Positions 1-64,000 are shown, counted from the stretch's first letter. The stretch is 64,000 nucleotides of DNA from Gammaproteobacteria bacterium (GCA_026197075.1 JAPHQV010000013.1:1-64000); one strand, 5' to 3'. Notes: generated by a model not told the origin, from the letters alone. Numbers and translations: made by a program.

Positions 1-1428
1 GACAGCCGCCTGATGCAGGCGAAGGTCGATACACTGATCTGGCGCGAGCCGGTGACCATCGGTGCCGAGGGCTCCATCCGCCAGGCCGCCCAGCGCATGA
101 GCAGCGAACGGGCCTCCTCCCTGCTGGTGGTGGCGAATGAAAAACTGACGGGTATTCTCACCGATCGGGATCTGCGCCAGCGGGTTATCGCCGCCGGGGT
201 CGATGTCGAGCGCCCCCTGGGCGAGGTCATGACCCGCGATCCGCAAACCCTGCCTGCCAGTGCCACCGTATTCGAGGCGATGATCCACATGACCCGGCTG
301 CATGTTCATCATCTGCCGATCCTGGACGGGCAGGGCCGGTTGCAGGGCGTGATTACCGCCAGTGACATACTCCACCATTACAACCTCAACACGGTTTCAC
401 TGGCCAGCAGCATCCGGCACAGTCAGGACCTGGACGCCCTGGTCGTGGCCAGCCGCCAGTTACCGGAATTGCAGGCACAGTTGATCCGCGGCGGCATGGG
501 CGCCGACCAGCTTACCCAGGCATTGTGCGCGGTCACCGACGGCATCACCCGGCGCCTGTTGGAAATGGCCGAGGAAACACTCGGCCCGCCGCCCATTCCC
601 TATGCCTGGGTAGTGTGCGGCTCCCAGGCGCGACGGGAGCAGACCGCCGTATCCGATCAGGACAACGCCCTGTTGCTGGACGATGGTTACGGTGCGGAGC
701 ATGCAGCCTATTTCGAGGCGCTGGCACGTTTCGTCAGTGACGGACTGGCCCGTTGCGGCTTTGTCTATTGTCCGGGCAACGTGATGGCCACCAACCCGGT
801 CTGGCGTCAGCCACGCAAGGTCTGGCAAGGTTACTTTCGAAACTGGATCGATAATCCTGACCCCAAGGCCCTGATGCATGCCAGTATCTTCTTCGACATG
901 CGCGCCCTGCATGGTGAGCCGGGACTGTTTTCCGGCCTGCAACAGGAGGTGCTGCGACAGTGCCGGAGGAACAGCATCTTTCTCGCCCACCTGGCCGCCA
1001 ACGCCCTGCACTACCGCCCGCCGCTGGGTTTCTTTCGCCAGCTCGTGCTGATCCACGGCGGTGAGCATGACGACACCCTGGATATCAAGCATCGTGGTGT
1101 GATCCCGATCGTGGACATGGTGCGGGTTCATGCCCTGGCCGCCGGCTTGCCCGCCACCAATACCCGGGAGCGTATCCAGGCGGCCGAGGCCTGCGGTGAG
1201 CTGAGCCATGGCGGGGCACAGGACCTGTTGTATGCGCTGGAATTCATCGCGACACTGCGCGCGCGACACCAGGCACAGCAGCATCTCGAGGGCCTGCCCA
1301 TGGATAATTACCTGCGTCCCGACAGCCTGAGCCGTCCCGAGCGCAACCAGCTCAAGGATGCCTTCTCCATTATCAGCATCCTGCAAGAGGCCCTGGAGCA
1401 ACGCTACCAGACCGCCAGGATCGCCTGA
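1..1428 (+). CDS. CBS-domain DUF294 nucleotidyltransferase, 5' end cut by window
   Basis: The frame is open from base 1, so the methionine at 13 is probably internal and the gene starts outside the window. The visible part has two CBS domains (about residues 10-66 and 70-125 counted from that Met), then a DUF294 nucleotidyltransferase-like domain. Its signature is GSQARREQ followed by SDQD around residues 203-217, which gives the G-S and D-x-D metal-binding pattern of the pol-beta fold. A DUF294 C-terminal helical domain follows. Full family members usually begin with a cyclic-nucleotide-binding domain, presumably upstream here. The protein is likely cytoplasmic and signal-responsive (adenine nucleotides at the CBS domains), with unknown target. 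The exonuclease gene follows after 2 bases, a pairing often seen next to acetate-utilisation genes in gammaproteobacteria. Confidence 0.85.
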   Translation, partial: DSRLMQAKVDTLIWREPVTIGAEGSIRQAAQRMSSERASSLLVVANEKLTGILTDRDLRQRVIAAGVDVERPLGEVMTRDPQTLPASATVFEAMIHMTRLHVHHLPILDGQGRLQGVITASDILHHYNLNTVSLASSIRHSQDLDALVVASRQLPELQAQLIRGGMGADQLTQALCAVTDGITRRLLEMAEETLGPPPIPYAWVVCGSQARREQTAVSDQDNALLLDDGYGAEHAAYFEALARFVSDGLARCGFVYCPGNVMATNPVWRQPRKVWQGYFRNWIDNPDPKALMHASIFFDMRALHGEPGLFSGLQQEVLRQCRRNSIFLAHLAANALHYRPPLGFFRQLVLIHGGEHDDTLDIKHRGVIPIVDMVRVHALAAGLPATNTRERIQAAEACGELSHGGAQDLLYALEFIATLRARHQAQQHLEGLPMDNYLRPDSLSRPERNQLKDAFSIISILQEALEQRYQTARIA

Positions 1429-1430
1429 GC

Positions 1431-2111
1431 ATGTTCGCTGGCTGGGCCATGGATTACCGGCGTCGGCGCCTGCTCGGACGGGCCGGCGCCGGACCCCTGC
1501 GGGAGTTCTATCGCCAGCCCTTCGTGGCGGGGGGAAGTGATTGCCGCGAACTCCGCTTTGTCGCCCTGGACCTGGAGACCACCGGCCTGGATCCCGGGAC
1601 CGACGCGATCCTCAGCATTGGACTGGTGGAGATTCACCGGCTGCGCATCGACCTCTCCAGTGCGCGTCATGTCCTGCTGCGTGCCGATCGACCGATCCCG
1701 GAACAGAGCGTGATCATTCACCACATTACCGATGATCAGGCCGCCGACGGTGAACGGCTGGAATCGGTCCTGCCCGGGTTGTTGGCACGGTTGGCGGGCA
1801 AGGTGCTGGTGGCCCACCATGCCGATTTCGAGATGCGCTTTCTGGGCCAGGCCTGCCAGCGGCTGTACGGGGCGGGATTCCTGATGCCGGTGATCGATAC
1901 CCAGCGAATCGCCAGGCGCGGCCTGGAGCGAAGCAACCAGGTCATTGGCCCGCAGACCTTGCGCCTGGCGGAATGCCGTCGGCGTCACGGCCTGCCCCGG
2001 TATCGCCTGCACAATGCCCTCAGCGACGCGCTGGCCTGTGCCGAGCTCTTCCTGGTGCAGATGGCGCAGCATGATGGCAACAAGCCGATCAAACTGAAAA
2101 ACTTTCGCTAA
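1431..2111 (+). CDS. DEDDh 3'-5' exonuclease, DNA polymerase III epsilon-like
   Basis: The 226-residue protein carries the DEDDh exonuclease motifs in order: LDLETTGLD (Asp47, Glu49), AHHADFE in the middle, and HNALSDALA near the end with the catalytic His and Asp. An N-terminal segment of about 40 basic residues precedes the fold. It should remove nucleotides 3'-5' from DNA or RNA. It lacks the polymerase-binding tail of a housekeeping DnaQ, so it is better seen as an accessory epsilon-like nuclease. It starts 2 bases after the DUF294 gene and is certainly co-transcribed with it. Confidence 0.88.
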   Translation: MFAGWAMDYRRRRLLGRAGAGPLREFYRQPFVAGGSDCRELRFVALDLETTGLDPGTDAILSIGLVEIHRLRIDLSSARHVLLRADRPIPEQSVIIHHITDDQAADGERLESVLPGLLARLAGKVLVAHHADFEMRFLGQACQRLYGAGFLMPVIDTQRIARRGLERSNQVIGPQTLRLAECRRRHGLPRYRLHNALSDALACAELFLVQMAQHDGNKPIKLKNFR

Positions 2112-2124
2112 GTCGATCCTTTGA

Positions 2125-3444
2125 CTAGGAGCCCGCCAATCGGCGGTAGGCCATGGCCAGCGCAGCATCGTCGCCGACATTGCCGGGGAAGATCACCACC
2201 GGCAGCCCGGGAAACTGGGGATGATCGTCGGGGCAGCGCACTACCGAGCAGCCGGGCAGGATCTGGCCGAGCACGCGGGCGGTACGCAGTGACAGGCCGT
2301 GAGACAGCACGTCATTGGACGTGATGCCACCCTTGCTGATCAGGAATCCGATATCGGCGGGCAGGCGGTGCACCACTTCCATCAAAAAGGTGGATACCAG
2401 CTCGCCAAAGGCCAGGCGAGTCTGTTCATTCTCGAACACGATCTCCTGGCGGCTGGTAAAGATCACCGGGGTGCGGTGGCGCGCATGGGCTTCCTCGATG
2501 CGTTCCATGACCTCGGTAAGTAATTCCCGCGCCTGATCAGGCAGCCGTGTCACGTCCACTTCCACGGGCGCCACATCGGCCTCTGCCAACAGCTGCTGCA
2601 GCTGGCGCGTGGTCTTGCTTACATGGGAACCCACCAATACGGCACCGGCGCGTCCACCCCGCACATACTGGCGCATGTCCTGCGCGGCCACCGGTTGCGG
2701 TGGCAGGGCGGCCAGGGCGCTGACGATGCCGGCGGCACTGCGACACAGGAAACGCTTGCCCTGGCGGGCCGCGGCGTTCAGGTCGGCGGCGAAGGCAACC
2801 AGGTCCTCGTGATTCTCGGCATCGACCGCGCAGGCGACATTGCCGGACAGGGCCAGCAGACGTTCCAGGCAGCCGCCACGTATCTCGGCCAGACCGAAGC
2901 GTTCCACCTGCTCGGCGCGTATACGCCCACCGGTCTTTTCCTCCACGTAATCGGGCAGGAAGGCATGCCGGTAGCCGAACACCGAATCACGGGCGAACTC
3001 GGTCTCGTTGACGGGCACCGGCGTGCCGTCGACCAGCAGATAGTGCACCCCGTCGCGGGTGATGCGCCCACCTTCGATGAAGGCCGGGATGAGGAAATGG
3101 GCATCGAAGGGCCCCAGTTCCTCGGCGATGATGTCGGTCTCGACGGGATAGTGCCCGCGCAGGGTGGAATCGGAGCGGCTGATCAGGATCGGCTCGATCA
3201 CGCGACCATTGTCCGCCAGTTCCCGCAGGGCCTGCTGGAGGTTCTGGCATACCTCGCGGGTGAGCACGCTGGCATGTGCCGCGCTCATGCCGCGGGTATT
3301 GGTGAGCACGAAGAACAGCGGTGCCTTGTCCAGCAGCGCTTCGCGCAGGGTGGCGACATCCCAGCGTGTCAGCAGCAGACAGCTGTGCACCGTCTGCGAA
3401 CCGGTGGGGTCGTCGTCGAGCACGACGATTTTGGTTTCTGCCAT
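2125..3444 (-). CDS. Four-carbon acid sugar kinase family protein (DUF1537)
   Basis: The protein is about 439 residues and opens with the family hallmark VLDDDPTGSQ near its N-terminus. A C-terminal nucleotide-binding half contains SKGGITSNDV and a FPGNVGDD segment. Family members such as OtnK and DtnK phosphorylate four-carbon acid sugars (erythronate, threonate) with ATP. The start at 3444 has an AG-rich site just upstream; a 14-residue longer form from 3486 would run into a repeat and is unlikely. It lies downstream of the phosphoketolase-like gene on the same strand, across a 209-base gap filled with repeats. The dehydrogenase and decarboxylase that usually accompany these kinases are absent, so the true substrate is open. 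Confidence 0.85.
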   Translation of the reverse strand: MAETKIVVLDDDPTGSQTVHSCLLLTRWDVATLREALLDKAPLFFVLTNTRGMSAAHASVLTREVCQNLQQALRELADNGRVIEPILISRSDSTLRGHYPVETDIIAEELGPFDAHFLIPAFIEGGRITRDGVHYLLVDGTPVPVNETEFARDSVFGYRHAFLPDYVEEKTGGRIRAEQVERFGLAEIRGGCLERLLALSGNVACAVDAENHEDLVAFAADLNAAARQGKRFLCRSAAGIVSALAALPPQPVAAQDMRQYVRGGRAGAVLVGSHVSKTTRQLQQLLAEADVAPVEVDVTRLPDQARELLTEVMERIEEAHARHRTPVIFTSRQEIVFENEQTRLAFGELVSTFLMEVVHRLPADIGFLISKGGITSNDVLSHGLSLRTARVLGQILPGCSVVRCPDDHPQFPGLPVVIFPGNVGDDAALAMAYRRLAGS

Positions 3445-3468
3445 GTTTTTCTCTTTTAAATCCTTTAT

Positions 3469-3650
3469 GAACCGCCAAGGCGCCAAGGCGCCAAGAGCGC
3501 CAAGAAATCATTTGTTCACCGCAAAGGCGCAAAGGTCGCCAAGAAAACCACTAACAATTGATTGGCCTGATTCTTCCGTCATTCCCGCATCCGCGGGAAT
3601 GACGAGGACGGGCTGTTCTTGGCGTCCTTTGCGCCTTTGCGGTTGCAATC
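3469..3650. repeat. GCAAAGGCGC-type inverted repeat element with nested palindrome
   Basis: The left arm near 3515-3545 reads CACCGCAAAGGCGCAAAG and the right arm near 3619-3650 reads CCTTTGCGCCTTTGCGG, so the two are inverted copies. A run of GCCAAG units sits at 3473-3505. Inside the element, 3577-3604 is a perfect 12-base stem (CGTCATTCCCGC) with a 4-base loop, which belongs to the other dispersed repeat family of this window. The element separates the TPP-enzyme gene from the kinase gene. A second copy of the same type lies at 60543-60682. Confidence 0.75.
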
Positions 3651-3653
3651 CAT

Positions 3654-5870
3654 CTACATCCCCAGCAGCATCCGCGCCCGCGCCTCGATGGCCGGGGCGT
3701 CCACGCCGTTGAAGCTCATCAACTCGCCGGCGGCGGCGACGGTCTCGCCGCGCTGCCAGCACAGGGTGTCGCGTCGGCACTGGCTGCGCAGCAGCACCGG
3801 TTCCAGGGTGGCGCTGGGGCCGCCGCTGATGGCGAGCAAGGCGTCGGCGTCGAACAGTCTGGCGAAGCTCGCATCATCCATGAAAGTGCCGTCGGGTTCG
3901 CTCACGCTGTTCCAGCTCACGTCACTCGCGCGATACAGGCGGCGCGGGTTGACGATGCTGACGATGCGCACCCGGGCGCCGGCCTGCTCCAATGCCTCGC
4001 GGGCCGTGAAGGCCGGCAGCAGGACCATGTCGCCAGCCACGGCCAGGACGAGGAGCGGGCCGCTTCCGGAGGCGCTTTCATACAGGGTCACGGCACCGTC
4101 CTCGATGGCCTGGCGCGCCTGGGCGAGCGTGGTGCGCACCGGCAGGGCGGTCTTGGAGGCGAAGATGGCGATGGACTTGTTGTGCGTGCCCAGTGCCCAT
4201 TCGTAGGCCGCCTGGATCATGTTGGCGTCACAGGGAAACAGGGGGAAATGGTTGCCGTTGCGCATCATGGCGGCGCAATAGGACTCGATCTCCGGACGCT
4301 GGTGGGTCCAGCCGTTGCGACCCTGTTCCAGTGCCCCGGCGGTGAACATGTTCACCTGCGAGGGCGTCCTGCGGCGCAGTTCCGCCATGGCCTGGGACAC
4401 GGTCTGCACGATGGGCCAGCCGTTGATGGCGAAGCTCTCGTAGGAAAGCCACAGGGAACGGCCGCCGAACAGGGCGATGGCGGCGGCCAGGCCGGCGCAG
4501 GCGTCCTCGTTCAGCGGTTCGTACACCTGGCCGTTGGGCGACTGGTTGTAGAGCGGGTCCGCGGTCGGGTGGCGGATCTTCAGCGCGTCGTTGATGTTCT
4601 TCATGGCCGAGGCCTCGTTGCCGTCGGCGTTGGTCACCACGAAGGCCGGGTCGCGCTGGCCCACGGCCGCGACCACGGCGCCGAAGCAGGTGGCCGGCAC
4701 CTGGCTTTCACCCAGGGGGAAGTCCTTGAGCGGCAGGTCGCCGAGATCTACCAGGGTGCGCTCGCGCTCGGTGGCCACCGTCTGGCTGGCGGGACCACCG
4801 CCGGCGCGGCTGAGATTGGTGCGCACCAGGTCCCAGGCATCCACATGCAGGGCGCGTCGCTTGAGGCCCTGGATGATGTGCTCGGCATCCAGGGTATCGG
4901 CCGGATAGAGGTTGTGGGCCTTGGCGCCGATGGCATGCACGCCGGCCCCCTTGAGCTGCTTGAGGATGAAGGCAGTGCGCGTGCCACTCAGCGCCTGCTT
5001 CGCGGCGCGGTCGAGGCCCTCGAGCACGGCGCCCTGGAAGGCCAGGCGCTGTGACAGGGAGAAGCGGCTGCTGTCCACGTAGGCCCCGTCCTGATTGCTG
5101 TCGTCGAAGTCCTTCGCGTCCACCAGGATGACATCATCGAAGCCATGCACATGCCAGTAGGCGGTCATGGCCTCGTTGGACATCAGGGACACCATGGAAT
5201 GGTGCTCCTGGCTGTAGCCGTTCCACACCAGCACCGGCAGGTAGTTGGTCACCTGCGGGAAGGCGGTCTTGAAGTGCATGAACGACGACATGATGTAGGG
5301 TTCACCCAGGCCGCCGTCACCGATGGTCACGGGGAACAGGGTGCCGGGGTTGAGCAGGGCACCGCCCATGGCGAAATGCTGGCCCTGGCCCAGGGGGCCG
5401 GCGGGGGCGAGCAGGCCGGGGATGGCGCCCGACAGGTGGCCGAGCAGGCCGTGGCGTTCGCGAAAGCGCGCGCGCAGGTCGGACACGGTGCGGATATCCA
5501 TGGCCTCCAGGGAACCATCCAGGAACATGGCGCTGTAGAAGCCGGGCGCATGGTGACCCACCTCGGTGACGATGTGCTTGTGGCCCAGCATCATCAGGGC
5601 GGCATGGGCCTCGGCCGAGGAGGCATGGCCACCCGGGTGGCCGGAGGCCTTGCTGCCGCAGACCTGCAGGGTCAGGTAGCGCAGGGCGTCGGCGGCCAGC
5701 AGGGTCTGGAAGGCGGACTCCGGCGCGCTCGGATCGGCGAGGGCAGTCTGGCCCTCGGCGATGGCCGGGCGGGCAGCCAGTTCGTCACTACCCGGCCAGG
5801 CCGGGGCGAAGTACTGGATGCCGTCGCGGAAATCGGCGGGAGACAGGGCAAGTTCGGTGGCGGTGTTCAT
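3654..5870 (-). CDS. Phosphoketolase/transketolase-family TPP-dependent enzyme
   Basis: The 738-residue protein has a thiamine-diphosphate fold. Near the N-terminus is SGHPGGH, then the TPP/Mg motif starting GDGGLGEP and ending VWNGYS (the NGY form is typical of phosphoketolases). The pyrimidine-binding domain has VYEPLNED, LSYESFAI, a GWTHQRPE loop and PCDAN. Those last elements resemble the XFP phosphoketolase family (YEAF, HQDP, PDAN) more than classical transketolase, but the N-terminal phosphoketolase signature is not canonical. The expected chemistry is TPP-dependent cleavage or ketol transfer of a sugar or acid-sugar substrate; the precise reaction is unknown. It is divergent from an IclR regulator and upstream of an acid-sugar kinase, which suggests a catabolic route for an unidentified sugar acid. 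Confidence 0.75.
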   Translation of the reverse strand: MNTATELALSPADFRDGIQYFAPAWPGSDELAARPAIAEGQTALADPSAPESAFQTLLAADALRYLTLQVCGSKASGHPGGHASSAEAHAALMMLGHKHIVTEVGHHAPGFYSAMFLDGSLEAMDIRTVSDLRARFRERHGLLGHLSGAIPGLLAPAGPLGQGQHFAMGGALLNPGTLFPVTIGDGGLGEPYIMSSFMHFKTAFPQVTNYLPVLVWNGYSQEHHSMVSLMSNEAMTAYWHVHGFDDVILVDAKDFDDSNQDGAYVDSSRFSLSQRLAFQGAVLEGLDRAAKQALSGTRTAFILKQLKGAGVHAIGAKAHNLYPADTLDAEHIIQGLKRRALHVDAWDLVRTNLSRAGGGPASQTVATERERTLVDLGDLPLKDFPLGESQVPATCFGAVVAAVGQRDPAFVVTNADGNEASAMKNINDALKIRHPTADPLYNQSPNGQVYEPLNEDACAGLAAAIALFGGRSLWLSYESFAINGWPIVQTVSQAMAELRRRTPSQVNMFTAGALEQGRNGWTHQRPEIESYCAAMMRNGNHFPLFPCDANMIQAAYEWALGTHNKSIAIFASKTALPVRTTLAQARQAIEDGAVTLYESASGSGPLLVLAVAGDMVLLPAFTAREALEQAGARVRIVSIVNPRRLYRASDVSWNSVSEPDGTFMDDASFARLFDADALLAISGGPSATLEPVLLRSQCRRDTLCWQRGETVAAAGELMSFNGVDAPAIEARARMLLGM

Positions 5871-5926
5871 GGCGGGACTCCTTGGGGCTCAAAACCAGTT
5901 GCGACCACCATAGGCCCGGGCGTAAT

Positions 5927-5943
5927 ATTCCGCAATACGCAAT
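5927..5943. promoter_or_regulatory. Putative IclR operator, copy 1
   Basis: The 17-base site ATTCCGCAATACGCAAT is an imperfect palindrome (ATTnC ... GnAAT arms around CAATAC). A second copy begins 19 bases further on. The arms and the CAATACG core resemble operators known for IclR-family regulators. It lies in the divergent region between the TPP-enzyme gene and the iclR-like gene. Confidence 0.6.
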
Positions 5944-5945
5944 CG

Positions 5946-5962
5946 ATTTCACAATACGAAAT
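5946..5962. promoter_or_regulatory. Putative IclR operator, copy 2, abutting the regulator start
   Basis: ATTTCACAATACGAAAT has perfect 5-base arms (ATTTC/GAAAT) around a 7-base spacer and ends immediately before the ATG at 5963. Occupancy here would block initiation of the regulator gene, so autoregulation is likely. The spacing to copy 1 is 19 bases, about two helical turns. Confidence 0.65.
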
Positions 5963-6709
5963 ATGGCAAACTCCGATCCCGGCTCCATCCAGGTCATAGA
6001 CCGCCTCACCGCCCTGCTCGAGGCCATCGCCCGTCACCGCGACCCGGTGAGCCTCAAGGTGCTGGCCGCCGACACGGGCCTGCATCCCTCCACCGCCTTC
6101 CGCATCCTGGCCGCCGCCACCGAGAACGGCCTGGTGGCGCGCGAGGGCACCGGCTACCGGCTCGGCATCCGCCTGCTGCAGTTGGGCAGTCGCGTGGCTT
6201 CGCACCAGGACCTGCGCCGCGCGGCGCGGCCGCTGATGGAGGCCTTGCGCGATGGAATCGGCGAGACGGTGAACCTCACCGTGCGTCAGGGTGACGAGGT
6301 GGTGTACCTGGATCGTGCCCTGCCCGAGCGCATGATGCGGGTGGAACAGCGTATCGGCAGCCGCGCCCCCCTGCATGTAACGGCGGTGGGCAAGCTCATG
6401 CTGGGCGAGGCGGGGGAGGCCGCCTGCCGTGACTATGCGCGTCGCACCGGCCTGCCGGGTTATACCCGTTACAGTTTCACCGACGAGGAAGAACTGGTGC
6501 AGCATGTTTCCGGCTGCCTGCGCTCCGGCTTCGCCTACGACGATGAAGAGGCCGAGACCGGCGTGGGCTGTATCGGAGTACTGGTGCACGACGATGCCGG
6601 CAATATCGTGGCCGGCCTGTCCATCTCCGCGCCCATCGAGCGGCGCCGCGAGGAATGGGTTGAGCGGCTCAAGGATGCGGGGCGGGAGCTGGAGCTACGG
6701 TTGGGATGA
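5963..6709 (+). CDS. IclR-family transcriptional regulator
   Basis: This 248-residue protein has an N-terminal winged helix-turn-helix (VSLKVLAADTGLHPSTAFRI region, about residues 25-50) and an IclR effector-binding domain that includes GETVNLTVRQGDEVVYLD and TAVGKLMLGE. The start at 5963 was preferred over 5882 because the longer form would translate the operator region. It is transcribed away from the phosphoketolase-like gene with both operators between them, so it presumably controls that gene and itself in response to a small carboxylic or sugar-acid effector. Confidence 0.9.
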   Translation: MANSDPGSIQVIDRLTALLEAIARHRDPVSLKVLAADTGLHPSTAFRILAAATENGLVAREGTGYRLGIRLLQLGSRVASHQDLRRAARPLMEALRDGIGETVNLTVRQGDEVVYLDRALPERMMRVEQRIGSRAPLHVTAVGKLMLGEAGEAACRDYARRTGLPGYTRYSFTDEEELVQHVSGCLRSGFAYDDEEAETGVGCIGVLVHDDAGNIVAGLSISAPIERRREEWVERLKDAGRELELRLG

Positions 6710-6854
6710 AGTAGAAAGGGGGTCGGTGATGAATACACCAAGCATTCGCCGATGCCATGGTGCGCGATCGAGGTGGAATGGGCCGGCATGAGGCCTATAC
6801 TCGGGAATGCCGCATGCCAAACGAGGCCGGCGTTCTTGTCAGGGAGTCGACCCC

Positions 6855-7610
6855 ATGAAACTCACTTCCATTTGCCTGGCCAACAAGGCCCTGTTGACGG
6901 CCGTATTGCTGTTATCCCTGGTAACCTCCGTACAGGGTGACTGGTGGCAAAAAGGCCGCGAACTGCTGCGGAATGTGGCGCCGGCCACCGAGACCTCATC
7001 CAACCTCTCCAGTCAGAAGGTGGCCGCGGGGCTGAAGGAGGCCCTGCGCGTGGGTTCGGAAACCGTGGTCGGCCAACTCGGCACCCTGGATGGCTTCAAC
7101 GCCGATCCCGAGGTGCGTATCCCCCTGCCGCCCAGCCTCGACCGGGTGCGTACCGCCCTGGGCAGGGTCGGCATGTCCGGCATGCTCGATGACCTGGAGC
7201 TGAAGCTGAATCGTGCCGCCGAGCACGCCACACCCAAGGCCCGGCAGTTGTTCATGCAGTCCATCGAGGCCATGACCATCAAGGATGCCATGGGCATCTA
7301 CCAGGGCCCGCCCGATGCCGCGACCCGCTATTTCCAGGACAGGATGTCGGAACCCCTGGCTGAGGAGATGCGCCCATTGGTAGCGGAAAGCCTGGCGGAG
7401 GTGGGCGCGGTCCAGTCCTATGATGCCGTGATGAACCGCTATCGTAACCTGCCCCTGGTGCCCGACATCAAGGCCGACCTCACCGAGCACGTGGTGGACC
7501 AGGGCATGGAGGGGATCTTCCATTACCTTGCCCGGGAGGAGGCCGCCATCCGCCAGAATCCCGTCAAGCGCACCACCGAACTGCTGCAGCAGGTATTCGG
7601 CGCCAAGTAA
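6855..7610 (+). CDS. Exported DUF4197 protein
   Basis: A 251-residue protein with a clear Sec signal peptide (hydrophobic stretch about residues 9-26, cleavage predicted after SVQG). The mature part matches DUF4197: ASSQKV-like opening, GLKEALRVGSE, IPLPPSL, and TIKDAMGIYQGPPDAATRYF. The start follows an AGGGAG site at 6841. DUF4197 proteins are periplasmic, largely helical and of unknown function. The gene stands alone between the IclR gene and the HerA-like ATPase. Confidence 0.88.
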   Translation: MKLTSICLANKALLTAVLLLSLVTSVQGDWWQKGRELLRNVAPATETSSNLSSQKVAAGLKEALRVGSETVVGQLGTLDGFNADPEVRIPLPPSLDRVRTALGRVGMSGMLDDLELKLNRAAEHATPKARQLFMQSIEAMTIKDAMGIYQGPPDAATRYFQDRMSEPLAEEMRPLVAESLAEVGAVQSYDAVMNRYRNLPLVPDIKADLTEHVVDQGMEGIFHYLAREEAAIRQNPVKRTTELLQQVFGAK

Positions 7611-7713
7611 ATCACACTCCCGACCTGTTCAGGGTTTCTCTAGGATTGATGCTCCCGATTCAGGGATAATCCTGTCCTTGGGTACGGGCGTTAACACAGC
7701 GGAGAACTACAAC

Positions 7714-9168
7714 ATGCAAAACGGAATCCTGGTGGGGGGCGCGGCCGGCAAGCAGGTGTGGCTGGATGCGGCCATGGCCAATCGCCACGGACTCATCACC
7801 GGTGCCACGGGCACGGGCAAGACCGTCACCCTCCAGGTACTGGCGGAATCCTTTTCGCGACTCGGCGTGCCGGTGTTCGCAGCCGATATCAAGGGTGACC
7901 TGTCGGGGGTGGCCAGGCCGGGCCGGGAGCACCCCAAGGTCAATGAACGCATTGCATCCATCGGGATCCAGGACCACGCCTTTTCCGGCTCGCCGGTACT
8001 GTTCTGGGACGTGCTGGGCACGCAGGGTCATGCCGTGCGCACCACCATCTCGGAGCTGGGTCCGGTACTGCTGGCGAACCTGCTGGAACTGAACGAGACC
8101 CAGGAAGGCGTGCTGCACATCGCCTTTGCCTTGGCCGATGATCAGGGACTGTTGCTGCTGGATCTGAAGGACCTGCGCGCGATGCTGAACTGGGTCAGCG
8201 ACAACGCCACAGAACTGGGTCGCGCCTATGGTCGTGTGTCACCGGCCAGCGTCACCGCCATCCTGCGTCGCCTGCTGGTGCTGGAACAGGCCGGGGGTGA
8301 CCAGTTTTTCGGCGAACCGGCACTGCGCATCGAGCACCTGCTGCAGCGGGATTTCTCCGGGCATGGTGTGATCAGCCTGCTGGATGCCACCACGCTGTAT
8401 CACAACCCGCGCATCTACGCGACCTTCCTGCTGTGGCTGCTGTCCGAACTGATGGAACAGCTGCCGGAGCAGGGTGACGCGCCCTTGCCGAAACTGGTGT
8501 TCTTCTTCGACGAGGCGCACCTGCTGTTCGACACGGCGCCGCCGGCCCTGCTGGAACGCATCACCCAGGTGGTACGCCTGATCCGTTCCAAGGGCGTGGG
8601 GGTGTTCTTCGTCACCCAGTATCCCAATGATGTGCCCGAGCAGGTGATCGGCCAGCTGGGCAATCGCATCCAGCATGCCCTGCGCGCCTTCACACCGAAC
8701 GATCGCAAGGCCTTGCGGGCGGCGGCACAGACCTTCCGTCCCAACCCCGCCTTCGACACCGAGGCCGCCATCGGCGAACTGGGCGTGGGCGAGGCCCTGG
8801 TGTCCACCCTCGATGCCAAAGGGGTGCCGAGCATGGTGGAGCGTACCCTGATCGCGCCGCCGCGTTCGCGCATCGGGCCCGTGAGTGTGGAGGAACGCCA
8901 GGAAATCATGTCCCGGTCACCGCTGCAGGGCCTGTATGAAAACGCCGTTGACCGGGAGTCGGCTTTTGAAATCCTGAAGAAGCGTGCCGAGGAGTTGGCG
9001 GAGCAGCGTATCGCGACACCGGCGGAGAGCAAGCCGCGCGCTAGTGCAGGTCGTCAGCGCCAGGGCGTGGTCGAGGCCTTCACCAAGTCGGTAATGCGCA
9101 GCATCGGCAGCAACCTGGGGCGCAGCATCGCGCGCGGTATCCTCGGTTCCATGCTCGGCCGGCGCTGA
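7714..9168 (+). CDS. HerA-like ATPase, DUF853 family
   Basis: The protein is about 484 residues from the ATG at 7714, which follows a GGAGA site; longer in-frame starts would cover the intergenic spacer. Walker A is GATGTGKT near residues 28-35, and Walker B is VFFFDEAH near residue 265. A FVTQYPNDVP segment and a C-terminal SIARGILGSMLGRR tail fit the DUF853 family (E. coli YjgR-type). These are hexameric FtsK/HerA-class NTPases with no settled cellular role. No NurA-type nuclease gene accompanies it. Confidence 0.9.
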   Translation: MQNGILVGGAAGKQVWLDAAMANRHGLITGATGTGKTVTLQVLAESFSRLGVPVFAADIKGDLSGVARPGREHPKVNERIASIGIQDHAFSGSPVLFWDVLGTQGHAVRTTISELGPVLLANLLELNETQEGVLHIAFALADDQGLLLLDLKDLRAMLNWVSDNATELGRAYGRVSPASVTAILRRLLVLEQAGGDQFFGEPALRIEHLLQRDFSGHGVISLLDATTLYHNPRIYATFLLWLLSELMEQLPEQGDAPLPKLVFFFDEAHLLFDTAPPALLERITQVVRLIRSKGVGVFFVTQYPNDVPEQVIGQLGNRIQHALRAFTPNDRKALRAAAQTFRPNPAFDTEAAIGELGVGEALVSTLDAKGVPSMVERTLIAPPRSRIGPVSVEERQEIMSRSPLQGLYENAVDRESAFEILKKRAEELAEQRIATPAESKPRASAGRQRQGVVEAFTKSVMRSIGSNLGRSIARGILGSMLGRR

Positions 9169-9287
9169 GTGAAAGGGGGCGGCGAGCAGCCCCTCGCCCC
9201 TGCCTGATCCTCACCTGTGATCATAACCCATTGATTGTAAGCGCCAACTGTCAGATAGCTATACTTTACACAATGGGGCAAAGTATT

Positions 9288-9359
9288 CCGTCATTCCGGC
9301 GCATGCCGGAATCCATGGACAGGAAAACCACTGGATTCCGGCATGCGCCGGAATGACGG
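9288..9359. repeat. CCGTCATTCC palindromic element, intact copy
   Basis: Two perfect 28-base inverted arms, 9288-9315 and 9332-9359, flank a 16-base loop. Each arm itself can form a hairpin (TTCCGGC...GCCGGAA). This is the cleanest copy of a family seen at many intergenic sites in this window. It lies between the HerA-like gene and msrB. Confidence 0.9.
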
Positions 9360-9413
9360 GATTTGATAGTGGACCACTGTCTGGGCCTGTCCCGGCAACA
9401 CAGGAGGCTCGCC

Positions 9414-9902
9414 ATGAACAGACGACATTTCATCATCGGCCTGGCGGGTGTCGCTGCAGCGCCCCCGGCCATCACCCGAACCGCAACCGGCGCCGAGCCG
9501 GCCAGGCCTCCCATCGAGAAGATCGTAAAGAGCGAGGAGGAGTGGCGCAGCATACTGACGCCCGCAGAATTCGAAATCCTGCGTGAGGACGGTACCGAGC
9601 CCCCGTATTCCAGTCCGCTGGACAAGGAGACGCGCAAAGGCACCTATGTCTGCGCCGGCTGCGCCCTGCCGCTGTTCACCTCCGAGATGAAATACGACAG
9701 CGGGACCGGCTGGCCCAGTTTCTTCACGACCCTGCCCGGCGCGGTGGAAACCAGCCTCGACTTCAAGTTGATCTGGCCGCGCACGGAATACCATTGCGCC
9801 CGTTGCGACGGCCATCAGGGGCATGTGTTCGACGATGGCCCCGAGCCTACCGGCAAGCGCTGGTGCAACAACGGCCTGGCCCTCGATTTCATCCCGGCCT
9901 GA
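9414..9902 (+). CDS. msrB: Peptide-methionine (R)-S-oxide reductase, exported
   Basis: The 162-residue protein has zinc-binding pairs CAGC and CARC, the GTGWPSF segment, GHVFDDGPEPTGKRWC and a catalytic cysteine in RWCNNG (RYCxN in most MsrB). The N-terminus MNRRHFIIGLAGVAAAPP is a twin-arginine type signal, so the enzyme acts outside the cytoplasm and repairs Met-R-sulfoxide in envelope proteins. The start at 9414 follows AGGAGG at 9401. It is directly followed by msrA, which gives both stereo-specificities in one operon. Confidence 0.95.
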   Translation: MNRRHFIIGLAGVAAAPPAITRTATGAEPARPPIEKIVKSEEEWRSILTPAEFEILREDGTEPPYSSPLDKETRKGTYVCAGCALPLFTSEMKYDSGTGWPSFFTTLPGAVETSLDFKLIWPRTEYHCARCDGHQGHVFDDGPEPTGKRWCNNGLALDFIPA

Positions 9903-9929
9903 GCCCGGCAACATCCTGGGAGGTACCCC

Positions 9930-10532
9930 ATGACACGCACCGCACTCGTTTTGCTCCTTATCCTGATATGGCCGGGCTCGCTGGTCGCCCAGCAGGAGTC
10001 GGCTGCCGCCATCTTCGCCGGCGGTTGTTTCTGGTGTGTCGAGGCCGATTTCGACAAGGTGACGGGCGTGCTCGATACCCAGTCCGGCTACATTGGCGGC
10101 GAGCGGCCTGACCCCACCTACGACGAGGTCTCGGCGGGAGGCACCGGCCACGCCGAGGCTGTGCGCATCACCTATGACCCTGCACAAGTCAGTTATCAGA
10201 AGCTCCTCGACGTGTTCTGGCGCAGCATCGACCCGACCACGCCCGACCGGCAGTTCTGTGACCGAGGCAGCCAGTACCGCAGCGCCATCTTCTACCTGAA
10301 CGAGGAGCAGCGCCGCCTGGCCGAGGCATCCAGGGCCGCACTGGATGCCGACAAACCTTTTCCCGATCCCATCGTGACCGAGATCAACCCGGCGGGCGAA
10401 TTCTATCCCGCCGAGGAATATCACCAGGACTACTACCGGAAGAACCCCCTCCGGTATCGTTACTATCGTTTCAGCTGCGGGCGTGACCAGCGACTGGAGG
10501 AACTGTGGGGTGAGGAGTCGGGTTCGTCATGA
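9930..10532 (+). CDS. msrA: Peptide-methionine (S)-S-oxide reductase, exported
   Basis: A 200-residue protein with the catalytic GGCFWCVE motif near residues 31-38, SGYIGG, GTGHAEAV and YHQDYY. A Sec signal peptide (MTRTALVLLLILIWPGSLVAQ) places it in the periplasm with MsrB, 27 bases upstream. The GGGAGG site lies at 9918. One further Cys near the C-terminus (SCGRD) could serve as resolving residue. Confidence 0.95.
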   Translation: MTRTALVLLLILIWPGSLVAQQESAAAIFAGGCFWCVEADFDKVTGVLDTQSGYIGGERPDPTYDEVSAGGTGHAEAVRITYDPAQVSYQKLLDVFWRSIDPTTPDRQFCDRGSQYRSAIFYLNEEQRRLAEASRAALDADKPFPDPIVTEINPAGEFYPAEEYHQDYYRKNPLRYRYYRFSCGRDQRLEELWGEESGSS

Positions 10533-10612
10533 GTAGCGGCCTGGCACTGTACGAGGCCCGCATCGATTACGTCGAGCTGGAAGGCCAGCCGATTCGCCTG
10601 GAGGATAGCTGA
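10529..10612 (+). CDS. Very short ORF translationally coupled to msrA
   Basis: The ATG overlaps the msrA stop codon (ATGA) and opens a 27-codon frame, MSSGLALYEARIDYVELEGQ and seven more residues. I do not recognise it. The overlap suggests coupled translation, but so short a product could equally be the remnant of a truncated gene or chance. No transmembrane or cysteine motif is present. Confidence 0.25.
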   Translation: MSSGLALYEARIDYVELEGQPIRLEDS

Positions 10613-10696
10613 GCTGGCGTCTGTTAGCTGGCCGGAACGATTCCTTGTCCAGGCAATGGCCGCAGTCTTCGTCCAGCACGCAGCTTGCCTGGCATT

Positions 10697-11503
10697 TCAC
10701 GGGCTGGTATCCAGAGAACCCCAAGGTGGCGGCGAGCTCGCGCTCAACGGGCTGTGGGAGGCATTTTCGCCTGGGGGCTGCAGGATTTTGGCGAGAACAG
10801 GCAGCAAGCGATCGGTTTCCTTTTTGACCACGGCATAACACTCGCAACTGAGCCTTTCCAGCGCAGGGCGGTCCAGCACCGTGATCAGGCCGCGATTGTA
10901 TTTGATTACCCCAAGCTTCTGCAGTTTTCCGGCAGCCTCGGTTACACCCTCGCGGCGCACACCCAGCATATTGGCAATCAGCTCCTGGGTCATGCTCAGC
11001 TGATTGCTCGGCAGGCGGTCCAGGGAAAGCAGGATCCAGCGGCACAGCTGCTGGTCGATACTGTGGTGGCGGTTGCAGACTGCAGTCTGGGCCATTTGCG
11101 TGATCAGGGCCTGGGTGTAACGGAGCATCAACAGCCGCATGAACGCGTCCTGGTGATTGAACTCGTCCCTGAGTCGTTGCCCCTCCAATCGGTAGGCGGA
11201 ACCGGAGCTTTGCACCACCGCCCGGCTTGGCGTACTGCCACCGCCCATGAACACGGCTATGCCGACCATGCCCTCGTTTCCCACCACGGAGATTTCCGCT
11301 GACGACCCGTCTTCCATTACGTAGAGCAGTGACACGATGCAATCAGTTGGAAAATAGACATGGCGCAGGCTGTCCCCGGATTCGTACATGACCTTGCCAA
11401 GCGGCATGGAAACCAGTTCCATGTGGGGGAGCAGGCGGTCCTGTACCACAGCCGGCAGGGCGGCGAGAAGGTGATTTTCCATGGGTAAATGTGTATTGGT
11501 CAT
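10697..11503 (-). CDS. Crp/Fnr-family transcriptional regulator
   Basis: The 268-residue protein has an N-terminal cyclic-nucleotide-binding-like beta-roll (GKVMYESGDSLRHVYFP, GNEGMVGI) and a C-terminal winged helix (LSMTQELIANMLGVRREGVT). No N-terminal Fnr-type cysteine cluster is visible, so it is not an oxygen-sensing Fnr. The start at 11503 is set by AGGAGG a few bases upstream; the ORF could open 18 bases earlier. The last roughly 35 residues are Pro/Ser-rich and not part of the fold. It is a single gene, convergent with the msr operon. Confidence 0.88.
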   Translation of the reverse strand: MTNTHLPMENHLLAALPAVVQDRLLPHMELVSMPLGKVMYESGDSLRHVYFPTDCIVSLLYVMEDGSSAEISVVGNEGMVGIAVFMGGGSTPSRAVVQSSGSAYRLEGQRLRDEFNHQDAFMRLLMLRYTQALITQMAQTAVCNRHHSIDQQLCRWILLSLDRLPSNQLSMTQELIANMLGVRREGVTEAAGKLQKLGVIKYNRGLITVLDRPALERLSCECYAVVKKETDRLLPVLAKILQPPGENASHSPLSASSPPPWGSLDTSP

Positions 11504-12045
11504 ATCGACCTCCTTATCCATACGAATCGCCGGGCATGCCTCTTTCCTGGCTCATGCGGTCTAGCCTGTCACGGCGTTGCCTGTGTGCGGTAGCGGACAC
11601 TGTACAGCAAAACCAAGACCAACCAACGGACTAATGGACTTCAGGCAGACTTGCCTGGCGATCAAGTGCGGACATGAGGCACGTCTCAAAAGGTCAGATA
11701 CAGCCCGCTTTCAAGATGTTACCGGGGTTTATGCGGCGGTCTGTGCGATACCGAACATTTGCAATGCCTGACCTTGTATCCCCTTGGTTCGATAACGCAC
11801 CGACAGCCCGGGTTCAAGGGGCCATTCTTAGCGTATGAATATTCCCACGCCCATCCCCAGCCAACCCGGCCCATCAATGCCCTTTAGCAGCCACACGGCT
11901 GTCATGCCGTTGCGGGCTGAAGCTCTCGGCAACCAGCCAGCAACCTGGCCGAACTCCGGGCTCGATGGTTGGGAGGACGATGGTGGCAGCGTGGCCAAAG
12001 TAGGCGCGGTTTGGCCGACATTTACCCTGTATGGATGACAAGATA
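11504..12045. other. 542-base gap without recognisable gene
   Basis: This divergent intergenic space lies between the Crp/Fnr gene and the DUF4398 lipoprotein gene. Only short open frames without a supporting ribosome site occur (for example 11577-11771). It should contain the promoters of both flanking genes, but I could not fix a convincing -35/-10 pair, and no palindromic repeat of the two window families is present. Confidence 0.5.
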
Positions 12046-12423
12046 ATGAAATCAATTTCGAAACTCAGGTGGTCTCGAAGCATGAGTGGGATCGGCCTTG
12101 CTGCTGTATTGATCGGTGGCTGTGCCAGCGTTCCTGCTCCGACAGAACAGCTCGCCGTTTCACAACAGGCCGTCTCCAGTGCCGCCAGTGCGGGTGGAAA
12201 CGAGTATGCATCCGCGGATATGCGTGCGGCACAAGACAAGCTCGATCGCGCCATTCAGGCGATGGCAGAGAAAGACTATGAGAATGCCCGCCTGCTGGCC
12301 GAGCAGGCGGAAGTCGATGCCCAGCTGGCGGCTTCCAAGGCAGGTTCCGCCAAGGCGCAGCAAGCGGCTGCCACTGTAGTGGAAGACAGTCGCGTGCTGC
12401 GCCAGGAAATCGACCGTAAATAA
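12046..12423 (+). CDS. DUF4398 lipoprotein
   Basis: A 125-residue protein with a lipoprotein signal ending in the lipobox IGGC (acylated Cys at about residue 26). The mature part is Ala-rich and helical: EYASADMRAAQDKLDRAIQA, then repeated Ala/Glu/Gln segments. This is the DUF4398 pattern. It resembles the N-terminal half of the next gene and probably sits in the outer membrane as a helical partner of it. Confidence 0.85.
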   Translation: MKSISKLRWSRSMSGIGLAAVLIGGCASVPAPTEQLAVSQQAVSSAASAGGNEYASADMRAAQDKLDRAIQAMAEKDYENARLLAEQAEVDAQLAASKAGSAKAQQAAATVVEDSRVLRQEIDRK

Positions 12424-12443
12424 TCAAGAATGCTCTGAATTAT

Positions 12444-12513
12444 CCGTCATTCCCGCGAAAGCGGGAATCCATGCCCATGATTCATCTGGGTTCCGGCATT
12501 CGCCGGAATGACG
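12444..12513. repeat. CCGTCATTCC palindromic element
   Basis: CCGTCATTCCCGCGAAAGCG at the left pairs with a CGCCGGAATGACG right end. The two half-hairpins differ slightly (CCCGC versus CCGGC), so this copy is a mosaic of the two arm types. It sits between the two DUF4398 genes. Confidence 0.8.
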
Positions 12514-12564
12514 AAAGAACCATTTATCAGTGGTTACTTAACAATCAATTTCTGGGAGTTCATT

Positions 12565-13452
12565 ATGAGTATCAAGAAGTATTATTTTACGGCGCTCGTC
12601 GCGGCAGCCACACTATCCGGTTGTGCGTCCATGCCGCAGAATTCAGTTTTGAATGAGGCGCGCAGTGATTACCAGGCGGCACAATCCAATCCGCAAGTCG
12701 CCAATCTTGCCCCGTATGAACTGAAACAGGCCGGCGATGCCTTGTCCAAGGCAACGGACGCTGCGAGCAAGCAGGAGGATGCGGCCACGGTCAGTCATCT
12801 GGCCTATCTGGCCAAGCAGCGAACCGCCATCGCGCAGGAAACCACCAGGCAGAAGATGGCTGAGGAAACGGTCGCGAGCGCGGCCAAGGAGCGCGGCGAT
12901 ATTCGCCTCGCGGCCAGGACGGCCGAGGTGGACAAGGCCCTGCAAAGCGCGGAGGCGGCCCGGCAGCAGGCGGCCTTGTCACGGATGCAGTCTGAAATAT
13001 CGCAGGAACAGGCACGCGATGCGGAACTGCGCACCCGCCGGCTCGAGGCGGAGCTCGAGGAGTTGAATGCGAAACAGACCGAACGTGGCATGGTGATCAC
13101 CCTCGGCGACGTGTTGTTCGACACCAATAAGGCACAACTCAAGGCAGGCGGTATCCGCAGCCTGGAAAAGCTTGCCGGCTTTCTCAAGCAGTACCCGGGA
13201 CGCAATGTGCGGATCGAGGGGTACACCGACAGCACCGGCAGTGCCGACTATAACCTCGGGCTCTCCGACCGTCGTGCCAATGCCGTGCGCACGTCCTTGC
13301 TGGATATGGGGATCAACAGCGACCGCATCAGTACCCGCGGTTACGGCCAGGAGTCTCCGGTCGCCGGCAACGACACCGCCATGGGCCGGCAGTTGAACCG
13401 GCGCGTGGAAATCATCCTTTCCGAGGAGATCGGCGGGTCTCATCACAGTTGA
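12565..13452 (+). CDS. OmpA-family lipoprotein with DUF4398 N-terminal domain
   Basis: A 295-residue protein. Lipobox is LSGC (residue about 20), followed by a DUF4398 helical region with a long coiled coil (about residues 30-170, Ala/Glu/Arg-rich) and a C-terminal OmpA-like peptidoglycan-binding domain. The OmpA part shows VLFDTNKAQLKAGG, IEGYTDSTGSADYNLGLSDR and GRQLNRRVEI. It should tether the outer membrane to peptidoglycan. The start at 12565 has GGGAG upstream. It is paired with the shorter DUF4398 lipoprotein. Confidence 0.93.
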   Translation: MSIKKYYFTALVAAATLSGCASMPQNSVLNEARSDYQAAQSNPQVANLAPYELKQAGDALSKATDAASKQEDAATVSHLAYLAKQRTAIAQETTRQKMAEETVASAAKERGDIRLAARTAEVDKALQSAEAARQQAALSRMQSEISQEQARDAELRTRRLEAELEELNAKQTERGMVITLGDVLFDTNKAQLKAGGIRSLEKLAGFLKQYPGRNVRIEGYTDSTGSADYNLGLSDRRANAVRTSLLDMGINSDRISTRGYGQESPVAGNDTAMGRQLNRRVEIILSEEIGGSHHS

Positions 13453-13686
13453 TTGGGGGGCCATGGTACTCCTCATCTGGCATCCCGTGAGGAGTCCGTG
13501 AGGTGAGGCTGGTCTCTTTGCCTGCCTGACGCGTGTCCAAGGGGTGTTCGAGCATCACCCTAATCAAGAACATCGATTCCCTAGCCGACTGTGCAGCGTG
13601 CACTGTGTCCACGCCGGCAATGTGCGCCATCGGGCCGAGCCTGCTATGCTGATAGGCGCTGTGCAGGCCGAGCGAGGGAGGGCGTG

Positions 13687-14544
13687 ATGGACAGCTACGT
13701 GGATTGGGTCGAGCAATTGCGTCAGAGCGGCCAGGTGTTGCTGGAACGGACCATCGGCTACCTGCCCAACCTGCTCGCCGCGTTAGCGTTACTGCTGATC
13801 GGCTGGTTGGTGGCGCGTCTGCTCAAGGCGCTCAGCATCCGTCTGCTCGACGGCGCCGACCGACTCTGGCAGCGCTTCGTCACTCGCGGCACCTTGCCCG
13901 CGGGCCGCCTGCCGCGTCCGCCCGGGAAGGCCGTCGGCAGTCTGCTGTTCTGGCTGGTGATGCTGTTCTTCATCACGGCGGCCGCGGATGTTCTCGGCGT
14001 CAAGGTGTTTGCCGACTGGCTGGCCCAGCTGGTTGCCTACCTGCCGGCGCTGATAGCCGGCGTGGTGATTCTGCTGGCCGGCGTGGTGATCGGCAATCTC
14101 GCCCGCGATCTGGTCGAGGCGGCCGCCGAATCGGCCGGCATTGCCCAGAGCGAGTTCCTCGGCCGCGGCGTGCAGCTCGCCATCCTCGCCACCGCGCTGC
14201 TGATCGGAGCCCAGCAGATCGGCATCCAGGTGAGCTTCCTCACCGGCATTCTCACCGTGCTGGTCGCCGCAGTGCTGGGTGGCTCCGCGCTCGCCTTCGG
14301 TCTGGGTGCGCGGCACTTTGTCAGCAATCTGCTGGCCGCGCGCAACCTGCGCCAGTCCCTACAGGTTGGCCAGCGCCTGCGCATCCAGACGCCGGATCAG
14401 GTGCTGGAAGGCGTGGTGCTGGAAGTCGCCGCCACACATGTGCGCCTGCAGACCGGGCAGGGCGAAAGTAACATACCGGCCCATCTCTTCGAGCTGCACA
14501 CCAGCGAATTGCTGCATCCGGAGGATACACATGCAGCCGGCTGA
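13687..14544 (+). CDS. Mechanosensitive-channel-like membrane protein (TM-helix repeat family)
   Basis: A 285-residue integral membrane protein with hydrophobic segments at about residues 25-45, 85-110, 120-145 and 165-205. It is followed by a small soluble beta-rich tail (GQRLRIQTPDQVLEGVVLEV) like the MscS beta domain. The glycine-rich helix GGSALAFGLGARHFVSNLLA resembles the MscS pore-lining helix. A role in osmotic or ion flux is inferred. Its end overlaps the following gene by 14 bases, so it forms an operon with the two MgtE-type genes. Confidence 0.8.
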   Translation: MDSYVDWVEQLRQSGQVLLERTIGYLPNLLAALALLLIGWLVARLLKALSIRLLDGADRLWQRFVTRGTLPAGRLPRPPGKAVGSLLFWLVMLFFITAAADVLGVKVFADWLAQLVAYLPALIAGVVILLAGVVIGNLARDLVEAAAESAGIAQSEFLGRGVQLAILATALLIGAQQIGIQVSFLTGILTVLVAAVLGGSALAFGLGARHFVSNLLAARNLRQSLQVGQRLRIQTPDQVLEGVVLEVAATHVRLQTGQGESNIPAHLFELHTSELLHPEDTHAAG

Positions 14545-15352
14545 GGAGCTCGCGCAGTGTTTTCTGGAGCGCCACCCCGACGTTGCCGCCGAGGAGTTCG
14601 CAGCACTGCCACCGGCCGCGGCTGCCGCGGCCATTGCCAGGCTGGAAACCTCCGCCGCGCTCGCCCTGTTCGTGCGCCTGCCCACACTCGCGGCGGCCCA
14701 TTGCCTGGAGCACCTGCCCGCGGAACAGGTCACGGCCATCCTGGCAGGCCTGCCGCTGCGTGAAGCGATAAACGTGCTGAATCGTCTCGCACCGCAGACG
14801 CGCGAGCAGTATCTGGATGCCCTGCCGGCGCATGCCGCCCGGCCCTTGCGCATCGGACTCATGCGATTGCGCGACAGCGTGGCCGCCCTGATGGACACCC
14901 AGGTCTCGGCGCACCCGCCCGACACGTCGGTGCAGCGGGTGCTGGAAAGCCTGGACCGGCAGTCCGCGGATCACGACTGCCAGGTTTATGTGGCCGACGC
15001 ACACGGCCGTTTCGCGGGCATGCTGCCGTTGCGCAGGCTGTTTTCGGCTCACCCGCACAACCGCGTGGGTTCGTTGCCGCTGACACCAATCGCGGCCCTG
15101 CCTGCAAGCGCACGCAGCGCCGGGCTCGTCGGTCATCCTGCCTGGCTGCGGCATACCAGCCTGCCGGTGGTGGACGCGGAAGGGCGGCTGGTCGGCGAAC
15201 TCCGACGTGACCGTCTGTCCGAACCGGAGCGCACCCCGCGCAAGGACAGTGGTGGACCGTTCGATATGGCCCAGACGTTTCTGGAGAGCTATACCGCCGG
15301 CAGTGCCTTGTTGCTGGAACTGCTGATGAAGGGAGCGAACCGCCGTGGCTGA
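14531..15352 (+). CDS. Soluble MgtE-like protein (MgtE N domain plus CBS pair, no membrane domain)
   Basis: A 273-residue protein that looks like the cytosolic half of MgtE. It has an N-terminal helical superhelix (repeated LPAEQVTAIL, LPLREAINVLNRL units) and a degenerate CBS pair (about residues 125-235). It has no transmembrane segment. It overlaps the channel-like gene upstream and ends 8 bases inside the full-length mgtE. It may be a Mg2+- or nucleotide-sensing regulatory subunit; that role is inferred from layout only. Confidence 0.75.
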   Translation: MQPAEELAQCFLERHPDVAAEEFAALPPAAAAAAIARLETSAALALFVRLPTLAAAHCLEHLPAEQVTAILAGLPLREAINVLNRLAPQTREQYLDALPAHAARPLRIGLMRLRDSVAALMDTQVSAHPPDTSVQRVLESLDRQSADHDCQVYVADAHGRFAGMLPLRRLFSAHPHNRVGSLPLTPIAALPASARSAGLVGHPAWLRHTSLPVVDAEGRLVGELRRDRLSEPERTPRKDSGGPFDMAQTFLESYTAGSALLLELLMKGANRRG

Positions 15353-16667
15353 GCGTACCCAGCCCTGGGCGACGCAGACGCCGACGACGCGCCTCAACCG
15401 CGGCTATTGCCGGCGCTATCCCGATGAGGTTGCTGAATTCCTCTCCGGCGTGCCGGCGGATGAGGGCTGGCAGGCCATACAGGACATTCCGATCGGCGAC
15501 AGCACCACGGTCTGGACCCGACTGCCCACCGATGCGGCCGAAGCGATCCTGGCTCACGCCGATGACACCTACCTGGGCGACCTGTTCAACCGGCTGGACC
15601 CGGTGTATGCCGCCAGTGTGTTGCGCCGCGCCGATCCCGGCTTGCGCGCACGTATTCTGGCCCGGTTGTCTCCGGCGGTCGGTCAGGACCTGGAACGCCT
15701 GATGGGTTTTCCCGAAAACAGCGCAGGCAGCCTCATGGATCCGCGCACCGTCACCCTGCGTGGCGACATGACCGCCCGCGAGGCACTCGAGCGCCTGCGC
15801 CGTGACAAGCCGCGATTCACTCATCATCTGTTCGTGGTCGACCGTGAGCGCCGCTTGCAGGGCATGGTCGAGATCGAGGCCCTGGCGCTGGCCGAGAGTG
15901 ACGAACCGGTGGACGGCGTGCTGCGGCCGGTGCGTATGGTGGTGACCGCGCTGGAGCATCGCGATGAACTGCTGGAAAAGCTCGATCGCCACGGCATATC
16001 CGATGTCCCGGTCACCGATCAGGAGGGCCACCTCATCGGTGTAATCCATCATGATCAATTGTTCGGCGCGGTGCAGGAGGATAGCAGCGGCGACATACAG
16101 GCCATGTTCGGCGCCAGCCGCGACGAACGCGCCCTGTCCGATGTCAGCTTCGCCGTGCGCAAACGCCTGCCGTGGCTGCACATCAACCTGCTCACGGCGT
16201 TTCTGGCGGCTTCCGTGGTGGGCCTGTTCGAACACACCATCGCGCAGTTCACCGCGCTGGCGGTGCTGCTGCCGGTGGTCGCCGGCCAGTCCGGCAATGC
16301 CGGCGCGCAGGCCCTGGCCGTGACCATGCGCGGGCTTGCACTGCGCGAGATCGGAACCCGCCATCTACTGCGGGTCGTGGTCAAGGAGGTCAGCGCCGGC
16401 ATGATCAATGGTCTGCTGATCGCGCTTACCACGGCGGTCGGCGTGTTCGTGTGGAGCGGCTCGGCGGGGCTCGCGCTGGTGATTGCACTGGCGATGGTGT
16501 TGTCCATGGCCGCGGCCGGACTGGCCGGTGCCAGCATCCCGATCGCGCTGACCGCCGCAGGCCAGGACCCCGCGCAGTCGTCGTCCATCATCCTTACCAC
16601 CATCACCGATGTGGTCGGCTTCCTGAGCTTCCTCGGCATCGCGACCCTGCTTTCGGGGCTGCTGTAA
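15345..16667 (+). CDS. mgtE: Magnesium transporter MgtE
   Basis: A 440-residue protein with GTG start preceded by GGGAG. It has an MgtE N domain (to about residue 120), two CBS domains (about 125-245), and five hydrophobic segments in the last 170 residues. The pore helix signature PVVAGQSGNAGAQALAVTMR is intact. It mediates gated Mg2+ uptake, with the cytosolic domains closing the pore at high Mg2+. It is the last gene of the channel-like/soluble MgtE/mgtE operon. Confidence 0.93.
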   Translation: MAERTQPWATQTPTTRLNRGYCRRYPDEVAEFLSGVPADEGWQAIQDIPIGDSTTVWTRLPTDAAEAILAHADDTYLGDLFNRLDPVYAASVLRRADPGLRARILARLSPAVGQDLERLMGFPENSAGSLMDPRTVTLRGDMTAREALERLRRDKPRFTHHLFVVDRERRLQGMVEIEALALAESDEPVDGVLRPVRMVVTALEHRDELLEKLDRHGISDVPVTDQEGHLIGVIHHDQLFGAVQEDSSGDIQAMFGASRDERALSDVSFAVRKRLPWLHINLLTAFLAASVVGLFEHTIAQFTALAVLLPVVAGQSGNAGAQALAVTMRGLALREIGTRHLLRVVVKEVSAGMINGLLIALTTAVGVFVWSGSAGLALVIALAMVLSMAAAGLAGASIPIALTAAGQDPAQSSSIILTTITDVVGFLSFLGIATLLSGLL

Positions 16668-16723
16668 ACGCGGCGCCAGTGCCGTGCGCACAGCGACCGG
16701 CGTGGTTACTGAAGGGCAAGAAA

Positions 16724-16753
16724 AAACCCCGCAGGGTTGCCCTGGCGGGGTTT
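16724..16753 (-). terminator. Rho-independent terminator of tRNA-Val
   Basis: AAACCCCGC and GCGGGGTTT form a 9-base stem with a 12-base loop. On the minus strand the stem is followed by a T-run (the AAAAAA at 16721 on the plus strand), which fits termination of the minus-strand tRNA. It could also stop mgtE read-through from the other side. Confidence 0.7.
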
Positions 16754-16814
16754 CAGTGCCTGCGCACATGGAATTTCACCAGTCTGGCTAAATTCCGTAA
16801 CTTCCTGATTTATT

Positions 16815-16889
16815 TGGTGGGCGGTACTGGGATTGAACCAGTGACCCCTGCCGTGTGAAGGCAGTGCTCTACCGCTGAGCTAACCGCCC
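16815..16889 (-). tRNA. tRNA-Val (anticodon CAC)
   Basis: The minus strand folds as a complete cloverleaf of 75 bases including an encoded CCA. The acceptor stem is GGGCGGT/ACCGCCC, and the D-arm is GCTCAGCGGTAGAGC. The anticodon stem CTGCC/GGCAG closes the loop TTCACAC, which gives anticodon CAC. The T-arm contains GGTTCAATCC. It reads GTG valine codons. Confidence 0.95.
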
Positions 16890-17044
16890 GGGGATGCTCA
16901 AGAGCGAGGATTGTAGAGGCGCGGCCGGCGGCGGTCAACGGCCGGGCGAGGGGGCCCACCAGGGGCTGGGTGTCCTGCCTGCGCTCGCGGCCCATCTGCT
17001 ACAATCCCGCCTTCCTTATAGATGCAAGGCCGTACCCCATCGCC

Positions 17045-18454
17045 ATGACCGTCCGTACCCGTTTTGCCCCCAGCCCCACGGGCTTTCTCCATGTCGGCGG
17101 CGCCCGCACCGCGCTGTTTTCCTGGCTGCACGCCCGCAAGCACGGCGGCCAGTTCGTGCTGCGGATCGAGGATACCGACCTGGAACGCTCCACCGCGGAA
17201 TCGGTCAATGCCATCCTCGAAGGCATGACCTGGCTGGGCCTGGAGTACGACGAGGGTCCCTTCTACCAGACCGAGCGCTTCGACCGGTACAAGGAGGTCA
17301 TCGGCGAACTGCTGGCGTCCAGGCAGGCCTACAAGTGCTACTGCAGCCGCGAGCGCCTGGACGCCCTGCGCGAACAGCAGATGGCCACCAAGCAGAAGCC
17401 CCGCTACGACGGCCATTGCCGCCCCGGCGCTACGCCGCCCACGCCCGACGCGCCCTTCGTGGTGCGCCTGCGCAATCCCCTGGAGGGCGAGGTGGTGGTG
17501 GAAGACCAGATCCGTGGCTGCGTGGTGTTTCGCAACGAGGAACTGGATGACCTCATCCTCGCGCGCAGCGACGGGTCGCCCACCTACAACCTGTCCGTGG
17601 TGGTGGACGATGCCGACATGAAGATCACCCATGTGATCCGTGGCGAGGACCACCTCAACAACACGCCGCGTCAGATCAACATCCTGCGCGCCATGGGCGT
17701 GGAGCCGCCGGTCTATGCCCACGTGCCCATGATCCACGGTGACGACGGGGCCAAGCTGTCCAAGCGACACGGCGCGGTCAGCGTCATGGAATACCGTGAC
17801 AAGGGCTACATGCCCGAGGCGCTGCTCAACTACCTGGCGCGGCTGGGCTGGTCCCATGGTGACCAGGAGGTGTTCAGCGTGGACGAGCTGATCCAGCTGT
17901 TCGACATCGCCGAGGTGAACAAGTCGGCCTCCTGTTTCAACACCGGCAAGCTGGACTGGCTCAACCAGCAGTACCTGATGAACAGCGAGCCCGCCCACGT
18001 GGCGCGCTATCTCAGTGTGCACCTGGGCCGACTGGGCATCGACCCGGCGCCGGCCCCGGACCTGGTGGACGTGGTCATGGCGCAGCGCGAGCGCGCCCAT
18101 ACCCTGGTGGAGCTGGCCGAGATCAGCGCCTTCTACTACCGGGATTTCGAGCAATACGATGAAAAGGCCGCCGCCAAGGCCTTCAAGGCCGCGGCCGTGG
18201 CACCGCTCACCCACATGAAACAGGCCCTGACCGCACTGTCGGACTGGAACCGCGCGGCCATCCATGCGGCCATGGAGCAGGTGGTGGCGGAACTTGGTGT
18301 CGGTTTCGGCAAGGTGGGCATGCCGCTGCGTCTCGCGGTCACCGGTGGCGCGCCCTCGCCGGACCTGGATCTCACTCTCTGGCTGGTCGGCCGCGAGGCC
18401 TGCCTGCGCCGCATCGACAAGGCCCTTGCCCATATTGGTCAACACGCATCATGA
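17045..18454 (+). CDS. gltX: Glutamate--tRNA ligase
   Basis: A 469-residue class I synthetase. The HIGH-type motif is [19 protein letters not shown] at the N-terminus, and the KMSKS-type motif is KLSKRHG near residue 240. The CYCSRERL segment is in the zinc-region position. The anticodon-binding C-terminal domain is complete. The ATG at 17045 matches the family start. Its stop overlaps the glnS start as ATGA, so the two related synthetases are translationally coupled. Confidence 0.97.
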
Positions 18455-20136
18455 ATGACACGACACCGGCACCGAGCAACTTCATCCGCCACATCATCGA
18501 GGCCGACCTGGCCGCCGGCAAGCATGACGGCCAGGTGGTGACCCGTTTTCCGCCGGAGCCCAACGGCTACCTGCACATCGGCCATGCCAAGTCCATCTGC
18601 CTGAATTTCGGTGTGGCCCGCGACTACCAGGGCCGCTGCAACCTGCGCTTCGACGACACCAACCCCCACAAGGAGAACGTGGAGTTCGTGGAGTCCATCC
18701 AGGCCGATGTGCGCTGGCTGGGCTTCGACTGGGAGGATCGTCTCTACTACGCCTCCAACTATTTCGAAAAGCTTTATGGATACGCCGTCGAGCTGATCGA
18801 GGCGGGCAAGGCCTTCGTCTGCGAGCAGAACGCCGAGGAGATGCGCGAGTACCGCGGCACCCTCACCGAACCGGGCCGCGCCAGCCCCTGGCGCGAGCGT
18901 TCCGTAGAGGAAAACCTAGACCTGTTCCGACGCATGCGCGCCGGTGAGTTTCCCGACGGCGCCAAGGTGCTGCGCGCGAAGATCGACATGGCCTCGCCCA
19001 ACATCAACCTGCGCGATCCCACCCTGTATCGCATCCGCCACGGTGTCATCCATCACCAGACCGGCACCGAATGGTGCCTGTACCCCATGTACGATTACAC
19101 CCATCCCATTTCCGATGCGCTGGAAGGGGTGACCCATTCTCTCTGCACCCTGGAGTTCGAGGATCACCGCCCGCTGTACGACTGGGTGCTGGACAACATC
19201 TCCATCGACTGCCATCCGCAGCAGATCGAGTTCTCGCGCCTCAACCTCGAATACACCGTCATGAGCAAGCGCAAGCTCACCCTGCTGGTGGAAGAGGGCC
19301 ACGTGGAGGGTTGGGACGACCCGCGCATGCCTACCGTCGCCGGCCTGCGCCGGCGCGGCTTCACCCCGGCTTCCATTCGTGATTTCTGCGACCGCATCGG
19401 CGTCACCAAGTCCGCCAACACGGTGGAGATGGGTGTGCTGGAGAACTGCATCCGCGAGGACCTCAACGAACACGCGCCGCGGCGCATGGCGGTGCTGCAC
19501 CCCCTCAAGGTGGTGATCACCTCCTACCCGGAAGGACAGGTGGAACAGCTGGAGGTGGCCAACCATCCCCAGGACGAGGCCATGGGCACGCGCCCGCTGC
19601 CCTTCGGCCGGGAGGTCTGGATCGAGCGCGACGATTTCATGGAAGTGGCGCCCAACAAGCACTTCAAGCGCCTGGTGAGCGGCGGCGAGGTGCGGTTGCG
19701 CAACAGCTACGTCATCCGCTGCGACGAGGTGATCAAGGACGGCAACGGCGAGATCATCGAGCTGCGCTGCAGCCACGATCCCGCCACCCTGGGCGCCAAC
19801 CCCGAGGGCCGCAAGGTCAAAGGCGTCATCCACTGGGTGTCCGCCGCGCATGCGCTGCCCGCCGAGGTGCGCCTCTACGACCGGCTGTTCACCGTACCCA
19901 ACCCCGACCATGCCGGGGGAGGGGAGTTCACCGCCCACCTCAATCCGGAATCCCTGCTGACCCTGACGCATTGCTACCTGGAACCCGGTCTGGCCGATGC
20001 ACGTCCCGGCGAGCATTTCCAGTTCGAGCGCCAGGGCTATTTCTGCCTCGACCCGAATCCGAGCCACGGCCTGCCGGTGTTCAACCGCACCGTGACCCTG
20101 CGCGATTCCTGGGCCAAGCTGGAAAAACAGGACTGA
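18451..20136 (+). CDS. glnS: Glutamine--tRNA ligase
   Basis: A 561-residue class I synthetase with [20 protein letters not shown] (HIGH motif) and VMSKRKL (KMSKS motif). The two-barrel anticodon-binding C-terminal half is present ([14 protein letters not shown] onwards). Direct GlnRS charging is typical of gamma- and betaproteobacteria and supports the assignment of the organism. It starts within the gltX stop codon. Confidence 0.97.
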
Positions 20137-20147
20137 GCACAACCTGA

Positions 20148-20177
20148 CCGTCATTCCCGCGCATGCAGGAATGACGG
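20148..20177. repeat. CCGTCATTCC element, single-hairpin form
   Basis: Only one hairpin of the family is present: CCGTCATTCCCGC at left and GGAATGACGG at right around a short loop. It lies just after glnS and could act as a weak transcription barrier. Confidence 0.7.
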
Positions 20178-20255
20178 ATAGGTCACGTTTCCCCGCAGCA
20201 GCCCGCTTCAGAATCCCCCTTCCCGGTCGAAAATAAGGTTTATCAGAGACGGCGC

Positions 20256-21149
20256 GTGAGCAGCCGTTTCATTTTGTCTGGCACTTGCCCGGGAAGGCTC
20301 GACAGTAACGTGAACCAGCGTACCCAACCCCTTGAAACTCCAGACGTCGCCAGTGGCCGCGAACCCGTGATCGAGGTCAGGGATCTCGTCAGTCATTATG
20401 GTGAACGCAGGATCCTCGATGGCGTCTACCTACAGGTACGGCGCGGCGAAATCCTGGTCATCATGGGTGGCAGCGGCTCGGGCAAGAGCACCCTGCTGCG
20501 TCATCTGCTGGGCCTCAAGCGTCCCAGCGCCGGCTCGATACGTCTGCTGGGTACAGAACTAGAAGCGATCTCCAAACCGCAGCTCTATGCCTTGCGCCGC
20601 AGGATGGGCGTGGCCTTCCAGGGCGGAGCGCTGTTCAGCTCCATGAGCCTGTGGGAGAACGTGGCTCTGCCGCTGCGTCAGCATACCCGCCTCGACGAAA
20701 AGACGATCCGCATCATGACGCGCATGAAGCTGGAAATGGTGAACCTGGGTGGCTTCGAGGATCTGCGGCCGGCCGAGCTGTCCGGGGGCATGCTCAAGCG
20801 CGCCGGCCTGGCGCGTTCCCTGATCATGGACCCGGAACTGCTTTTCTTCGACGAACCCTCGGCGGGCCTGGACCCGGTGGTATCCGCGGAACTGGATGCG
20901 TTGATCCTGCGCCTGCGCGAGGCCCTGTCCATGACCATCGTGGTGGTCACCCATGAGCTGGAAAGCGCCTTCGGGATCGCCGACCGCATCCTGGTGCTGG
21001 ACCAGGGCCGCGTGCTGGTCACCGGCACGGTGGAGGAGGTGCGCAACACGGATAACGCACGGGTACAGGACCTGCTCAACCGGCGCCCGCGCAACGAAAG
21101 CCTGGACGCGGACGCTTACCTGCGGCGCCTGACCGGGATGCGGGACTGA
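20256..21149 (+). CDS. mlaF: Phospholipid ABC transporter ATP-binding protein
   Basis: The ATPase of the Mla (MCE) lipid transporter. Walker A is GGSGSGKST, the Q-loop is VAFQGGALFSS, the signature is LSGGMLKRAGLARS, and Walker B is LLFFDEPSAGLDP. The MCE-type FQGGALF and signature with KRA are characteristic. The open frame begins with GTG at 20256 (297 residues); GTG at 20310 would give 279 residues and removes most of an unconserved extension. The permease, substrate-binding MCE and periplasmic carrier genes follow. No mlaB (STAS) gene is visible. Confidence 0.92.
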   Translation: MSSRFILSGTCPGRLDSNVNQRTQPLETPDVASGREPVIEVRDLVSHYGERRILDGVYLQVRRGEILVIMGGSGSGKSTLLRHLLGLKRPSAGSIRLLGTELEAISKPQLYALRRRMGVAFQGGALFSSMSLWENVALPLRQHTRLDEKTIRIMTRMKLEMVNLGGFEDLRPAELSGGMLKRAGLARSLIMDPELLFFDEPSAGLDPVVSAELDALILRLREALSMTIVVVTHELESAFGIADRILVLDQGRVLVTGTVEEVRNTDNARVQDLLNRRPRNESLDADAYLRRLTGMRD

Positions 21150-21151
21150 CC

Positions 21152-21940
21152 ATGTTTCGTGCCATCGAACGCCTCGGCGACCGCGCCCTGTATTTCATCG
21201 AGCTGTGGGGGCAGATGGGCATGTTCCTGCTCACTACCCTGGCGAGCCTGCTGCGGCCGCCTTACCATCTGCACCCCATCCTCAAGCAGATCCATTTCAT
21301 CGGCGCCCGTTCCACCCTGGTCATACTGGTGGCGGGGGTCTTCACCGGCATGGTGGTGGCCCTGCAGTTTTACGACACCCTGGTGCGATTCGGCTCCGTG
21401 GCCATGCTCGGTTCGGCGGTGGCGCTGGCGCTGATCCGCGAACTCGGGCCGGTGCTGTCGGCCCTGGTGGTGATCGGTCGTGCCGGCTCCGCGATCTGCG
21501 CCGAGATCGGCATCATGCGTAACGATGAACAGATCGACGCCCTGGAGTGCATGGCCATCGATCCCTACAAGTACCTCATCGCCCCCAGGATCCTGGGCGG
21601 GCTGATTGCCGTGCCGGCACTGACCATGATCTTCATCGTGGTGGGGATCTTCGGTGGCTGGTTCGTGGGCGTGGTGCTGTTCGGGGTCAGCGAGGCCGCC
21701 TATTTCCACGGCATGTACGACACGGTGGTCTGGCACGATGTCTGGATGGGTGTGGTCAAGTCCTTCGTGTTTGGTCTCATCATCGTCTGGGTGGCCACGG
21801 TGCGCGGATTCTTCCTGCATCTGGACCGGTCTGGCGTGTTCGGGGCGGAAGGGGTCAGCCGCACCACCACCAATGCCGTGGTGTTTTCCACCATCGGGGT
21901 ACTGGTTTCGGATTATCTGATCAGTGCGGTCATGCTGTAG
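21152..21940 (+). CDS. mlaE: Phospholipid ABC transporter permease
   Basis: A 262-residue inner-membrane permease with about five transmembrane helices. It has the family landmarks RELGPVLSALVVIGRAGSAI, AEIGIMRNDEQIDAL and MAIDPYKYLIAPR. It works with MlaF and MlaD to move phospholipids across the envelope and keep the outer leaflet asymmetric. It starts 2 bases after mlaF. Confidence 0.95.
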   Translation: MFRAIERLGDRALYFIELWGQMGMFLLTTLASLLRPPYHLHPILKQIHFIGARSTLVILVAGVFTGMVVALQFYDTLVRFGSVAMLGSAVALALIRELGPVLSALVVIGRAGSAICAEIGIMRNDEQIDALECMAIDPYKYLIAPRILGGLIAVPALTMIFIVVGIFGGWFVGVVLFGVSEAAYFHGMYDTVVWHDVWMGVVKSFVFGLIIVWVATVRGFFLHLDRSGVFGAEGVSRTTTNAVVFSTIGVLVSDYLISAVML

Positions 21941-21955
21941 GAGAGGCAAAAATTC

Positions 21956-22420
21956 ATGAAACGCTTGAATCTGGAATTCGGGGTGGGCCTGTTCCTGTTG
22001 CTGGGGCTGGCCGCGTTCTTCTACCTGGCGATCAGGATGGGCGATGTCGGCCTGCTGCGGCAGGAGGGCTATACGGTGACGGCACGCTTTATCAGCAGCT
22101 CGGGCCTGAAGGAAGGTGCGATGGTGGAATTGGCCGGGGTGCGGGTCGGCAAGGTGCGGCGAATCGCCCTCGATCCGGAGCGCTATGAATCCGTGGTCAC
22201 CCTTGCGATCGAGCCCGGTGTGCAGATCACCGAGGATACCATTGCCTCGGTGCGCACCGCCGGTATCATCGGCGACAAGTTCATCAAGCTGACCCCCGGC
22301 GGCATGGATCTCTACCTCGCCGACGGGGATGAGATCGTCGACACGGAATCCTCGCTGGATATCGAGGAGCTGGTGAGTAAATATATATTTGAAGGTAGCG
22401 ATACGGCCCAGAGTGAGTAG
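21956..22420 (+). CDS. mlaD: MCE-domain lipid-binding protein
   Basis: A 154-residue protein with one N-terminal transmembrane helix (GVGLFLLLGLAAFFYLAIRM) and a single MCE domain. Key segments are FISSSGLKEGAMVELAGVRV and VRTAGIIGDKFIKLTPGG, followed by the DIEELVSKYIF tail seen in MlaD. It forms the periplasmic hexamer on MlaFE. It is preceded by AGGAGAGG at 21939. Confidence 0.95.
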   Translation: MKRLNLEFGVGLFLLLGLAAFFYLAIRMGDVGLLRQEGYTVTARFISSSGLKEGAMVELAGVRVGKVRRIALDPERYESVVTLAIEPGVQITEDTIASVRTAGIIGDKFIKLTPGGMDLYLADGDEIVDTESSLDIEELVSKYIFEGSDTAQSE

Positions 22421-22468
22421 GGATTCCGTATTTACTCAGGAGTGAGTATTTAGCGCTACAATCGAGTC

Positions 22469-22538
22469 CCGTCATTCCCGCGAAGGCGGGAATCCATGGA
22501 TTTTAAACCACTGGATTCCCGCCTTCGCGGGAATGACG
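22469..22538. repeat. CCGTCATTCC element inside the mla operon
   Basis: Perfect 27-base inverted arms (22470-22496 and 22512-22538) flank a 15-base loop. The element lies in the 180-base gap between mlaD and mlaC. A strong RNA hairpin here may stabilise the upstream mRNA or reduce mlaC expression. Confidence 0.9.
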
Positions 22539-22600
22539 AGCCCCGGTCTGTAGACATGATTACTGACTCCTGCCAGGATTAATGACCAGGGAGTTATCTC

Positions 22601-23203
22601 ATGAAAATCGCATATCACTTGTCCGCACTCATCGGCCTGCTGTGCTGGGCCTTGGCGACCCAGGCGCTGGCGGCGCCCGCACCCAAGGAGCGCGTGCAGG
22701 ATACCGTGGATGCGGTCCTGGAGGTGTTGCGTGACGAGACGCGGGACGTGGAAACCAAGAAGCGGGACATCCGCGTCCTGGTCCGTGAACGTTTCGATTT
22801 CCGGGCCATGGCCCAGAGCACGCTGGCGCAGAACTGGCGCAGTGCCAGTGAGGAGGAGCAGAAGCGCTTCGTGGACCTCTACAGCCGTCTGCTGGAGGAT
22901 ACCTACCTGGTCATGGTGGAGGAATACACCAACGAAACCGTCGAATACCGCAATGAAATCCTACGCAACGAGAACAATGCCCAGGTGGATACGGCCATCC
23001 TGGCCGCCGACAAGGAAATCCCGGTGGTATACCGCACCCGCCTGAAGGATGGCGACTGGTATATCTATGACGTCATTATCGAAGGTGTCAGCCTGATCAG
23101 TAATTACCGCAGCACCTACCAGCAGATCGTGCGCCGCGAAGGCATGGATGGGCTGCTGGCGCGACTGGAGGAGAAGACGGGTTGCGCGGACGGGAATTGT
23201 TGA
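22601..23203 (+). CDS. mlaC: Periplasmic phospholipid-binding carrier
   Basis: A 200-residue protein with a signal peptide cleaved around ALAAP. The mature part has MlaC features: RFDFRAMAQSTLAQNW, FVDLYSRLLEDTYL, and DGDWYIYDVIIEGVSLISNY. It shuttles lipid between the outer-membrane MlaA complex and the MlaFED transporter. The start at 22601 follows AGGGAG. It is the last mla gene; no mlaB follows. Confidence 0.95.
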   Translation: MKIAYHLSALIGLLCWALATQALAAPAPKERVQDTVDAVLEVLRDETRDVETKKRDIRVLVRERFDFRAMAQSTLAQNWRSASEEEQKRFVDLYSRLLEDTYLVMVEEYTNETVEYRNEILRNENNAQVDTAILAADKEIPVVYRTRLKDGDWYIYDVIIEGVSLISNYRSTYQQIVRREGMDGLLARLEEKTGCADGNC

Positions 23204-23305
23204 GCATTATGCCCCCCTGGGCGGATGCTCGCGGGCCCTTGGACACCGTGTGCAAGTAGCGGGAAAACCGGGGGAAAAATCTTTAGGAATCCGCCGTCAG
23301 CGTTC

Positions 23306-23334
23306 TTGACAGCCCCCCCTTCCTGGAGTAAAGT
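23306..23334 (+). promoter_or_regulatory. Sigma70 promoter of tRNA-Ala
   Basis: TTGACA (23306-23311), a 17-base spacer and TAAAGT (23329-23334) form a near-consensus promoter about 10 bases before the tRNA 5' end region. The GCGCGC right after the -10 is a GC-rich discriminator typical of stringently controlled stable-RNA promoters. Confidence 0.75.
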
Positions 23335-23349
23335 GCGCGCTTCCATTTC

Positions 23350-23425
<76 letters not shown>

Positions 23426-23459
23426 GATTCTCCCGTGTTGGGAATGGGTCGTTAGCAGT

Positions 23460-23657
23460 ATGCGACGATTCGGTGTGATCAGCGTCTACGCTGGAATCCT
23501 GTTGATCATGGTGGGACTGATCGGCGGCTTCGGCGCTCTGTTTGTCGACGCGGACCACATTGCGGTAAACCTGCTCACGCTGGTTCCACTGGGCTTCGTG
23601 GCCCTGCTGACCGGCACCGTGGTTTGCCAACTGAACCGCCCACGCGGACCTCAGTGA
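23460..23657 (+). CDS. Small two-helix membrane protein between two tRNA genes
   Basis: A 65-residue hydrophobic protein: helix one around residues 6-28 (VISVYAGILLIMVGLIGGFG) and helix two around 34-57, with a basic C-terminal tail. It begins with MRRF. The ribosome site is weak and I do not recognise the family. The position between tRNA-Ala and tRNA-Glu means it would be transcribed with the tRNAs, or the frame is only spacer; the well-formed helices favour a real gene. Confidence 0.5.
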   Translation: MRRFGVISVYAGILLIMVGLIGGFGALFVDADHIAVNLLTLVPLGFVALLTGTVVCQLNRPRGPQ

Positions 23658-23668
23658 AAAAGAGTTCT

Positions 23669-23744
23669 GTCCCCTTCGTCTAGAGGCCTAGGACATCGCC
23701 CTTTCACGGCGACGACAGGGGTTCGACTCCCCTAGGGGACGCCA
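23669..23744 (+). tRNA. tRNA-Glu (anticodon TTC)
   Basis: A full cloverleaf of 76 bases with encoded CCA. The acceptor is GTCCCCT/AGGGGAC, and the anticodon stem CGCC/GGCG closes a loop CTTTCAC giving anticodon TTC. The T-arm is GGTTCGACTCC. It follows tRNA-Ala and the small ORF and probably shares their promoter. Confidence 0.97.
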
Positions 23745-23767
23745 ATTCAGTCAAGGCGTCATCAAGA

Positions 23768-23792
23768 AGGGCCGCGCAAGCGGCCCTTTTTA
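23768..23792 (+). terminator. Rho-independent terminator after tRNA-Glu
   Basis: AGGGCCGC and GCGGCCCT pair around the tetraloop GCAA and are followed by TTTTTA. This is a textbook terminator that ends the tRNA-Ala/tRNA-Glu transcript just before the convergent DUF2254 gene. Confidence 0.9.
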
Positions 23793-23797
23793 CTTGG

Positions 23798-25102
23798 TCA
23801 GCCCTGGTTAATCTCTTCGTTGTCATCCATTGGCGCCGCCTTGCGCACCGCCGCGATATCCTCCGCACTGTCCAGCCCCTGTTCGGCCCGTCGCAAGGCC
23901 AGCCGGGCATACTTCAATGCGGCTTTTCGGAGTGGTTCATCGTCGAGATTTGCCAGTGCCCGCAGGCCCTTCTGCAGGCGGATCCCAACCTCCACCACGG
24001 CAGCACCGTCTCGGGCGATCGGTGTGAACGCATCATCGAACATATCATCGACTGATAGAAGCGGGACCTCAATCCTGTCGTAGCGGGGTTTATCCTCATC
24101 TGACTTGTTGGTGTCCGCCTGGTGTGGCTGACCCCAGAGTACGAACAGCCGCACCAGTCTGCCGATGATATCGATACCGGTGCCCGGATCATTTACAGCC
24201 GGTGACAATGCGTGGCTGGCTATTTCCGAGAGCACCACCAGCGCAAAACGCGGATCATCTTCAAAGGTTCTCACTTTGCCGATCAGAAAGGCCTCGAGCA
24301 GTTTTTTACGCTTGGCCTCTGTCAGTTCACCAGATGTACTTCTGATGAAGGCCAGCGGACGATCAGGCGTGACAAAGGTGCCGGGCAGTACGGCCAAGCG
24401 GATTCGGTCCTTCCACTGACAAGCGCAGTCCTGTAGCTGAGCCATGTCGATATGCTGGATATAACCGACCATGGGGCTGAACAGTTTCTCCCCCGTGGGG
24501 TTGTCCCCGGTGGCGGGGATGCCGCCCAGCGCAGGTGCATCCCGGCGACGGCGCATGGCATTCGCCGCCGTTCGCTCGACGGTGTCAACGGTCGTGCCAA
24601 CCCTGCCAAGGCGGGCGATTCTGTCGACCCAGCGCACAAAGGTGAGGATCACGATGGAAAATACCAGCGCGGTCAGTGCCAGCAAGGTGAAAAGGCCTGC
24701 GCCCTCGTAGTACTGGTTTTTTACCGCCGTCAAGGCCACGATGCTGAAAATAAAGGCACCGATAAAGGTCGACAGGGCGTTCTGCGACAAATCATCGGCA
24801 ATCACCAGTTTCAAGGATCGTGGCGTTGCTGTGCTGCTTGCCGAGGCGTAGGCGGAAACCATGGAAGCCACTGCCAGTGTGGCAATCACCATCATGCTGG
24901 TGGCAATCACGGATAACAGCGTCTCCACCGCTTCGGGGTCGATCCTTGGCAACCAGGTGTCCAGGCCCAGATCGTCAGTCAGTTTTGCCAGGAAGGCCGC
25001 CCCCACCGAAAGCAGGGAGATGATCAGTGGCTTGACCCACAGTTGCTTGCGCAGTCGTTGCAGGAAAAATCTGAGCCTATCCATCGACAGGTATGCGGTC
25101 AT
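23798..25102 (-). CDS. DUF2254 integral membrane protein
   Basis: A 434-residue protein. Four hydrophobic segments lie in the first about 165 residues (including PLIISLLSVGAAFLAKL and ALTALVFSIVILTFVRWVD). A long cytoplasmic region of DUF2254 type follows, with ALSPAVNDPGTGIDII as a landmark. The start at 25102 has GGAG at the proper distance; in-frame Met codons upstream lack one. Function is unknown; some family members are thought to be channel-like. It is transcribed convergently with the tRNA-Glu unit. Confidence 0.85.
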   Translation of the reverse strand: MTAYLSMDRLRFFLQRLRKQLWVKPLIISLLSVGAAFLAKLTDDLGLDTWLPRIDPEAVETLLSVIATSMMVIATLAVASMVSAYASASSTATPRSLKLVIADDLSQNALSTFIGAFIFSIVALTAVKNQYYEGAGLFTLLALTALVFSIVILTFVRWVDRIARLGRVGTTVDTVERTAANAMRRRRDAPALGGIPATGDNPTGEKLFSPMVGYIQHIDMAQLQDCACQWKDRIRLAVLPGTFVTPDRPLAFIRSTSGELTEAKRKKLLEAFLIGKVRTFEDDPRFALVVLSEIASHALSPAVNDPGTGIDIIGRLVRLFVLWGQPHQADTNKSDEDKPRYDRIEVPLLSVDDMFDDAFTPIARDGAAVVEVGIRLQKGLRALANLDDEPLRKAALKYARLALRRAEQGLDSAEDIAAVRKAAPMDDNEEINQG

Positions 25103-25170
25103 CTTCGTCTCCATTGCATCCATGCCATTCGGCGGAGTCTACCTCCGCTTCCGTGGATATTTGAGCGCGA

Positions 25171-25839
25171 TTATTCTTTTAGTTTTACCAGCAGGTAGCC
25201 CTCTTTTACATGGATGTATTCGACGCCATCGGCGAAGCTTTTCCAGAAGCCCTGATCGGCGCCGAACTCCTGAATGAGGTCGACATTTTTCAGATTGCCC
25301 AACCAGGCGTTGGGAATTGGCACGCCCATCAGGCTGACACCCTTCAAAACGACGACGGGCCGGTTCTCCTGATAGGCGAGTTCCACACCGGCATTCACGC
25401 GCAGAGTCTTGCCGCCCAGCATGGGGAAGTCCGCGTCCAGGGGGATCAGCAGTCTGGCGCTGACCAGGTCGTCAGCCAGGTCGACGGCGAGCTTCCGCGC
25501 CAGGTCGGTATTCCTCGCCAGCATGGCATTCAGTTCCCGTTCGCTGAAACTGACCTCGCGACTGGCGCCGATCTCGCTGTAGGCTTCGGGCTCGAGTGTA
25601 GCGGTGTCGGTCCCGGTATCCCGCACCTCGACGCCGATCACCCGGAGTTTTCGATCGAGCACCTGTTCCTCCCCGGGTTTGAGCTGGACGGGCTTGAATT
25701 CCTTGAGGAACAAATACTGGCTGAGTACCCAGTAGGTGACCCCCGCGGTCACGGCGATGGTGACCAGGACGATGAGAACCACCTGTGGCCAGCGCAGTGC
25801 GGGGCGCGTCCCGGTGTCAACGGTGTGATCAGTGGTCAT
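25171..25839 (-). CDS. Membrane-anchored conserved protein of unknown function
   Basis: A 222-residue protein with one N-terminal transmembrane helix (VVLIVLVTIAVTAGVTYWVL, residues about 20-40). The extracytoplasmic domain contains SFSERELNAMLARNTDLA, VSARLLIPLDADFPMLGGK and VPIPNAWLGNLKNVDL. Homologous sequences are widespread in proteobacteria and sometimes carry the label arginine N-succinyltransferase, which nothing here supports. The fold looks like a lipid- or ligand-binding beta structure, but that is a guess. The open frame extends upstream to 26100 without a credible start. Confidence 0.7.
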   Translation of the reverse strand: MTTDHTVDTGTRPALRWPQVVLIVLVTIAVTAGVTYWVLSQYLFLKEFKPVQLKPGEEQVLDRKLRVIGVEVRDTGTDTATLEPEAYSEIGASREVSFSERELNAMLARNTDLARKLAVDLADDLVSARLLIPLDADFPMLGGKTLRVNAGVELAYQENRPVVVLKGVSLMGVPIPNAWLGNLKNVDLIQEFGADQGFWKSFADGVEYIHVKEGYLLVKLKE

Positions 25840-26172
25840 TCGTCCATTCCCGCATCCAGTTGTCCATGAGCATATCAGGGTTGATCGCCCCCTGTATGCC
25901 ATGCGGGCGATGTATGCCTGCATCCTATACCCGGAAGAGACCCTGAACAATGATGGCAAGGGTTTGAAATCCATGACGCTGGTTGAGTAGACTCGAAGAG
26001 GAACTATACTCAGGAAAACGCTGATTAATCCGCTGGGCCCACGAGTTAATCCGTCATACCCGCGTACGACTGCATGGATGCAGGAGGTGCAGCAGTGCAT
26101 GGAGCAATTGCCGAGGCGGACAATCAGATATTTGGATGCATGGATTACTCGCTTGGCTCATCGACGGAGTGG
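25840..26172. other. 333-base divergent intergenic region
   Basis: This space separates the minus-strand membrane protein from the plus-strand TVP38 gene and should carry both promoters. It contains a decayed half-copy of the CCGTCAT palindrome family at 26051-26080, preceded by the same GTTAATCCGTCAT context seen at other copies. Nothing else is recognisable. Confidence 0.5.
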
Positions 26173-26928
26173 ATGGTGAAACAGGTTCCCGATAAGTCTC
26201 ATGTCAAGCGAATGCAGTCGCCGCTATTGGGTATCGCGGCCAGCATACTGTTCGTTGCCGCCATCCTTGCGGTTATGGTTTATTATGACGTGCATGAGCA
26301 GGTGCTGCAGCTGCTGGGTTGGTTCGAGGCGCAGGGCGCATGGGCGCCGTTGCTCTTTATCCTGGTCATGACGGCGGTTGTGGTGCTGTTGCTTCCGGGT
26401 GTGCTGTTCACGACCGGTGCCGGTTTCGTGTTCGGGCTTGTGGAAGGTTCCATCTACGTTGTGGTGGGCACCACACTCGGTGCAACCCTGGCATTCCTGA
26501 TCGCACGCTATCTGTTCGGGAATCGTGCCAGGCGGTTCATCATGGCCCACGCCAGGTTGCGGCTGGTCAGCGACGAACTCACGCCAAACGGCTGGAAGAT
26601 CGTGCTCCTGACACGCCTGATCCCGTTTTTCCCGAGCAAGATCTCCAATTACTTCTTCGGTCTGACCCGGTTTTCCTTGCGTGGTTATATAGGCGGCTCA
26701 GTGCTGGGTTTCATACCTTTTTCCATCCACAATGTGTATCTGGGCTCCATCGCGGCCGATATCACCACACTGGGCGCCCGTAACCTGGATCGCTCACCTC
26801 TGGAATGGAGCCTATATGGTGCGGGTTTCATTGTCACCGTTATCGCGGTCGTCTACCTGAACCATCTTGCGCGCCGGGCCTTGGCGCGCTATGCGGAAAA
26901 AGGTGACATCAAGGAGGATATTGCGTGA
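26173..26928 (+). CDS. TVP38/TMEM64 (DedA-superfamily) membrane protein
   Basis: About 251 residues from the ATG at 26173; starts at 26074 or 26140 are also in frame and no site is decisive. Five or six transmembrane segments surround the VTT motif region: GVLFTTGAGFVFGLVEGSIY, GATLAFLIARYLFG, then LLTRLIPFFPSKISNYFFGL. These proteins are inner-membrane lipid scramblase or transporter-like proteins. The stop overlaps the next start (GTGA), so it heads the envelope operon that follows. Confidence 0.88.
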   Translation: MVKQVPDKSHVKRMQSPLLGIAASILFVAAILAVMVYYDVHEQVLQLLGWFEAQGAWAPLLFILVMTAVVVLLLPGVLFTTGAGFVFGLVEGSIYVVVGTTLGATLAFLIARYLFGNRARRFIMAHARLRLVSDELTPNGWKIVLLTRLIPFFPSKISNYFFGLTRFSLRGYIGGSVLGFIPFSIHNVYLGSIAADITTLGARNLDRSPLEWSLYGAGFIVTVIAVVYLNHLARRALARYAEKGDIKEDIA

Positions 26929-29171
26929 GCTGGATGAAATGGTTGCCCTGGCGCTTTATCGTGCGCCATGTCGCGCGCAAGCAAGGGTTTCTGGACCCCA
27001 TTGCCCTGCTGGGTCGTCTGCATAACTTCGCCCAGCCTTCCGAGGTCGGCGAACCCATCGAGTTGCTCAGGGCCGGGGTCGTCTTTCACGCGCGTGGCTT
27101 GATCAACAGCCGCGTCATTCAGCACAATCTGGACTGGGTCTGGCCTTACTGGATCGAGCGTCAGTTCGATCCATACGACGAGTCGTTTATTCCGCGGGCT
27201 TTTTCCATCACCCATATCAATCTTACCCATCGCAACTGGACCGCGATCGGGTACCCGGATTGCCAGGAACTGCCAATCGTCGACCCCCGCGGCCTGTTGA
27301 CCCCCTTCCTGGACGGTTGGTCGCTGGATGGCTGGTTGCTGGCCAAGGATGGCCGTTGCCTGTTGCCTTCGCGCGCTCCCGACTGCCTCCAGCACCAGGA
27401 GATGGACGCAGGTGTTTGCATCAGCACCGAGACGGAAATGGACGGCCTGGCCCTGGCCAGCCGGGCCTGGGTGGAACTGGAATCCGGTATCCCCGTCTGC
27501 AGGCTGAATTTGCGGGCACATGCCGATAGGGATGCCTGGATCGTCCTGGCGCTGCGACCGTACAACCCGGAGGGGATCAGCTTTGTCCACCAGGTCAAGC
27601 TCACGGAGGAACGCAAAACCTGGATCATCGACGATACCCGGCGGGTCGAATTCAGCTCGGCGGCGGAACGACACCACGTCTCCGACTACCGCAACGGTGA
27701 TGTATATATCCATCTCAAGGACACGGAAGACCAGGTGGAAGGGCTTTGTGACGTGGGAATGGTCACCGCGGCGGCGCTTTTCCCGGTAAAGGCCGGTGAG
27801 AATGGAGAATTGACCGCGACGATTCCACTCGCGGTCGCGGACACCGAGATGCTCGGCCCCGATGCCTGGAACAACACGCACCAGGGTCTCTGTGCACTAG
27901 CCTGTCCGGAACCGCGTTACCAGTTTCTCTACGACGCGGCGGTAGCCTCCCTGATATTGCATTCTCCGGATGATGTCTATCCTGGGCCCTTCACCTACAA
28001 GCGCTTCTGGTTTCGTGATGCCGCCTTCATCATTCATGCGCTCCTCTGTGTCGGATTGACGGATCGTGCCGAGCGTGCACTGTCGCGGTTCCCGGAACGA
28101 CAAACCGTGCTCGGGTATTTCCGTTCCCAGGAAGGCGAATGGGACGCCAATGGGGAAGTGTTGTGGATCCTGAAGCGCTTCTTCGACCTGACCGGAACGG
28201 CGCCCTCGGACGAATGGCACGGCCCCATCCAGCGGGGCGCGCGCTGGATCATACGCAAGCGCCTCGACGACGAACTGGATGCACCCCATGCCGGCTTGCT
28301 GCCGGCTGGTTTCAGTGCCGAACACCTGGGTCCCAATGATTATTATTTCTGGGATGATTTCTGGGGAATTGCCGGCCTGCGGGCCGCGGCGGCCATGATG
28401 AATGAGGCGGATCCCGATCAAGGAAAGGAGTTCGAACTGGCCGCGGAGGAATTTACCGCGGCGGTGGATCGCAGCCTGGCGGGTTGCGCAAGGCGCCTTG
28501 CGCGCCCGGCCATGCCGGCATCACCTTATCGCCGACTGGATGCCGGCGCCATCGGTTCCCTGGCGCTCGGGTACCCGGTGCAGCTCGGCGCGCCGGATGA
28601 TCCGCGCCTGCTCGATAGCGTGGAGTTCCTGATCGACCGTTGTTTTGTGCGTGGTGCGTTCAACCAGGACATGATCCACTCCGGGCTCAATGCCTACCTC
28701 ACCCTGCATGTCGCCCAGGTATTGTTGCGCGTCGGAGACCCGCGCTGTCTCGACCTGATGGACGCGGTGGCTGCCCTGGCCTCGCCGACAGGGCAGTGGC
28801 CCGAGGCCATACATCCACGCACCGGTGGTGGCTGTATGGGTGACGGTCACCATGTCTGGGCATCCGCCGAATGGATCATGATGATACGCAACTGTTTCGT
28901 CCGCGAGGAGGGGGATTGCCTCATTCTCTGCGCCGGTATACCCGCGCGCTGGCTCGACCAGGATGCCCCGATCCGTTTTGGCCCCGCACCCACGTCCTTT
29001 GGCGCTGTAACCCTGACGATAATGCCGGATTCAAAGCAAGGGCCACGCATCGAATGGCAGGCTGACTGGCATGATGGCATGCCGGAAATGGACATTCGTC
29101 TGCCCGGTTTCGAGCCGGTAAAGGTAACTCCCGGCATGGACTCCGTGGTGCTCGTCAAAAAGGATGCCTGA
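26925..29171 (+). CDS. Six-hairpin (alpha/alpha)6 glycosidase-like protein
   Basis: A 748-residue soluble protein with GTG start preceded by AAGGAGG. The N-terminal half is beta-rich. The region around residues 360-650 shows repeated helical hairpins with aromatic motifs: YKRFWFRDAAFIIHALL, DYYFWDDFWGIAGLRAA and TGQWPEAIHPRTGGG. The pattern with conserved Arg-Asp, Asp-Asp and Pro-Glu fits the six-hairpin glycosidase superfamily (GH15/GH63/GH94-like). I cannot assign a family or substrate. No signal peptide is seen, so it acts in the cytoplasm. The GT4 gene follows after 3 bases, implying synthesis and trimming of one glycan or glycolipid. Confidence 0.7.
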   Translation: MSWMKWLPWRFIVRHVARKQGFLDPIALLGRLHNFAQPSEVGEPIELLRAGVVFHARGLINSRVIQHNLDWVWPYWIERQFDPYDESFIPRAFSITHINLTHRNWTAIGYPDCQELPIVDPRGLLTPFLDGWSLDGWLLAKDGRCLLPSRAPDCLQHQEMDAGVCISTETEMDGLALASRAWVELESGIPVCRLNLRAHADRDAWIVLALRPYNPEGISFVHQVKLTEERKTWIIDDTRRVEFSSAAERHHVSDYRNGDVYIHLKDTEDQVEGLCDVGMVTAAALFPVKAGENGELTATIPLAVADTEMLGPDAWNNTHQGLCALACPEPRYQFLYDAAVASLILHSPDDVYPGPFTYKRFWFRDAAFIIHALLCVGLTDRAERALSRFPERQTVLGYFRSQEGEWDANGEVLWILKRFFDLTGTAPSDEWHGPIQRGARWIIRKRLDDELDAPHAGLLPAGFSAEHLGPNDYYFWDDFWGIAGLRAAAAMMNEADPDQGKEFELAAEEFTAAVDRSLAGCARRLARPAMPASPYRRLDAGAIGSLALGYPVQLGAPDDPRLLDSVEFLIDRCFVRGAFNQDMIHSGLNAYLTLHVAQVLLRVGDPRCLDLMDAVAALASPTGQWPEAIHPRTGGGCMGDGHHVWASAEWIMMIRNCFVREEGDCLILCAGIPARWLDQDAPIRFGPAPTSFGAVTLTIMPDSKQGPRIEWQADWHDGMPEMDIRLPGFEPVKVTPGMDSVVLVKKDA

Positions 29172-29174
29172 CAG

Positions 29175-30461
29175 ATGAACATTCTCATACTGACCAACAC
29201 CTTTACGCCACACGTCGGCGGTGTCGCGCGTTCGGTCGCGGCCTTCACCGAGGAATACCGTAATCGCGGGCACCGGGTTCTGGTGGTTGCCCCGGAATTT
29301 CCCATGATGCCGGAACATGAAGTCGATGTGGTGCGGGTTGCCGCCATCCAGAATTTCAACGCCAGTGATTTTTCAGTCGCACTGCCGTTACGCATCGGCC
29401 TGACGGATGTGATCGATGATTTCGAGCCTGATATCGTTCACTCGCAACATCCATTCCTGCTTGGAATGACCGCCTTGCGGATTGCACGATACCGGGAAAT
29501 CCCCCTGGTATTCACGCACCACACATTGTACGAACAGTATACCCATTACGTTCCTGGTGATTCTCCCGCCATGAGGCAGTTCGCGATCAACCTGGCAACC
29601 CGTTATGCCAATCTCTGTGACCAGGTATTCGCGCCCAGTGAAAGTGTCAGGGATCTGCTGGTGGAGCGTGGTGTTACCACGCCCATCGCGGTGGTACCTA
29701 CCGGTGTCCATCTCGAAAGCTTTGCACAGGGAGACGGGCAGGCCGTGCGTGCAAAAAGGGGTATTCCGGAACAGGCTTTCGTGGTTGGACACCTGGGCCG
29801 TCTCGCACCGGAGAAAAACCTGGAGTTCCTGACCCGCGCGGTTGCGGCTTTCGTTGCTACCCATCCGGATGCACACTTCCTGGTAGTCGGTACCGGTCCC
29901 TCCGAAGAGGCCATGAAGTCTGTTTTCGCCAAGGCGGGCATCGAGGAGCGCCTGCATATTGTCGGTACACTACAGAAACAGGAATTGGCCGATGCCTTGC
30001 ACGCAATGGATGTCTTCGTCTTTGCTTCACAGAGCGAGACCCAGGGGATGGTCCTGACCGAGGCCATGGCAGCTGGCCTGCCGATCATCGCTCTCGATGG
30101 CTCCGGTGTGCGGGAGGTGGTCAAGGACGGGAAGAACGGGCGATTGTTGTTGGAGGAAACCCCGGAGGCGATTGCTTCCGCCTTGCAATGGCTGGCAGGG
30201 CTGCCGTCCGAAGAGGTTCACAAGCTCAAACAGGCGGCGCTCGATACGGCCGAGGCTTTTTCCATGCCACATACGGCAGACAAGGCCCTGGCCTGCTACG
30301 AGGAGGTCTTGTCCTGGGTGCCGCCGGTTCCCAGTGAGGATCTCGGAAACTGGGACGATGTCCTGGTCTGGGTCAGGACTGAATGGGATATCCTGAAAAG
30401 TGTCGCCGGCGCGAGTGATGCGGCGCTTGCAGCCAGTATTTCACCCGATAAGGAAGACTGA
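29175..30461 (+). CDS. GT4-family glycosyltransferase
   Basis: A 428-residue GT-B enzyme. The N-terminus MNILILTNTFTPHVGGVARS has the glycine-rich loop of GT4. The acceptor domain contains DIVHSQHPFLLG and FTHHTLYEQYTHY, and the donor site has LGRLAPEKNLEFL and FASQSETQGMVLTEAMAAG (the E-x7-E motif). These features are close to diacylglycerol glucosyltransferases and mannosyltransferases that use membrane lipid acceptors. Context with a TVP38 protein and a phosphodiesterase supports a glycolipid product, by inference. Confidence 0.9.
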   Translation: MNILILTNTFTPHVGGVARSVAAFTEEYRNRGHRVLVVAPEFPMMPEHEVDVVRVAAIQNFNASDFSVALPLRIGLTDVIDDFEPDIVHSQHPFLLGMTALRIARYREIPLVFTHHTLYEQYTHYVPGDSPAMRQFAINLATRYANLCDQVFAPSESVRDLLVERGVTTPIAVVPTGVHLESFAQGDGQAVRAKRGIPEQAFVVGHLGRLAPEKNLEFLTRAVAAFVATHPDAHFLVVGTGPSEEAMKSVFAKAGIEERLHIVGTLQKQELADALHAMDVFVFASQSETQGMVLTEAMAAGLPIIALDGSGVREVVKDGKNGRLLLEETPEAIASALQWLAGLPSEEVHKLKQAALDTAEAFSMPHTADKALACYEEVLSWVPPVPSEDLGNWDDVLVWVRTEWDILKSVAGASDAALAASISPDKED

Positions 30462-30501
30462 TGCGGCACTCCTATTGGACCGGTCGATCGGTGCCAGGCC
30501 C

Positions 30502-32934
30502 ATGATCGGACGGATCGAGGTTCTGTTCAGGCGCATACGTCGTATTCTCAGTCGCAGTGTCTGGCTCTCCCGCTTGCTTCAGTTGCCGGTATCGGAAGGC
30601 TCGCCGACCCGTCCAGGGCTGATCCTGATCCAGATCGACGGACTTTCGCAGCCACAATTGGAGCGTGCCCTGAAGCGCAGGGAGCTGCCATTTCTCGCGC
30701 GACTGATCCGACGCGAACACTACAGAATCCACGCCCATTATTCCGGTTTACCTTCCACGACACCCTCGGTACAGGCTGAACTGTTCTATGGCGTCAAGGG
30801 TGCGGTGCCGGCCTTTTCCTTCAAGGAGCACGAGACGGGCCAGGTGGTTCGAATGTACGAACCGGATGCGGCTGCGCGCGTCGAATCCCTATGTTCGGAT
30901 GAAGGACATGAACCATTGCTCAAGGATGGAAGCGCCTACTCGGATACTTTCACCGGTGGTGCGCAGGAGAGCCATTTTTGCCCGTCCTCCATGGGTTGGG
31001 GTCCGTCCCTGCGTGGCGCCAACCCCCTGGTGCTGATCGTGTTTCTCCTGGTCAATTTCTACAGTTTTTTGCGTATCGGGATCCTGCTGTTGATGGAATT
31101 AGGCCTCGCACTGGTGGATTTTGTGCGCGGGCTCATTCGTGGGCAGGATTTTTTCAAGGAACTGAAATTCATACCGACGCGAGTGGCCATATCCATTCTA
31201 TTGCGGGAACTCTGCGTGATCGGCGGTAAGATCGATATCAGCCGTGGCCTGCCCGTCATTCACATCAACTTCCTCGGTTACGACGAACAATCGCACCGTC
31301 GCGGCCCGCGCTCGCTGTTCGCGCATTGGACATTGAAGGGCATCGACGACGCCGTCGCACGGCTCTGGCGTGCCGCCAACCACTCGGTATGGCGACACTA
31401 CGACGTCTGGATCTATTCCGATCACGGCCAAGCCCGCGTCAAGGCCTATCATGAGCAGCAGGGATATAGCCTGGAGGAGGCTGTCCAGCGGACGTTCGAG
31501 AAATTGAATGTTGACCCACAGGGAACCCGATTCAAGGACGCGGGCAGCGTACAGACCCAGCGCGTTCGCCTTTTGGGCGGAAACAGGGTACAGCGCCTGT
31601 TCTCGGTGTTCGGCGTGAATGATGATACCCCGCATGAGCAGTATCCCGCGCTCGCCGCGCTTGGTCCTGTCGGGCACATCTATTCACCCTGGAAATTAAA
31701 CGAAGAGGAACGGGATTCCGCCGCCCTCGAGCTGTCGCGCACGCACCAGATTCCCGTCGTGCTTACCGTCGAGGCTCCGGGTGTATTGTGCGCCCGCACC
31801 GCGGAGGGTGAATACCAGCTGCCGCGCGACTGTGCCGAGCTGTTCGGGGCGCAACATCCGTACCTTGGTTCCATTGGCGAGGATCTGGTGCGCCTCTGCG
31901 AGCATGTGGATGCGGGTGATTTCGTGATCCTGGGTTGGCGAGACGGGCTTTCCCCGCTGACCTTCGCAGATGAGAACGGCGCGCATGCCGGTGTCTCACC
32001 GGATGAGACCAACGGGTTTGCATTGCTTCCCGACGACACACATCTGCCATCGAACGGACATGGCTACCTGCGTCCCATGGACCTGCGTAACGCAGCCTTG
32101 CGACACCTGGGCCGAACGGACCACAAACCCGGCGCCTTGCGCAGGCATGTGGCCACCACCCAGACCGATATCCTTCGTGTCATGACCTATAACGTCCATA
32201 GCTGCGTCGGAATGGATGGCAAGATCGATGCCGAGCGGATCGCACGTGTCATTGCCCGCGCCCGACCCGACGTGGTGGCGCTGCAGGAGCTCGATGTGGG
32301 CCGTGAGCGTAGCTATGGAATGGACCAGGCGCAGCTGATCGCCCATTACCTGGAGATGGAATTCCATTTCCATCCGGCCATGCACCTGGAGGAGGAACGC
32401 TATGGTGATGCAATCCTGACTCATCTGCCCCAGCGCCTGGTGAAAGTCGGTTCGCTGCCGGGGCTGGCGGAGCGGCCCAATCTGGAGCCGCGTGGAGCGC
32501 TCTGGGTTGCCATCGATCTGAATGGCCAGGAAGTCCAGGTGATCAACACCCACCTGGGGTTGTTTCCACGCGAACGCCTGGCCCAGATCGAAGCCTTGCT
32601 CGGTGATGACTGGCTGGCCAATGAAAAATGCCAGGGCCCGGTGATCTTCTGCGGGGATTTGAATGCCAATCCTTCGTCGCCCGTATGTCGCCGGGTCGGT
32701 GCGAGGTTCAGGGATGCGCAAGTGGTGGCGCGGGACCACCGTCCCAAGGGTACCTTCACCAGCCGCTTCCCGAACCTGCGTATCGATCACCTCTTTGTCA
32801 GCCCCGGTATCGAAGTGACCGGCATCGAAATCCCCGCTTCGCAGCTCGCGCGCATTGCCTCCGATCACCTGCCGCTGCTGGCGGAACTGCGCATTCCCGG
32901 AGAGGATGGCGCCGCCAGTCACCCCCGACTTTGA
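30502..32934 (+). CDS. Fused type I phosphodiesterase (alkaline phosphatase fold) and EEP-family hydrolase
   Basis: About 810 residues from the ATG at 30502 (GTG at 30400 would overlap the GT gene). The N-terminal half is an alkaline-phosphatase-superfamily hydrolase: LIQIDGLS (metal Asp46), STTPS (nucleophile Thr87), YDEQSH (Asp261, His265), YSDHGQ (Asp307, His308) and NGAHAG (His). A double transmembrane hairpin sits at about residues 173-212. From about residue 555 a complete EEP domain follows: MTYNVHS, VVALQELD, INTHLG, FCGDLNANP and SDHLP. The EEP part resembles YbhP, which is encoded beside cardiolipin synthase in E. coli. Two phosphodiester hydrolases in one membrane-anchored chain point to phospholipid or lipid-linked glycan turnover. 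Confidence 0.85.
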   Translation: MIGRIEVLFRRIRRILSRSVWLSRLLQLPVSEGSPTRPGLILIQIDGLSQPQLERALKRRELPFLARLIRREHYRIHAHYSGLPSTTPSVQAELFYGVKGAVPAFSFKEHETGQVVRMYEPDAAARVESLCSDEGHEPLLKDGSAYSDTFTGGAQESHFCPSSMGWGPSLRGANPLVLIVFLLVNFYSFLRIGILLLMELGLALVDFVRGLIRGQDFFKELKFIPTRVAISILLRELCVIGGKIDISRGLPVIHINFLGYDEQSHRRGPRSLFAHWTLKGIDDAVARLWRAANHSVWRHYDVWIYSDHGQARVKAYHEQQGYSLEEAVQRTFEKLNVDPQGTRFKDAGSVQTQRVRLLGGNRVQRLFSVFGVNDDTPHEQYPALAALGPVGHIYSPWKLNEEERDSAALELSRTHQIPVVLTVEAPGVLCARTAEGEYQLPRDCAELFGAQHPYLGSIGEDLVRLCEHVDAGDFVILGWRDGLSPLTFADENGAHAGVSPDETNGFALLPDDTHLPSNGHGYLRPMDLRNAALRHLGRTDHKPGALRRHVATTQTDILRVMTYNVHSCVGMDGKIDAERIARVIARARPDVVALQELDVGRERSYGMDQAQLIAHYLEMEFHFHPAMHLEEERYGDAILTHLPQRLVKVGSLPGLAERPNLEPRGALWVAIDLNGQEVQVINTHLGLFPRERLAQIEALLGDDWLANEKCQGPVIFCGDLNANPSSPVCRRVGARFRDAQVVARDHRPKGTFTSRFPNLRIDHLFVSPGIEVTGIEIPASQLARIASDHLPLLAELRIPGEDGAASHPRL

Positions 32935-32938
32935 TGGT

Positions 32939-35704
32939 ATGATTCCGTCTTCATTCCCGCCGGGCGGCCTGGCCCGGCTTCAGGCCCGGGGGCGCGTTCT
33001 GGAACCACGCATCGGTACACTGCAGACGCTGCTGGAAGAACTCGACCAGGGCGTCACCCTGGTCACGGCCAATGCGCGCCTGGCCACGGCATTGCGTCAG
33101 GCCCATGACCGGCTGTCCCTGGATCGCGGTGAGCTCGTCTGGTCCAGTCCGGACCTGCTGCCCTGGTCGCGCTGGCTGCAACGTTGTCGGGAGGAGCAAC
33201 TCCTGGCGCCGGGTGCACCGCCTCCCGCCCTGCTGCTGTCCGATGCCCAGGAGTTGCTGTTATGGGAACGGGTCATCCAGGCCAGCGCGGGCAATGTACT
33301 GCTGCAGGTGCCGGCCACGGCACGCCGGGCGCGCGAGGCGGCCGAACGCCTCCTGGCCTGGCGCCTGGACGATGCACGCCTGGCAGCGGCCGCCCAGAAC
33401 GAGGACAGCCAGGCCTTTCGCACCTGGTGGCGGGAGGTGCGCCATACCTGTCAGCGCGAGCACTGGCTGCTGCCCGCCCAGCTCGCCGATCACCTGTTCC
33501 TCGCCCCGGAAGCGCCATCCGTTCCGGCCCGCCTGCTACTGGTCGGCTTCGACGAACTCACCCCCCAGCAGGCGCACCTGATCGAACGCCTGCGCAGCGC
33601 CGGTTGTGTCGTGGAATGGTTTGCCTTCGAAGCCCTGCCGGCTGCACCGCTACTGCACGTTTGTGCCGATGCCCGCGAGGAGGCCCTGCGCGCGGCACGC
33701 TGGGCACGGGCGCAACTGGAACGAAATCCCGCGGCGCGTATCGCCATCGTGGTGCCGGACCTGCAGGCCATGCGCCCCGCCCTGGTACAGGCGCTGGACA
33801 GTGTCCTGCTGCCACCCGCCCTGCAGCCGCAGGAGTGGCAACGGGTCCGTCCCTACAACCTGTCCCTGGGCCTGCCCCTGAGCGACCATGCCCTGGTGCA
33901 GAGCGCCTTCGACGGGCTTGCCCTGCTGGATCGCGCCATCGCTCTGGACAGCGTCAGTCGCCTGTTACGCAGCCCCTTCCTGGCGGGCTGGGAAGAGGAG
34001 GGCGCGGCGCGCGCCCTGCTGGATGCGCGCCTGCGCCAGCGCGGCGAACTGCAGGTTACCCTGTCCACACTGCACTACGAAGCGCGCCGGGAGGATCGCC
34101 CCTGGCACTGTCCCGGGCTCGCGACCGCGTTGGCCCGCCTGCGGGAATCCGCCAAGGGCCTGCAGGGCCGTCGCAGCCCCGGCGCCTGGGTGGAAGGCTT
34201 CAGCACCTGGCTGCGGGAGCTGGGGTGGGCGCAGGGACGCAGCCTGTCCAGCGCCGAGTACCAGACCCGGCAGGCCTGGCGTGAGCTGCTGGCCAGTCTG
34301 GCCGGCCTCGAGCCCCTGGAACCCCGACTGGAGCGGGCGGCGGCTCTGCACCGGCTGCAACGCCTGGCGGCGGCGCGCCTGTTTCAGCCGGAGACCCCCG
34401 ATGTGCCGCTGCAGGTACTGGGTGTGCTGGAGACCTCCGGCCTCCAGTTCGATCACCTCTGGGTCATGGGCCTGCACGATGGTGTCTGGCCCGCGGCGCC
34501 ACGCCCCAATCCCTTCCTGCCCCTGGCCCTGCAGCGCGAGCTGGGGCTGCCCCATGCCAGTGCCGAGCGGGAATTGGAGGTGGCACGACGCACCACCGCG
34601 CGGCTGTTGGGCAGCGCCCATGAAGTGCTGGTGAGCGTGCCGCGTAACGAGGGGGACCGGCCGCTGCGCGCGAGCCCCTTGCTGGAGGGCCTGCCCCTGG
34701 TGGCGGTCGAGGCATTGGAGCTGTGGGGGGAACCCCTGTGGCGGGAACGGTTGTTTGCCGCGCGCGCCACGGAAACCCTGACCCCGGATCCGGCCCCGCC
34801 GGTCGACGCGCTCCAGGCGCGCGGGGGCAGCGCGGTGTTCAAATACCAGGCCGCCTGTCCCTTCCGCGCCTTTGCCGAACTGCGCCTCGGTGCCAGACCC
34901 CTGGAGCAGGCGGAGATCGGCCTCGATGCCCGCACACGGGGTTCCCTGTTGCATCGTATCCTGGAAAAGCTGTGGCAGGTCCTGGGCAACCAGGCAGGCC
35001 TGCTGGCCCGGGCCGAGGAGGAACTGCGGGTCCTGGTGGGAGAAGTGGTGGCCCAGGAACTGGAGCGGGTCGAACAACAGCATCCCTTCACCATGACGCC
35101 GCGCTTTCGCGAGGTGGAGGCGCAACGTCTGCAGCGCCTGGTACTGGACTGGCTGGCGCTGGATCGCAACCGGGCACCGTTCCGGGCGGTGGAACCGGAA
35201 CAGGAATACCCGGTCCTGCTCGGCGGCATCGAAGTGCGCATCAAGATCGATCGCATCGATACCCTAGAGGATGGCCGCAAGCTGCTCATCGATTACAAGA
35301 CCGGCAAGGTGGAGGCGCGCCAGTGGTTCGGTGAGCGACCCGAGGAACCCCAGCTGCCCCTGTACAGCGCCGCCCTCACCGAGCCAGTGGCGGGGTTGTT
35401 GATCGCCCAGTTGCAGACCGGCGGCCTGGGCTTCAACGGTGTGCTGGAGGAGGCCGGACTGGTGCCCGGGGTAAAGGCCTTTTCACAACTCAAACAATGC
35501 CGCGAGCAGGCCGACTGGGCGGCCTTGCTGGCGGACTGGCGCGCAACCCTGGAGGCGCTGGGCGCGGCCTTCCATGACGGGCAGGCGCAGGTGGATCCGC
35601 GCGACTATCCCAATACCTGTCAGTACTGCACCCTCACACCCCTGTGCCGTATCCAGGAACAGGTCACGCTGGCACCGGAACCGGAGGGTGATGGCGATGA
35701 CTGA
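32939..35704 (+). CDS. AddB-like DNA repair nuclease (PD-(D/E)XK, Fe-S)
   Basis: A 921-residue protein from the ATG at 32939, 5 bases after the previous stop. The N-terminal half is a helicase-like scaffold without a clear Walker A (TANARLATALRQAHDR occupies the place). The C-terminal nuclease has KYQAACPFRAFAELRLG, LLIDYKTGK (catalytic Asp and Lys) and a terminal CQYCTLTPLC. With the Cys of CPFRAF, these make the four-cysteine iron-sulfur staple of AddB/Cas4-type nucleases. It overlaps the helicase gene by 8 bases and must form a complex with it for processing double-strand breaks. Confidence 0.88.
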   Translation: MIPSSFPPGGLARLQARGRVLEPRIGTLQTLLEELDQGVTLVTANARLATALRQAHDRLSLDRGELVWSSPDLLPWSRWLQRCREEQLLAPGAPPPALLLSDAQELLLWERVIQASAGNVLLQVPATARRAREAAERLLAWRLDDARLAAAAQNEDSQAFRTWWREVRHTCQREHWLLPAQLADHLFLAPEAPSVPARLLLVGFDELTPQQAHLIERLRSAGCVVEWFAFEALPAAPLLHVCADAREEALRAARWARAQLERNPAARIAIVVPDLQAMRPALVQALDSVLLPPALQPQEWQRVRPYNLSLGLPLSDHALVQSAFDGLALLDRAIALDSVSRLLRSPFLAGWEEEGAARALLDARLRQRGELQVTLSTLHYEARREDRPWHCPGLATALARLRESAKGLQGRRSPGAWVEGFSTWLRELGWAQGRSLSSAEYQTRQAWRELLASLAGLEPLEPRLERAAALHRLQRLAAARLFQPETPDVPLQVLGVLETSGLQFDHLWVMGLHDGVWPAAPRPNPFLPLALQRELGLPHASAERELEVARRTTARLLGSAHEVLVSVPRNEGDRPLRASPLLEGLPLVAVEALELWGEPLWRERLFAARATETLTPDPAPPVDALQARGGSAVFKYQAACPFRAFAELRLGARPLEQAEIGLDARTRGSLLHRILEKLWQVLGNQAGLLARAEEELRVLVGEVVAQELERVEQQHPFTMTPRFREVEAQRLQRLVLDWLALDRNRAPFRAVEPEQEYPVLLGGIEVRIKIDRIDTLEDGRKLLIDYKTGKVEARQWFGERPEEPQLPLYSAALTEPVAGLLIAQLQTGGLGFNGVLEEAGLVPGVKAFSQLKQCREQADWAALLADWRATLEALGAAFHDGQAQVDPRDYPNTCQYCTLTPLCRIQEQVTLAPEPEGDGDD

Positions 35705-38700
35705 GCCTCGCCCCGTGGAAGATGCGGCAACCCGTGCCCGGGCCCTCGATCCCCGGCAATCCTTCATCACCCAGGCACCGGCGGGTTCCGGCAAGACCGG
35801 ACTGCTGACCCAGCGTTTCCTGCGCCTGCTGGCGGGGGTCGACAACCCCGAGGAGATCATCGCCATCACCTTCACCCGCAAGGCGGCGGGGGAGATGCAG
35901 GCGCGCATCCTCGAGGCCCTGGAAGCGGGCACGTCGGAGCAGCCGCCGCAGGCGCCCCATGAACGCCTGACCTGGGAGTGCGCCCGTGCGGCCCTGGCGC
36001 GGGATCGTGAACTGGGCTGGTCGCTGCGTACCAACCCGGCGCGGCTGCGGGTGCAGACCATCGATTCCCTGTGCGCCGCCCTGGCGCGGCAGATGCCCTT
36101 GTTGTCCCGCTTCGGTGCCGTGCCCCAGACGGTGGAGGATGCCCAGCCGCTGTACATCGAGGCGGCGCGGCGCACCATCGCCGAACTGGAAACAGGCGAG
36201 GACTGGTCCGCCGCCGTCGCCCACCTGGTACGCCACCTCGACAACCGGCTCGAGTACGTGCAATCGCTCATCGCCACCATGCTGGCGCGGCGCGAGCAAT
36301 GGCTGCGTCACGTGGCGGACCGCAGCCATCCATCCATCGCACGCGAAAACCTCGAGGCCACGCTGGCGCGCGTGGTGGAAGAGGCCCTGGCGGAACTGCG
36401 CGCCCGCCTGCCGGATGCCTGGCGGGACAGCCTGCTGCCGCTGGCGCGCTACGCCGCGGCCAACCTGCCCGATGCGGCGCCCATCGCGGGTTGCGCCGGT
36501 CTGTGGGACTGGCCGGCGGCCAGCGTGACCTGCCGTCACCAGTGGCAGGGCCTGGCGGAACTCCTGCTGACCCGGGATGGCAGCTGGCGCAAGCGCTACA
36601 CCCGGGAAGAGGGCTTCCCCGCCCAGGGCGAGGCGGTCGATGCCGAACAGAAGGCGCTGTTCAAGGAGATGAAGGCGCGCATGCTCGAAGTGCTGGCCGA
36701 GGTGCGCGAAGAGGAAGAGCTGCGCGAGGCCCTGGCGGGCCTGGCCGCGTTGCCGCCGCACCAGTACCGCGACGAGGAATGGGATATCCTGCAGGCATTG
36801 TTCGACTTGCTGCCCTTGTCGGTGGCGCAGCTCAACCTGGTGTTCCAGGAACGCGGCCAGGTGGATTTCACCGCCATGGCGCGCGCCGCCATCGAGGCCC
36901 TGGGCACGGACGAGGCCCCCACCGATCTGGCCCTGGCCCTGGACTACCGGATCCATCATCTGCTGGTGGATGAATTCCAGGACACCTCCCTGACCCAGTA
37001 CGCCCTGCTGGAACGCCTCACCGCCGGCTGGCAGCCGGGCGACGGTCGCAGCCTGTTCCTGGTGGGCGATCCCATGCAGTCCATCTACCGCTTCCGCGAG
37101 GCGGAGGTGGGCCTGTTCCTCAAGGCGCGCCACCAGGGCATCGGCCAGGTGCCCCTGGAGTTCCTGCAACTGACGGTGAACTTCCGTTCCCAGGCCGGGG
37201 TGGTGGACTGGGTCAACCAGGCCTTCCCGCACATCCTGCCGCAGCGCGACCAGGTGGCCGATGGGGCGGTGTCCTATGCCGCCTCCACCGCGCACCATGC
37301 CGCCTTGAGCGGCGCGGCGGTGACCCTGCATCCCTTCCTGGACAAGGATGCCGTCGCCGAGGCGCGCCAGGTGCTGGACCTGATCGAACAGGCCCGGGTG
37401 GAGCAGCCGCAGGGCAGCCTCGCCGTGCTGGTGCGCGGCCGTAGTCACCTGGTGGAGATCGTCGCCGCCCTGCGCAGCCGGGGGCTATCTTTCCGTGCCC
37501 TGGAGATCGAGCCATTGGGGCACCGGCCGGTCATCCAGGACCTGCTGGCCCTGACCCGTGCCCTGGAGCATCCTGCCGATCGCATCGCCTGGCTGGCGGT
37601 GCTGCGTGCTCCCTGGTGCGGCCTGGCGTTGTCGGACCTGTACGCGCTGGCCGGACAGGACCTGGACTCCCCGCTGCCGCTGTTGCTGGCACGGCAGGCG
37701 GAACACCCAGCCCTGAGTGCCGACGGCGAGGCTCGCCTGCAAGGCCTCTGGCCCGTGCTGTCCAGGGCATTGGCCGAGCGCCAGCGCGTTGCCCTGCGCG
37801 GCGCGGTGGAAGGGGTCTGGCTCAGTCTGGGCGGTCCTGCCTGCCTGGAGGATGCCACCGACCTGGAGGACGCCGAGGTGTATTTCCGCCTGCTGGAGGA
37901 GCTGGAGGAGCACGGCCACGCGCCCGATCTCGCCCTGCTGGAGGAGCGGGTGGCGCGGCTGTTCGCGCTTCCCGACGTGCGCGCCGACGACCGCATCCAG
38001 CTGATGACCATTCACAAGTCCAAGGGCCTGGAGTTCGACACCGTCATCCTGCCGGGTCTGGGCCGCCAGCCCCGCAGGGACGATGCTTCCCTGCTGGAGT
38101 GTCTGGAACGGCCCAGGGAGCCGGAGGAGAGCGATCTGTTGCTGGCACCGATCAAGGCCGTGGGAGAGGACCAGAACCCCATAGGCGCCTTCCTGAAGCG
38201 CCTGGCACGGCGCAAGGGCGAGTACGAAGACGGCCGTCTGCTGTATGTGGCCGCCACGCGCGCCCGGCGCCGGCTGCACCTCCTGGGGCAGGTGGACGTC
38301 CGGGACACGGACTCGGGTCCGGTGCTGGCGGCCCCGCGCAACGGCAGCCTGTTGCAACGGCTGTGGACGGTGGTGGAGGGGGAATTCCAGGCGGCCCTGG
38401 CGCGGCGCGGCGCCAACCCGCCGGAAGCGGAGGGCGCCACGGCCGAGCCCCGGCCTTCGACCGGCATCCGGCGCCTGCCCCTGGCCTGGCCGCGCCCCGC
38501 GCCACCGCCCGGCCTGGAGCTGGCCCTGGAGGTGCGTGCACCCGAACCGGAAGAAGCGCTCGAGTTCACCTGGGCCGGGGAGACGGCACGCCACGTGGGC
38601 ACGGTGGTGCATCGCTTCCTGCAACACTTTGCCGGCGCACTGCCGGATGCCACCGATACGGCCGTACTGGCGCACTACCGGGACCTGGGCCGTCAGTGGC

Positions 38701-39110
38701 TGCGGGGTCTGGGCGTGCCCGGCGAACACCTCGAAGCGGCCGTGGAGAAAGTCCAGGAGGCCCTGGACACGATATTGGGCGATGCGCGCGGACGCTGGAT
38801 CCTCGATCCCGCCCACCGGGAGGCGCGCAACGAATATGCCCTGAGCGGGGTGCTGGCTGGCCGTATCTGGCACCTGGTGCTGGATCGTACCTTCGTCGAT
38901 GCCGACGGCACCCGCTGGATCATCGATTACAAGACCGGCAGTCATGCCGGCGGCGGGCGCGAGGAATTCCTCGACCGCGAACAGGAGCGTTACCGCGCGC
39001 AGCTGGAACGCTACGCGGCCCTGCTCCGCAGGATCGATCCGCGCCCCATCCGGTTGGGGCTGTACTTTCCCCTCATGGCCGCCTGGCGGGAGTGGGGGCT
39101 TGACGAATAA
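35697..39110 (+). CDS. AddA-like UvrD/Rep helicase-nuclease
   Basis: A 1137-residue superfamily 1 helicase. Walker A is QAPAGSGKTGLL near residue 28, Walker B is LLVDEFQDTSLTQ, motif III is LVGDPMQSIYRFRE, and motif VI is LYVAATRARRRLHLLG. The C-terminal nuclease has HRFLQHF and RWIIDYKTGSH, so both subunits of the pair keep nuclease residues. GGAGGG at 35682 sets the start at 35697 rather than 35691. With the AddB-like subunit it replaces or supplements RecBCD in recombination repair. No recD or recC is present. Confidence 0.9.
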   Translation: MTEPRPVEDAATRARALDPRQSFITQAPAGSGKTGLLTQRFLRLLAGVDNPEEIIAITFTRKAAGEMQARILEALEAGTSEQPPQAPHERLTWECARAALARDRELGWSLRTNPARLRVQTIDSLCAALARQMPLLSRFGAVPQTVEDAQPLYIEAARRTIAELETGEDWSAAVAHLVRHLDNRLEYVQSLIATMLARREQWLRHVADRSHPSIARENLEATLARVVEEALAELRARLPDAWRDSLLPLARYAAANLPDAAPIAGCAGLWDWPAASVTCRHQWQGLAELLLTRDGSWRKRYTREEGFPAQGEAVDAEQKALFKEMKARMLEVLAEVREEEELREALAGLAALPPHQYRDEEWDILQALFDLLPLSVAQLNLVFQERGQVDFTAMARAAIEALGTDEAPTDLALALDYRIHHLLVDEFQDTSLTQYALLERLTAGWQPGDGRSLFLVGDPMQSIYRFREAEVGLFLKARHQGIGQVPLEFLQLTVNFRSQAGVVDWVNQAFPHILPQRDQVADGAVSYAASTAHHAALSGAAVTLHPFLDKDAVAEARQVLDLIEQARVEQPQGSLAVLVRGRSHLVEIVAALRSRGLSFRALEIEPLGHRPVIQDLLALTRALEHPADRIAWLAVLRAPWCGLALSDLYALAGQDLDSPLPLLLARQAEHPALSADGEARLQGLWPVLSRALAERQRVALRGAVEGVWLSLGGPACLEDATDLEDAEVYFRLLEELEEHGHAPDLALLEERVARLFALPDVRADDRIQLMTIHKSKGLEFDTVILPGLGRQPRRDDASLLECLERPREPEESDLLLAPIKAVGEDQNPIGAFLKRLARRKGEYEDGRLLYVAATRARRRLHLLGQVDVRDTDSGPVLAAPRNGSLLQRLWTVVEGEFQAALARRGANPPEAEGATAEPRPSTGIRRLPLAWPRPAPPPGLELALEVRAPEPEEALEFTWAGETARHVGTVVHRFLQHFAGALPDATDTAVLAHYRDLGRQWLRGLGVPGEHLEAAVEKVQEALDTILGDARGRWILDPAHREARNEYALSGVLAGRIWHLVLDRTFVDADGTRWIIDYKTGSHAGGGREEFLDREQERYRAQLERYAALLRRIDPRPIRLGLYFPLMAAWREWGLDE

Positions 39111-39121
39111 GGGAGCCATTC

Positions 39122-40150
39122 ATGAAAAAGCGCATCGTGATCTGTGCCGACGGTACCTGGAACCGACCGGAGCAGGACCTGGACAAGGACTGTCCCAGCA
39201 ATGTGTTGAAACTGGCCCGGGCCATCAAGCCGTTGGCCGGCGACGGCGTACCCCAGCAGGTGTTCTATGACTGGGGCATCGGTTCCTACGACGACAAGCT
39301 GATTGGCGGCATGACGGGGCGGGGGATTCACAAGAACATCATGGATGATTATCGCTACATCGTGCAGAACTATTCACCGGGAGATGAACTGTACCTGTTC
39401 GGTTTCAGCCGCGGCGCCTACACCGTGCGCAGCCTGTGCGGTCTGATCAACAACTGCGGGATTCTCAAGCGCCCCGATGCGCGCCTGATCGAGGCCGCCT
39501 TCGATCACTACAAGAAACCGGGCCGGGCCTTCGCCCCGGACGGGGAAAAGTCCATTGCATTTCGCAAGACGCACTCCCACCCCTCCCGCGAGGTGTATTT
39601 CGTCGGGGTCTGGGACACGGTGGGCGCGCTGGGCATACCGGTAACCTTCCTGGGGCTGCTGGACCGTAAGGATGAGTTCTACGATACCAAGATCGGTCGC
39701 AATGTGTGTTTTGCCCGCCATGCCATGGCCATCGACGAACAGCGCACCGATTTCGAACCGACCATATGGGAGCCGCGTGAAACCATGGACATGAAGCAGG
39801 TATGGTTCGCCGGTGTGCACAGCGATGTGGGCGGCAGCTATAAACCCGACTCCGATGGAGGATTGCTGTCCGACATCGCCCTGGGCTGGATGATGCGCGA
39901 GGCCGCGCTAGCGGGTTTGACCACCGAGCCGCATCTGCGCCAGGGCCTCAATCCCCGCCCCACCGCCAGCCTGCACCAGTCACGCAAGCACATCTACCGC
40001 TCTCGTCGGCCCTATCACCGGCCCATCGCGCATGACAAGGGGGAGGTGTTGATTCACAAATCGGTGAAGCAGCGCTGGGAGCAGGATCCGAAATACCGCC
40101 CGAAGAACCTGGCGGAATACCTGGAGAAGGCGGGATGGACGCTTGAATAA
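39122..40150 (+). CDS. DUF2235 alpha/beta-hydrolase
   Basis: A 342-residue protein with the DUF2235 signature: CADGTWNRPEQD at the N-terminus, QVFYDWGIGS, the nucleophile elbow YLFGFSRGAYTVRSL (Ser), and FVGVWDTVGALG. A late HSDVGGSY gives the catalytic His. Relatives include type VI secretion lipase effectors (Tle1), but no VgrG or immunity gene is next to it, so a housekeeping esterase or lipase role is more likely. It starts 11 bases after the AddA-like gene with GGGAG upstream and closes the long operon. Confidence 0.88.
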   Translation: MKKRIVICADGTWNRPEQDLDKDCPSNVLKLARAIKPLAGDGVPQQVFYDWGIGSYDDKLIGGMTGRGIHKNIMDDYRYIVQNYSPGDELYLFGFSRGAYTVRSLCGLINNCGILKRPDARLIEAAFDHYKKPGRAFAPDGEKSIAFRKTHSHPSREVYFVGVWDTVGALGIPVTFLGLLDRKDEFYDTKIGRNVCFARHAMAIDEQRTDFEPTIWEPRETMDMKQVWFAGVHSDVGGSYKPDSDGGLLSDIALGWMMREAALAGLTTEPHLRQGLNPRPTASLHQSRKHIYRSRRPYHRPIAHDKGEVLIHKSVKQRWEQDPKYRPKNLAEYLEKAGWTLE

Positions 40151-40173
40151 ACTCCATGATTCCCGCGTATATT

Positions 40174-40312
40174 CCGTGATTCCCGCGCAGGCGGGAATCC
40201 ATCACCCGGTGGTGGGGCACCTCATTCCGATAATCACCCCCCGTCATTCCGGCGAATGCCGGAATCCATTTGCCTGGTTGGTCATGGATTCCGGCATTCG
40301 CCGGAATGACGG
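40174..40312. repeat. CCGTCATTCC elements, tandem half and full copy
   Basis: A half-copy (CCGTGATTCCCGCGCAGGCG, 40174-40203) is followed by a full element with perfect 28-base arms at 40241-40268 and 40285-40312. They fill the space between the convergent DUF2235 and TatD genes, where the structure could serve as a bidirectional terminator. Confidence 0.85.
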
Positions 40313-40337
40313 CATGGAGAAGTGGAATGGCAAGAAA

Positions 40338-41108
40338 TCAGGACTCTACCAACCCCAACACCGCCTCGGCATTGCGTCCCGTGGCCGCAGCCAGGAAGGC
40401 TGCATCCTCTTCGCGCACCTCGGCCAGCGCCGCCAGACATTCCGGCAGGTACTCCGGGCTGTTGCGCTCACCCCGGTGGCTGGCCACCGGAATATCCGGG
40501 GCATCGGTCTCCAGGACGATGGCGGACAGGGGAAGATCACGGGCCAGGCGGCGGATGCGCTTCGAGCCTTCATAGGTGAGGGTGCCACCGAAGCCGAGCC
40601 GGAAGCCCAGGTCCAGGTACTGCTCTCCTTGTTGAAGGCTGCCGTTGAAGGCATGGATGATGCCGCCGCGTACCTGGATGCGACGCAGGGTCTTGAGGAC
40701 CTGGTCGTGGGCCTTGCGTACATGGACGATGACGGGCAGGTCGGCGTCGCGGGCGATGTGCAACTGGGCCTCGAAGAGGGTCTGCTGGCGCTCACGGTCC
40801 AGGTTCTCGATGAAATAATCCAGGCCGATCTCGCCGATGGCCAGGGGCCGGTGAGTTGCCACCAGGGTCTTCAGGGTGTCGAGATCCCCGGGTCGGTGCT
40901 GCTCCAGGTAGATGGGATGCAGACCCAGGGCGGGGTAGAGCCCGGGCTCCCGCGCGCACAGCGCCAGCAACGGTTCCCAGCCTGCCGCATCGATGGCCGG
41001 AATGATGATGCGGGTCACGCCGGCGGCGCGGCAGCGTGCCAGTACGGCGTCGCGGTCGACGTCGAATTCGGCCACATCGAGGTGGCAGTGGGTATCGATG
41101 AGTTCCAT
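40338..41108 (-). CDS. TatD-family metal-dependent deoxyribonuclease
   Basis: A 256-residue TIM-barrel hydrolase. The metal site is visible: IDTHCHLD at the start, GEIGLDYF (bridging Glu), VIVHVRKAH, IIHAFNGS and LETDAPDIP (Asp). Family members are 3'-5' exonucleases on DNA or RNA. The size fits (about 260 residues). It is transcribed alone, downstream of the MBL-rhodanese gene with a 40-base gap. Confidence 0.92.
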   Translation of the reverse strand: MELIDTHCHLDVAEFDVDRDAVLARCRAAGVTRIIIPAIDAAGWEPLLALCAREPGLYPALGLHPIYLEQHRPGDLDTLKTLVATHRPLAIGEIGLDYFIENLDRERQQTLFEAQLHIARDADLPVIVHVRKAHDQVLKTLRRIQVRGGIIHAFNGSLQQGEQYLDLGFRLGFGGTLTYEGSKRIRRLARDLPLSAIVLETDAPDIPVASHRGERNSPEYLPECLAALAEVREEDAAFLAAATGRNAEAVLGLVES

Positions 41109-41148
41109 GGCCTCATTCTAGCCCGAAAAAGATTTCGGGTGCTGCGGA

Positions 41149-42546
41149 TCAGTGGCCGGCCACGGGGAGTTGTTCCGCCTCCCATGCCGTGAAGCCGCCG
41201 ATGACGTTGTAGACATTGCGATGACCGCTTCTGCGCAGCAGGCTGGCCGCGACCGACGAGCGGTAACCACTGCCGCAATAAACGGCAATCGGCTTGTCCT
41301 TGGGCACGTCCTCGAGTTGCGCGGGGAGATCGCTTCCGGAAATGTGATGTGCGTCCGGTACATGGCCGGCTTGCCATTCCGCGGGCTGACGCACGTCCAG
41401 GATGAACAGGTCGTCCCGGTCCCGACGGCGTGCATCCAGCTCCTTGGGAGTCCACTGTGGCAGGCTTCCAAGCGGCTGTGCGCTTGTGCGCCACGCCATC
41501 ATGCCGCCTGCCAGCCAGCCGGCTGGTTCGCGGTAACCGATGCGCAGCAGTTTCCAGTAGATGTCCCAGAGTTGCCCGGGGTCGTCGACGACTAGCAGGA
41601 GATCGGCTTCCTCCGGCAATATCGAGCCGGCCCAGGTCGGGAAAGAAGTACCAACCCCGACATTGAGCGAGCCGGGAACGTGGGCACCGGCGTAGGCCTC
41701 GGGAGACCGGCAGTCGACGACCAATGCCCCTTCGGTGATGCGCCGTGCGAATTCCTTCGGTTGCAGCGCGGGTGGTTCCGAAAGCGTGCCCAGCAGTGCC
41801 GGCCCATCCTGATTCTGCTTGCGCATGCGCCGCCAGTAGGGTGGAACGGTCGGCAGGGGGCCGAGGTCGAGGCAGCGGTCCTCGAAGTCGGATTCGTTAT
41901 CGATGTGCGCAAGCATGTCGTTCAGCCTGCGTTCGTAGCCTATGGTAGTGACCAGCATGCTCCCGATGTTGCCACCACAGAGGGAGCCCGCCACATGGGT
42001 CGGGTATACCAGCACATGATCCGGCAGTGGCAGGATCTTTTCCTTGAGCGTCTTGCACATGGCCTTGGCATTCCTGCGCTTCTCGGCCTCGTCCCCGAGC
42101 AGATCGGGGCGTGCGACATCCGCCACCAGCAATGCACCACCTGACAGCAGCATCACCGGGTCATCGCCGCGACTCTTGTCGCGTACAAGCAGGCTGATGT
42201 GCTCGGGTGTGTGGCCCGGTGTGTGGAGGGTTTCGAACTCGATCTCACCCATGGTGAGGCGTTCGCTGTCCTGAAGCGGCTGCGTCTTGTATCCCAGTTG
42301 CGCGCGCGCACCGGACAGCAGCTCCACGGGTGCTTTCGAGTGCAATTGGGTTATGCCCGTAAGGTAGTCATTGTGCTGATGGGTGTCGGCTGCATAGGCG
42401 ATACGCAGGCTCTGCTCGCGCGCAAAGTCATAGTAACTGTCCACGTCACGGCGAACATCGAGAACCAACGCCTCTCCCGTTTCCTCGGAGCCAAGAAGAT
42501 ATGAGGCGTGTCCCAGGCTGGGTTCGTAGAATTGCTTGAAAATCAT
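41149..42546 (-). CDS. MBL-fold hydrolase fused to two rhodanese domains (persulfide dioxygenase-like)
   Basis: A 465-residue protein. The first about 240 residues are a metallo-beta-lactamase fold of the ETHE1/persulfide dioxygenase branch: THQHNDYLTG (His, His, Asp ligands; the usual last His is Tyr), HTPGHTPEH and YPTHVAGSLCGG. Rhodanese domain one (about 265-355) has a dead active loop (VDDPGQ in place of Cys). Domain two (about 370-460) has an intact YCGSGYRS loop with the catalytic Cys. It should handle persulfides or low-molecular thiols in sulfur metabolism. The neighbouring CBS and Crp/Fnr genes may regulate it. Confidence 0.85.
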   Translation of the reverse strand: MIFKQFYEPSLGHASYLLGSEETGEALVLDVRRDVDSYYDFAREQSLRIAYAADTHQHNDYLTGITQLHSKAPVELLSGARAQLGYKTQPLQDSERLTMGEIEFETLHTPGHTPEHISLLVRDKSRGDDPVMLLSGGALLVADVARPDLLGDEAEKRRNAKAMCKTLKEKILPLPDHVLVYPTHVAGSLCGGNIGSMLVTTIGYERRLNDMLAHIDNESDFEDRCLDLGPLPTVPPYWRRMRKQNQDGPALLGTLSEPPALQPKEFARRITEGALVVDCRSPEAYAGAHVPGSLNVGVGTSFPTWAGSILPEEADLLLVVDDPGQLWDIYWKLLRIGYREPAGWLAGGMMAWRTSAQPLGSLPQWTPKELDARRRDRDDLFILDVRQPAEWQAGHVPDAHHISGSDLPAQLEDVPKDKPIAVYCGSGYRSSVAASLLRRSGHRNVYNVIGGFTAWEAEQLPVAGH

Positions 42547-42573
42547 TTTTCGGTAATCCCTTCGGTCCGGATA

Positions 42574-43011
42574 TCAATGCGCGGTAGCGGATTGCGTGGA
42601 TGGCTGCGAAACCTGCTCGAGGACCTCCACTTCAAGTTTTTCCTTGTGATGGAGTGCCAGGTCGGCGAGTGAGATGATTCCGGTAAAGTCTCCGCTATTG
42701 TCCTGGACCATGAGACGCCGTATCTGGTGCTTTTCCATGATATCGGCAGCTTGCTGCAGGTCGTCATCCTCGATGCAGGAAAGTACTTCCGTGCTCATCG
42801 CATCGTCTACCTTGGTTTTGTTCGGATCGGCTCCCGTAGAGGTGGCGCGAATGGTGATGTCGCGATCGGTCACTGCACCGATGATTTCCCCATTCTGCTC
42901 AACGGGAAGCATCCCTACATCCTGGTCGCGCATTTTCTGAGCGGTATCACGGATGGTCGAGTCGTGAGCTATGCTCTCAAGCTGCCGTGTCATTATGTCG
43001 CGAACTTTCAT
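42574..43011 (-). CDS. Two-CBS-domain protein
   Basis: A 145-residue protein made only of a CBS pair: MKVRDIMTRQLESIA, VGMLPVEQNGEIIGAVTDRD, then MSTEVLSCIEDDDL and TGIISLADLAL. Start 43011 is favoured because GAGGAGG lies 8 bases before it. Such stand-alone proteins bind adenine nucleotides and act as energy sensors. It sits between the MBL-rhodanese gene and the Crp/Fnr gene on the same strand. Confidence 0.9.
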   Translation of the reverse strand: MKVRDIMTRQLESIAHDSTIRDTAQKMRDQDVGMLPVEQNGEIIGAVTDRDITIRATSTGADPNKTKVDDAMSTEVLSCIEDDDLQQAADIMEKHQIRRLMVQDNSGDFTGIISLADLALHHKEKLEVEVLEQVSQPSTQSATAH

Positions 43012-43147
43012 TGTCATCTCCTCCTCGTGTCGACTTTCCATAGGCCAGGCGTCGTATTGCTGTCAGGAGAAATCTAAGCATGATGGGGACGCATGCTCAT
43101 TGAAAAACCGCAATCATTCCAGGTTCGAGCGAGTGTGATGCAGGTGG

Positions 43148-43894
43148 CTAATCCTCTTCGGCAATATGCCGGATTCGCTCGATATCGGCCTCGTAGATCT
43201 CGCTGGTATTGCCATTATCATGAGAAAGGATTTGCTTCCGCTTGAAGTCGGCAAGGATGCGGCTCACGCTCTCGCTGGTCACCCCGAGAATGGATCCCAT
43301 CTCCTCGCAAGTAAGCAGGCGTATATGACCTTCCGCGGCGTCTGGCTCGAAGTCCTGCAGAAAGGAAAGCAACCTGGCTACGCGCCCTCGTATTGGTCCG
43401 GTGGAAAACTGGACGATCCATTTGTCTGCATCCTGCAGATAGTCATGCCAGCGCTCGATCAGGCTTACATAGGATTCCGGATCGTCTTCGCGCAGGTGGT
43501 TAACAGCATTTATGGGGAGACGTAATGCGGTGACAGCCGTGATGGCTGATGCGGTATGTTCATGGTTCTGGTCGCGAAGGCCACTCAGGCCCAGCACCGA
43601 CCCGGGGCGATGCAGTCTCACGATCCGCGCACGACCGTTTGGAAGATAGGCGACAAGCTTCAGCAGCCCGGATGTAATGAAAAACACCGTGTCAATCTTG
43701 TTGCCCTGGTGATAAAGCGTGTCATGTTGAGCATAGTTGACTCGACGCGCGTGTGAAAGCAGGGTTTGCACCGGTGTCGTGGGATGTTCGCCGAGTGCGA
43801 TGTTGATTTCCTCGGGACTGACAACAGTGTCTTCTGGCGCATTCTTTTCTTGTGCGGTCAGCGTCGGATCCTGGGGTGTATTGCGCCTCAACAT
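43148..43894 (-). CDS. Crp/Fnr-family regulator
   Basis: A 248-residue regulator with a beta-roll sensor domain (HDTLYHQGNKIDTVFFITSG, LHRPGSVLGLSGL) and a C-terminal HTH: TCEEMGSILGVTSESVSRIL, which is an Fnr-like recognition helix (E-SVSR). An N-terminal four-Cys cluster is absent. GGAG lies before the start. It is upstream of the CBS and MBL-rhodanese genes and is a plausible activator of them. Confidence 0.9.
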   Translation of the reverse strand: MLRRNTPQDPTLTAQEKNAPEDTVVSPEEINIALGEHPTTPVQTLLSHARRVNYAQHDTLYHQGNKIDTVFFITSGLLKLVAYLPNGRARIVRLHRPGSVLGLSGLRDQNHEHTASAITAVTALRLPINAVNHLREDDPESYVSLIERWHDYLQDADKWIVQFSTGPIRGRVARLLSFLQDFEPDAAEGHIRLLTCEEMGSILGVTSESVSRILADFKRKQILSHDNGNTSEIYEADIERIRHIAEED

Positions 43895-44465
43895 GTACCA
43901 TCTCCTTGATAACAGGCTGGCGGGAGCCGTACGTGAATGCTAGTGACCATGATCGGTCGAGACCGTGATCCAATAAAAACAATGAAAATTTTACTTGTAT
44001 TGCCTGCGGAAAGAGCCGCGAAGGCATGCGCGTCGATTTCATCGCCCACAAAGGCGTGACCTGGAGGCGGGCACCCACCCCCGGTTGCGTGCGCGCGTAT
44101 GTAAATAAAGGACGCGCTGCTTAACCCGTCATTCCGGCGTATTCCGGATTCCATGTGGTTGAATTCCTTGGATCGCGGCGTACGCCAGGGTGACGGAAAG
44201 GCGTACGCCGGAGCGGCCGGCGGATAGTAAAGTAATCAGCGCTTCCTGAAGTCAAAACATTCGAGAATTCCATTAATCATAGTCCAATACGTGGGAGTGG
44301 CGAAGCAGGTATACCTTGGTATCTCATGGGGGATTGTCAAAAGGGTGACGCGATGAAGCTCAATACGGACGGATATGCGATGCGACCTCATTGATAAATT
44401 TCAATTCATCATTACCCGAAGCAGGATAAGGTTGTGGCGTGTTCAAATCCTTGGAGATCGTGATT
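43895..44465. other. 571-base gap with a decayed repeat and no gene
   Basis: This divergent space lies between the Crp/Fnr gene and the small basic protein gene. A decayed CCGTCATTCC element is at 44126-44196. The remainder is AT-richer than the genes around it and should hold promoters for both sides. No open frame with a ribosome site was found. Confidence 0.5.
44126..44196. repeat. CCGTCATTCC element, decayed copy
   Basis: The left arm CCGTCATTCCGGCGTATTCC is recognisable and the right end retains GGGTGACGG, with several mismatches between arms. It is preceded by TTAA, like several other copies. Confidence 0.65.
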
Positions 44466-44711
44466 ATGAAGACCGATCCAAAAAAACATCCCACCAGTAG
44501 CAAAAATCAGGGTGAGGGTGATCGTGAATCAGCCAAGCGCTACAACGAGGCAACGCAAAAATTCGTTAAATCCGGGAAAGTGGATGAAGCGGCGCGCAAG
44601 GCCGCCGGGCAGGATCCGGAGGAAGCGAAAAAAAGCGAGCGTAAAGGGCGGGAGCGCGCCAAGGAGGTGGATCCGGCGGTACACCGTAAGTACGACAAGC
44701 CAGTGAAATGA
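44466..44711 (+). CDS. Small highly charged protein of unknown function
   Basis: An 81-residue hydrophilic protein rich in Lys, Glu and Arg, beginning MKTDPKKHPTSSKNQGEGDR and followed by a helical stretch with EAARKAAGQDPEEAKKSE. GGAG lies 9 bases before the ATG at 44466. Such composition is seen in bacterial stress-induced intrinsically disordered proteins. The DsrC-like gene follows in the same orientation. Confidence 0.7.
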   Translation: MKTDPKKHPTSSKNQGEGDRESAKRYNEATQKFVKSGKVDEAARKAAGQDPEEAKKSERKGRERAKEVDPAVHRKYDKPVK

Positions 44712-44845
44712 CGTGGAGTGGGGTGCGTGAAATGGAAGGTTCTACACCGAATTCGTTACGGCATTGGTAGTCTTTCATCCGCCGGGATCTTTCTGTTGCT
44801 GCAATGTGTCGCGGAAATCCGCCCATCTGAGAATGGAGGGCCGTC

Positions 44846-45217
44846 ATGACAGTTCAAGACCCATCATTGGATTCTGGCTTCGACGAGGATGGTTTTATCA
44901 AGGACCCGCAAGCCTGGGATCGGAAATCCGCCACGGCCATCGCCGAGCGTGATGGCATCCAGGATCTGGGAGATGACCACTGGCGCGTGATCGAGCAGCT
45001 GCGCAAGCACTATTTCGATACGGGGAATATCCCGGTAATGCGACACATCTGTCGCGAAATCGGATTGAATGAGCACTGTGTGAGTGATCTCCTGCACGAT
45101 CCCATGCGCGCCTGGCGTATCGCCGGGCTCCCCAATCCCGGTGAAGAGGCAAAGGCATACCTGGAATCCTCCGACATCCATCGGGATCGAGGCATCAGCG
45201 AACTGAAAGGGAGGTAA
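44846..45217 (+). CDS. DsrC/TusE-family protein lacking both redox cysteines
   Basis: A 123-residue member of the DsrC/TusE fold: GFIKDPQAWDRKSATAIAE, LGDDHWRVIEQLRKHYFDTG, VMRHICREIGLNEH and RAWRIAGLPNPGE. In true DsrC the Cys before RIAGLP and the penultimate Cys carry the sulfur. Here the first is Trp and the C-terminus runs on as EEAKAYLESSD without Cys. It therefore cannot act as a DsrC trisulfide carrier; family members without cysteines have been proposed to be regulatory (RspA type). It precedes small envelope proteins. Confidence 0.85.
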   Translation: MTVQDPSLDSGFDEDGFIKDPQAWDRKSATAIAERDGIQDLGDDHWRVIEQLRKHYFDTGNIPVMRHICREIGLNEHCVSDLLHDPMRAWRIAGLPNPGEEAKAYLESSDIHRDRGISELKGR

Positions 45218-45220
45218 TGT

Positions 45221-45550
45221 GTGGAATCGTTAACACGATGTCGTCATCCAGGCGGGTCCTTGCGGAATAGACAAGCCGGGTTGGAAGCAGTCTTACCATT
45301 ATCCGGCCGACAATCCTTGGCGGGGGAGCCCGGCAAGACACCCGGCAAACAGCCGCCACCGATCAAACCGCCGGGACCGGATCGGCCTCCGAAAAAACCC
45401 CCGAAGCCGGATGAGCCGCCGGTGCGCCCACCGGGCCCGGGGAAGCCACCCGTCGAGCCCCCCGATCCTGGCAAGCCACCAATCGAGCCGCCCGATCCAG
45501 GCAGACCGCCGGACGATCCGCCGCCGATGCGTGTACGGGGTGTACGATGA
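45221..45550 (+). CDS. Proline-rich repeat protein
   Basis: The frame runs from GTG at 45221 for 109 residues. From about residue 40 it is an almost pure proline repeat: PPIKPPGPDRPPKKPPKP, then PPxxPPDPGKPP units repeated three times. GGGAGG lies at 45209. Such a tail may form an extended polyproline spacer. The ATGA overlap with the next gene argues it is translated. No function is recognisable, and the non-repeat N-terminus looks like unconserved sequence. Confidence 0.5.
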   Translation: MESLTRCRHPGGSLRNRQAGLEAVLPLSGRQSLAGEPGKTPGKQPPPIKPPGPDRPPKKPPKPDEPPVRPPGPGKPPVEPPDPGKPPIEPPDPGRPPDDPPPMRVRGVR

Positions 45551-46059
45551 TATCAGAACAGTATCCTTACAAGGTGGCTGCCATCTATGCCGACGCGGAA
45601 TCCGCCGATGCGGCCGTCGGCATGCTCGAGCATGCCGGGCTTGGCGACGCCAGGATCGTCCGACTCAGGCCCGGACAGGCCGGCATCGATTCCGCCATCG
45701 AGCCGGAGTCGGTGGGGACCCGTGACACGGTGACCGTGGATACCCTGACCGGTGGTATTGCCGGAGCCGGAGCCGGTGCGCTGATGGCCGGTGCGGTCAC
45801 GGTGCTTACCCCCGCCTTGTTCGTCAGTGCCCCCGTCGTCGCACCCTTGATCATTCTCGGTTATGGAGCCCTGATCGGTGGAACCGCGGGCGCGGTCCGT
45901 GGTGTGCGACTGCGGGAGTTGGCGCTGGCCGGGTTGGTCAAGGATGCCCTAAAGGCGGGATATCAAGTGGTCCTGGTGCATTCCGCCAGCGAGCAGATAC
46001 GTGACAGGGCGCAGGCGGTCATTGGCGAGACCATGGCGGAGAATACCGCGCATGCCTGA
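45547..46059 (+). CDS. Glycine-zipper membrane protein
   Basis: A 170-residue protein with an N-terminal alpha/beta ferredoxin-like segment (YKVAAIYADAESADAAVGML) and two closely spaced hydrophobic Gly/Ala-rich helices (TGGIAGAGAGALMAGAVTVL, about residues 68-90, and PLIILGYGALIGGTAGAVRG). The C-terminal part again looks like a small alpha/beta unit (GYQVVLVHSASEQIRDRA). This resembles stress-related proteins with a general-stress or DUF1269-like layout. It overlaps the proline-rich gene by 4 bases. Confidence 0.65.
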   Translation: MISEQYPYKVAAIYADAESADAAVGMLEHAGLGDARIVRLRPGQAGIDSAIEPESVGTRDTVTVDTLTGGIAGAGAGALMAGAVTVLTPALFVSAPVVAPLIILGYGALIGGTAGAVRGVRLRELALAGLVKDALKAGYQVVLVHSASEQIRDRAQAVIGETMAENTAHA

Positions 46060-46061
46060 CT

Positions 46062-46805
46062 TCAATGATACTTTTCCATGCCGACATGCCCGGGTTCGCG
46101 GCGCCGGTGGCGCTTGAGCCCGCGTTTCTCTAATACGGAGAGGGTGTCCTGCAACATGGCGGAGTTTCCGCACAGCAGCACATGACTGTCCCGCGGTGAC
46201 AGTTCCAGGCCGGTCTTTTCTTCCAGCGAGCCGCTTTCGATGCAGGCCGGGATGCGCTGCCCGAGGTTGTCGCCGCAGGGTTCCCGGGTGATGAAGGGTA
46301 CGAAGCACAGTTGATCTCCATGTGCATCGAGTAATTCCTGAATGCAATCCTGGTAGGCAAGTTCACTCTTCCTGCGCACCGAATGCCCGAGCACGATGGT
46401 TTCAAAGCGTTCCCAGGCGGCAGGGGACTTCAGGATGGACAGGAAGGGACCCAGGGCGGTGCCGGTGGCCAGCAGCCAGAGATGACGCGCCTCCGGCACT
46501 TCGTCGAGGGTGAGAAACCCGCTGGGCTTGGGCACGGCCCAGAAGCGGTCTCCCGGTTGCAGGCGTGCCAGGCGCGGCGACAGCGGCCCTTCCTCGACGA
46601 TATTGAAATAGATCTCATGCCGGTCTTCGTGGGGGGCGTTGACCAGGGAGTAGGGCCGACCGACCCGTTCACCCTCGATGTCCAGGCCGACACGGATGAA
46701 CTGGCCTGCCTTGAAGGGTTCCAGCGGGGCATCGAAGCGCAGGGAAATGAGTTCGTCATTCCAGTCCCGGCGCTCCACTACAGTGGCTTCCACCCATTCG
46801 GTCAT
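46062..46805 (-). CDS. fpr: Ferredoxin--NADP+ reductase
   Basis: A 247-residue flavoprotein of the Fpr type. It has the FAD motif RVGRPYSLVNAP, GDRFWAVPKPSGFLTLD, NADP binding LLATGTALGPFLSIL and a C-terminal HVLLCGNSAMLQDTL with EKRGLKRHRRREPGHVGMEKYH-like end. Fpr enzymes exchange electrons between NADPH and ferredoxin or flavodoxin. The ATG at 46805 follows AGGAAGG; the same frame stays open further upstream by chance. Convergent with the glycine-zipper gene. Confidence 0.93.
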   Translation of the reverse strand: MTEWVEATVVERRDWNDELISLRFDAPLEPFKAGQFIRVGLDIEGERVGRPYSLVNAPHEDRHEIYFNIVEEGPLSPRLARLQPGDRFWAVPKPSGFLTLDEVPEARHLWLLATGTALGPFLSILKSPAAWERFETIVLGHSVRRKSELAYQDCIQELLDAHGDQLCFVPFITREPCGDNLGQRIPACIESGSLEEKTGLELSPRDSHVLLCGNSAMLQDTLSVLEKRGLKRHRRREPGHVGMEKYH

Positions 46806-46949
46806 TGTGTGTTCCTTCCTGGTGAATGGAGAACCAATATGGGGCGTGCGCATGGCGGGCACAACCCGGGATGATTGGGGGATTGCGGGCCTTGCCGTCG
46901 GGCCGAGGCCCAACCTACAATCGGCTTCTCTTACATGGAGGAAGGAATC

Positions 46950-47756
46950 ATGCAACGTCTTATGCTGCTGATGGTGTTGTGCCTGAGCGTGTCCCTGGCC
47001 TGGGCCGGGCTCAAGACCGAGGAGGTGGAGTACCGTGCCGGTGACACGGTGATGACCGGTTACCTGGCCTATGACGACAGCATCAAGGGCGAGCGCCCCG
47101 GGGTGCTGGTGGTGCATGAATGGTGGGGACATAACGAATACGCCCGCAAGCGCGCCGAAATGTTGGCGCAACTGGGCTACACGGCCCTGGCCCTGGACAT
47201 GTACGGGGATGGCAAGGTGGCGGATCACCCCGATGATGCCAAGGCCTTCATGATGGCGGCCACCAGCGACGCGGCCGCGTTGACCGCCCGTTTCGATGCC
47301 GCGCACGAATTGCTCAAGGGGCATGACACGGTCGATGCCGGGCAGGTCGCCGCCATCGGCTACTGTTTCGGCGGGGCCGTGGTGCTGAATATGGCACGGG
47401 CCGGCAAGCCCCTGGCCGGGGTCGTGAGTTACCACGGCAGCCTGGGTACCCAGGCGCCGGCGCAGGAGGGCAAGGTAGAGGCCTCGGTGCTGGTTTTCAC
47501 CGGTGCGGAAGATCCCATGGTACCGGCGGAGCAGGTGGCCTCTTTCGAGCAGGAGATGCAGGCCGCCCATGTGGACTATGAATTGATCAGTTACCCGGGT
47601 GCGAAGCACAGTTTTACCAACCCCGGTGCCGATGCGTTCGGCAAGCGTTTCAACATGCCGCTTGCCTATGATGCTGAGGCGGACCGGGATTCCTGGGAGC
47701 GTACCCAGCAGTTCTTCGACCGCATCTTCCGTGATACCGGGGCGAGCGAAGACTGA
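46950..47756 (+). CDS. Exported dienelactone hydrolase-family protein
   Basis: A 268-residue alpha/beta hydrolase with a signal peptide (LMLLMVLCLSVSLAWAG). The family marks are VVHEWWGHNEYARKRAEMLA, the nucleophile GYCFGGAVVLNMA (Cys), FTGAEDPMVP (Asp) and KHSFTNPG (His). It should hydrolyse lactones or related esters in the periplasm. GGAGGAAGG precedes the start. The SpeE-like gene follows after 3 bases. Confidence 0.92.
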   Translation: MQRLMLLMVLCLSVSLAWAGLKTEEVEYRAGDTVMTGYLAYDDSIKGERPGVLVVHEWWGHNEYARKRAEMLAQLGYTALALDMYGDGKVADHPDDAKAFMMAATSDAAALTARFDAAHELLKGHDTVDAGQVAAIGYCFGGAVVLNMARAGKPLAGVVSYHGSLGTQAPAQEGKVEASVLVFTGAEDPMVPAEQVASFEQEMQAAHVDYELISYPGAKHSFTNPGADAFGKRFNMPLAYDAEADRDSWERTQQFFDRIFRDTGASED

Positions 47757-47759
47757 GTC

Positions 47760-48497
47760 TTGGCGGTACTCTGGCAACAGCGGGTCGGCACGACCCTGTA
47801 TGAAGTACGAACGGCGGGCAACACCCGCCGTTTGTATTCCAACGGGGTGCTGCACAGCCAGTACAATGAACAGCGGCCGGTCACGGGCAATGTCTGGGAC
47901 CTGCTGCTGTTGCCGGCCTTCCTGGCCGAGGCGGGGACCATCCGGCGCGTGCTGGTGCTGGGCGTGGGCGGCGGCGCCGTGATCCGCCAGTTGCAACATT
48001 TCCTGCAGCCAATACAGATCGTCGGCGTGGAGCTGAACCCGGTGCACCTGCGGGTGGCGAGGCGCTTTTTCGGTGTCCAGGGTCCGGGAGTAACCCTCCA
48101 CCAGAGCGATGCGCGCCAGTGGTTGTACCGCTATGCGGGGCCACCCTTTGATTTGATCATCGAGGACCTGTTCGGTGAACGGGATGGCGAACCGGTGCGC
48201 GCCATCGAGGCGGATGTGGATTGGATGCGCGCGCTGGAGCGGGCACTGGCACCGTCCGGGATCCTGGTGATGAATTTCCCCTCGCTGTGGGAGCTGCGCG
48301 CCTGTGCCGCCCAGGCCGCCGTGCCGAGTCATGCCGGCATCCTGCGACTGTCCACCCCGCAAAACGATAATGCCGTCGGTGTGTTTCTGCCCCGGAAGCT
48401 GAAAAAAGGGGAGCTGCAGCGCTGTCTGCGGTCCCATCCCGAGCTGGATACCGGGCGCCGGAGCTGCCGCTTGCGCTACCGTCTGCAGCGGTTATGA
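47760..48497 (+). CDS. Spermidine synthase-like (SpeE fold) protein
   Basis: A 245-residue protein with TTG start. The SAM-binding core is RVLVLGVGGGAVIRQLQ, IVGVELNPVHLRVARRFF and FDLIIEDLFGE, which is the spermidine-synthase/methyltransferase fold. A gatekeeper region typical of SpeE (DxxYH) is replaced, so polyamine synthesis is uncertain. The ribosome site is weak. Transcribed with the dienelactone hydrolase. Confidence 0.75.
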   Translation: MAVLWQQRVGTTLYEVRTAGNTRRLYSNGVLHSQYNEQRPVTGNVWDLLLLPAFLAEAGTIRRVLVLGVGGGAVIRQLQHFLQPIQIVGVELNPVHLRVARRFFGVQGPGVTLHQSDARQWLYRYAGPPFDLIIEDLFGERDGEPVRAIEADVDWMRALERALAPSGILVMNFPSLWELRACAAQAAVPSHAGILRLSTPQNDNAVGVFLPRKLKKGELQRCLRSHPELDTGRRSCRLRYRLQRL

Positions 48498-48527
48498 TGG
48501 CCTGACCGAGTCGGTAACCATACGCCC

Positions 48528-48767
48528 ATGCAACGCATACCCATCGACACCGAGTCATCCGTCGTCCACGAACAGTTTGCCGTGGTCTATGCGCCGCGCC
48601 GCAGCCGCGAGCGCTTTTCCGAGGGCGCGGTGGTCATCATGGAATCGGAACAGGCGGCTCGCGCGGCCGCCCGTCCCGACGAGAAAAAATTCGCGGCACG
48701 GGTGGTGGGGCCGTCGCGCTCTTCCGAGGGACTGCGGCTCTACTATCTCGAAAGCTGGCTGGATTGA
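48528..48767 (+). CDS. Small conserved-looking protein of unknown function
   Basis: A 79-residue soluble protein (starts MQRIPIDTESSVVHEQFAVV, ends LRLYYLESWLD). It is not membrane-bound and has no cysteine. I do not recognise its family. It lies 30 bases after the SpeE-like gene and 5 bases before the amidotransferase gene, so it belongs to that operon. Confidence 0.65.
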   Translation: MQRIPIDTESSVVHEQFAVVYAPRRSRERFSEGAVVIMESEQAARAAARPDEKKFAARVVGPSRSSEGLRLYYLESWLD

Positions 48768-48772
48768 GTGGC

Positions 48773-49486
48773 ATGTTGTTGGTCATCAAACCCGGCCAGA
48801 AACTGCCCAGCCTGGCCCATGTGCAAGGCGATTTCGATGCCTGGATCCTGCAGGGCATGGGTTCACTCGCGGTGGAGACGCGGGTGGTCCGGGTTCATGA
48901 AGGCGAGCCATTGCCGGATCACAGCCTGGTGCGGGCCGTGGTGATCAGCGGCTCCGGCGCCATGGTCACCGATGGCAGCGACTGGATCGAATCCACCGCG
49001 ACCTGGTTGCGAAGCGCCGCCGAGCGTGGCCTGCCCGTGCTGGGGATCTGCTTTGGCCATCAGCTGCTGGCCCATGCCCTGGGAGGTGTCGTCGGCGACA
49101 ACCCCAATGGCATCGAAGTGGGCACCGTGACCGTGGACTGGATGCCCGGGGCGCGCGATGACGAGTTGTTTCAAGGGGTTCCTGACCAGACACCCCTGCA
49201 GGCCAGCCATCGCCAGTCGGTGCTGAGCCTGCCGCCGGGCGCGCGCTGGCTGGCGCGCAGCCTGCTGGAGCGCCATCATGCCTTTGCCTGGGGAGATCAT
49301 GTCTGGGGGGTGCAGTTCCACCCGGAATTCACCCCGGCCATCGTCCGCCAGTACGTGGACTATTACGCCGAGCGCCTGCGTGCCGAGGACCGAGATCCCG
49401 AGACATTGCGGCAGGAAGTTCAGGCCAGTGAGCTGGGGCCGCGGCTTTTGCGGCGTTTCGCGCGCCTGGCCGGGTTGTCGGACTGA
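48773..49486 (+). CDS. Class I glutamine amidotransferase (GMP synthase-like)
   Basis: A 237-residue amidotransferase with the nucleophile motif LGICFGHQLLAHALGG and the His-Glu pair in VQFHPEFTP. It hydrolyses glutamine, or cleaves a gamma-glutamyl bond as in PuuD-type relatives, without a fused synthase domain. The ATG at 48773 is chosen; TTG at 48764 is also in frame. The gabD gene follows, and the pairing with a semialdehyde dehydrogenase and a SpeE-like protein hints at polyamine or GABA metabolism. Confidence 0.85.
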   Translation: MLLVIKPGQKLPSLAHVQGDFDAWILQGMGSLAVETRVVRVHEGEPLPDHSLVRAVVISGSGAMVTDGSDWIESTATWLRSAAERGLPVLGICFGHQLLAHALGGVVGDNPNGIEVGTVTVDWMPGARDDELFQGVPDQTPLQASHRQSVLSLPPGARWLARSLLERHHAFAWGDHVWGVQFHPEFTPAIVRQYVDYYAERLRAEDRDPETLRQEVQASELGPRLLRRFARLAGLSD

Positions 49487-49525
49487 AGTCCGACAGACGA
49501 ACCACACGACGAAAAGGGAGCGCCC

Positions 49526-50983
49526 ATGGAACTGCACGATCCTGATTTGCTGCGCCAGCAGGCCTTTATCAACGGCGCCTGGGTGGATGCCGACAGTGGC
49601 GCCCGGCACCCGGTGCGCAACCCCGCCAATGGCGAGCAGATTGCCCATGTGCCCGATTGCGGCGCCACCGAGACCGCGCGCGCCATCGAGGCCGCCCATG
49701 CCGCGCTGCCCGCCTGGCGCGCCCTGACCGCCAAGGAGCGCGCGCGGCTGCTGCGCCGCTGGTATGACCTGATCATGGAACACCAGGAGGACCTGGCTCG
49801 TATCCTCACCCTGGAGATGGGCAAACCGCTCTCCGAGGCGCGCGGCGAAATCGCCTACGGCGCGTCTTATATTGAATGGTTCGCGGAGGAGGGCAAGCGG
49901 GTCTACGGCGAGATCATCCCCGAACCCGTGACGGGTCGGCGCATCCTCGCCACCCGTGAGCCCGTGGGCGTGGTCGCCACCATCACCCCCTGGAACTTCC
50001 CCAACGCCATGATCACCCGCAAGGTTGGCGCTGCCCTGGCGGCCGGTTGCACTGCGGTGTCCAAGCCCGCCGAGGCCAGCCCGCTGTCGGCGCTGGCGCT
50101 GGCGGAGCTGGCCGACCGTGCCGGCATCCCCGGCGGTGTGTTCAACGTGGTGACCACCGCGCAGGCGGCCACGGTGGGCGACGAACTGTGCGCCAATCCC
50201 CTGGTCCGCAAGCTGTCCTTCACCGGCTCCACCAAGGTGGGCAAGCTGCTCATGAAACAGTGTGCCGACACCCTCAAGCGCCTGTCCCTGGAACTGGGCG
50301 GCAACGCGCCCTTCATCGTCTTCGATGACGCCGACCTGGACGCGGCGGTACAGGGTGCCATGGCCTCCAAGTACCGCAATGCCGGCCAGACCTGTGTGTG
50401 CGCCAACCGCCTGCTGGTGCAGGACGGCATCTATGATGCCTTCGTGGAACGCCTGGGCCGTGCGGTGGCGGAACTGCGCGTGGGCTCCGGCCTGGACGAA
50501 GGTGTGCAACAGGGGCCGCTGATCAATGATGCGGCGGTGGAGAAGGTGGAGCACCATATCCGGGATGCCCTGGACAAGGGCGCGCGCCTGGTGACCGGCG
50601 GCAAGCGCCACGAGAAGGGTGGCAACTTCTTCCAGCCCACGGTGCTGGCCGATGTCACCCCGGCCATGGTCTGCGCCCGCGAGGAGACCTTCGGTCCCCT
50701 GGCGCCGGTATTCCGCTTCCACACGGAAGAGGAGGCCATACACATGGCCAACGACACCGAGTTCGGCCTGGCGTCCTATTTCTACGCCCGCGACATTGGC
50801 CGCGTGTGGCGCGTGGCCGATGCCCTGGAATACGGCATCGTGGGCATCAACGAGGGCATCATCTCCACCGAGGTGGCGCCCTTCGGCGGCATGAAGGAGT
50901 CGGGCTACGGTCGCGAGGGTTCGCGCCACGGCATCGAGGAATACCTGGAGATCAAATACCGCTGCATGGGCGGGCTGGGCTGA
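49526..50983 (+). CDS. gabD: Succinate-semialdehyde dehydrogenase
   Basis: A 485-residue aldehyde dehydrogenase of the GabD type. It has ATITPWNFPNAMITRKVGAA, the catalytic Glu in LELGGNAPF, the catalytic Cys in RNAGQTCVCANR, and the C-terminal PFGGMKESGYGREGS. It oxidises succinate semialdehyde to succinate with NADP+. The length is standard. AAAGGGAG lies before the start. It is the last gene of the unit and is followed by a hairpin. Confidence 0.95.
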   Translation: MELHDPDLLRQQAFINGAWVDADSGARHPVRNPANGEQIAHVPDCGATETARAIEAAHAALPAWRALTAKERARLLRRWYDLIMEHQEDLARILTLEMGKPLSEARGEIAYGASYIEWFAEEGKRVYGEIIPEPVTGRRILATREPVGVVATITPWNFPNAMITRKVGAALAAGCTAVSKPAEASPLSALALAELADRAGIPGGVFNVVTTAQAATVGDELCANPLVRKLSFTGSTKVGKLLMKQCADTLKRLSLELGGNAPFIVFDDADLDAAVQGAMASKYRNAGQTCVCANRLLVQDGIYDAFVERLGRAVAELRVGSGLDEGVQQGPLINDAAVEKVEHHIRDALDKGARLVTGGKRHEKGGNFFQPTVLADVTPAMVCAREETFGPLAPVFRFHTEEEAIHMANDTEFGLASYFYARDIGRVWRVADALEYGIVGINEGIISTEVAPFGGMKESGYGREGSRHGIEEYLEIKYRCMGGLG

Positions 50984-50996
50984 AGGCAAAAAGAAA

Positions 50997-51015
50997 CCCC
51001 GCCGGGGTGGCGGGG
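50997..51015. terminator. GC-rich hairpin after gabD
   Basis: CCCCGC and GCGGGG pair around a 7-base loop. On the plus strand it is followed by CAAACACGG, not by a T-run, and an A-run precedes it. It may be a weak terminator; orientation is ambiguous. It is similar in form to the hairpin at 16724. Confidence 0.45.
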
Positions 51016-51197
51016 CAAACACGGTACTAACACTACTGCTACGAGCTGTGATCAGGCTACCGGCATGCCCGGACCGCCACATTGACCGAGATCAACACCA
51101 GGGGAATTACCCGCATTCCAACCCGGAAATACCTGAGCGGCCCACTCGGGATTGCGGCCCATGGGCCCAGCCATTATCCTAGGCAAATGTGATTAAC

Positions 51198-51227
51198 CCG
51201 TCATGCCCGCGCAGGCGGGCATCCAGG
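51198..51227. repeat. CCGTCATGCC element, half copy
   Basis: CCGTCATGCCCGCGCAGGCG forms one hairpin and is preceded by GATTAA like other copies. The second half is missing. Confidence 0.7.
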
Positions 51228-51266
51228 TGCTCGGTCTACGAGACCATTATTGAACAGGATTGAACG

Positions 51267-51602
51267 ATGCAAAGTGAAATGGGTGGTGACGGCGGCAGCT
51301 GCGCGGCAGGCGAACCCTTCGCCCTGCAGGTGCTGGGCGACGACATGGAGCCCGAATTCGAGCACGGCGTCATCATCGTCGTCGACCCCGAGGGCGTGGT
51401 GGAGAACGGCTGCTTCGTGGTGGCCGTGGTGAACGAGGAATACATCTTCCGCCAGCTGGTGTGGGACGAGGCCAAGCGCTATTTCCTCAAGCCCCTCAAC
51501 GATGCCTACGAGACCGTGGCGATCCCCAACCTGCAAGGGGTGAAGGGCGTGGTGGTGCAGAAGGCGGGGCGACGGCGCAGCGAGCGCAAGCATTACGTCT
51601 GA
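51267..51602 (+). CDS. S24/LexA-fold protein without catalytic serine
   Basis: A 111-residue stand-alone S24-like domain: ALQVLGDDMEPEFEHGVIII with the position of the usual G-D-S-M replaced by G-D-D-M, so the nucleophilic Ser is absent. GCFVVAVVNEEYIFRQLVWD and YFLKPLN fill the rest of the fold, including the Lys region. No HTH is present. It could be an inert scaffold or ligand-binding domain. It is unlike a LexA repressor. Confidence 0.65.
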   Translation: MQSEMGGDGGSCAAGEPFALQVLGDDMEPEFEHGVIIVVDPEGVVENGCFVVAVVNEEYIFRQLVWDEAKRYFLKPLNDAYETVAIPNLQGVKGVVVQKAGRRRSERKHYV

Positions 51603-51856
51603 CTTCCCGATTAGCTTCTGTCTCGTCATGCCGACATAGGAAAAATAAAGAGGCAGAGGACAGTGTGGACGACATGGCCGTCAATGCCTAGACGCGACCC
51701 TATGCTGGTGATTATTCTACCGGTTCTGTTCAGTGATCTGGCGACGTCGATGATGGTTCCGATTTCCCATTGCATGTACAATGCCGAGTATCCGCCGGCA
51801 GCGTCGCTCAAGCAGAAGCTGAGCTCATAACCACCAGGGATCACGGAGAACACACC

Positions 51857-52363
51857 ATGAAGAAGCTCTACACGATTGGCTATGAAGGCGCAGACCTGGC
51901 TGACTTTCTGGCCACCCTTAAGCGCGCCAAGACCAACGTGTTGCTGGATGTCCGTGAACTTCCCATCTCACGGCGTAAGGGGTTTTCCAAGACCGCACTT
52001 AAAGAAGCGCTGGCCGACGCTGGTATCGATTATCGCCATGAGAAGCAGCTGGGTTCCCCAAAGGCAGTCCGCCACCAGCTACGCGAAGACTGGAACTACC
52101 AGCGATTTTTCCGCGCTTACGATAAACACCTGAGTCAGCAGACGGACCTGCTGGAACAGCTGATCCAGGAGATCAAGGGTAACGTGGTCCTGATGTGTTA
52201 CGAGAAGGACCACACCACCTGTCACCGGGAATCTGTGGTCAATGAGCTGGCCAAGATGCTCGATCTCGAACCGGTTCACCTCGGTGTGGAGAAGAAAAAT
52301 GAGCGAGGGGAAGCACGTAAAACGACGTATTCGCATCTTGGTAAAAGCCTTTCCCCAGCCTAG
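51857..52363 (+). CDS. DUF488 protein
   Basis: A 168-residue DUF488 protein: LYTIGYEGADLADFLATLK, DVRELPISRRKGFSK and VLMCYEKDHTTCHRES, which has the family's paired Cys and Cys-His-Arg. Start 51857 follows GGAG by 8 bases. The biochemical role of DUF488 is not established. The next gene overlaps its 3' end by 65 bases in another frame, which indicates tight co-expression. Confidence 0.9.
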   Translation: MKKLYTIGYEGADLADFLATLKRAKTNVLLDVRELPISRRKGFSKTALKEALADAGIDYRHEKQLGSPKAVRHQLREDWNYQRFFRAYDKHLSQQTDLLEQLIQEIKGNVVLMCYEKDHTTCHRESVVNELAKMLDLEPVHLGVEKKNERGEARKTTYSHLGKSLSPA

Positions 52364-53105
52364 CCAAAAGCACGAAGAGACCGTCTGCTGTGCGGGGATC
52401 ACGGAAGATGGGCAGGCGCTTCTGCGATTGTTTCCCATTCGCTACCGCCGGCTGCCGAAGGATGATCAGTTCGGCCGCTTCGACCTGGTGGAGATGACTA
52501 TTACCAAGGCTTCCGATCCCCGGCCTGAGAGCTATCGGGTCGATGAAGGTTCGATTCATCGGCTTGAGCCCGGCAACAAGCTCGCCGATTCCGCCAAGGT
52601 CCGGTTGTGGACACCGTTCATTGCTCCCTCCCTCAAGGACCTGATGGCCGAGAACCTGGATAAGAACCGCAGTCTCGGCATTATCAAGCCAGATCCCGGT
52701 AGTTTGAAGTTCGTGATCAAGGAAGCTGACCAGAGCGAGCAGGATGACCAGGACGTAGCCGAGATGGTCTTCGAGCAGGCCTCCCTGCTGGAAGATCCGC
52801 TAAAACCGCTACAGCGGCCCAAGTACAGTTTCAGCTACCACTACACCTGCGCCGGTCACCCGCACAAGCATCAGATTCACGACTGGGAGGTGCAAGCCAC
52901 CTTTATACACTACGCGCGCCGCTATAAGACTGAAGCGAAAGCCCTGGAGATGATGCAGCAGGAGTACGGGCAGAACATCCCACAACAGAACCTGCACTTC
53001 ATCATGGGCACTATGGCCTCGCATCCGCGCACCTTTATCGTGATCGGCCTGCTGCGCTCGGGCCTCGATCCGGAGGAAATTGAAAAACAGGGGCAGTTAT
53101 TTTAG
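52299..53105 (+). CDS. DUF488-associated protein of unknown function
   Basis: A 268-residue soluble protein. It starts MSEGKHVKRRIRILVKAFPQ; middle segments include LLRLFPIRYRRLP and KYSFSYHYTCAGHPHKHQIHDWE. It has a His/Cys-containing segment near residue 190 but no recognised catalytic motif. The ATG at 52299 has GGAG upstream and overlaps the DUF488 gene. The N-terminal RIRILVKAFPQPSQKHEETVC pattern suggests a nucleic-acid-related beta domain, which is a guess. Confidence 0.7.
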   Translation: MSEGKHVKRRIRILVKAFPQPSQKHEETVCCAGITEDGQALLRLFPIRYRRLPKDDQFGRFDLVEMTITKASDPRPESYRVDEGSIHRLEPGNKLADSAKVRLWTPFIAPSLKDLMAENLDKNRSLGIIKPDPGSLKFVIKEADQSEQDDQDVAEMVFEQASLLEDPLKPLQRPKYSFSYHYTCAGHPHKHQIHDWEVQATFIHYARRYKTEAKALEMMQQEYGQNIPQQNLHFIMGTMASHPRTFIVIGLLRSGLDPEEIEKQGQLF

Positions 53106-53121
53106 GGAAGCTTTGATTAAT

Positions 53122-53191
53122 CCGTCATGCCGGCGCAGACCGACACCCATGTTTCTGATTCTTCTGGATTCCGGCATACGCCGGAATGACG
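53122..53191. repeat. CCGTCATGCC element
   Basis: CCGTCATGCCGGCGCAGACC on the left and CGCCGGAATGACG on the right enclose a loop; the left arm is partly decayed. It is preceded by GATTAA. It lies downstream of the DUF488 pair. Confidence 0.75.
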
Positions 53192-53370
53192 AAAACCGAA
53201 TTGATTAGAGTTTCCTTAATGTATTTCCAGCTGTATTCCACGGTCTGATAGCCTGACACGACTGTCGACACAGTTAATGCGCCAGCGATGAATTTCGCTT
53301 CCATTTATGAGTTCGAGTACTCTGATCCTTTGATCCCCTTTGCGGTTCCCATTTTCGTGGCGTCAACTGA

Positions 53371-53831
53371 TTACCCGCATATGTTTTTGATGTTTATTGG
53401 GCGTGTTAATACCCACCAGGGGAATCGGGTAATCCGTGCATAAATCTCCTGCTCACACTTATCTTGGTTCTCCGAACATGTTTGATTAATGGCGACAGTC
53501 ACTAGTGAGTTGCCGGCTTTGTTTTTCAGGAACCACAGAAAACGGTGATTTTTTTCGGAATCATTTCGTTCGGTTTTGGAAGCGCGTACCCATTGGCTCG
53601 AGTTGCTCGGGCATGGCGTATACCCCTGCTCTTGGAGTTGCTCATGTAGGAGCTCTCCGTTACTTGTGTCGTTCCTGGACTGCCATGTCATATAGGTTAG
53701 CTCAGTAATAACGCCATTATCCGAGGCGATTACATTGACCTCCTTGGCATCATTCGGGATGGTGAGTATCGTGGCGTCATCCGATTGCGTAACACAGCCG
53801 TAAGTTGCCAATACTACGACTAATAAAAATG

Positions 53832-53844
<13 letters not shown>
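53371..53844 (-). CDS. Lipoprotein encoded immediately behind the RHS gene
   Basis: A 157-residue protein with a lipoprotein signal (lipobox TYGC at about residue 17). The mature part has several Cys (CPSN, TCSENQDKC) and no recognised domain. Its start lies 13 bases inside the RHS gene, so translation is coupled. Codon and base use are AT-richer than the core genes. An immunity or chaperone partner of the RHS protein is the natural inference, but unproven. Confidence 0.65.
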
Positions 53845-58541
<4,697 letters not shown>

Positions 58542-58625
58542 CGCTGCCCCTTCCTTCTGTGTCGTGACGGAAGGGGTTATCAGCGCTTCAAGGAAATCGC
58601 CCCCGGTTGGTACTGTATTGTGTGC

Positions 58626-58701
58626 CGTGATTCCCGGCATGTGCCGGCTTCGGTCTTCTTATGTCTCGTCGCTCATGGGTTCCGCTTGCGCGGGAACGAC
58701 G
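58626..58701. repeat. Degenerate palindromic element upstream of the RHS gene
   Basis: GATTCCCGGCATGTGCCGGC and CGCTTGCGCGGGAACGACG are related to the arms of the CCGTCATTCC family, but many positions have diverged. Confidence 0.45.
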
Positions 58702-58766
58702 AGGGTAATGCTGGTGTTGGGTATTGAATCAGCCCCGGCGACGAAAGGTGTCGCCGGGCATCAGGC

Positions 58767-59744
58767 TCAGGCCTGGTTTTGATGCTTGCGGCGCGCCACA
58801 CCCGCCAATGCCATCAGGCCGGTGCCGAACAGCCATACGGCGGCGGGGACGGGCACTTGGGCGAGAGGGTAGCCGGTGGCGTAACCGCCGACGGTCATCA
58901 GGCCGTCGGTGTAGGCGCCGTTGACGACCTGCACGGAGCCGATGACGGAGTTGCCGAAGTCTGGCAGCAGATCGAAATCCAGGAACCCATCGGCATGTAC
59001 CAGCGACAGGTTGACCAGCAGCTGCCAGGAGCCGGGGCGTTGGTTCGCGGCATCCCAGGTCCAGATGACGCGGGCGGCATCGACGCCGACGGTGGTGCCG
59101 TTACGCAAAATGTGTCCGGGGTCCTGCAGGCCGAAGATGGTGCGGGCCTGGCTTTCCCAGGTGCTCAGGTCATGCCAGCCGGAGGTGCGCACGAACAGGG
59201 AGCCGAGCCCGCCGTTGCTGTTGACGTTGGAGAAGCTGCCGCTGCCATCACCGGCATCAGGGGCGAGGGTGCTGGCGGACCAGTCGGCGTCCGCGGTACC
59301 GATCTTGGCCTGCAGGCGCAGGCGATTCTCATTGTAGATATTGGAATTGACGGCGTCGCCGGTGAAGGCACCCCAGCCGGCTTCCGTTGCGGTGATGTCA
59401 CTGAACATGCCGCCGATGCCGATGACGGTATCGCCGACGCCCCAGATACGGGCTTTGTCGGTGTCCCAGGTGCGTAAGTTTGTATTAGGGTCGACGTAGT
59501 AATCTTCGAAGCCCCCCGAGTGGCCGGCAAGGCTGAACTGGGAGCTGTCAGAGACGGTGAACTGGGTGCTGTACATGTCGAAGCCGATGTTAGCCGACCC
59601 GTGCACATAGGCGCCCTGGTCCAGGGAGTGACCGCCGTAGGTCCAGCCGTCGACCAGGGGGTTACCCGTGATGGCGGAGGCGGTGGTGGCCTGCAGCGCG
59701 CCGAAGGTGAGGGCGAGGATGGGCAGCGCCTGTCGGATTTTCAT
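58767..59744 (-). CDS. VPLPA-CTERM/PEP-CTERM-type exported protein
   Basis: A 325-residue protein with a signal peptide (LPILALTFGALQATTASA) and a C-terminal sorting signal: VPVPAAVWLFGTGLMALAGV followed by ARRKHQNQA. Such VP-x-PA CTERM signals are processed by exosortase. The body is a secreted beta-rich domain with no recognised catalysis (WTYGGHSLDQGAYVHGSANI). The ATG at 59744 follows AGGAGA. An exosortase gene is not in the window. It may be an extracellular matrix or surface protein. Confidence 0.85.
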   Translation of the reverse strand: MKIRQALPILALTFGALQATTASAITGNPLVDGWTYGGHSLDQGAYVHGSANIGFDMYSTQFTVSDSSQFSLAGHSGGFEDYYVDPNTNLRTWDTDKARIWGVGDTVIGIGGMFSDITATEAGWGAFTGDAVNSNIYNENRLRLQAKIGTADADWSASTLAPDAGDGSGSFSNVNSNGGLGSLFVRTSGWHDLSTWESQARTIFGLQDPGHILRNGTTVGVDAARVIWTWDAANQRPGSWQLLVNLSLVHADGFLDFDLLPDFGNSVIGSVQVVNGAYTDGLMTVGGYATGYPLAQVPVPAAVWLFGTGLMALAGVARRKHQNQA

Positions 59745-60033
59745 TATGGGTCTTCTCCTGCTTTTGGTGTGGCTCGATGCCGGCGGCATGGCCACTTTAT
59801 GTGATTTATCACGCAAGATCCATTCCTGATATAAAAATATCAATAAAAACATATAATAAGGAGTTATCTATCAGGTGATTTCCAGAGCCTTGTAAAAAAT
59901 GGTGACGAAACAGCAGGGCGGCTATCGTCAGTTCGTGCGCCTATCTTATTGATGCGCATTCATAAATGTCTGGGCTGTCGACAATAATGCCGATGTCGGG
60001 AAAAATTACAGGTAAGCGGTACCGGGCGCGGGG

Positions 60034-60513
60034 TCAGCGGGAATCCCGGTCCGCCGGCGCCAGCTGCTCCGCCCGCACCCGCGGCTCGAAGAAGGCATCG
60101 GCTGCATCCTGGTCCACGGGCTGGCCCTGGGCATCCACCATGGGCATTTCCGAATCGCTCCAGCCGCGCATGCCGGTCTTGAGGGAGATCGGGTTGCGGT
60201 AGCCCATCTGCTTCATGACCGCCGCCGCGAGGGCGCTGCGGTTGCCTGAGCGACAGATGACGATCACGTCCTGGTCGCGGGACTCCACCAGGCGCGGCAC
60301 GGTTTCCTCGAAGCCGTATTCGCAGGCGGTTTCCAGGATGCCGCGCGGCACGTTGAGGGCGCCTTCGATGTGCATGGCGTCGAACTCGTAGGGTTCGCGC
60401 ACGTCGAGCAGCAGCAGCTCGGGTTCCTCGGTCAGGCGGTCTTCCAGGTCCCAGGGGAACAGTTCCTCGATCTGTTCCAGGCTGGCGGCCACCAGGTCGC
60501 GAAAACGTTGCAT
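60034..60513 (-). CDS. Rhodanese-domain protein
   Basis: A 159-residue protein: an N-terminal helical lead, then a single rhodanese domain (LLLDVREPYEFDAMHIEGAL, VIVICRSGNRSALAA with the catalytic Cys, GMRGWSDSEMPM). It transfers sulfane sulfur between thiols. It is encoded downstream of the two-component genes with a repeat between. With the sulfur-oxidation genes next door, a role in sulfur trafficking fits. Confidence 0.9.
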   Translation of the reverse strand: MQRFRDLVAASLEQIEELFPWDLEDRLTEEPELLLLDVREPYEFDAMHIEGALNVPRGILETACEYGFEETVPRLVESRDQDVIVICRSGNRSALAAAVMKQMGYRNPISLKTGMRGWSDSEMPMVDAQGQPVDQDAADAFFEPRVRAEQLAPADRDSR

Positions 60514-60542
60514 GGGTTTCCCTTGTCTATCGCTGACAAATA

Positions 60543-60682
60543 TTCACCGCAAAGGCGCAAAGGGCGCAAAGATTTCAAGTTTGATCACGCTTGCACATGG
60601 CCGACGCTGGCTGGCTTTCTGTGCATCACTGGCCAGAACATAGAATATGTTTTCTTTGCGCCCTTTGCGCCTTTGCGGTGAA
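60543..60682. repeat. GCAAAGGCGC-type inverted repeat, intact copy
   Basis: Perfect 30-base inverted arms at 60543-60572 and 60653-60682 flank an 80-base centre. Each arm is built of GCAAAG units (CACCGCAAAGGCGCAAAG). The related copy is at 3469-3650. It lies between the rhodanese and the response-regulator genes. Confidence 0.85.
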
Positions 60683-60696
60683 CAGGATTTTACAGT

Positions 60697-61374
60697 TCAC
60701 TCCGCCGCGCGCGAAACGGGTTCCTTGCCGTTGTCGCGCAGGCCCTGTTCCACGGCGATCACCGCGGCCTCGACGCGGGAATGCACGCCCAGTTTGCGCA
60801 GGATGGCCTTCACGTGCAGTTTTACAGTGCCGTCGGAGATGCCGAGGTTGCGGCCGATGACCTTGTTGCTCTGGCCTTCCGCCAGCAGGCACAGGATCTC
60901 GTGTTCGCGGGGTGTCAGGTCGGCGAAGGGACTTTCCTTGAGGGGTTCCAGGCCTTCGCCCTGGACCACACGCGCCAGCACCGGGGCCAGGTCGGGTGCA
61001 ACCACGGTCTTGCCCTTGACGATGTCGCGCAGGGCCAGCACCAGTTCGTCGGGCTCCATGTCCTTGAGCAGATAGCCCTGGGCGCCACTGCGCAGGGATT
61101 CCACCAGGTCGCGTTCCTCGGTGCTGGTGGTGAGCATGACGATGGGTTTGTCGAAGCCACGATTGCGCAGTTCGCGCAGCATTTCGATGCCGTTCAGTTC
61201 CGGCATGCGCATGTCCAGCAGCACCACGTCGGGCTTGAGTTCGTCGGCCAGGCGCAGGCCTTCGCGGCCGTCACCGACGGCGGCCACGATCTCGATACCA
61301 CGGTGGGCCAGCAGCCCCTGGAGCCCCACCCGGAACAGGGTGTGGTCGTCGACCAGCAGGATGCGCAGGCTCAT
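60697..61374 (-). CDS. NarL/FixJ-type response regulator
   Basis: A 225-residue regulator. The receiver has ILLVDDHTLFRVGL, phospho-Asp in DVVLLDMRMPELNG, and the Lys of YLLKDMEPDE. The C-terminal LuxR-type HTH is LTPREHEILCLLAEGQSNKV with ISDGTVKLHVKAIL. It overlaps the sensor-kinase stop (ATGA), so the pair is made together. Targets could include the adjacent sulfur genes, though this is inferred. Confidence 0.95.
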   Translation of the reverse strand: MSLRILLVDDHTLFRVGLQGLLAHRGIEIVAAVGDGREGLRLADELKPDVVLLDMRMPELNGIEMLRELRNRGFDKPIVMLTTSTEERDLVESLRSGAQGYLLKDMEPDELVLALRDIVKGKTVVAPDLAPVLARVVQGEGLEPLKESPFADLTPREHEILCLLAEGQSNKVIGRNLGISDGTVKLHVKAILRKLGVHSRVEAAVIAVEQGLRDNGKEPVSRAAE

Positions 61375-63017
61375 GGCAGGGCTCTCGGGGTGAGGGTGAT
61401 GGGCTGCTCGGCGGTCTTGGAGGGATGACGGAAGCGCAACAGGATGCGCGTGCCTTCGCCGGGTTCGCTTTCGATGCGCAGTTTGCCGCCAATGCGGCTG
61501 GCACGTTCCTGGAGGATCTTCAGGCCCACGTGCTCGCCGGGGGCGCCGCTCACCGGTTCGCCCATGCCGACGCCGTCGTCCTCCACCAGCACCTGGTACT
61601 CGTTGCCGGGCAGGGCCTTGAGCATGACGCGCACGGTGTTGGCCTGACTGTGTTTGCGGATGTTGGCGAGGGATTCCTGGATGATGCGCAGTACCTGCAT
61701 TTCCGTGTCGGCGGGCAGGGCGGCGCTGGCCCATTCCTGCTGCAGGAAGGTGTGGATGTCGGTTTCGCGGCGGAAGCGCTTGACGGCCTGTTCCACGGCG
61801 GGGATGAGGCCGCGCTTGTCCATGGGGGCGCGGAAATGGGCGATCAGTTCGCGCAGTTCGATGTAGGCCTCGTCGAGGCTGTTCTCGATGCGTTCCAGTT
61901 CTTCCCACAGGGCCTCTTCACGGCCTTCGTGAAGGGTTTCATCCAGTACGCGCACCTGGAAGCGGAGGCTGGCCAGGCTCTGCGCCAGCGAATCGTGCAG
62001 CTCGTGGGCGAGACGGGTGCGCTCCTCCATGATGGACAGCAGGTTGGCCTCTTCATCCAGGCGCGCCTTCTCGATGGCCATGCCCAGGTGGTGACCGATG
62101 CTGGTGAGCAGCTCCTGCATGTCCTCGCGGCGCACCAGGTCCTTTTCGCTGGTGAACAGGTTGTAGACCCCCAGCACCTTGCCCCGGTACTGGAGCGGCA
62201 CGGCGATCATTTCCAGTTCACCGCCGGGGAAGAAGGAACGCCCGGCAAACTTGCTGCAGGGGCGGGTGTTCTCCTGGGACAATACCGCGCCTTCCTGCAG
62301 GGCCTGGCCACACAGGCAGCGGTTCACGGGCACCAGGGCCTCCTCGGCGACGACTTCCGCGTCCAGGCCGGTATGGGCCAGCAGGCGCATCTGGCCATCG
62401 TCGGTGAGCATGCGCACGGTGGCGGCCTCGGCATGGACCACATCCTTCAAGGTGTGCAGGAAGCGGGTGAGCAGGTCGTCGAGGTCGCGGGAGGCGTTGA
62501 TGCTGGCCGCCACGTCGTAGAGGATCTCCAGGGAGTGGGTCTTGAGCTGGATGCGGTGGGTCTGCTGCTCCACCTGATTCTGCATATCCAGAGAAAGTGT
62601 CTCAAGTTTATCAGATAGATTATTGATATCTTGAGCTAAAACAGAGAATTCTCCCGAGGATCGGGCGGGGATGCGCGCGGACAACTGGCCATTGCGCATC
62701 TGCTGGGCCCAGGCGCGCACATGGTTGAGGGGCCGCTGCAGGTCGCGTCGCGCCACGTAGAACACGATGCCCACCAGGCCAAGGGCGAGCAGGGTCAGCA
62801 ACAGATGCAGGACCACCAGGCCGGTGGCGGGCGAGGCCTGGCCGAGCAGGGCGGCCAGGTTGATCCCTTCGAGCAGCAGCAACAGGAAGGCCAAGGCCGC
62901 CAGCGGGGCCTGCAGGTAACAGCCATGGCTGCGGCTGCCGCGCAGGCAGTCGGCGGGATATTCGCCTTCCCGTGACGGGGTCGGGGACCCGGGGACTGAT
63001 TTGGATTCGCTGCTCAT
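61371..63017 (-). CDS. NarX-type sensor histidine kinase
   Basis: A 548-residue kinase. It has two N-terminal transmembrane helices with a very short periplasmic part (about residues 38-90), HAMP (RRDLQRPLNHVRAWAQQM), a GAF domain, HisKA_3 with phospho-His in RLAHELHDSLAQSLA, and an HATPase (DDGVGM, GLKILQERA). The GAF domain has Cys residues in NRCLCGQAL and TRPCSKF, the arrangement seen in NarX-type sensors, so redox or Fe-S sensing is possible. It lacks the long periplasmic nitrate-binding region of NarX. Confidence 0.92.
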   Translation of the reverse strand: MSSESKSVPGSPTPSREGEYPADCLRGSRSHGCYLQAPLAALAFLLLLLEGINLAALLGQASPATGLVVLHLLLTLLALGLVGIVFYVARRDLQRPLNHVRAWAQQMRNGQLSARIPARSSGEFSVLAQDINNLSDKLETLSLDMQNQVEQQTHRIQLKTHSLEILYDVAASINASRDLDDLLTRFLHTLKDVVHAEAATVRMLTDDGQMRLLAHTGLDAEVVAEEALVPVNRCLCGQALQEGAVLSQENTRPCSKFAGRSFFPGGELEMIAVPLQYRGKVLGVYNLFTSEKDLVRREDMQELLTSIGHHLGMAIEKARLDEEANLLSIMEERTRLAHELHDSLAQSLASLRFQVRVLDETLHEGREEALWEELERIENSLDEAYIELRELIAHFRAPMDKRGLIPAVEQAVKRFRRETDIHTFLQQEWASAALPADTEMQVLRIIQESLANIRKHSQANTVRVMLKALPGNEYQVLVEDDGVGMGEPVSGAPGEHVGLKILQERASRIGGKLRIESEPGEGTRILLRFRHPSKTAEQPITLTPRALP

Positions 63018-63069
63018 GGACGACCGCCACTGCCGATACCGGTGATTATGGAACCTGTGAGCCTGTAGT

Positions 63070-63177
63070 CGTCATTCCGGCCTGTGCCGAATGGACGAGG
63101 AAATCAGACCCACCTAGGCAATATACCACCATCCCGGCAGGTGGATTAACCCGTCGTTCACTCCGGTATCCGGATCA
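63070..63177. repeat. Decayed palindromic elements between kinase and dsrR-like genes
   Basis: CGTCATTCCGGCCTGTGCCG at 63070 and CCCGTCGTTCACTCCGG at 63149 are two fragments of the CCGTCATTCC family, the second preceded by GATTAA. They separate the NarX-type gene from the upstream sulfur genes. Confidence 0.5.
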
Positions 63178-63486
63178 TTCCGCCGGTTTGTAGTTGGGGT
63201 CGTTGGGATTGACGAAAATGATTTCAAACTTTCCCGGTTCCAGCTCCACGTAGTCGATGATGGTGCCGCTTAGCAGCGGGTTGCTGACGGCGCCTACCAC
63301 CAGGTCAATGCCCTCCGAGGTGTAGGTCTCATCTCCCTGCTGGCTCTGGTCGTCGAAGCCCATGGCATAGTGGAAACTGCCATCGGGCAGTTTCTGGCAG
63401 GCAATGCGCAGGGGCATGCCGATCATGTTGCCCTGTTTGGCGGAAGTGCGAATCTGTTCGGCGGCGCGTGGCGTGATGGTGATCAT
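63175..63486 (-). CDS. dsrR: DsrR-like A-type scaffold protein without cysteine ligands
   Basis: A 103-residue protein of the IscA/HesB fold: ITPRAAEQIRTSAKQG, GMPLRIACQKLPDGS, GIDLVVGAVSNPLLSGTIID and a FVNPNDPN end. IscA proteins need C-x-G... and a C-terminal C-G-C for iron-sulfur binding. Here the terminal pair is absent and a single Cys remains (IACQKL), as described for DsrR of Allochromatium vinosum. Its gene sits directly downstream of the dsrN-like gene as in dsr operons. DsrR acts in expression of the dsr system. Confidence 0.75.
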   Translation of the reverse strand: MITITPRAAEQIRTSAKQGNMIGMPLRIACQKLPDGSFHYAMGFDDQSQQGDETYTSEGIDLVVGAVSNPLLSGTIIDYVELEPGKFEIIFVNPNDPNYKPAE

Positions 63487-63507
63487 GGTGCTCCTCTCGT
63501 CTTGGCG

Positions 63508-64000
63508 TCAAAAACGGGCTTTGGATGAATTTGCGTTTCGGACCTTATGCGCGCGAACGAAGTCCACGAAGCGGGTGATCCAGGGATTCTGCCGGGTGTG
63601 GCGCAGATGGGCGTAACAGGCCAGCAGATTGTGCAGCATCAGGCCGTCATGTTCGCCGTCGATACCGGTGCCGCGCAATACCCGGTAGGCAAAATCCCGG
63701 GGACCTTCCAGGTTTTCCAGGCTGGAATAGTGAAATTCATGGGCGGCGAAGCGCGCCGGCTCGCCCGCGGCGTCACGCAGGTGCCAGGGACCCGAGCCGC
63801 TTTCCTGCAGGCGCACATAGCCTCGTCCCTGGGGACGTTCGTGCATGAGGATGTCACCGGGGATTACGCCGACCATGTCGCATACCCGGTCATTCCAGCG
63901 CAGGCTGCGTGCCAGGTACATGAGCCCGCCGCATTCGGCATAGCTGGGCAACCCGCCCTCGATGGCCTGGCGAATGGAGGCGCGCATGGCGTGATTGGCC
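63508..64000 (-). CDS. dsrN: DsrN/CobB-type glutamine amidotransferase, 5' end cut by window
   Basis: The C-terminal part (about 164 codons) of a cobyrinate a,c-diamide synthase-like protein. Visible are the amidotransferase nucleophile YAECGGLMYLARSL, GYVRLQ, the ArgPheAla-AlaHisGluPheHisTyr segment with catalytic His, and a late CYAHLRHTRQNP. The frame stays open to the window edge, so the ATP-binding half lies outside. In dsr operons this family (DsrN) makes the amidated siro(heme) of DsrAB. A CobB role in cobalamin synthesis is the alternative; the dsrR-like neighbour favours DsrN. Confidence 0.75.
   Translation of the reverse strand, partial: ANHAMRASIRQAIEGGLPSYAECGGLMYLARSLRWNDRVCDMVGVIPGDILMHERPQGRGYVRLQESGSGPWHLRDAAGEPARFAAHEFHYSSLENLEGPRDFAYRVLRGTGIDGEHDGLMLHNLLACYAHLRHTRQNPWITRFVDFVRAHKVRNANSSKARF

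Follow-up and report, generated by a model that had tools for sequence, protein, structure and literature searches.

A conserved four-gene cassette linking a VTT/TVP38 protein, a glycosidase-like protein, a GT4 glycosyltransferase and a fused phosphoesterase: a possible membrane glycolipid operon

In the described systems plcP-agt, gpgSDF, and hexSDF, a glycosyltransferase is paired with a flippase or a phospholipase for the making of membrane glycolipids. The plcP-agt pair responds to phosphate and includes PlcP, a phospholipase C of the calcineurin type; the pair uses phospholipids as the starting material for glycolipids (PMC9239053). The gpgSDF operon of Pseudomonas aeruginosa encodes a GT4 enzyme, a predicted membrane flippase of the UPF0104/YbhN type, and a modifying deacetylase, and its product is glycosylated phosphatidylglycerol (PMC12713373); hexSDF of Clostridioides difficile, likewise a membrane glycolipid operon, encodes an MGDG-synthase-type glycosyltransferase, a deacetylase as modifier, and an MprF-like protein as the flippase-like component (PMC10128005). 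Among membrane proteins that might move lipids, the DedA superfamily includes undecaprenyl phosphate (UndP) flippases, while its COG0398 members have been proposed to be phospholipid scramblases and argued not to flip UndP (PMC10127716); COG0398 DedA/TVP38 proteins are mostly described as single-domain proteins with no fixed partners.

Here we describe a four-gene cassette, found in a window of 64,000 nucleotides from a gammaproteobacterium, that resembles each of these systems in part. With plcP-agt it shares a phosphoesterase paired with a GT4 enzyme (adjacent in 43/44 loci), but the phosphoesterase of the cassette is of the NPP+EEP type (PF01663 + PF03372), and plcP-agt has neither a VTT protein nor a glycosidase. 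With gpgSDF it shares the presence of a GT4 enzyme and a putative lipid-moving membrane protein in one operon, along with a further modifying enzyme, and with hexSDF the combination of a glycosyltransferase, a modifier, and a flippase-like protein; gpgSDF and hexSDF both lack a phosphoesterase and a glycosidase, and the cassette lacks PF03706 and a deacetylase. Its VTT protein belongs to the same superfamily as the COG0398 DedA/TVP38 proteins, yet it is locked to a glycosidase gene. The likeness to plcP-agt, gpgSDF, and hexSDF is thus best taken as an analogy of how the parts may work and not as membership. A search of open-licence papers found no description of this gene set, in line with the first-pass annotation, whose author knew of none. 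The literature so searched contains no account of the gene combination, of the NPP-EEP fusion with its hydrophobic insert, or of the glycosidase family; with the exception of the glycosidase family, the domains are individually known.

The cassette occupies positions 26173-32934 and consists of four plus-strand genes in the order VTT, glycosidase-like (GH), GT4, and PDE-EEP, on contig C11 of a 3.0-Mb source assembly whose kin genomes include metagenome-assembled genomes (MAGs) titled Lysobacteraceae and Thiogranum. The features are as follows.

25964..26010, + strand: two overlapping, weak sigma-70-like promoter matches upstream of the cassette (promoter scan)
26173..26928, + strand: VTT/TVP38 membrane protein, 251 aa, GTG start (PF09335, 86.6 bits)
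26925..29171, + strand: six-hairpin glycosidase-like protein (GH), 748 aa (predicted model; no Pfam or NCBIfam match)
29175..30461, + strand: retaining-type GT4 glycosyltransferase, 428 aa (PF13439, 124.9 bits; PF00534, 124 bits)
30502..32934, + strand: fused phosphoesterase PDE-EEP, 810 aa (PF01663, 44 bits; PF03372, 80.6 bits)

The open reading frames and domains proposed earlier were confirmed, as was the tight packing: VTT and GH overlap by 4 bp, the GH start codon lying inside the VTT stop region, and gaps of 3 bp and 40 bp separate GH from GT4 and GT4 from PDE-EEP. A longer reading frame for PDE-EEP, starting at 30400, was rejected in favor of the start at 30502, because the majority of homologs begin at residue 35 of the longer frame. 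The sigma-70-like matches are within chance (2 found versus 2.7 expected in shuffles), and no upstream palindrome was conserved beyond near-identical copies within a genus.

Scanning genome contigs with a profile from the glycosidase alignment alone gave 376 relatives, of which the best 80 loci were kept. In these loci, fetched through GH, together with further loci, VTT and GH were adjacent wherever both occurred (57/57), with an overlap of exactly 4 bp in 41 of the 57; GH and GT4 were adjacent in 60/64 loci, and GT4 and PDE/EEP in 43 of the 44 that have both. The exceptions are a 166-bp gap in two loci, a 305-bp gap in one, a locus (L020) with a VTT gene interposed, and another (L087) in which PDE/EEP sits upstream of VTT. 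Pairwise protein distances among the four genes correlate at 0.88-0.93. The flanks held no shared genes beyond genus-level synteny and no other recurring partner, and no Pfam family was seen more than twice among 77 flanking proteins. In a class sample of 370 genomes, a close GH was present in 19, a close PDE-EEP in 12, and both in 9, so that 9/12 PDE-EEP genomes carried a close GH versus about 0.6 expected under independence. Chance does not account for this linkage: when neighborhood conservation was checked across genomes, as the first-pass annotation had suggested, the same order and spacing were seen in dozens of distantly related genomes whose flanks are unrelated. The four genes are thus strongly supported as a co-inherited functional unit, and they very probably form one undescribed pathway. 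The annotation had named separate occurrence in relatives, together with a lipid profile unaffected by deletion, as evidence against its reading; the genes are mostly not separate in relatives, the exceptions being genomes that have VTT-GH only, GH-GT4 without PDE, or GT4-PDE without GH.

The set was found in Gamma- and Betaproteobacteria, with isolate carriers including Thiobacillus, Thiohalophilus, Thiohalobacter, Rheinheimera, Arsukibacterium, Sedimenticola, Methylobacter, and Bowmanella; MAGs labelled Desulfobacterota, Nitrospinota, Nitrospirota, and Riflebacteria also carry it, although binning errors may lie behind these labels. In the GH tree, members from the same family as the source genome are scattered (G003 groups with Tenderia, and G007 and G006 fall elsewhere), and the GH of this window is closer to that of Thiobacillus (79% identity) than to that of G003 (66%), a pattern that would fit transfer or repeated loss. 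AddA was too patchy in occurrence to serve as a yardstick of vertical inheritance. Plasmid carriage was rejected; one plasmid match was obtained, for GH, and it was distant and partial (23.5% identity). An identity as an anti-phage defense system was rejected, with no PADLOC match for any of the four proteins.

The genes travel as two coupled halves, VTT-GH and GT4-PDE/EEP. VTT-GH alone is present in Marinobacter, Marinimicrobium, and one Oleiphilaceae bin, and PDE-EEP was absent from all 16 VTT-GH-only genomes in which it was sought. In 15 of these 16, the best GT4 relative (31-35% identity) is part of a reading frame of some 740-880 aa; in the frames that were read, GT4 follows a metallophosphoesterase-like region within one fusion protein, and a PF03706 gene of the flippase type sits immediately upstream. 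The Marinobacter fusion (L115-L118), with its LPG_synthase_TM neighbor, resembles the cassette in that it includes the closest relative of GT4 (about 34%), joined to a phosphoesterase-like domain and accompanied by a flippase-like membrane protein; it differs in having a metallophosphatase-like domain in place of NPP+EEP and in being encoded at a locus separate from VTT-GH. The activity of its phosphoesterase part is doubtful, because that part scores just below the Pfam cut-off in one case and is undetected in another, and its motifs appear degenerate by eye. Haliea was the only cassette genome, among those searched, that also carries such a fusion. GT4-PDE/EEP without GH occurs in three genomes, two of whose contigs end near GT4, and GH-GT4 without PDE/EEP in several; short open reading frames following GT4 where PDE-EEP is missing are not related to one another. 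Sedimenticola has the two domains as separate genes, EEP upstream of VTT and PDE by itself downstream, so PDE and EEP belong to one unit even when split. The genomes with GH-GT4 but no PDE, or VTT-GH but no GT4, indicate that not all steps of the pathway are obligatory.

The membrane protein belongs to the VTT/DedA superfamily (86.6 bits against a PF09335 gathering score of 33.9). The sites that are invariant among its orthologs (R148, P151, P154, K156, and N159) resemble those of the COG0398 type, and an identity as a UptA-type UndP flippase was rejected (20.3 bits against a cut-off of 250). Elsewhere in the source genome, a VTT domain is fused to a PLD protein.

The GH protein matched none of the Pfam and NCBIfam models, and a PDB profile search built on 48 homologs gave no match; distant, larger homologs match GDE_C weakly. 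Its AlphaFold2 model (pLDDT, 78.7; pTM, 0.84; N-terminal 100 residues poor) comprises a beta domain and an (alpha/alpha)6 barrel and matches six-hairpin glycosidases in the PDB, which upholds the six-hairpin assignment of the first-pass annotation. GH15, GH65, glucodextranase, and amylo-1,6-glucosidase tie as neighbors, with GH15, GH65, and amylo-1,6-glucosidase at Z 24-27. The fold does not single out a CAZy family (GH15, GH65, GH133, and GH116 were considered), because many (alpha/alpha)6 families tie at Z 22-27. E405, D407, E466, and E627, all acidic and invariant, may be the catalytic residues. By hydropathy, GH and GT4 both lack a transmembrane segment and a signal-like start, so any trimming of a glycan by GH would take place on the cytosolic side.

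The glycosyltransferase has the PF13439 (Glyco_transf_4) and PF00534 (Glycos_transf_1) domains and the EX7E motif of a GT-B retaining enzyme of family 4. The two glutamates of the motif (E288/E296) are invariant in 44 sequences; H116, R209, and K214 are also invariant, and a C-terminal stretch, EWDILK, is conserved. The best curated model is alpha-monoglucosyldiacylglycerol synthase (NF049988), at 158.3 bits against a cut-off of 400; the next matches, all far below cut-off, include MshA and GlcN-phosphatidylglycerol synthase, and the GlcNAc-phosphatidylglycerol synthase model gives 121 bits against 480. The same search showed similarity to exopolysaccharide glycosyltransferases, and among solved structures the protein matches PimA together with the non-lipid enzyme MshA. 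As to the earlier description of this enzyme as close to lipid-acceptor types, its best curated matches include lipid glycosyltransferases, but it reaches the cut-off of none of them.

In the fused protein, an NPP-type domain of the alkaline phosphatase superfamily (about residues 36-530) precedes an EEP domain (about 555-800). The first contains a conserved, hydrophobic helical insert (about 172-246), and hydropathy indicates no N-terminal anchor; of the membrane-anchored double phosphodiesterase proposed earlier, the two domains are present, while membrane anchoring would depend solely on the insert. The metal and nucleophile set D46, T87, D261, H265, D307, H308, and H495 is invariant, a set that we take to be the nucleotide pyrophosphatase/phosphodiesterase active-site pattern. 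In a profile search of the PDB, solved NPPs were weak matches, and the match to 2gsn covers residues 253-320 only; the assignment as NPP-type draws on Pfam, this partial match, and the conserved residues. EEP residues N564, E596, D719, N721, D788, and H789 are also invariant. With both phosphoesterase sites and the EX7E motif of GT4 intact, these proteins are probably real enzymes. The EEP model is closest to 4ruw (Z 29.8; rmsd 2.4; 240 aligned), followed by the mannosyl-6-phosphatase Bt3783 (Z 27.1), human neutral sphingomyelinase (Z 25.6), and TDP2 (about 25); neutral and bacterial sphingomyelinases lie at Z 22-26, alongside nucleases. Because TDP2, CCR4, and Bt3783 rank beside the sphingomyelinases, the fold alone cannot choose a substrate. 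The closest free-standing EEP relatives found (53-55% identical) are on Rhizobium or rhizobial replicons, and in both loci read (2/2) a PLD-family gene lies about 1 kb upstream.

Building on the observed linkage, gene order, intact active sites, and modular halves, we tentatively favor, at a probability of roughly 0.4, a self-contained operon that makes, moves, and recycles a membrane glycolipid, because plcP-agt, gpgSDF, and hexSDF offer analogous pairings. Within this proposal, we infer which lipid and which sugar are used, the sequence and topology of the steps, and their regulation. PDE-EEP, kept at the membrane through its hydrophobic insert, would cleave either a glycosyl-phosphate bond or the head group of a phospholipid, thereby supplying or clearing the acceptor (diacylglycerol or a phospholipid head group); GT4 would add a sugar to that acceptor on the cytosolic face with retention of configuration; the VTT protein would let the lipid cross between leaflets; and the cytosolic six-hairpin glycosidase would take the sugar off again, in trimming or turnover. 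That the product would be a glycolipid or lipid-linked glycan, and the set complete, is the reading of the first-pass annotation. A bolder version, which we consider rather unlikely, is an undescribed, horizontally spreading cycle in which one operon de- and reglycosylates a membrane lipid by means of a double phosphodiesterase with a new architecture (NPP+EEP and the hydrophobic insert), a new, lipid-acting family of cytosolic glycosidases, and a dedicated VTT scramblase; the glycosidase would then be a bacterial parallel of the cytosol-facing glucosylceramidase.

The membrane glycolipid operon is consistent with the conserved order, spacing, and correlated divergence of genes that have no other recurring partner, with the full invariant active-site set kept by each enzyme, and with the lipid glycosyltransferases, PimA included, among the matches of GT4. 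The sphingomyelinase matches of EEP, the PLD gene near its rhizobial relatives, and the VTT-PLD fusion of the source genome also point toward lipids, as does Marinobacter, which keeps VTT-GH and whose closest relative of GT4 carries a fused phosphoesterase-like domain and is encoded next to PF03706. Against it, GT4 falls far under every curated lipid glycosyltransferase cut-off, EEP folds serve nucleases and sugar phosphatases equally, the fold neighbors of GH mostly act on soluble glycans, and some genomes lack PDE or GT4. With regard to a phosphate-starvation regulon, a Pho-box scan upstream of 72 cassette copies gave no clear excess (the best match per upstream region averages 9.15/14 versus 8.83 in shuffles, and a score of 11 is reached in 6/72 regions, duplicate records included); because enrichment is not convincing, a phosphate-stress role like that of plcP-agt is unsupported, and this too weighs against the glycolipid operon.

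The main rival, itself unlikely, is a soluble pathway in which GT4 makes a cytosolic alpha-glycoside (a compatible solute or storage oligosaccharide) that the six-hairpin enzyme breaks down, the phosphoesterases strip phosphate from sugar-phosphate intermediates, and VTT has a separate membrane-stress function. The solubility of GH and GT4, the resemblance of GH to glucoamylase, glucodextranase, and kojibiose and glucosylglycerol phosphorylases, the appearance of MshA, whose product is soluble, among the best GT4 matches, and the mannosyl-6-phosphatase within the EEP fold all suit such a pathway; it leaves unexplained why VTT adjoins GH wherever both are present, mostly with the 4-bp overlap, and the conserved hydrophobic insert would be odd in its phosphodiesterase. 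NPP-type enzymes cleave phosphodiester and pyrophosphate bonds, chemistry that would also suit a module in which GT4 and GH build and edit a glycan on UndP, recycling of pyrophosphate or phosphodiester linkages falls to the phosphoesterases, and VTT is a UptA-like UndP flippase. We regard this module as improbable: the DedA superfamily does contain such flippases and GT4 is similar to exopolysaccharide enzymes, but VTT scores 20 bits against the 250-bit UptA cut-off, its conserved sites resemble the COG0398 type, for which UndP flipping has been argued against (PMC10127716), and the flanks of the loci contain no linked initiating transferase, ligase, or polymerase. Least probable of all, in our judgment, is a general membrane-maintenance operon of independent phospholipid and sugar housekeeping enzymes that were co-transferred and share no pathway; the modules do occur apart and their distribution is patchy, but correlated divergence, constant order, overlaps suggestive of translational coupling, and a unit free of other genes argue for a joint function.

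Bacterial COG0398-type VTT/TVP38 proteins lack an established physiological substrate, and in this cassette distantly related lineages keep one such protein tied to three genes for enzymes; the metabolite of those enzymes should therefore reveal the cargo of the VTT protein. If the four genes do form a membrane glycolipid operon, sulfur oxidizers, methanotrophs, and marine bacteria would have a way of making membrane glycolipids distinct from plcP-agt, gpgSDF, and hexSDF, and with it would come a glycosidase family that has no curated Pfam or NCBIfam model.

In the window, the cassette lies between the following genes:
Window 23798-25123, minus strand: DUF2254 membrane protein
Window 32936 onward: AddB (TIGR03623 family)
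The DUF2254 protein is encoded upstream on the opposite strand, and its gene adjoins the cassette within the genus only. Because AddB may begin 1 or 2 bases past the stop codon of the gene for the fused phosphodiesterase-EEP protein, AddAB could share the cassette transcript in the window; AddAB does not adjoin the cassette in other carriers outside the genus.

Variants of the cassette and of its glycosidase were also seen elsewhere:
L018:551-10000: stretch of ~9.4 kb between VTT and the glycosidase-like gene
L108:3004-6087 and L110:4303-7755: larger glycosidase homologues
This stretch, in one Hydrogenophilales bin, holds GMC oxidoreductase, cytochrome c, COX1, and CtaG genes, and at another locus (L048) cytochrome bd genes lie just upstream of the cassette. 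The larger homologues are distant, are ~1030-1150 aa long with F5/8 type C (discoidin) domains, and matched the amylo-alpha-1,6-glucosidase model weakly.

Further loci concern VTT and GT4:
L068:9360-9997 (Marinobacter similis); G401:C1:1061650-1062797: split VTT and broken phosphoesterase-like-GT4 fusion
L115:6707-10002; also L117, L118: Marinobacter-type operon
L119:3368-5557: PLD-VTT fusion, 729 aa (contig C51 of the window's genome, G000)
L119:10405-11880: GT4 near this fusion
An apparent frameshift splits VTT in M. similis, where the phosphoesterase-like-GT4 fusion is broken too, reflecting either correlated decay or sequencing errors. The PLD-VTT fusion, away from the cassette, joins a cardiolipin-synthase-like PLD part to a C-terminal VTT domain; ~5 kb from it, the GT4 is 34% like that of the Marinobacter fusion. 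In the Marinobacter-type operon, GT4 is fused with a phosphoesterase-like region, and an LPG_synthase_TM gene overlaps by 4 bp. Among the cassette genomes searched, the nearest relative of this operon was mostly the cassette GT4.
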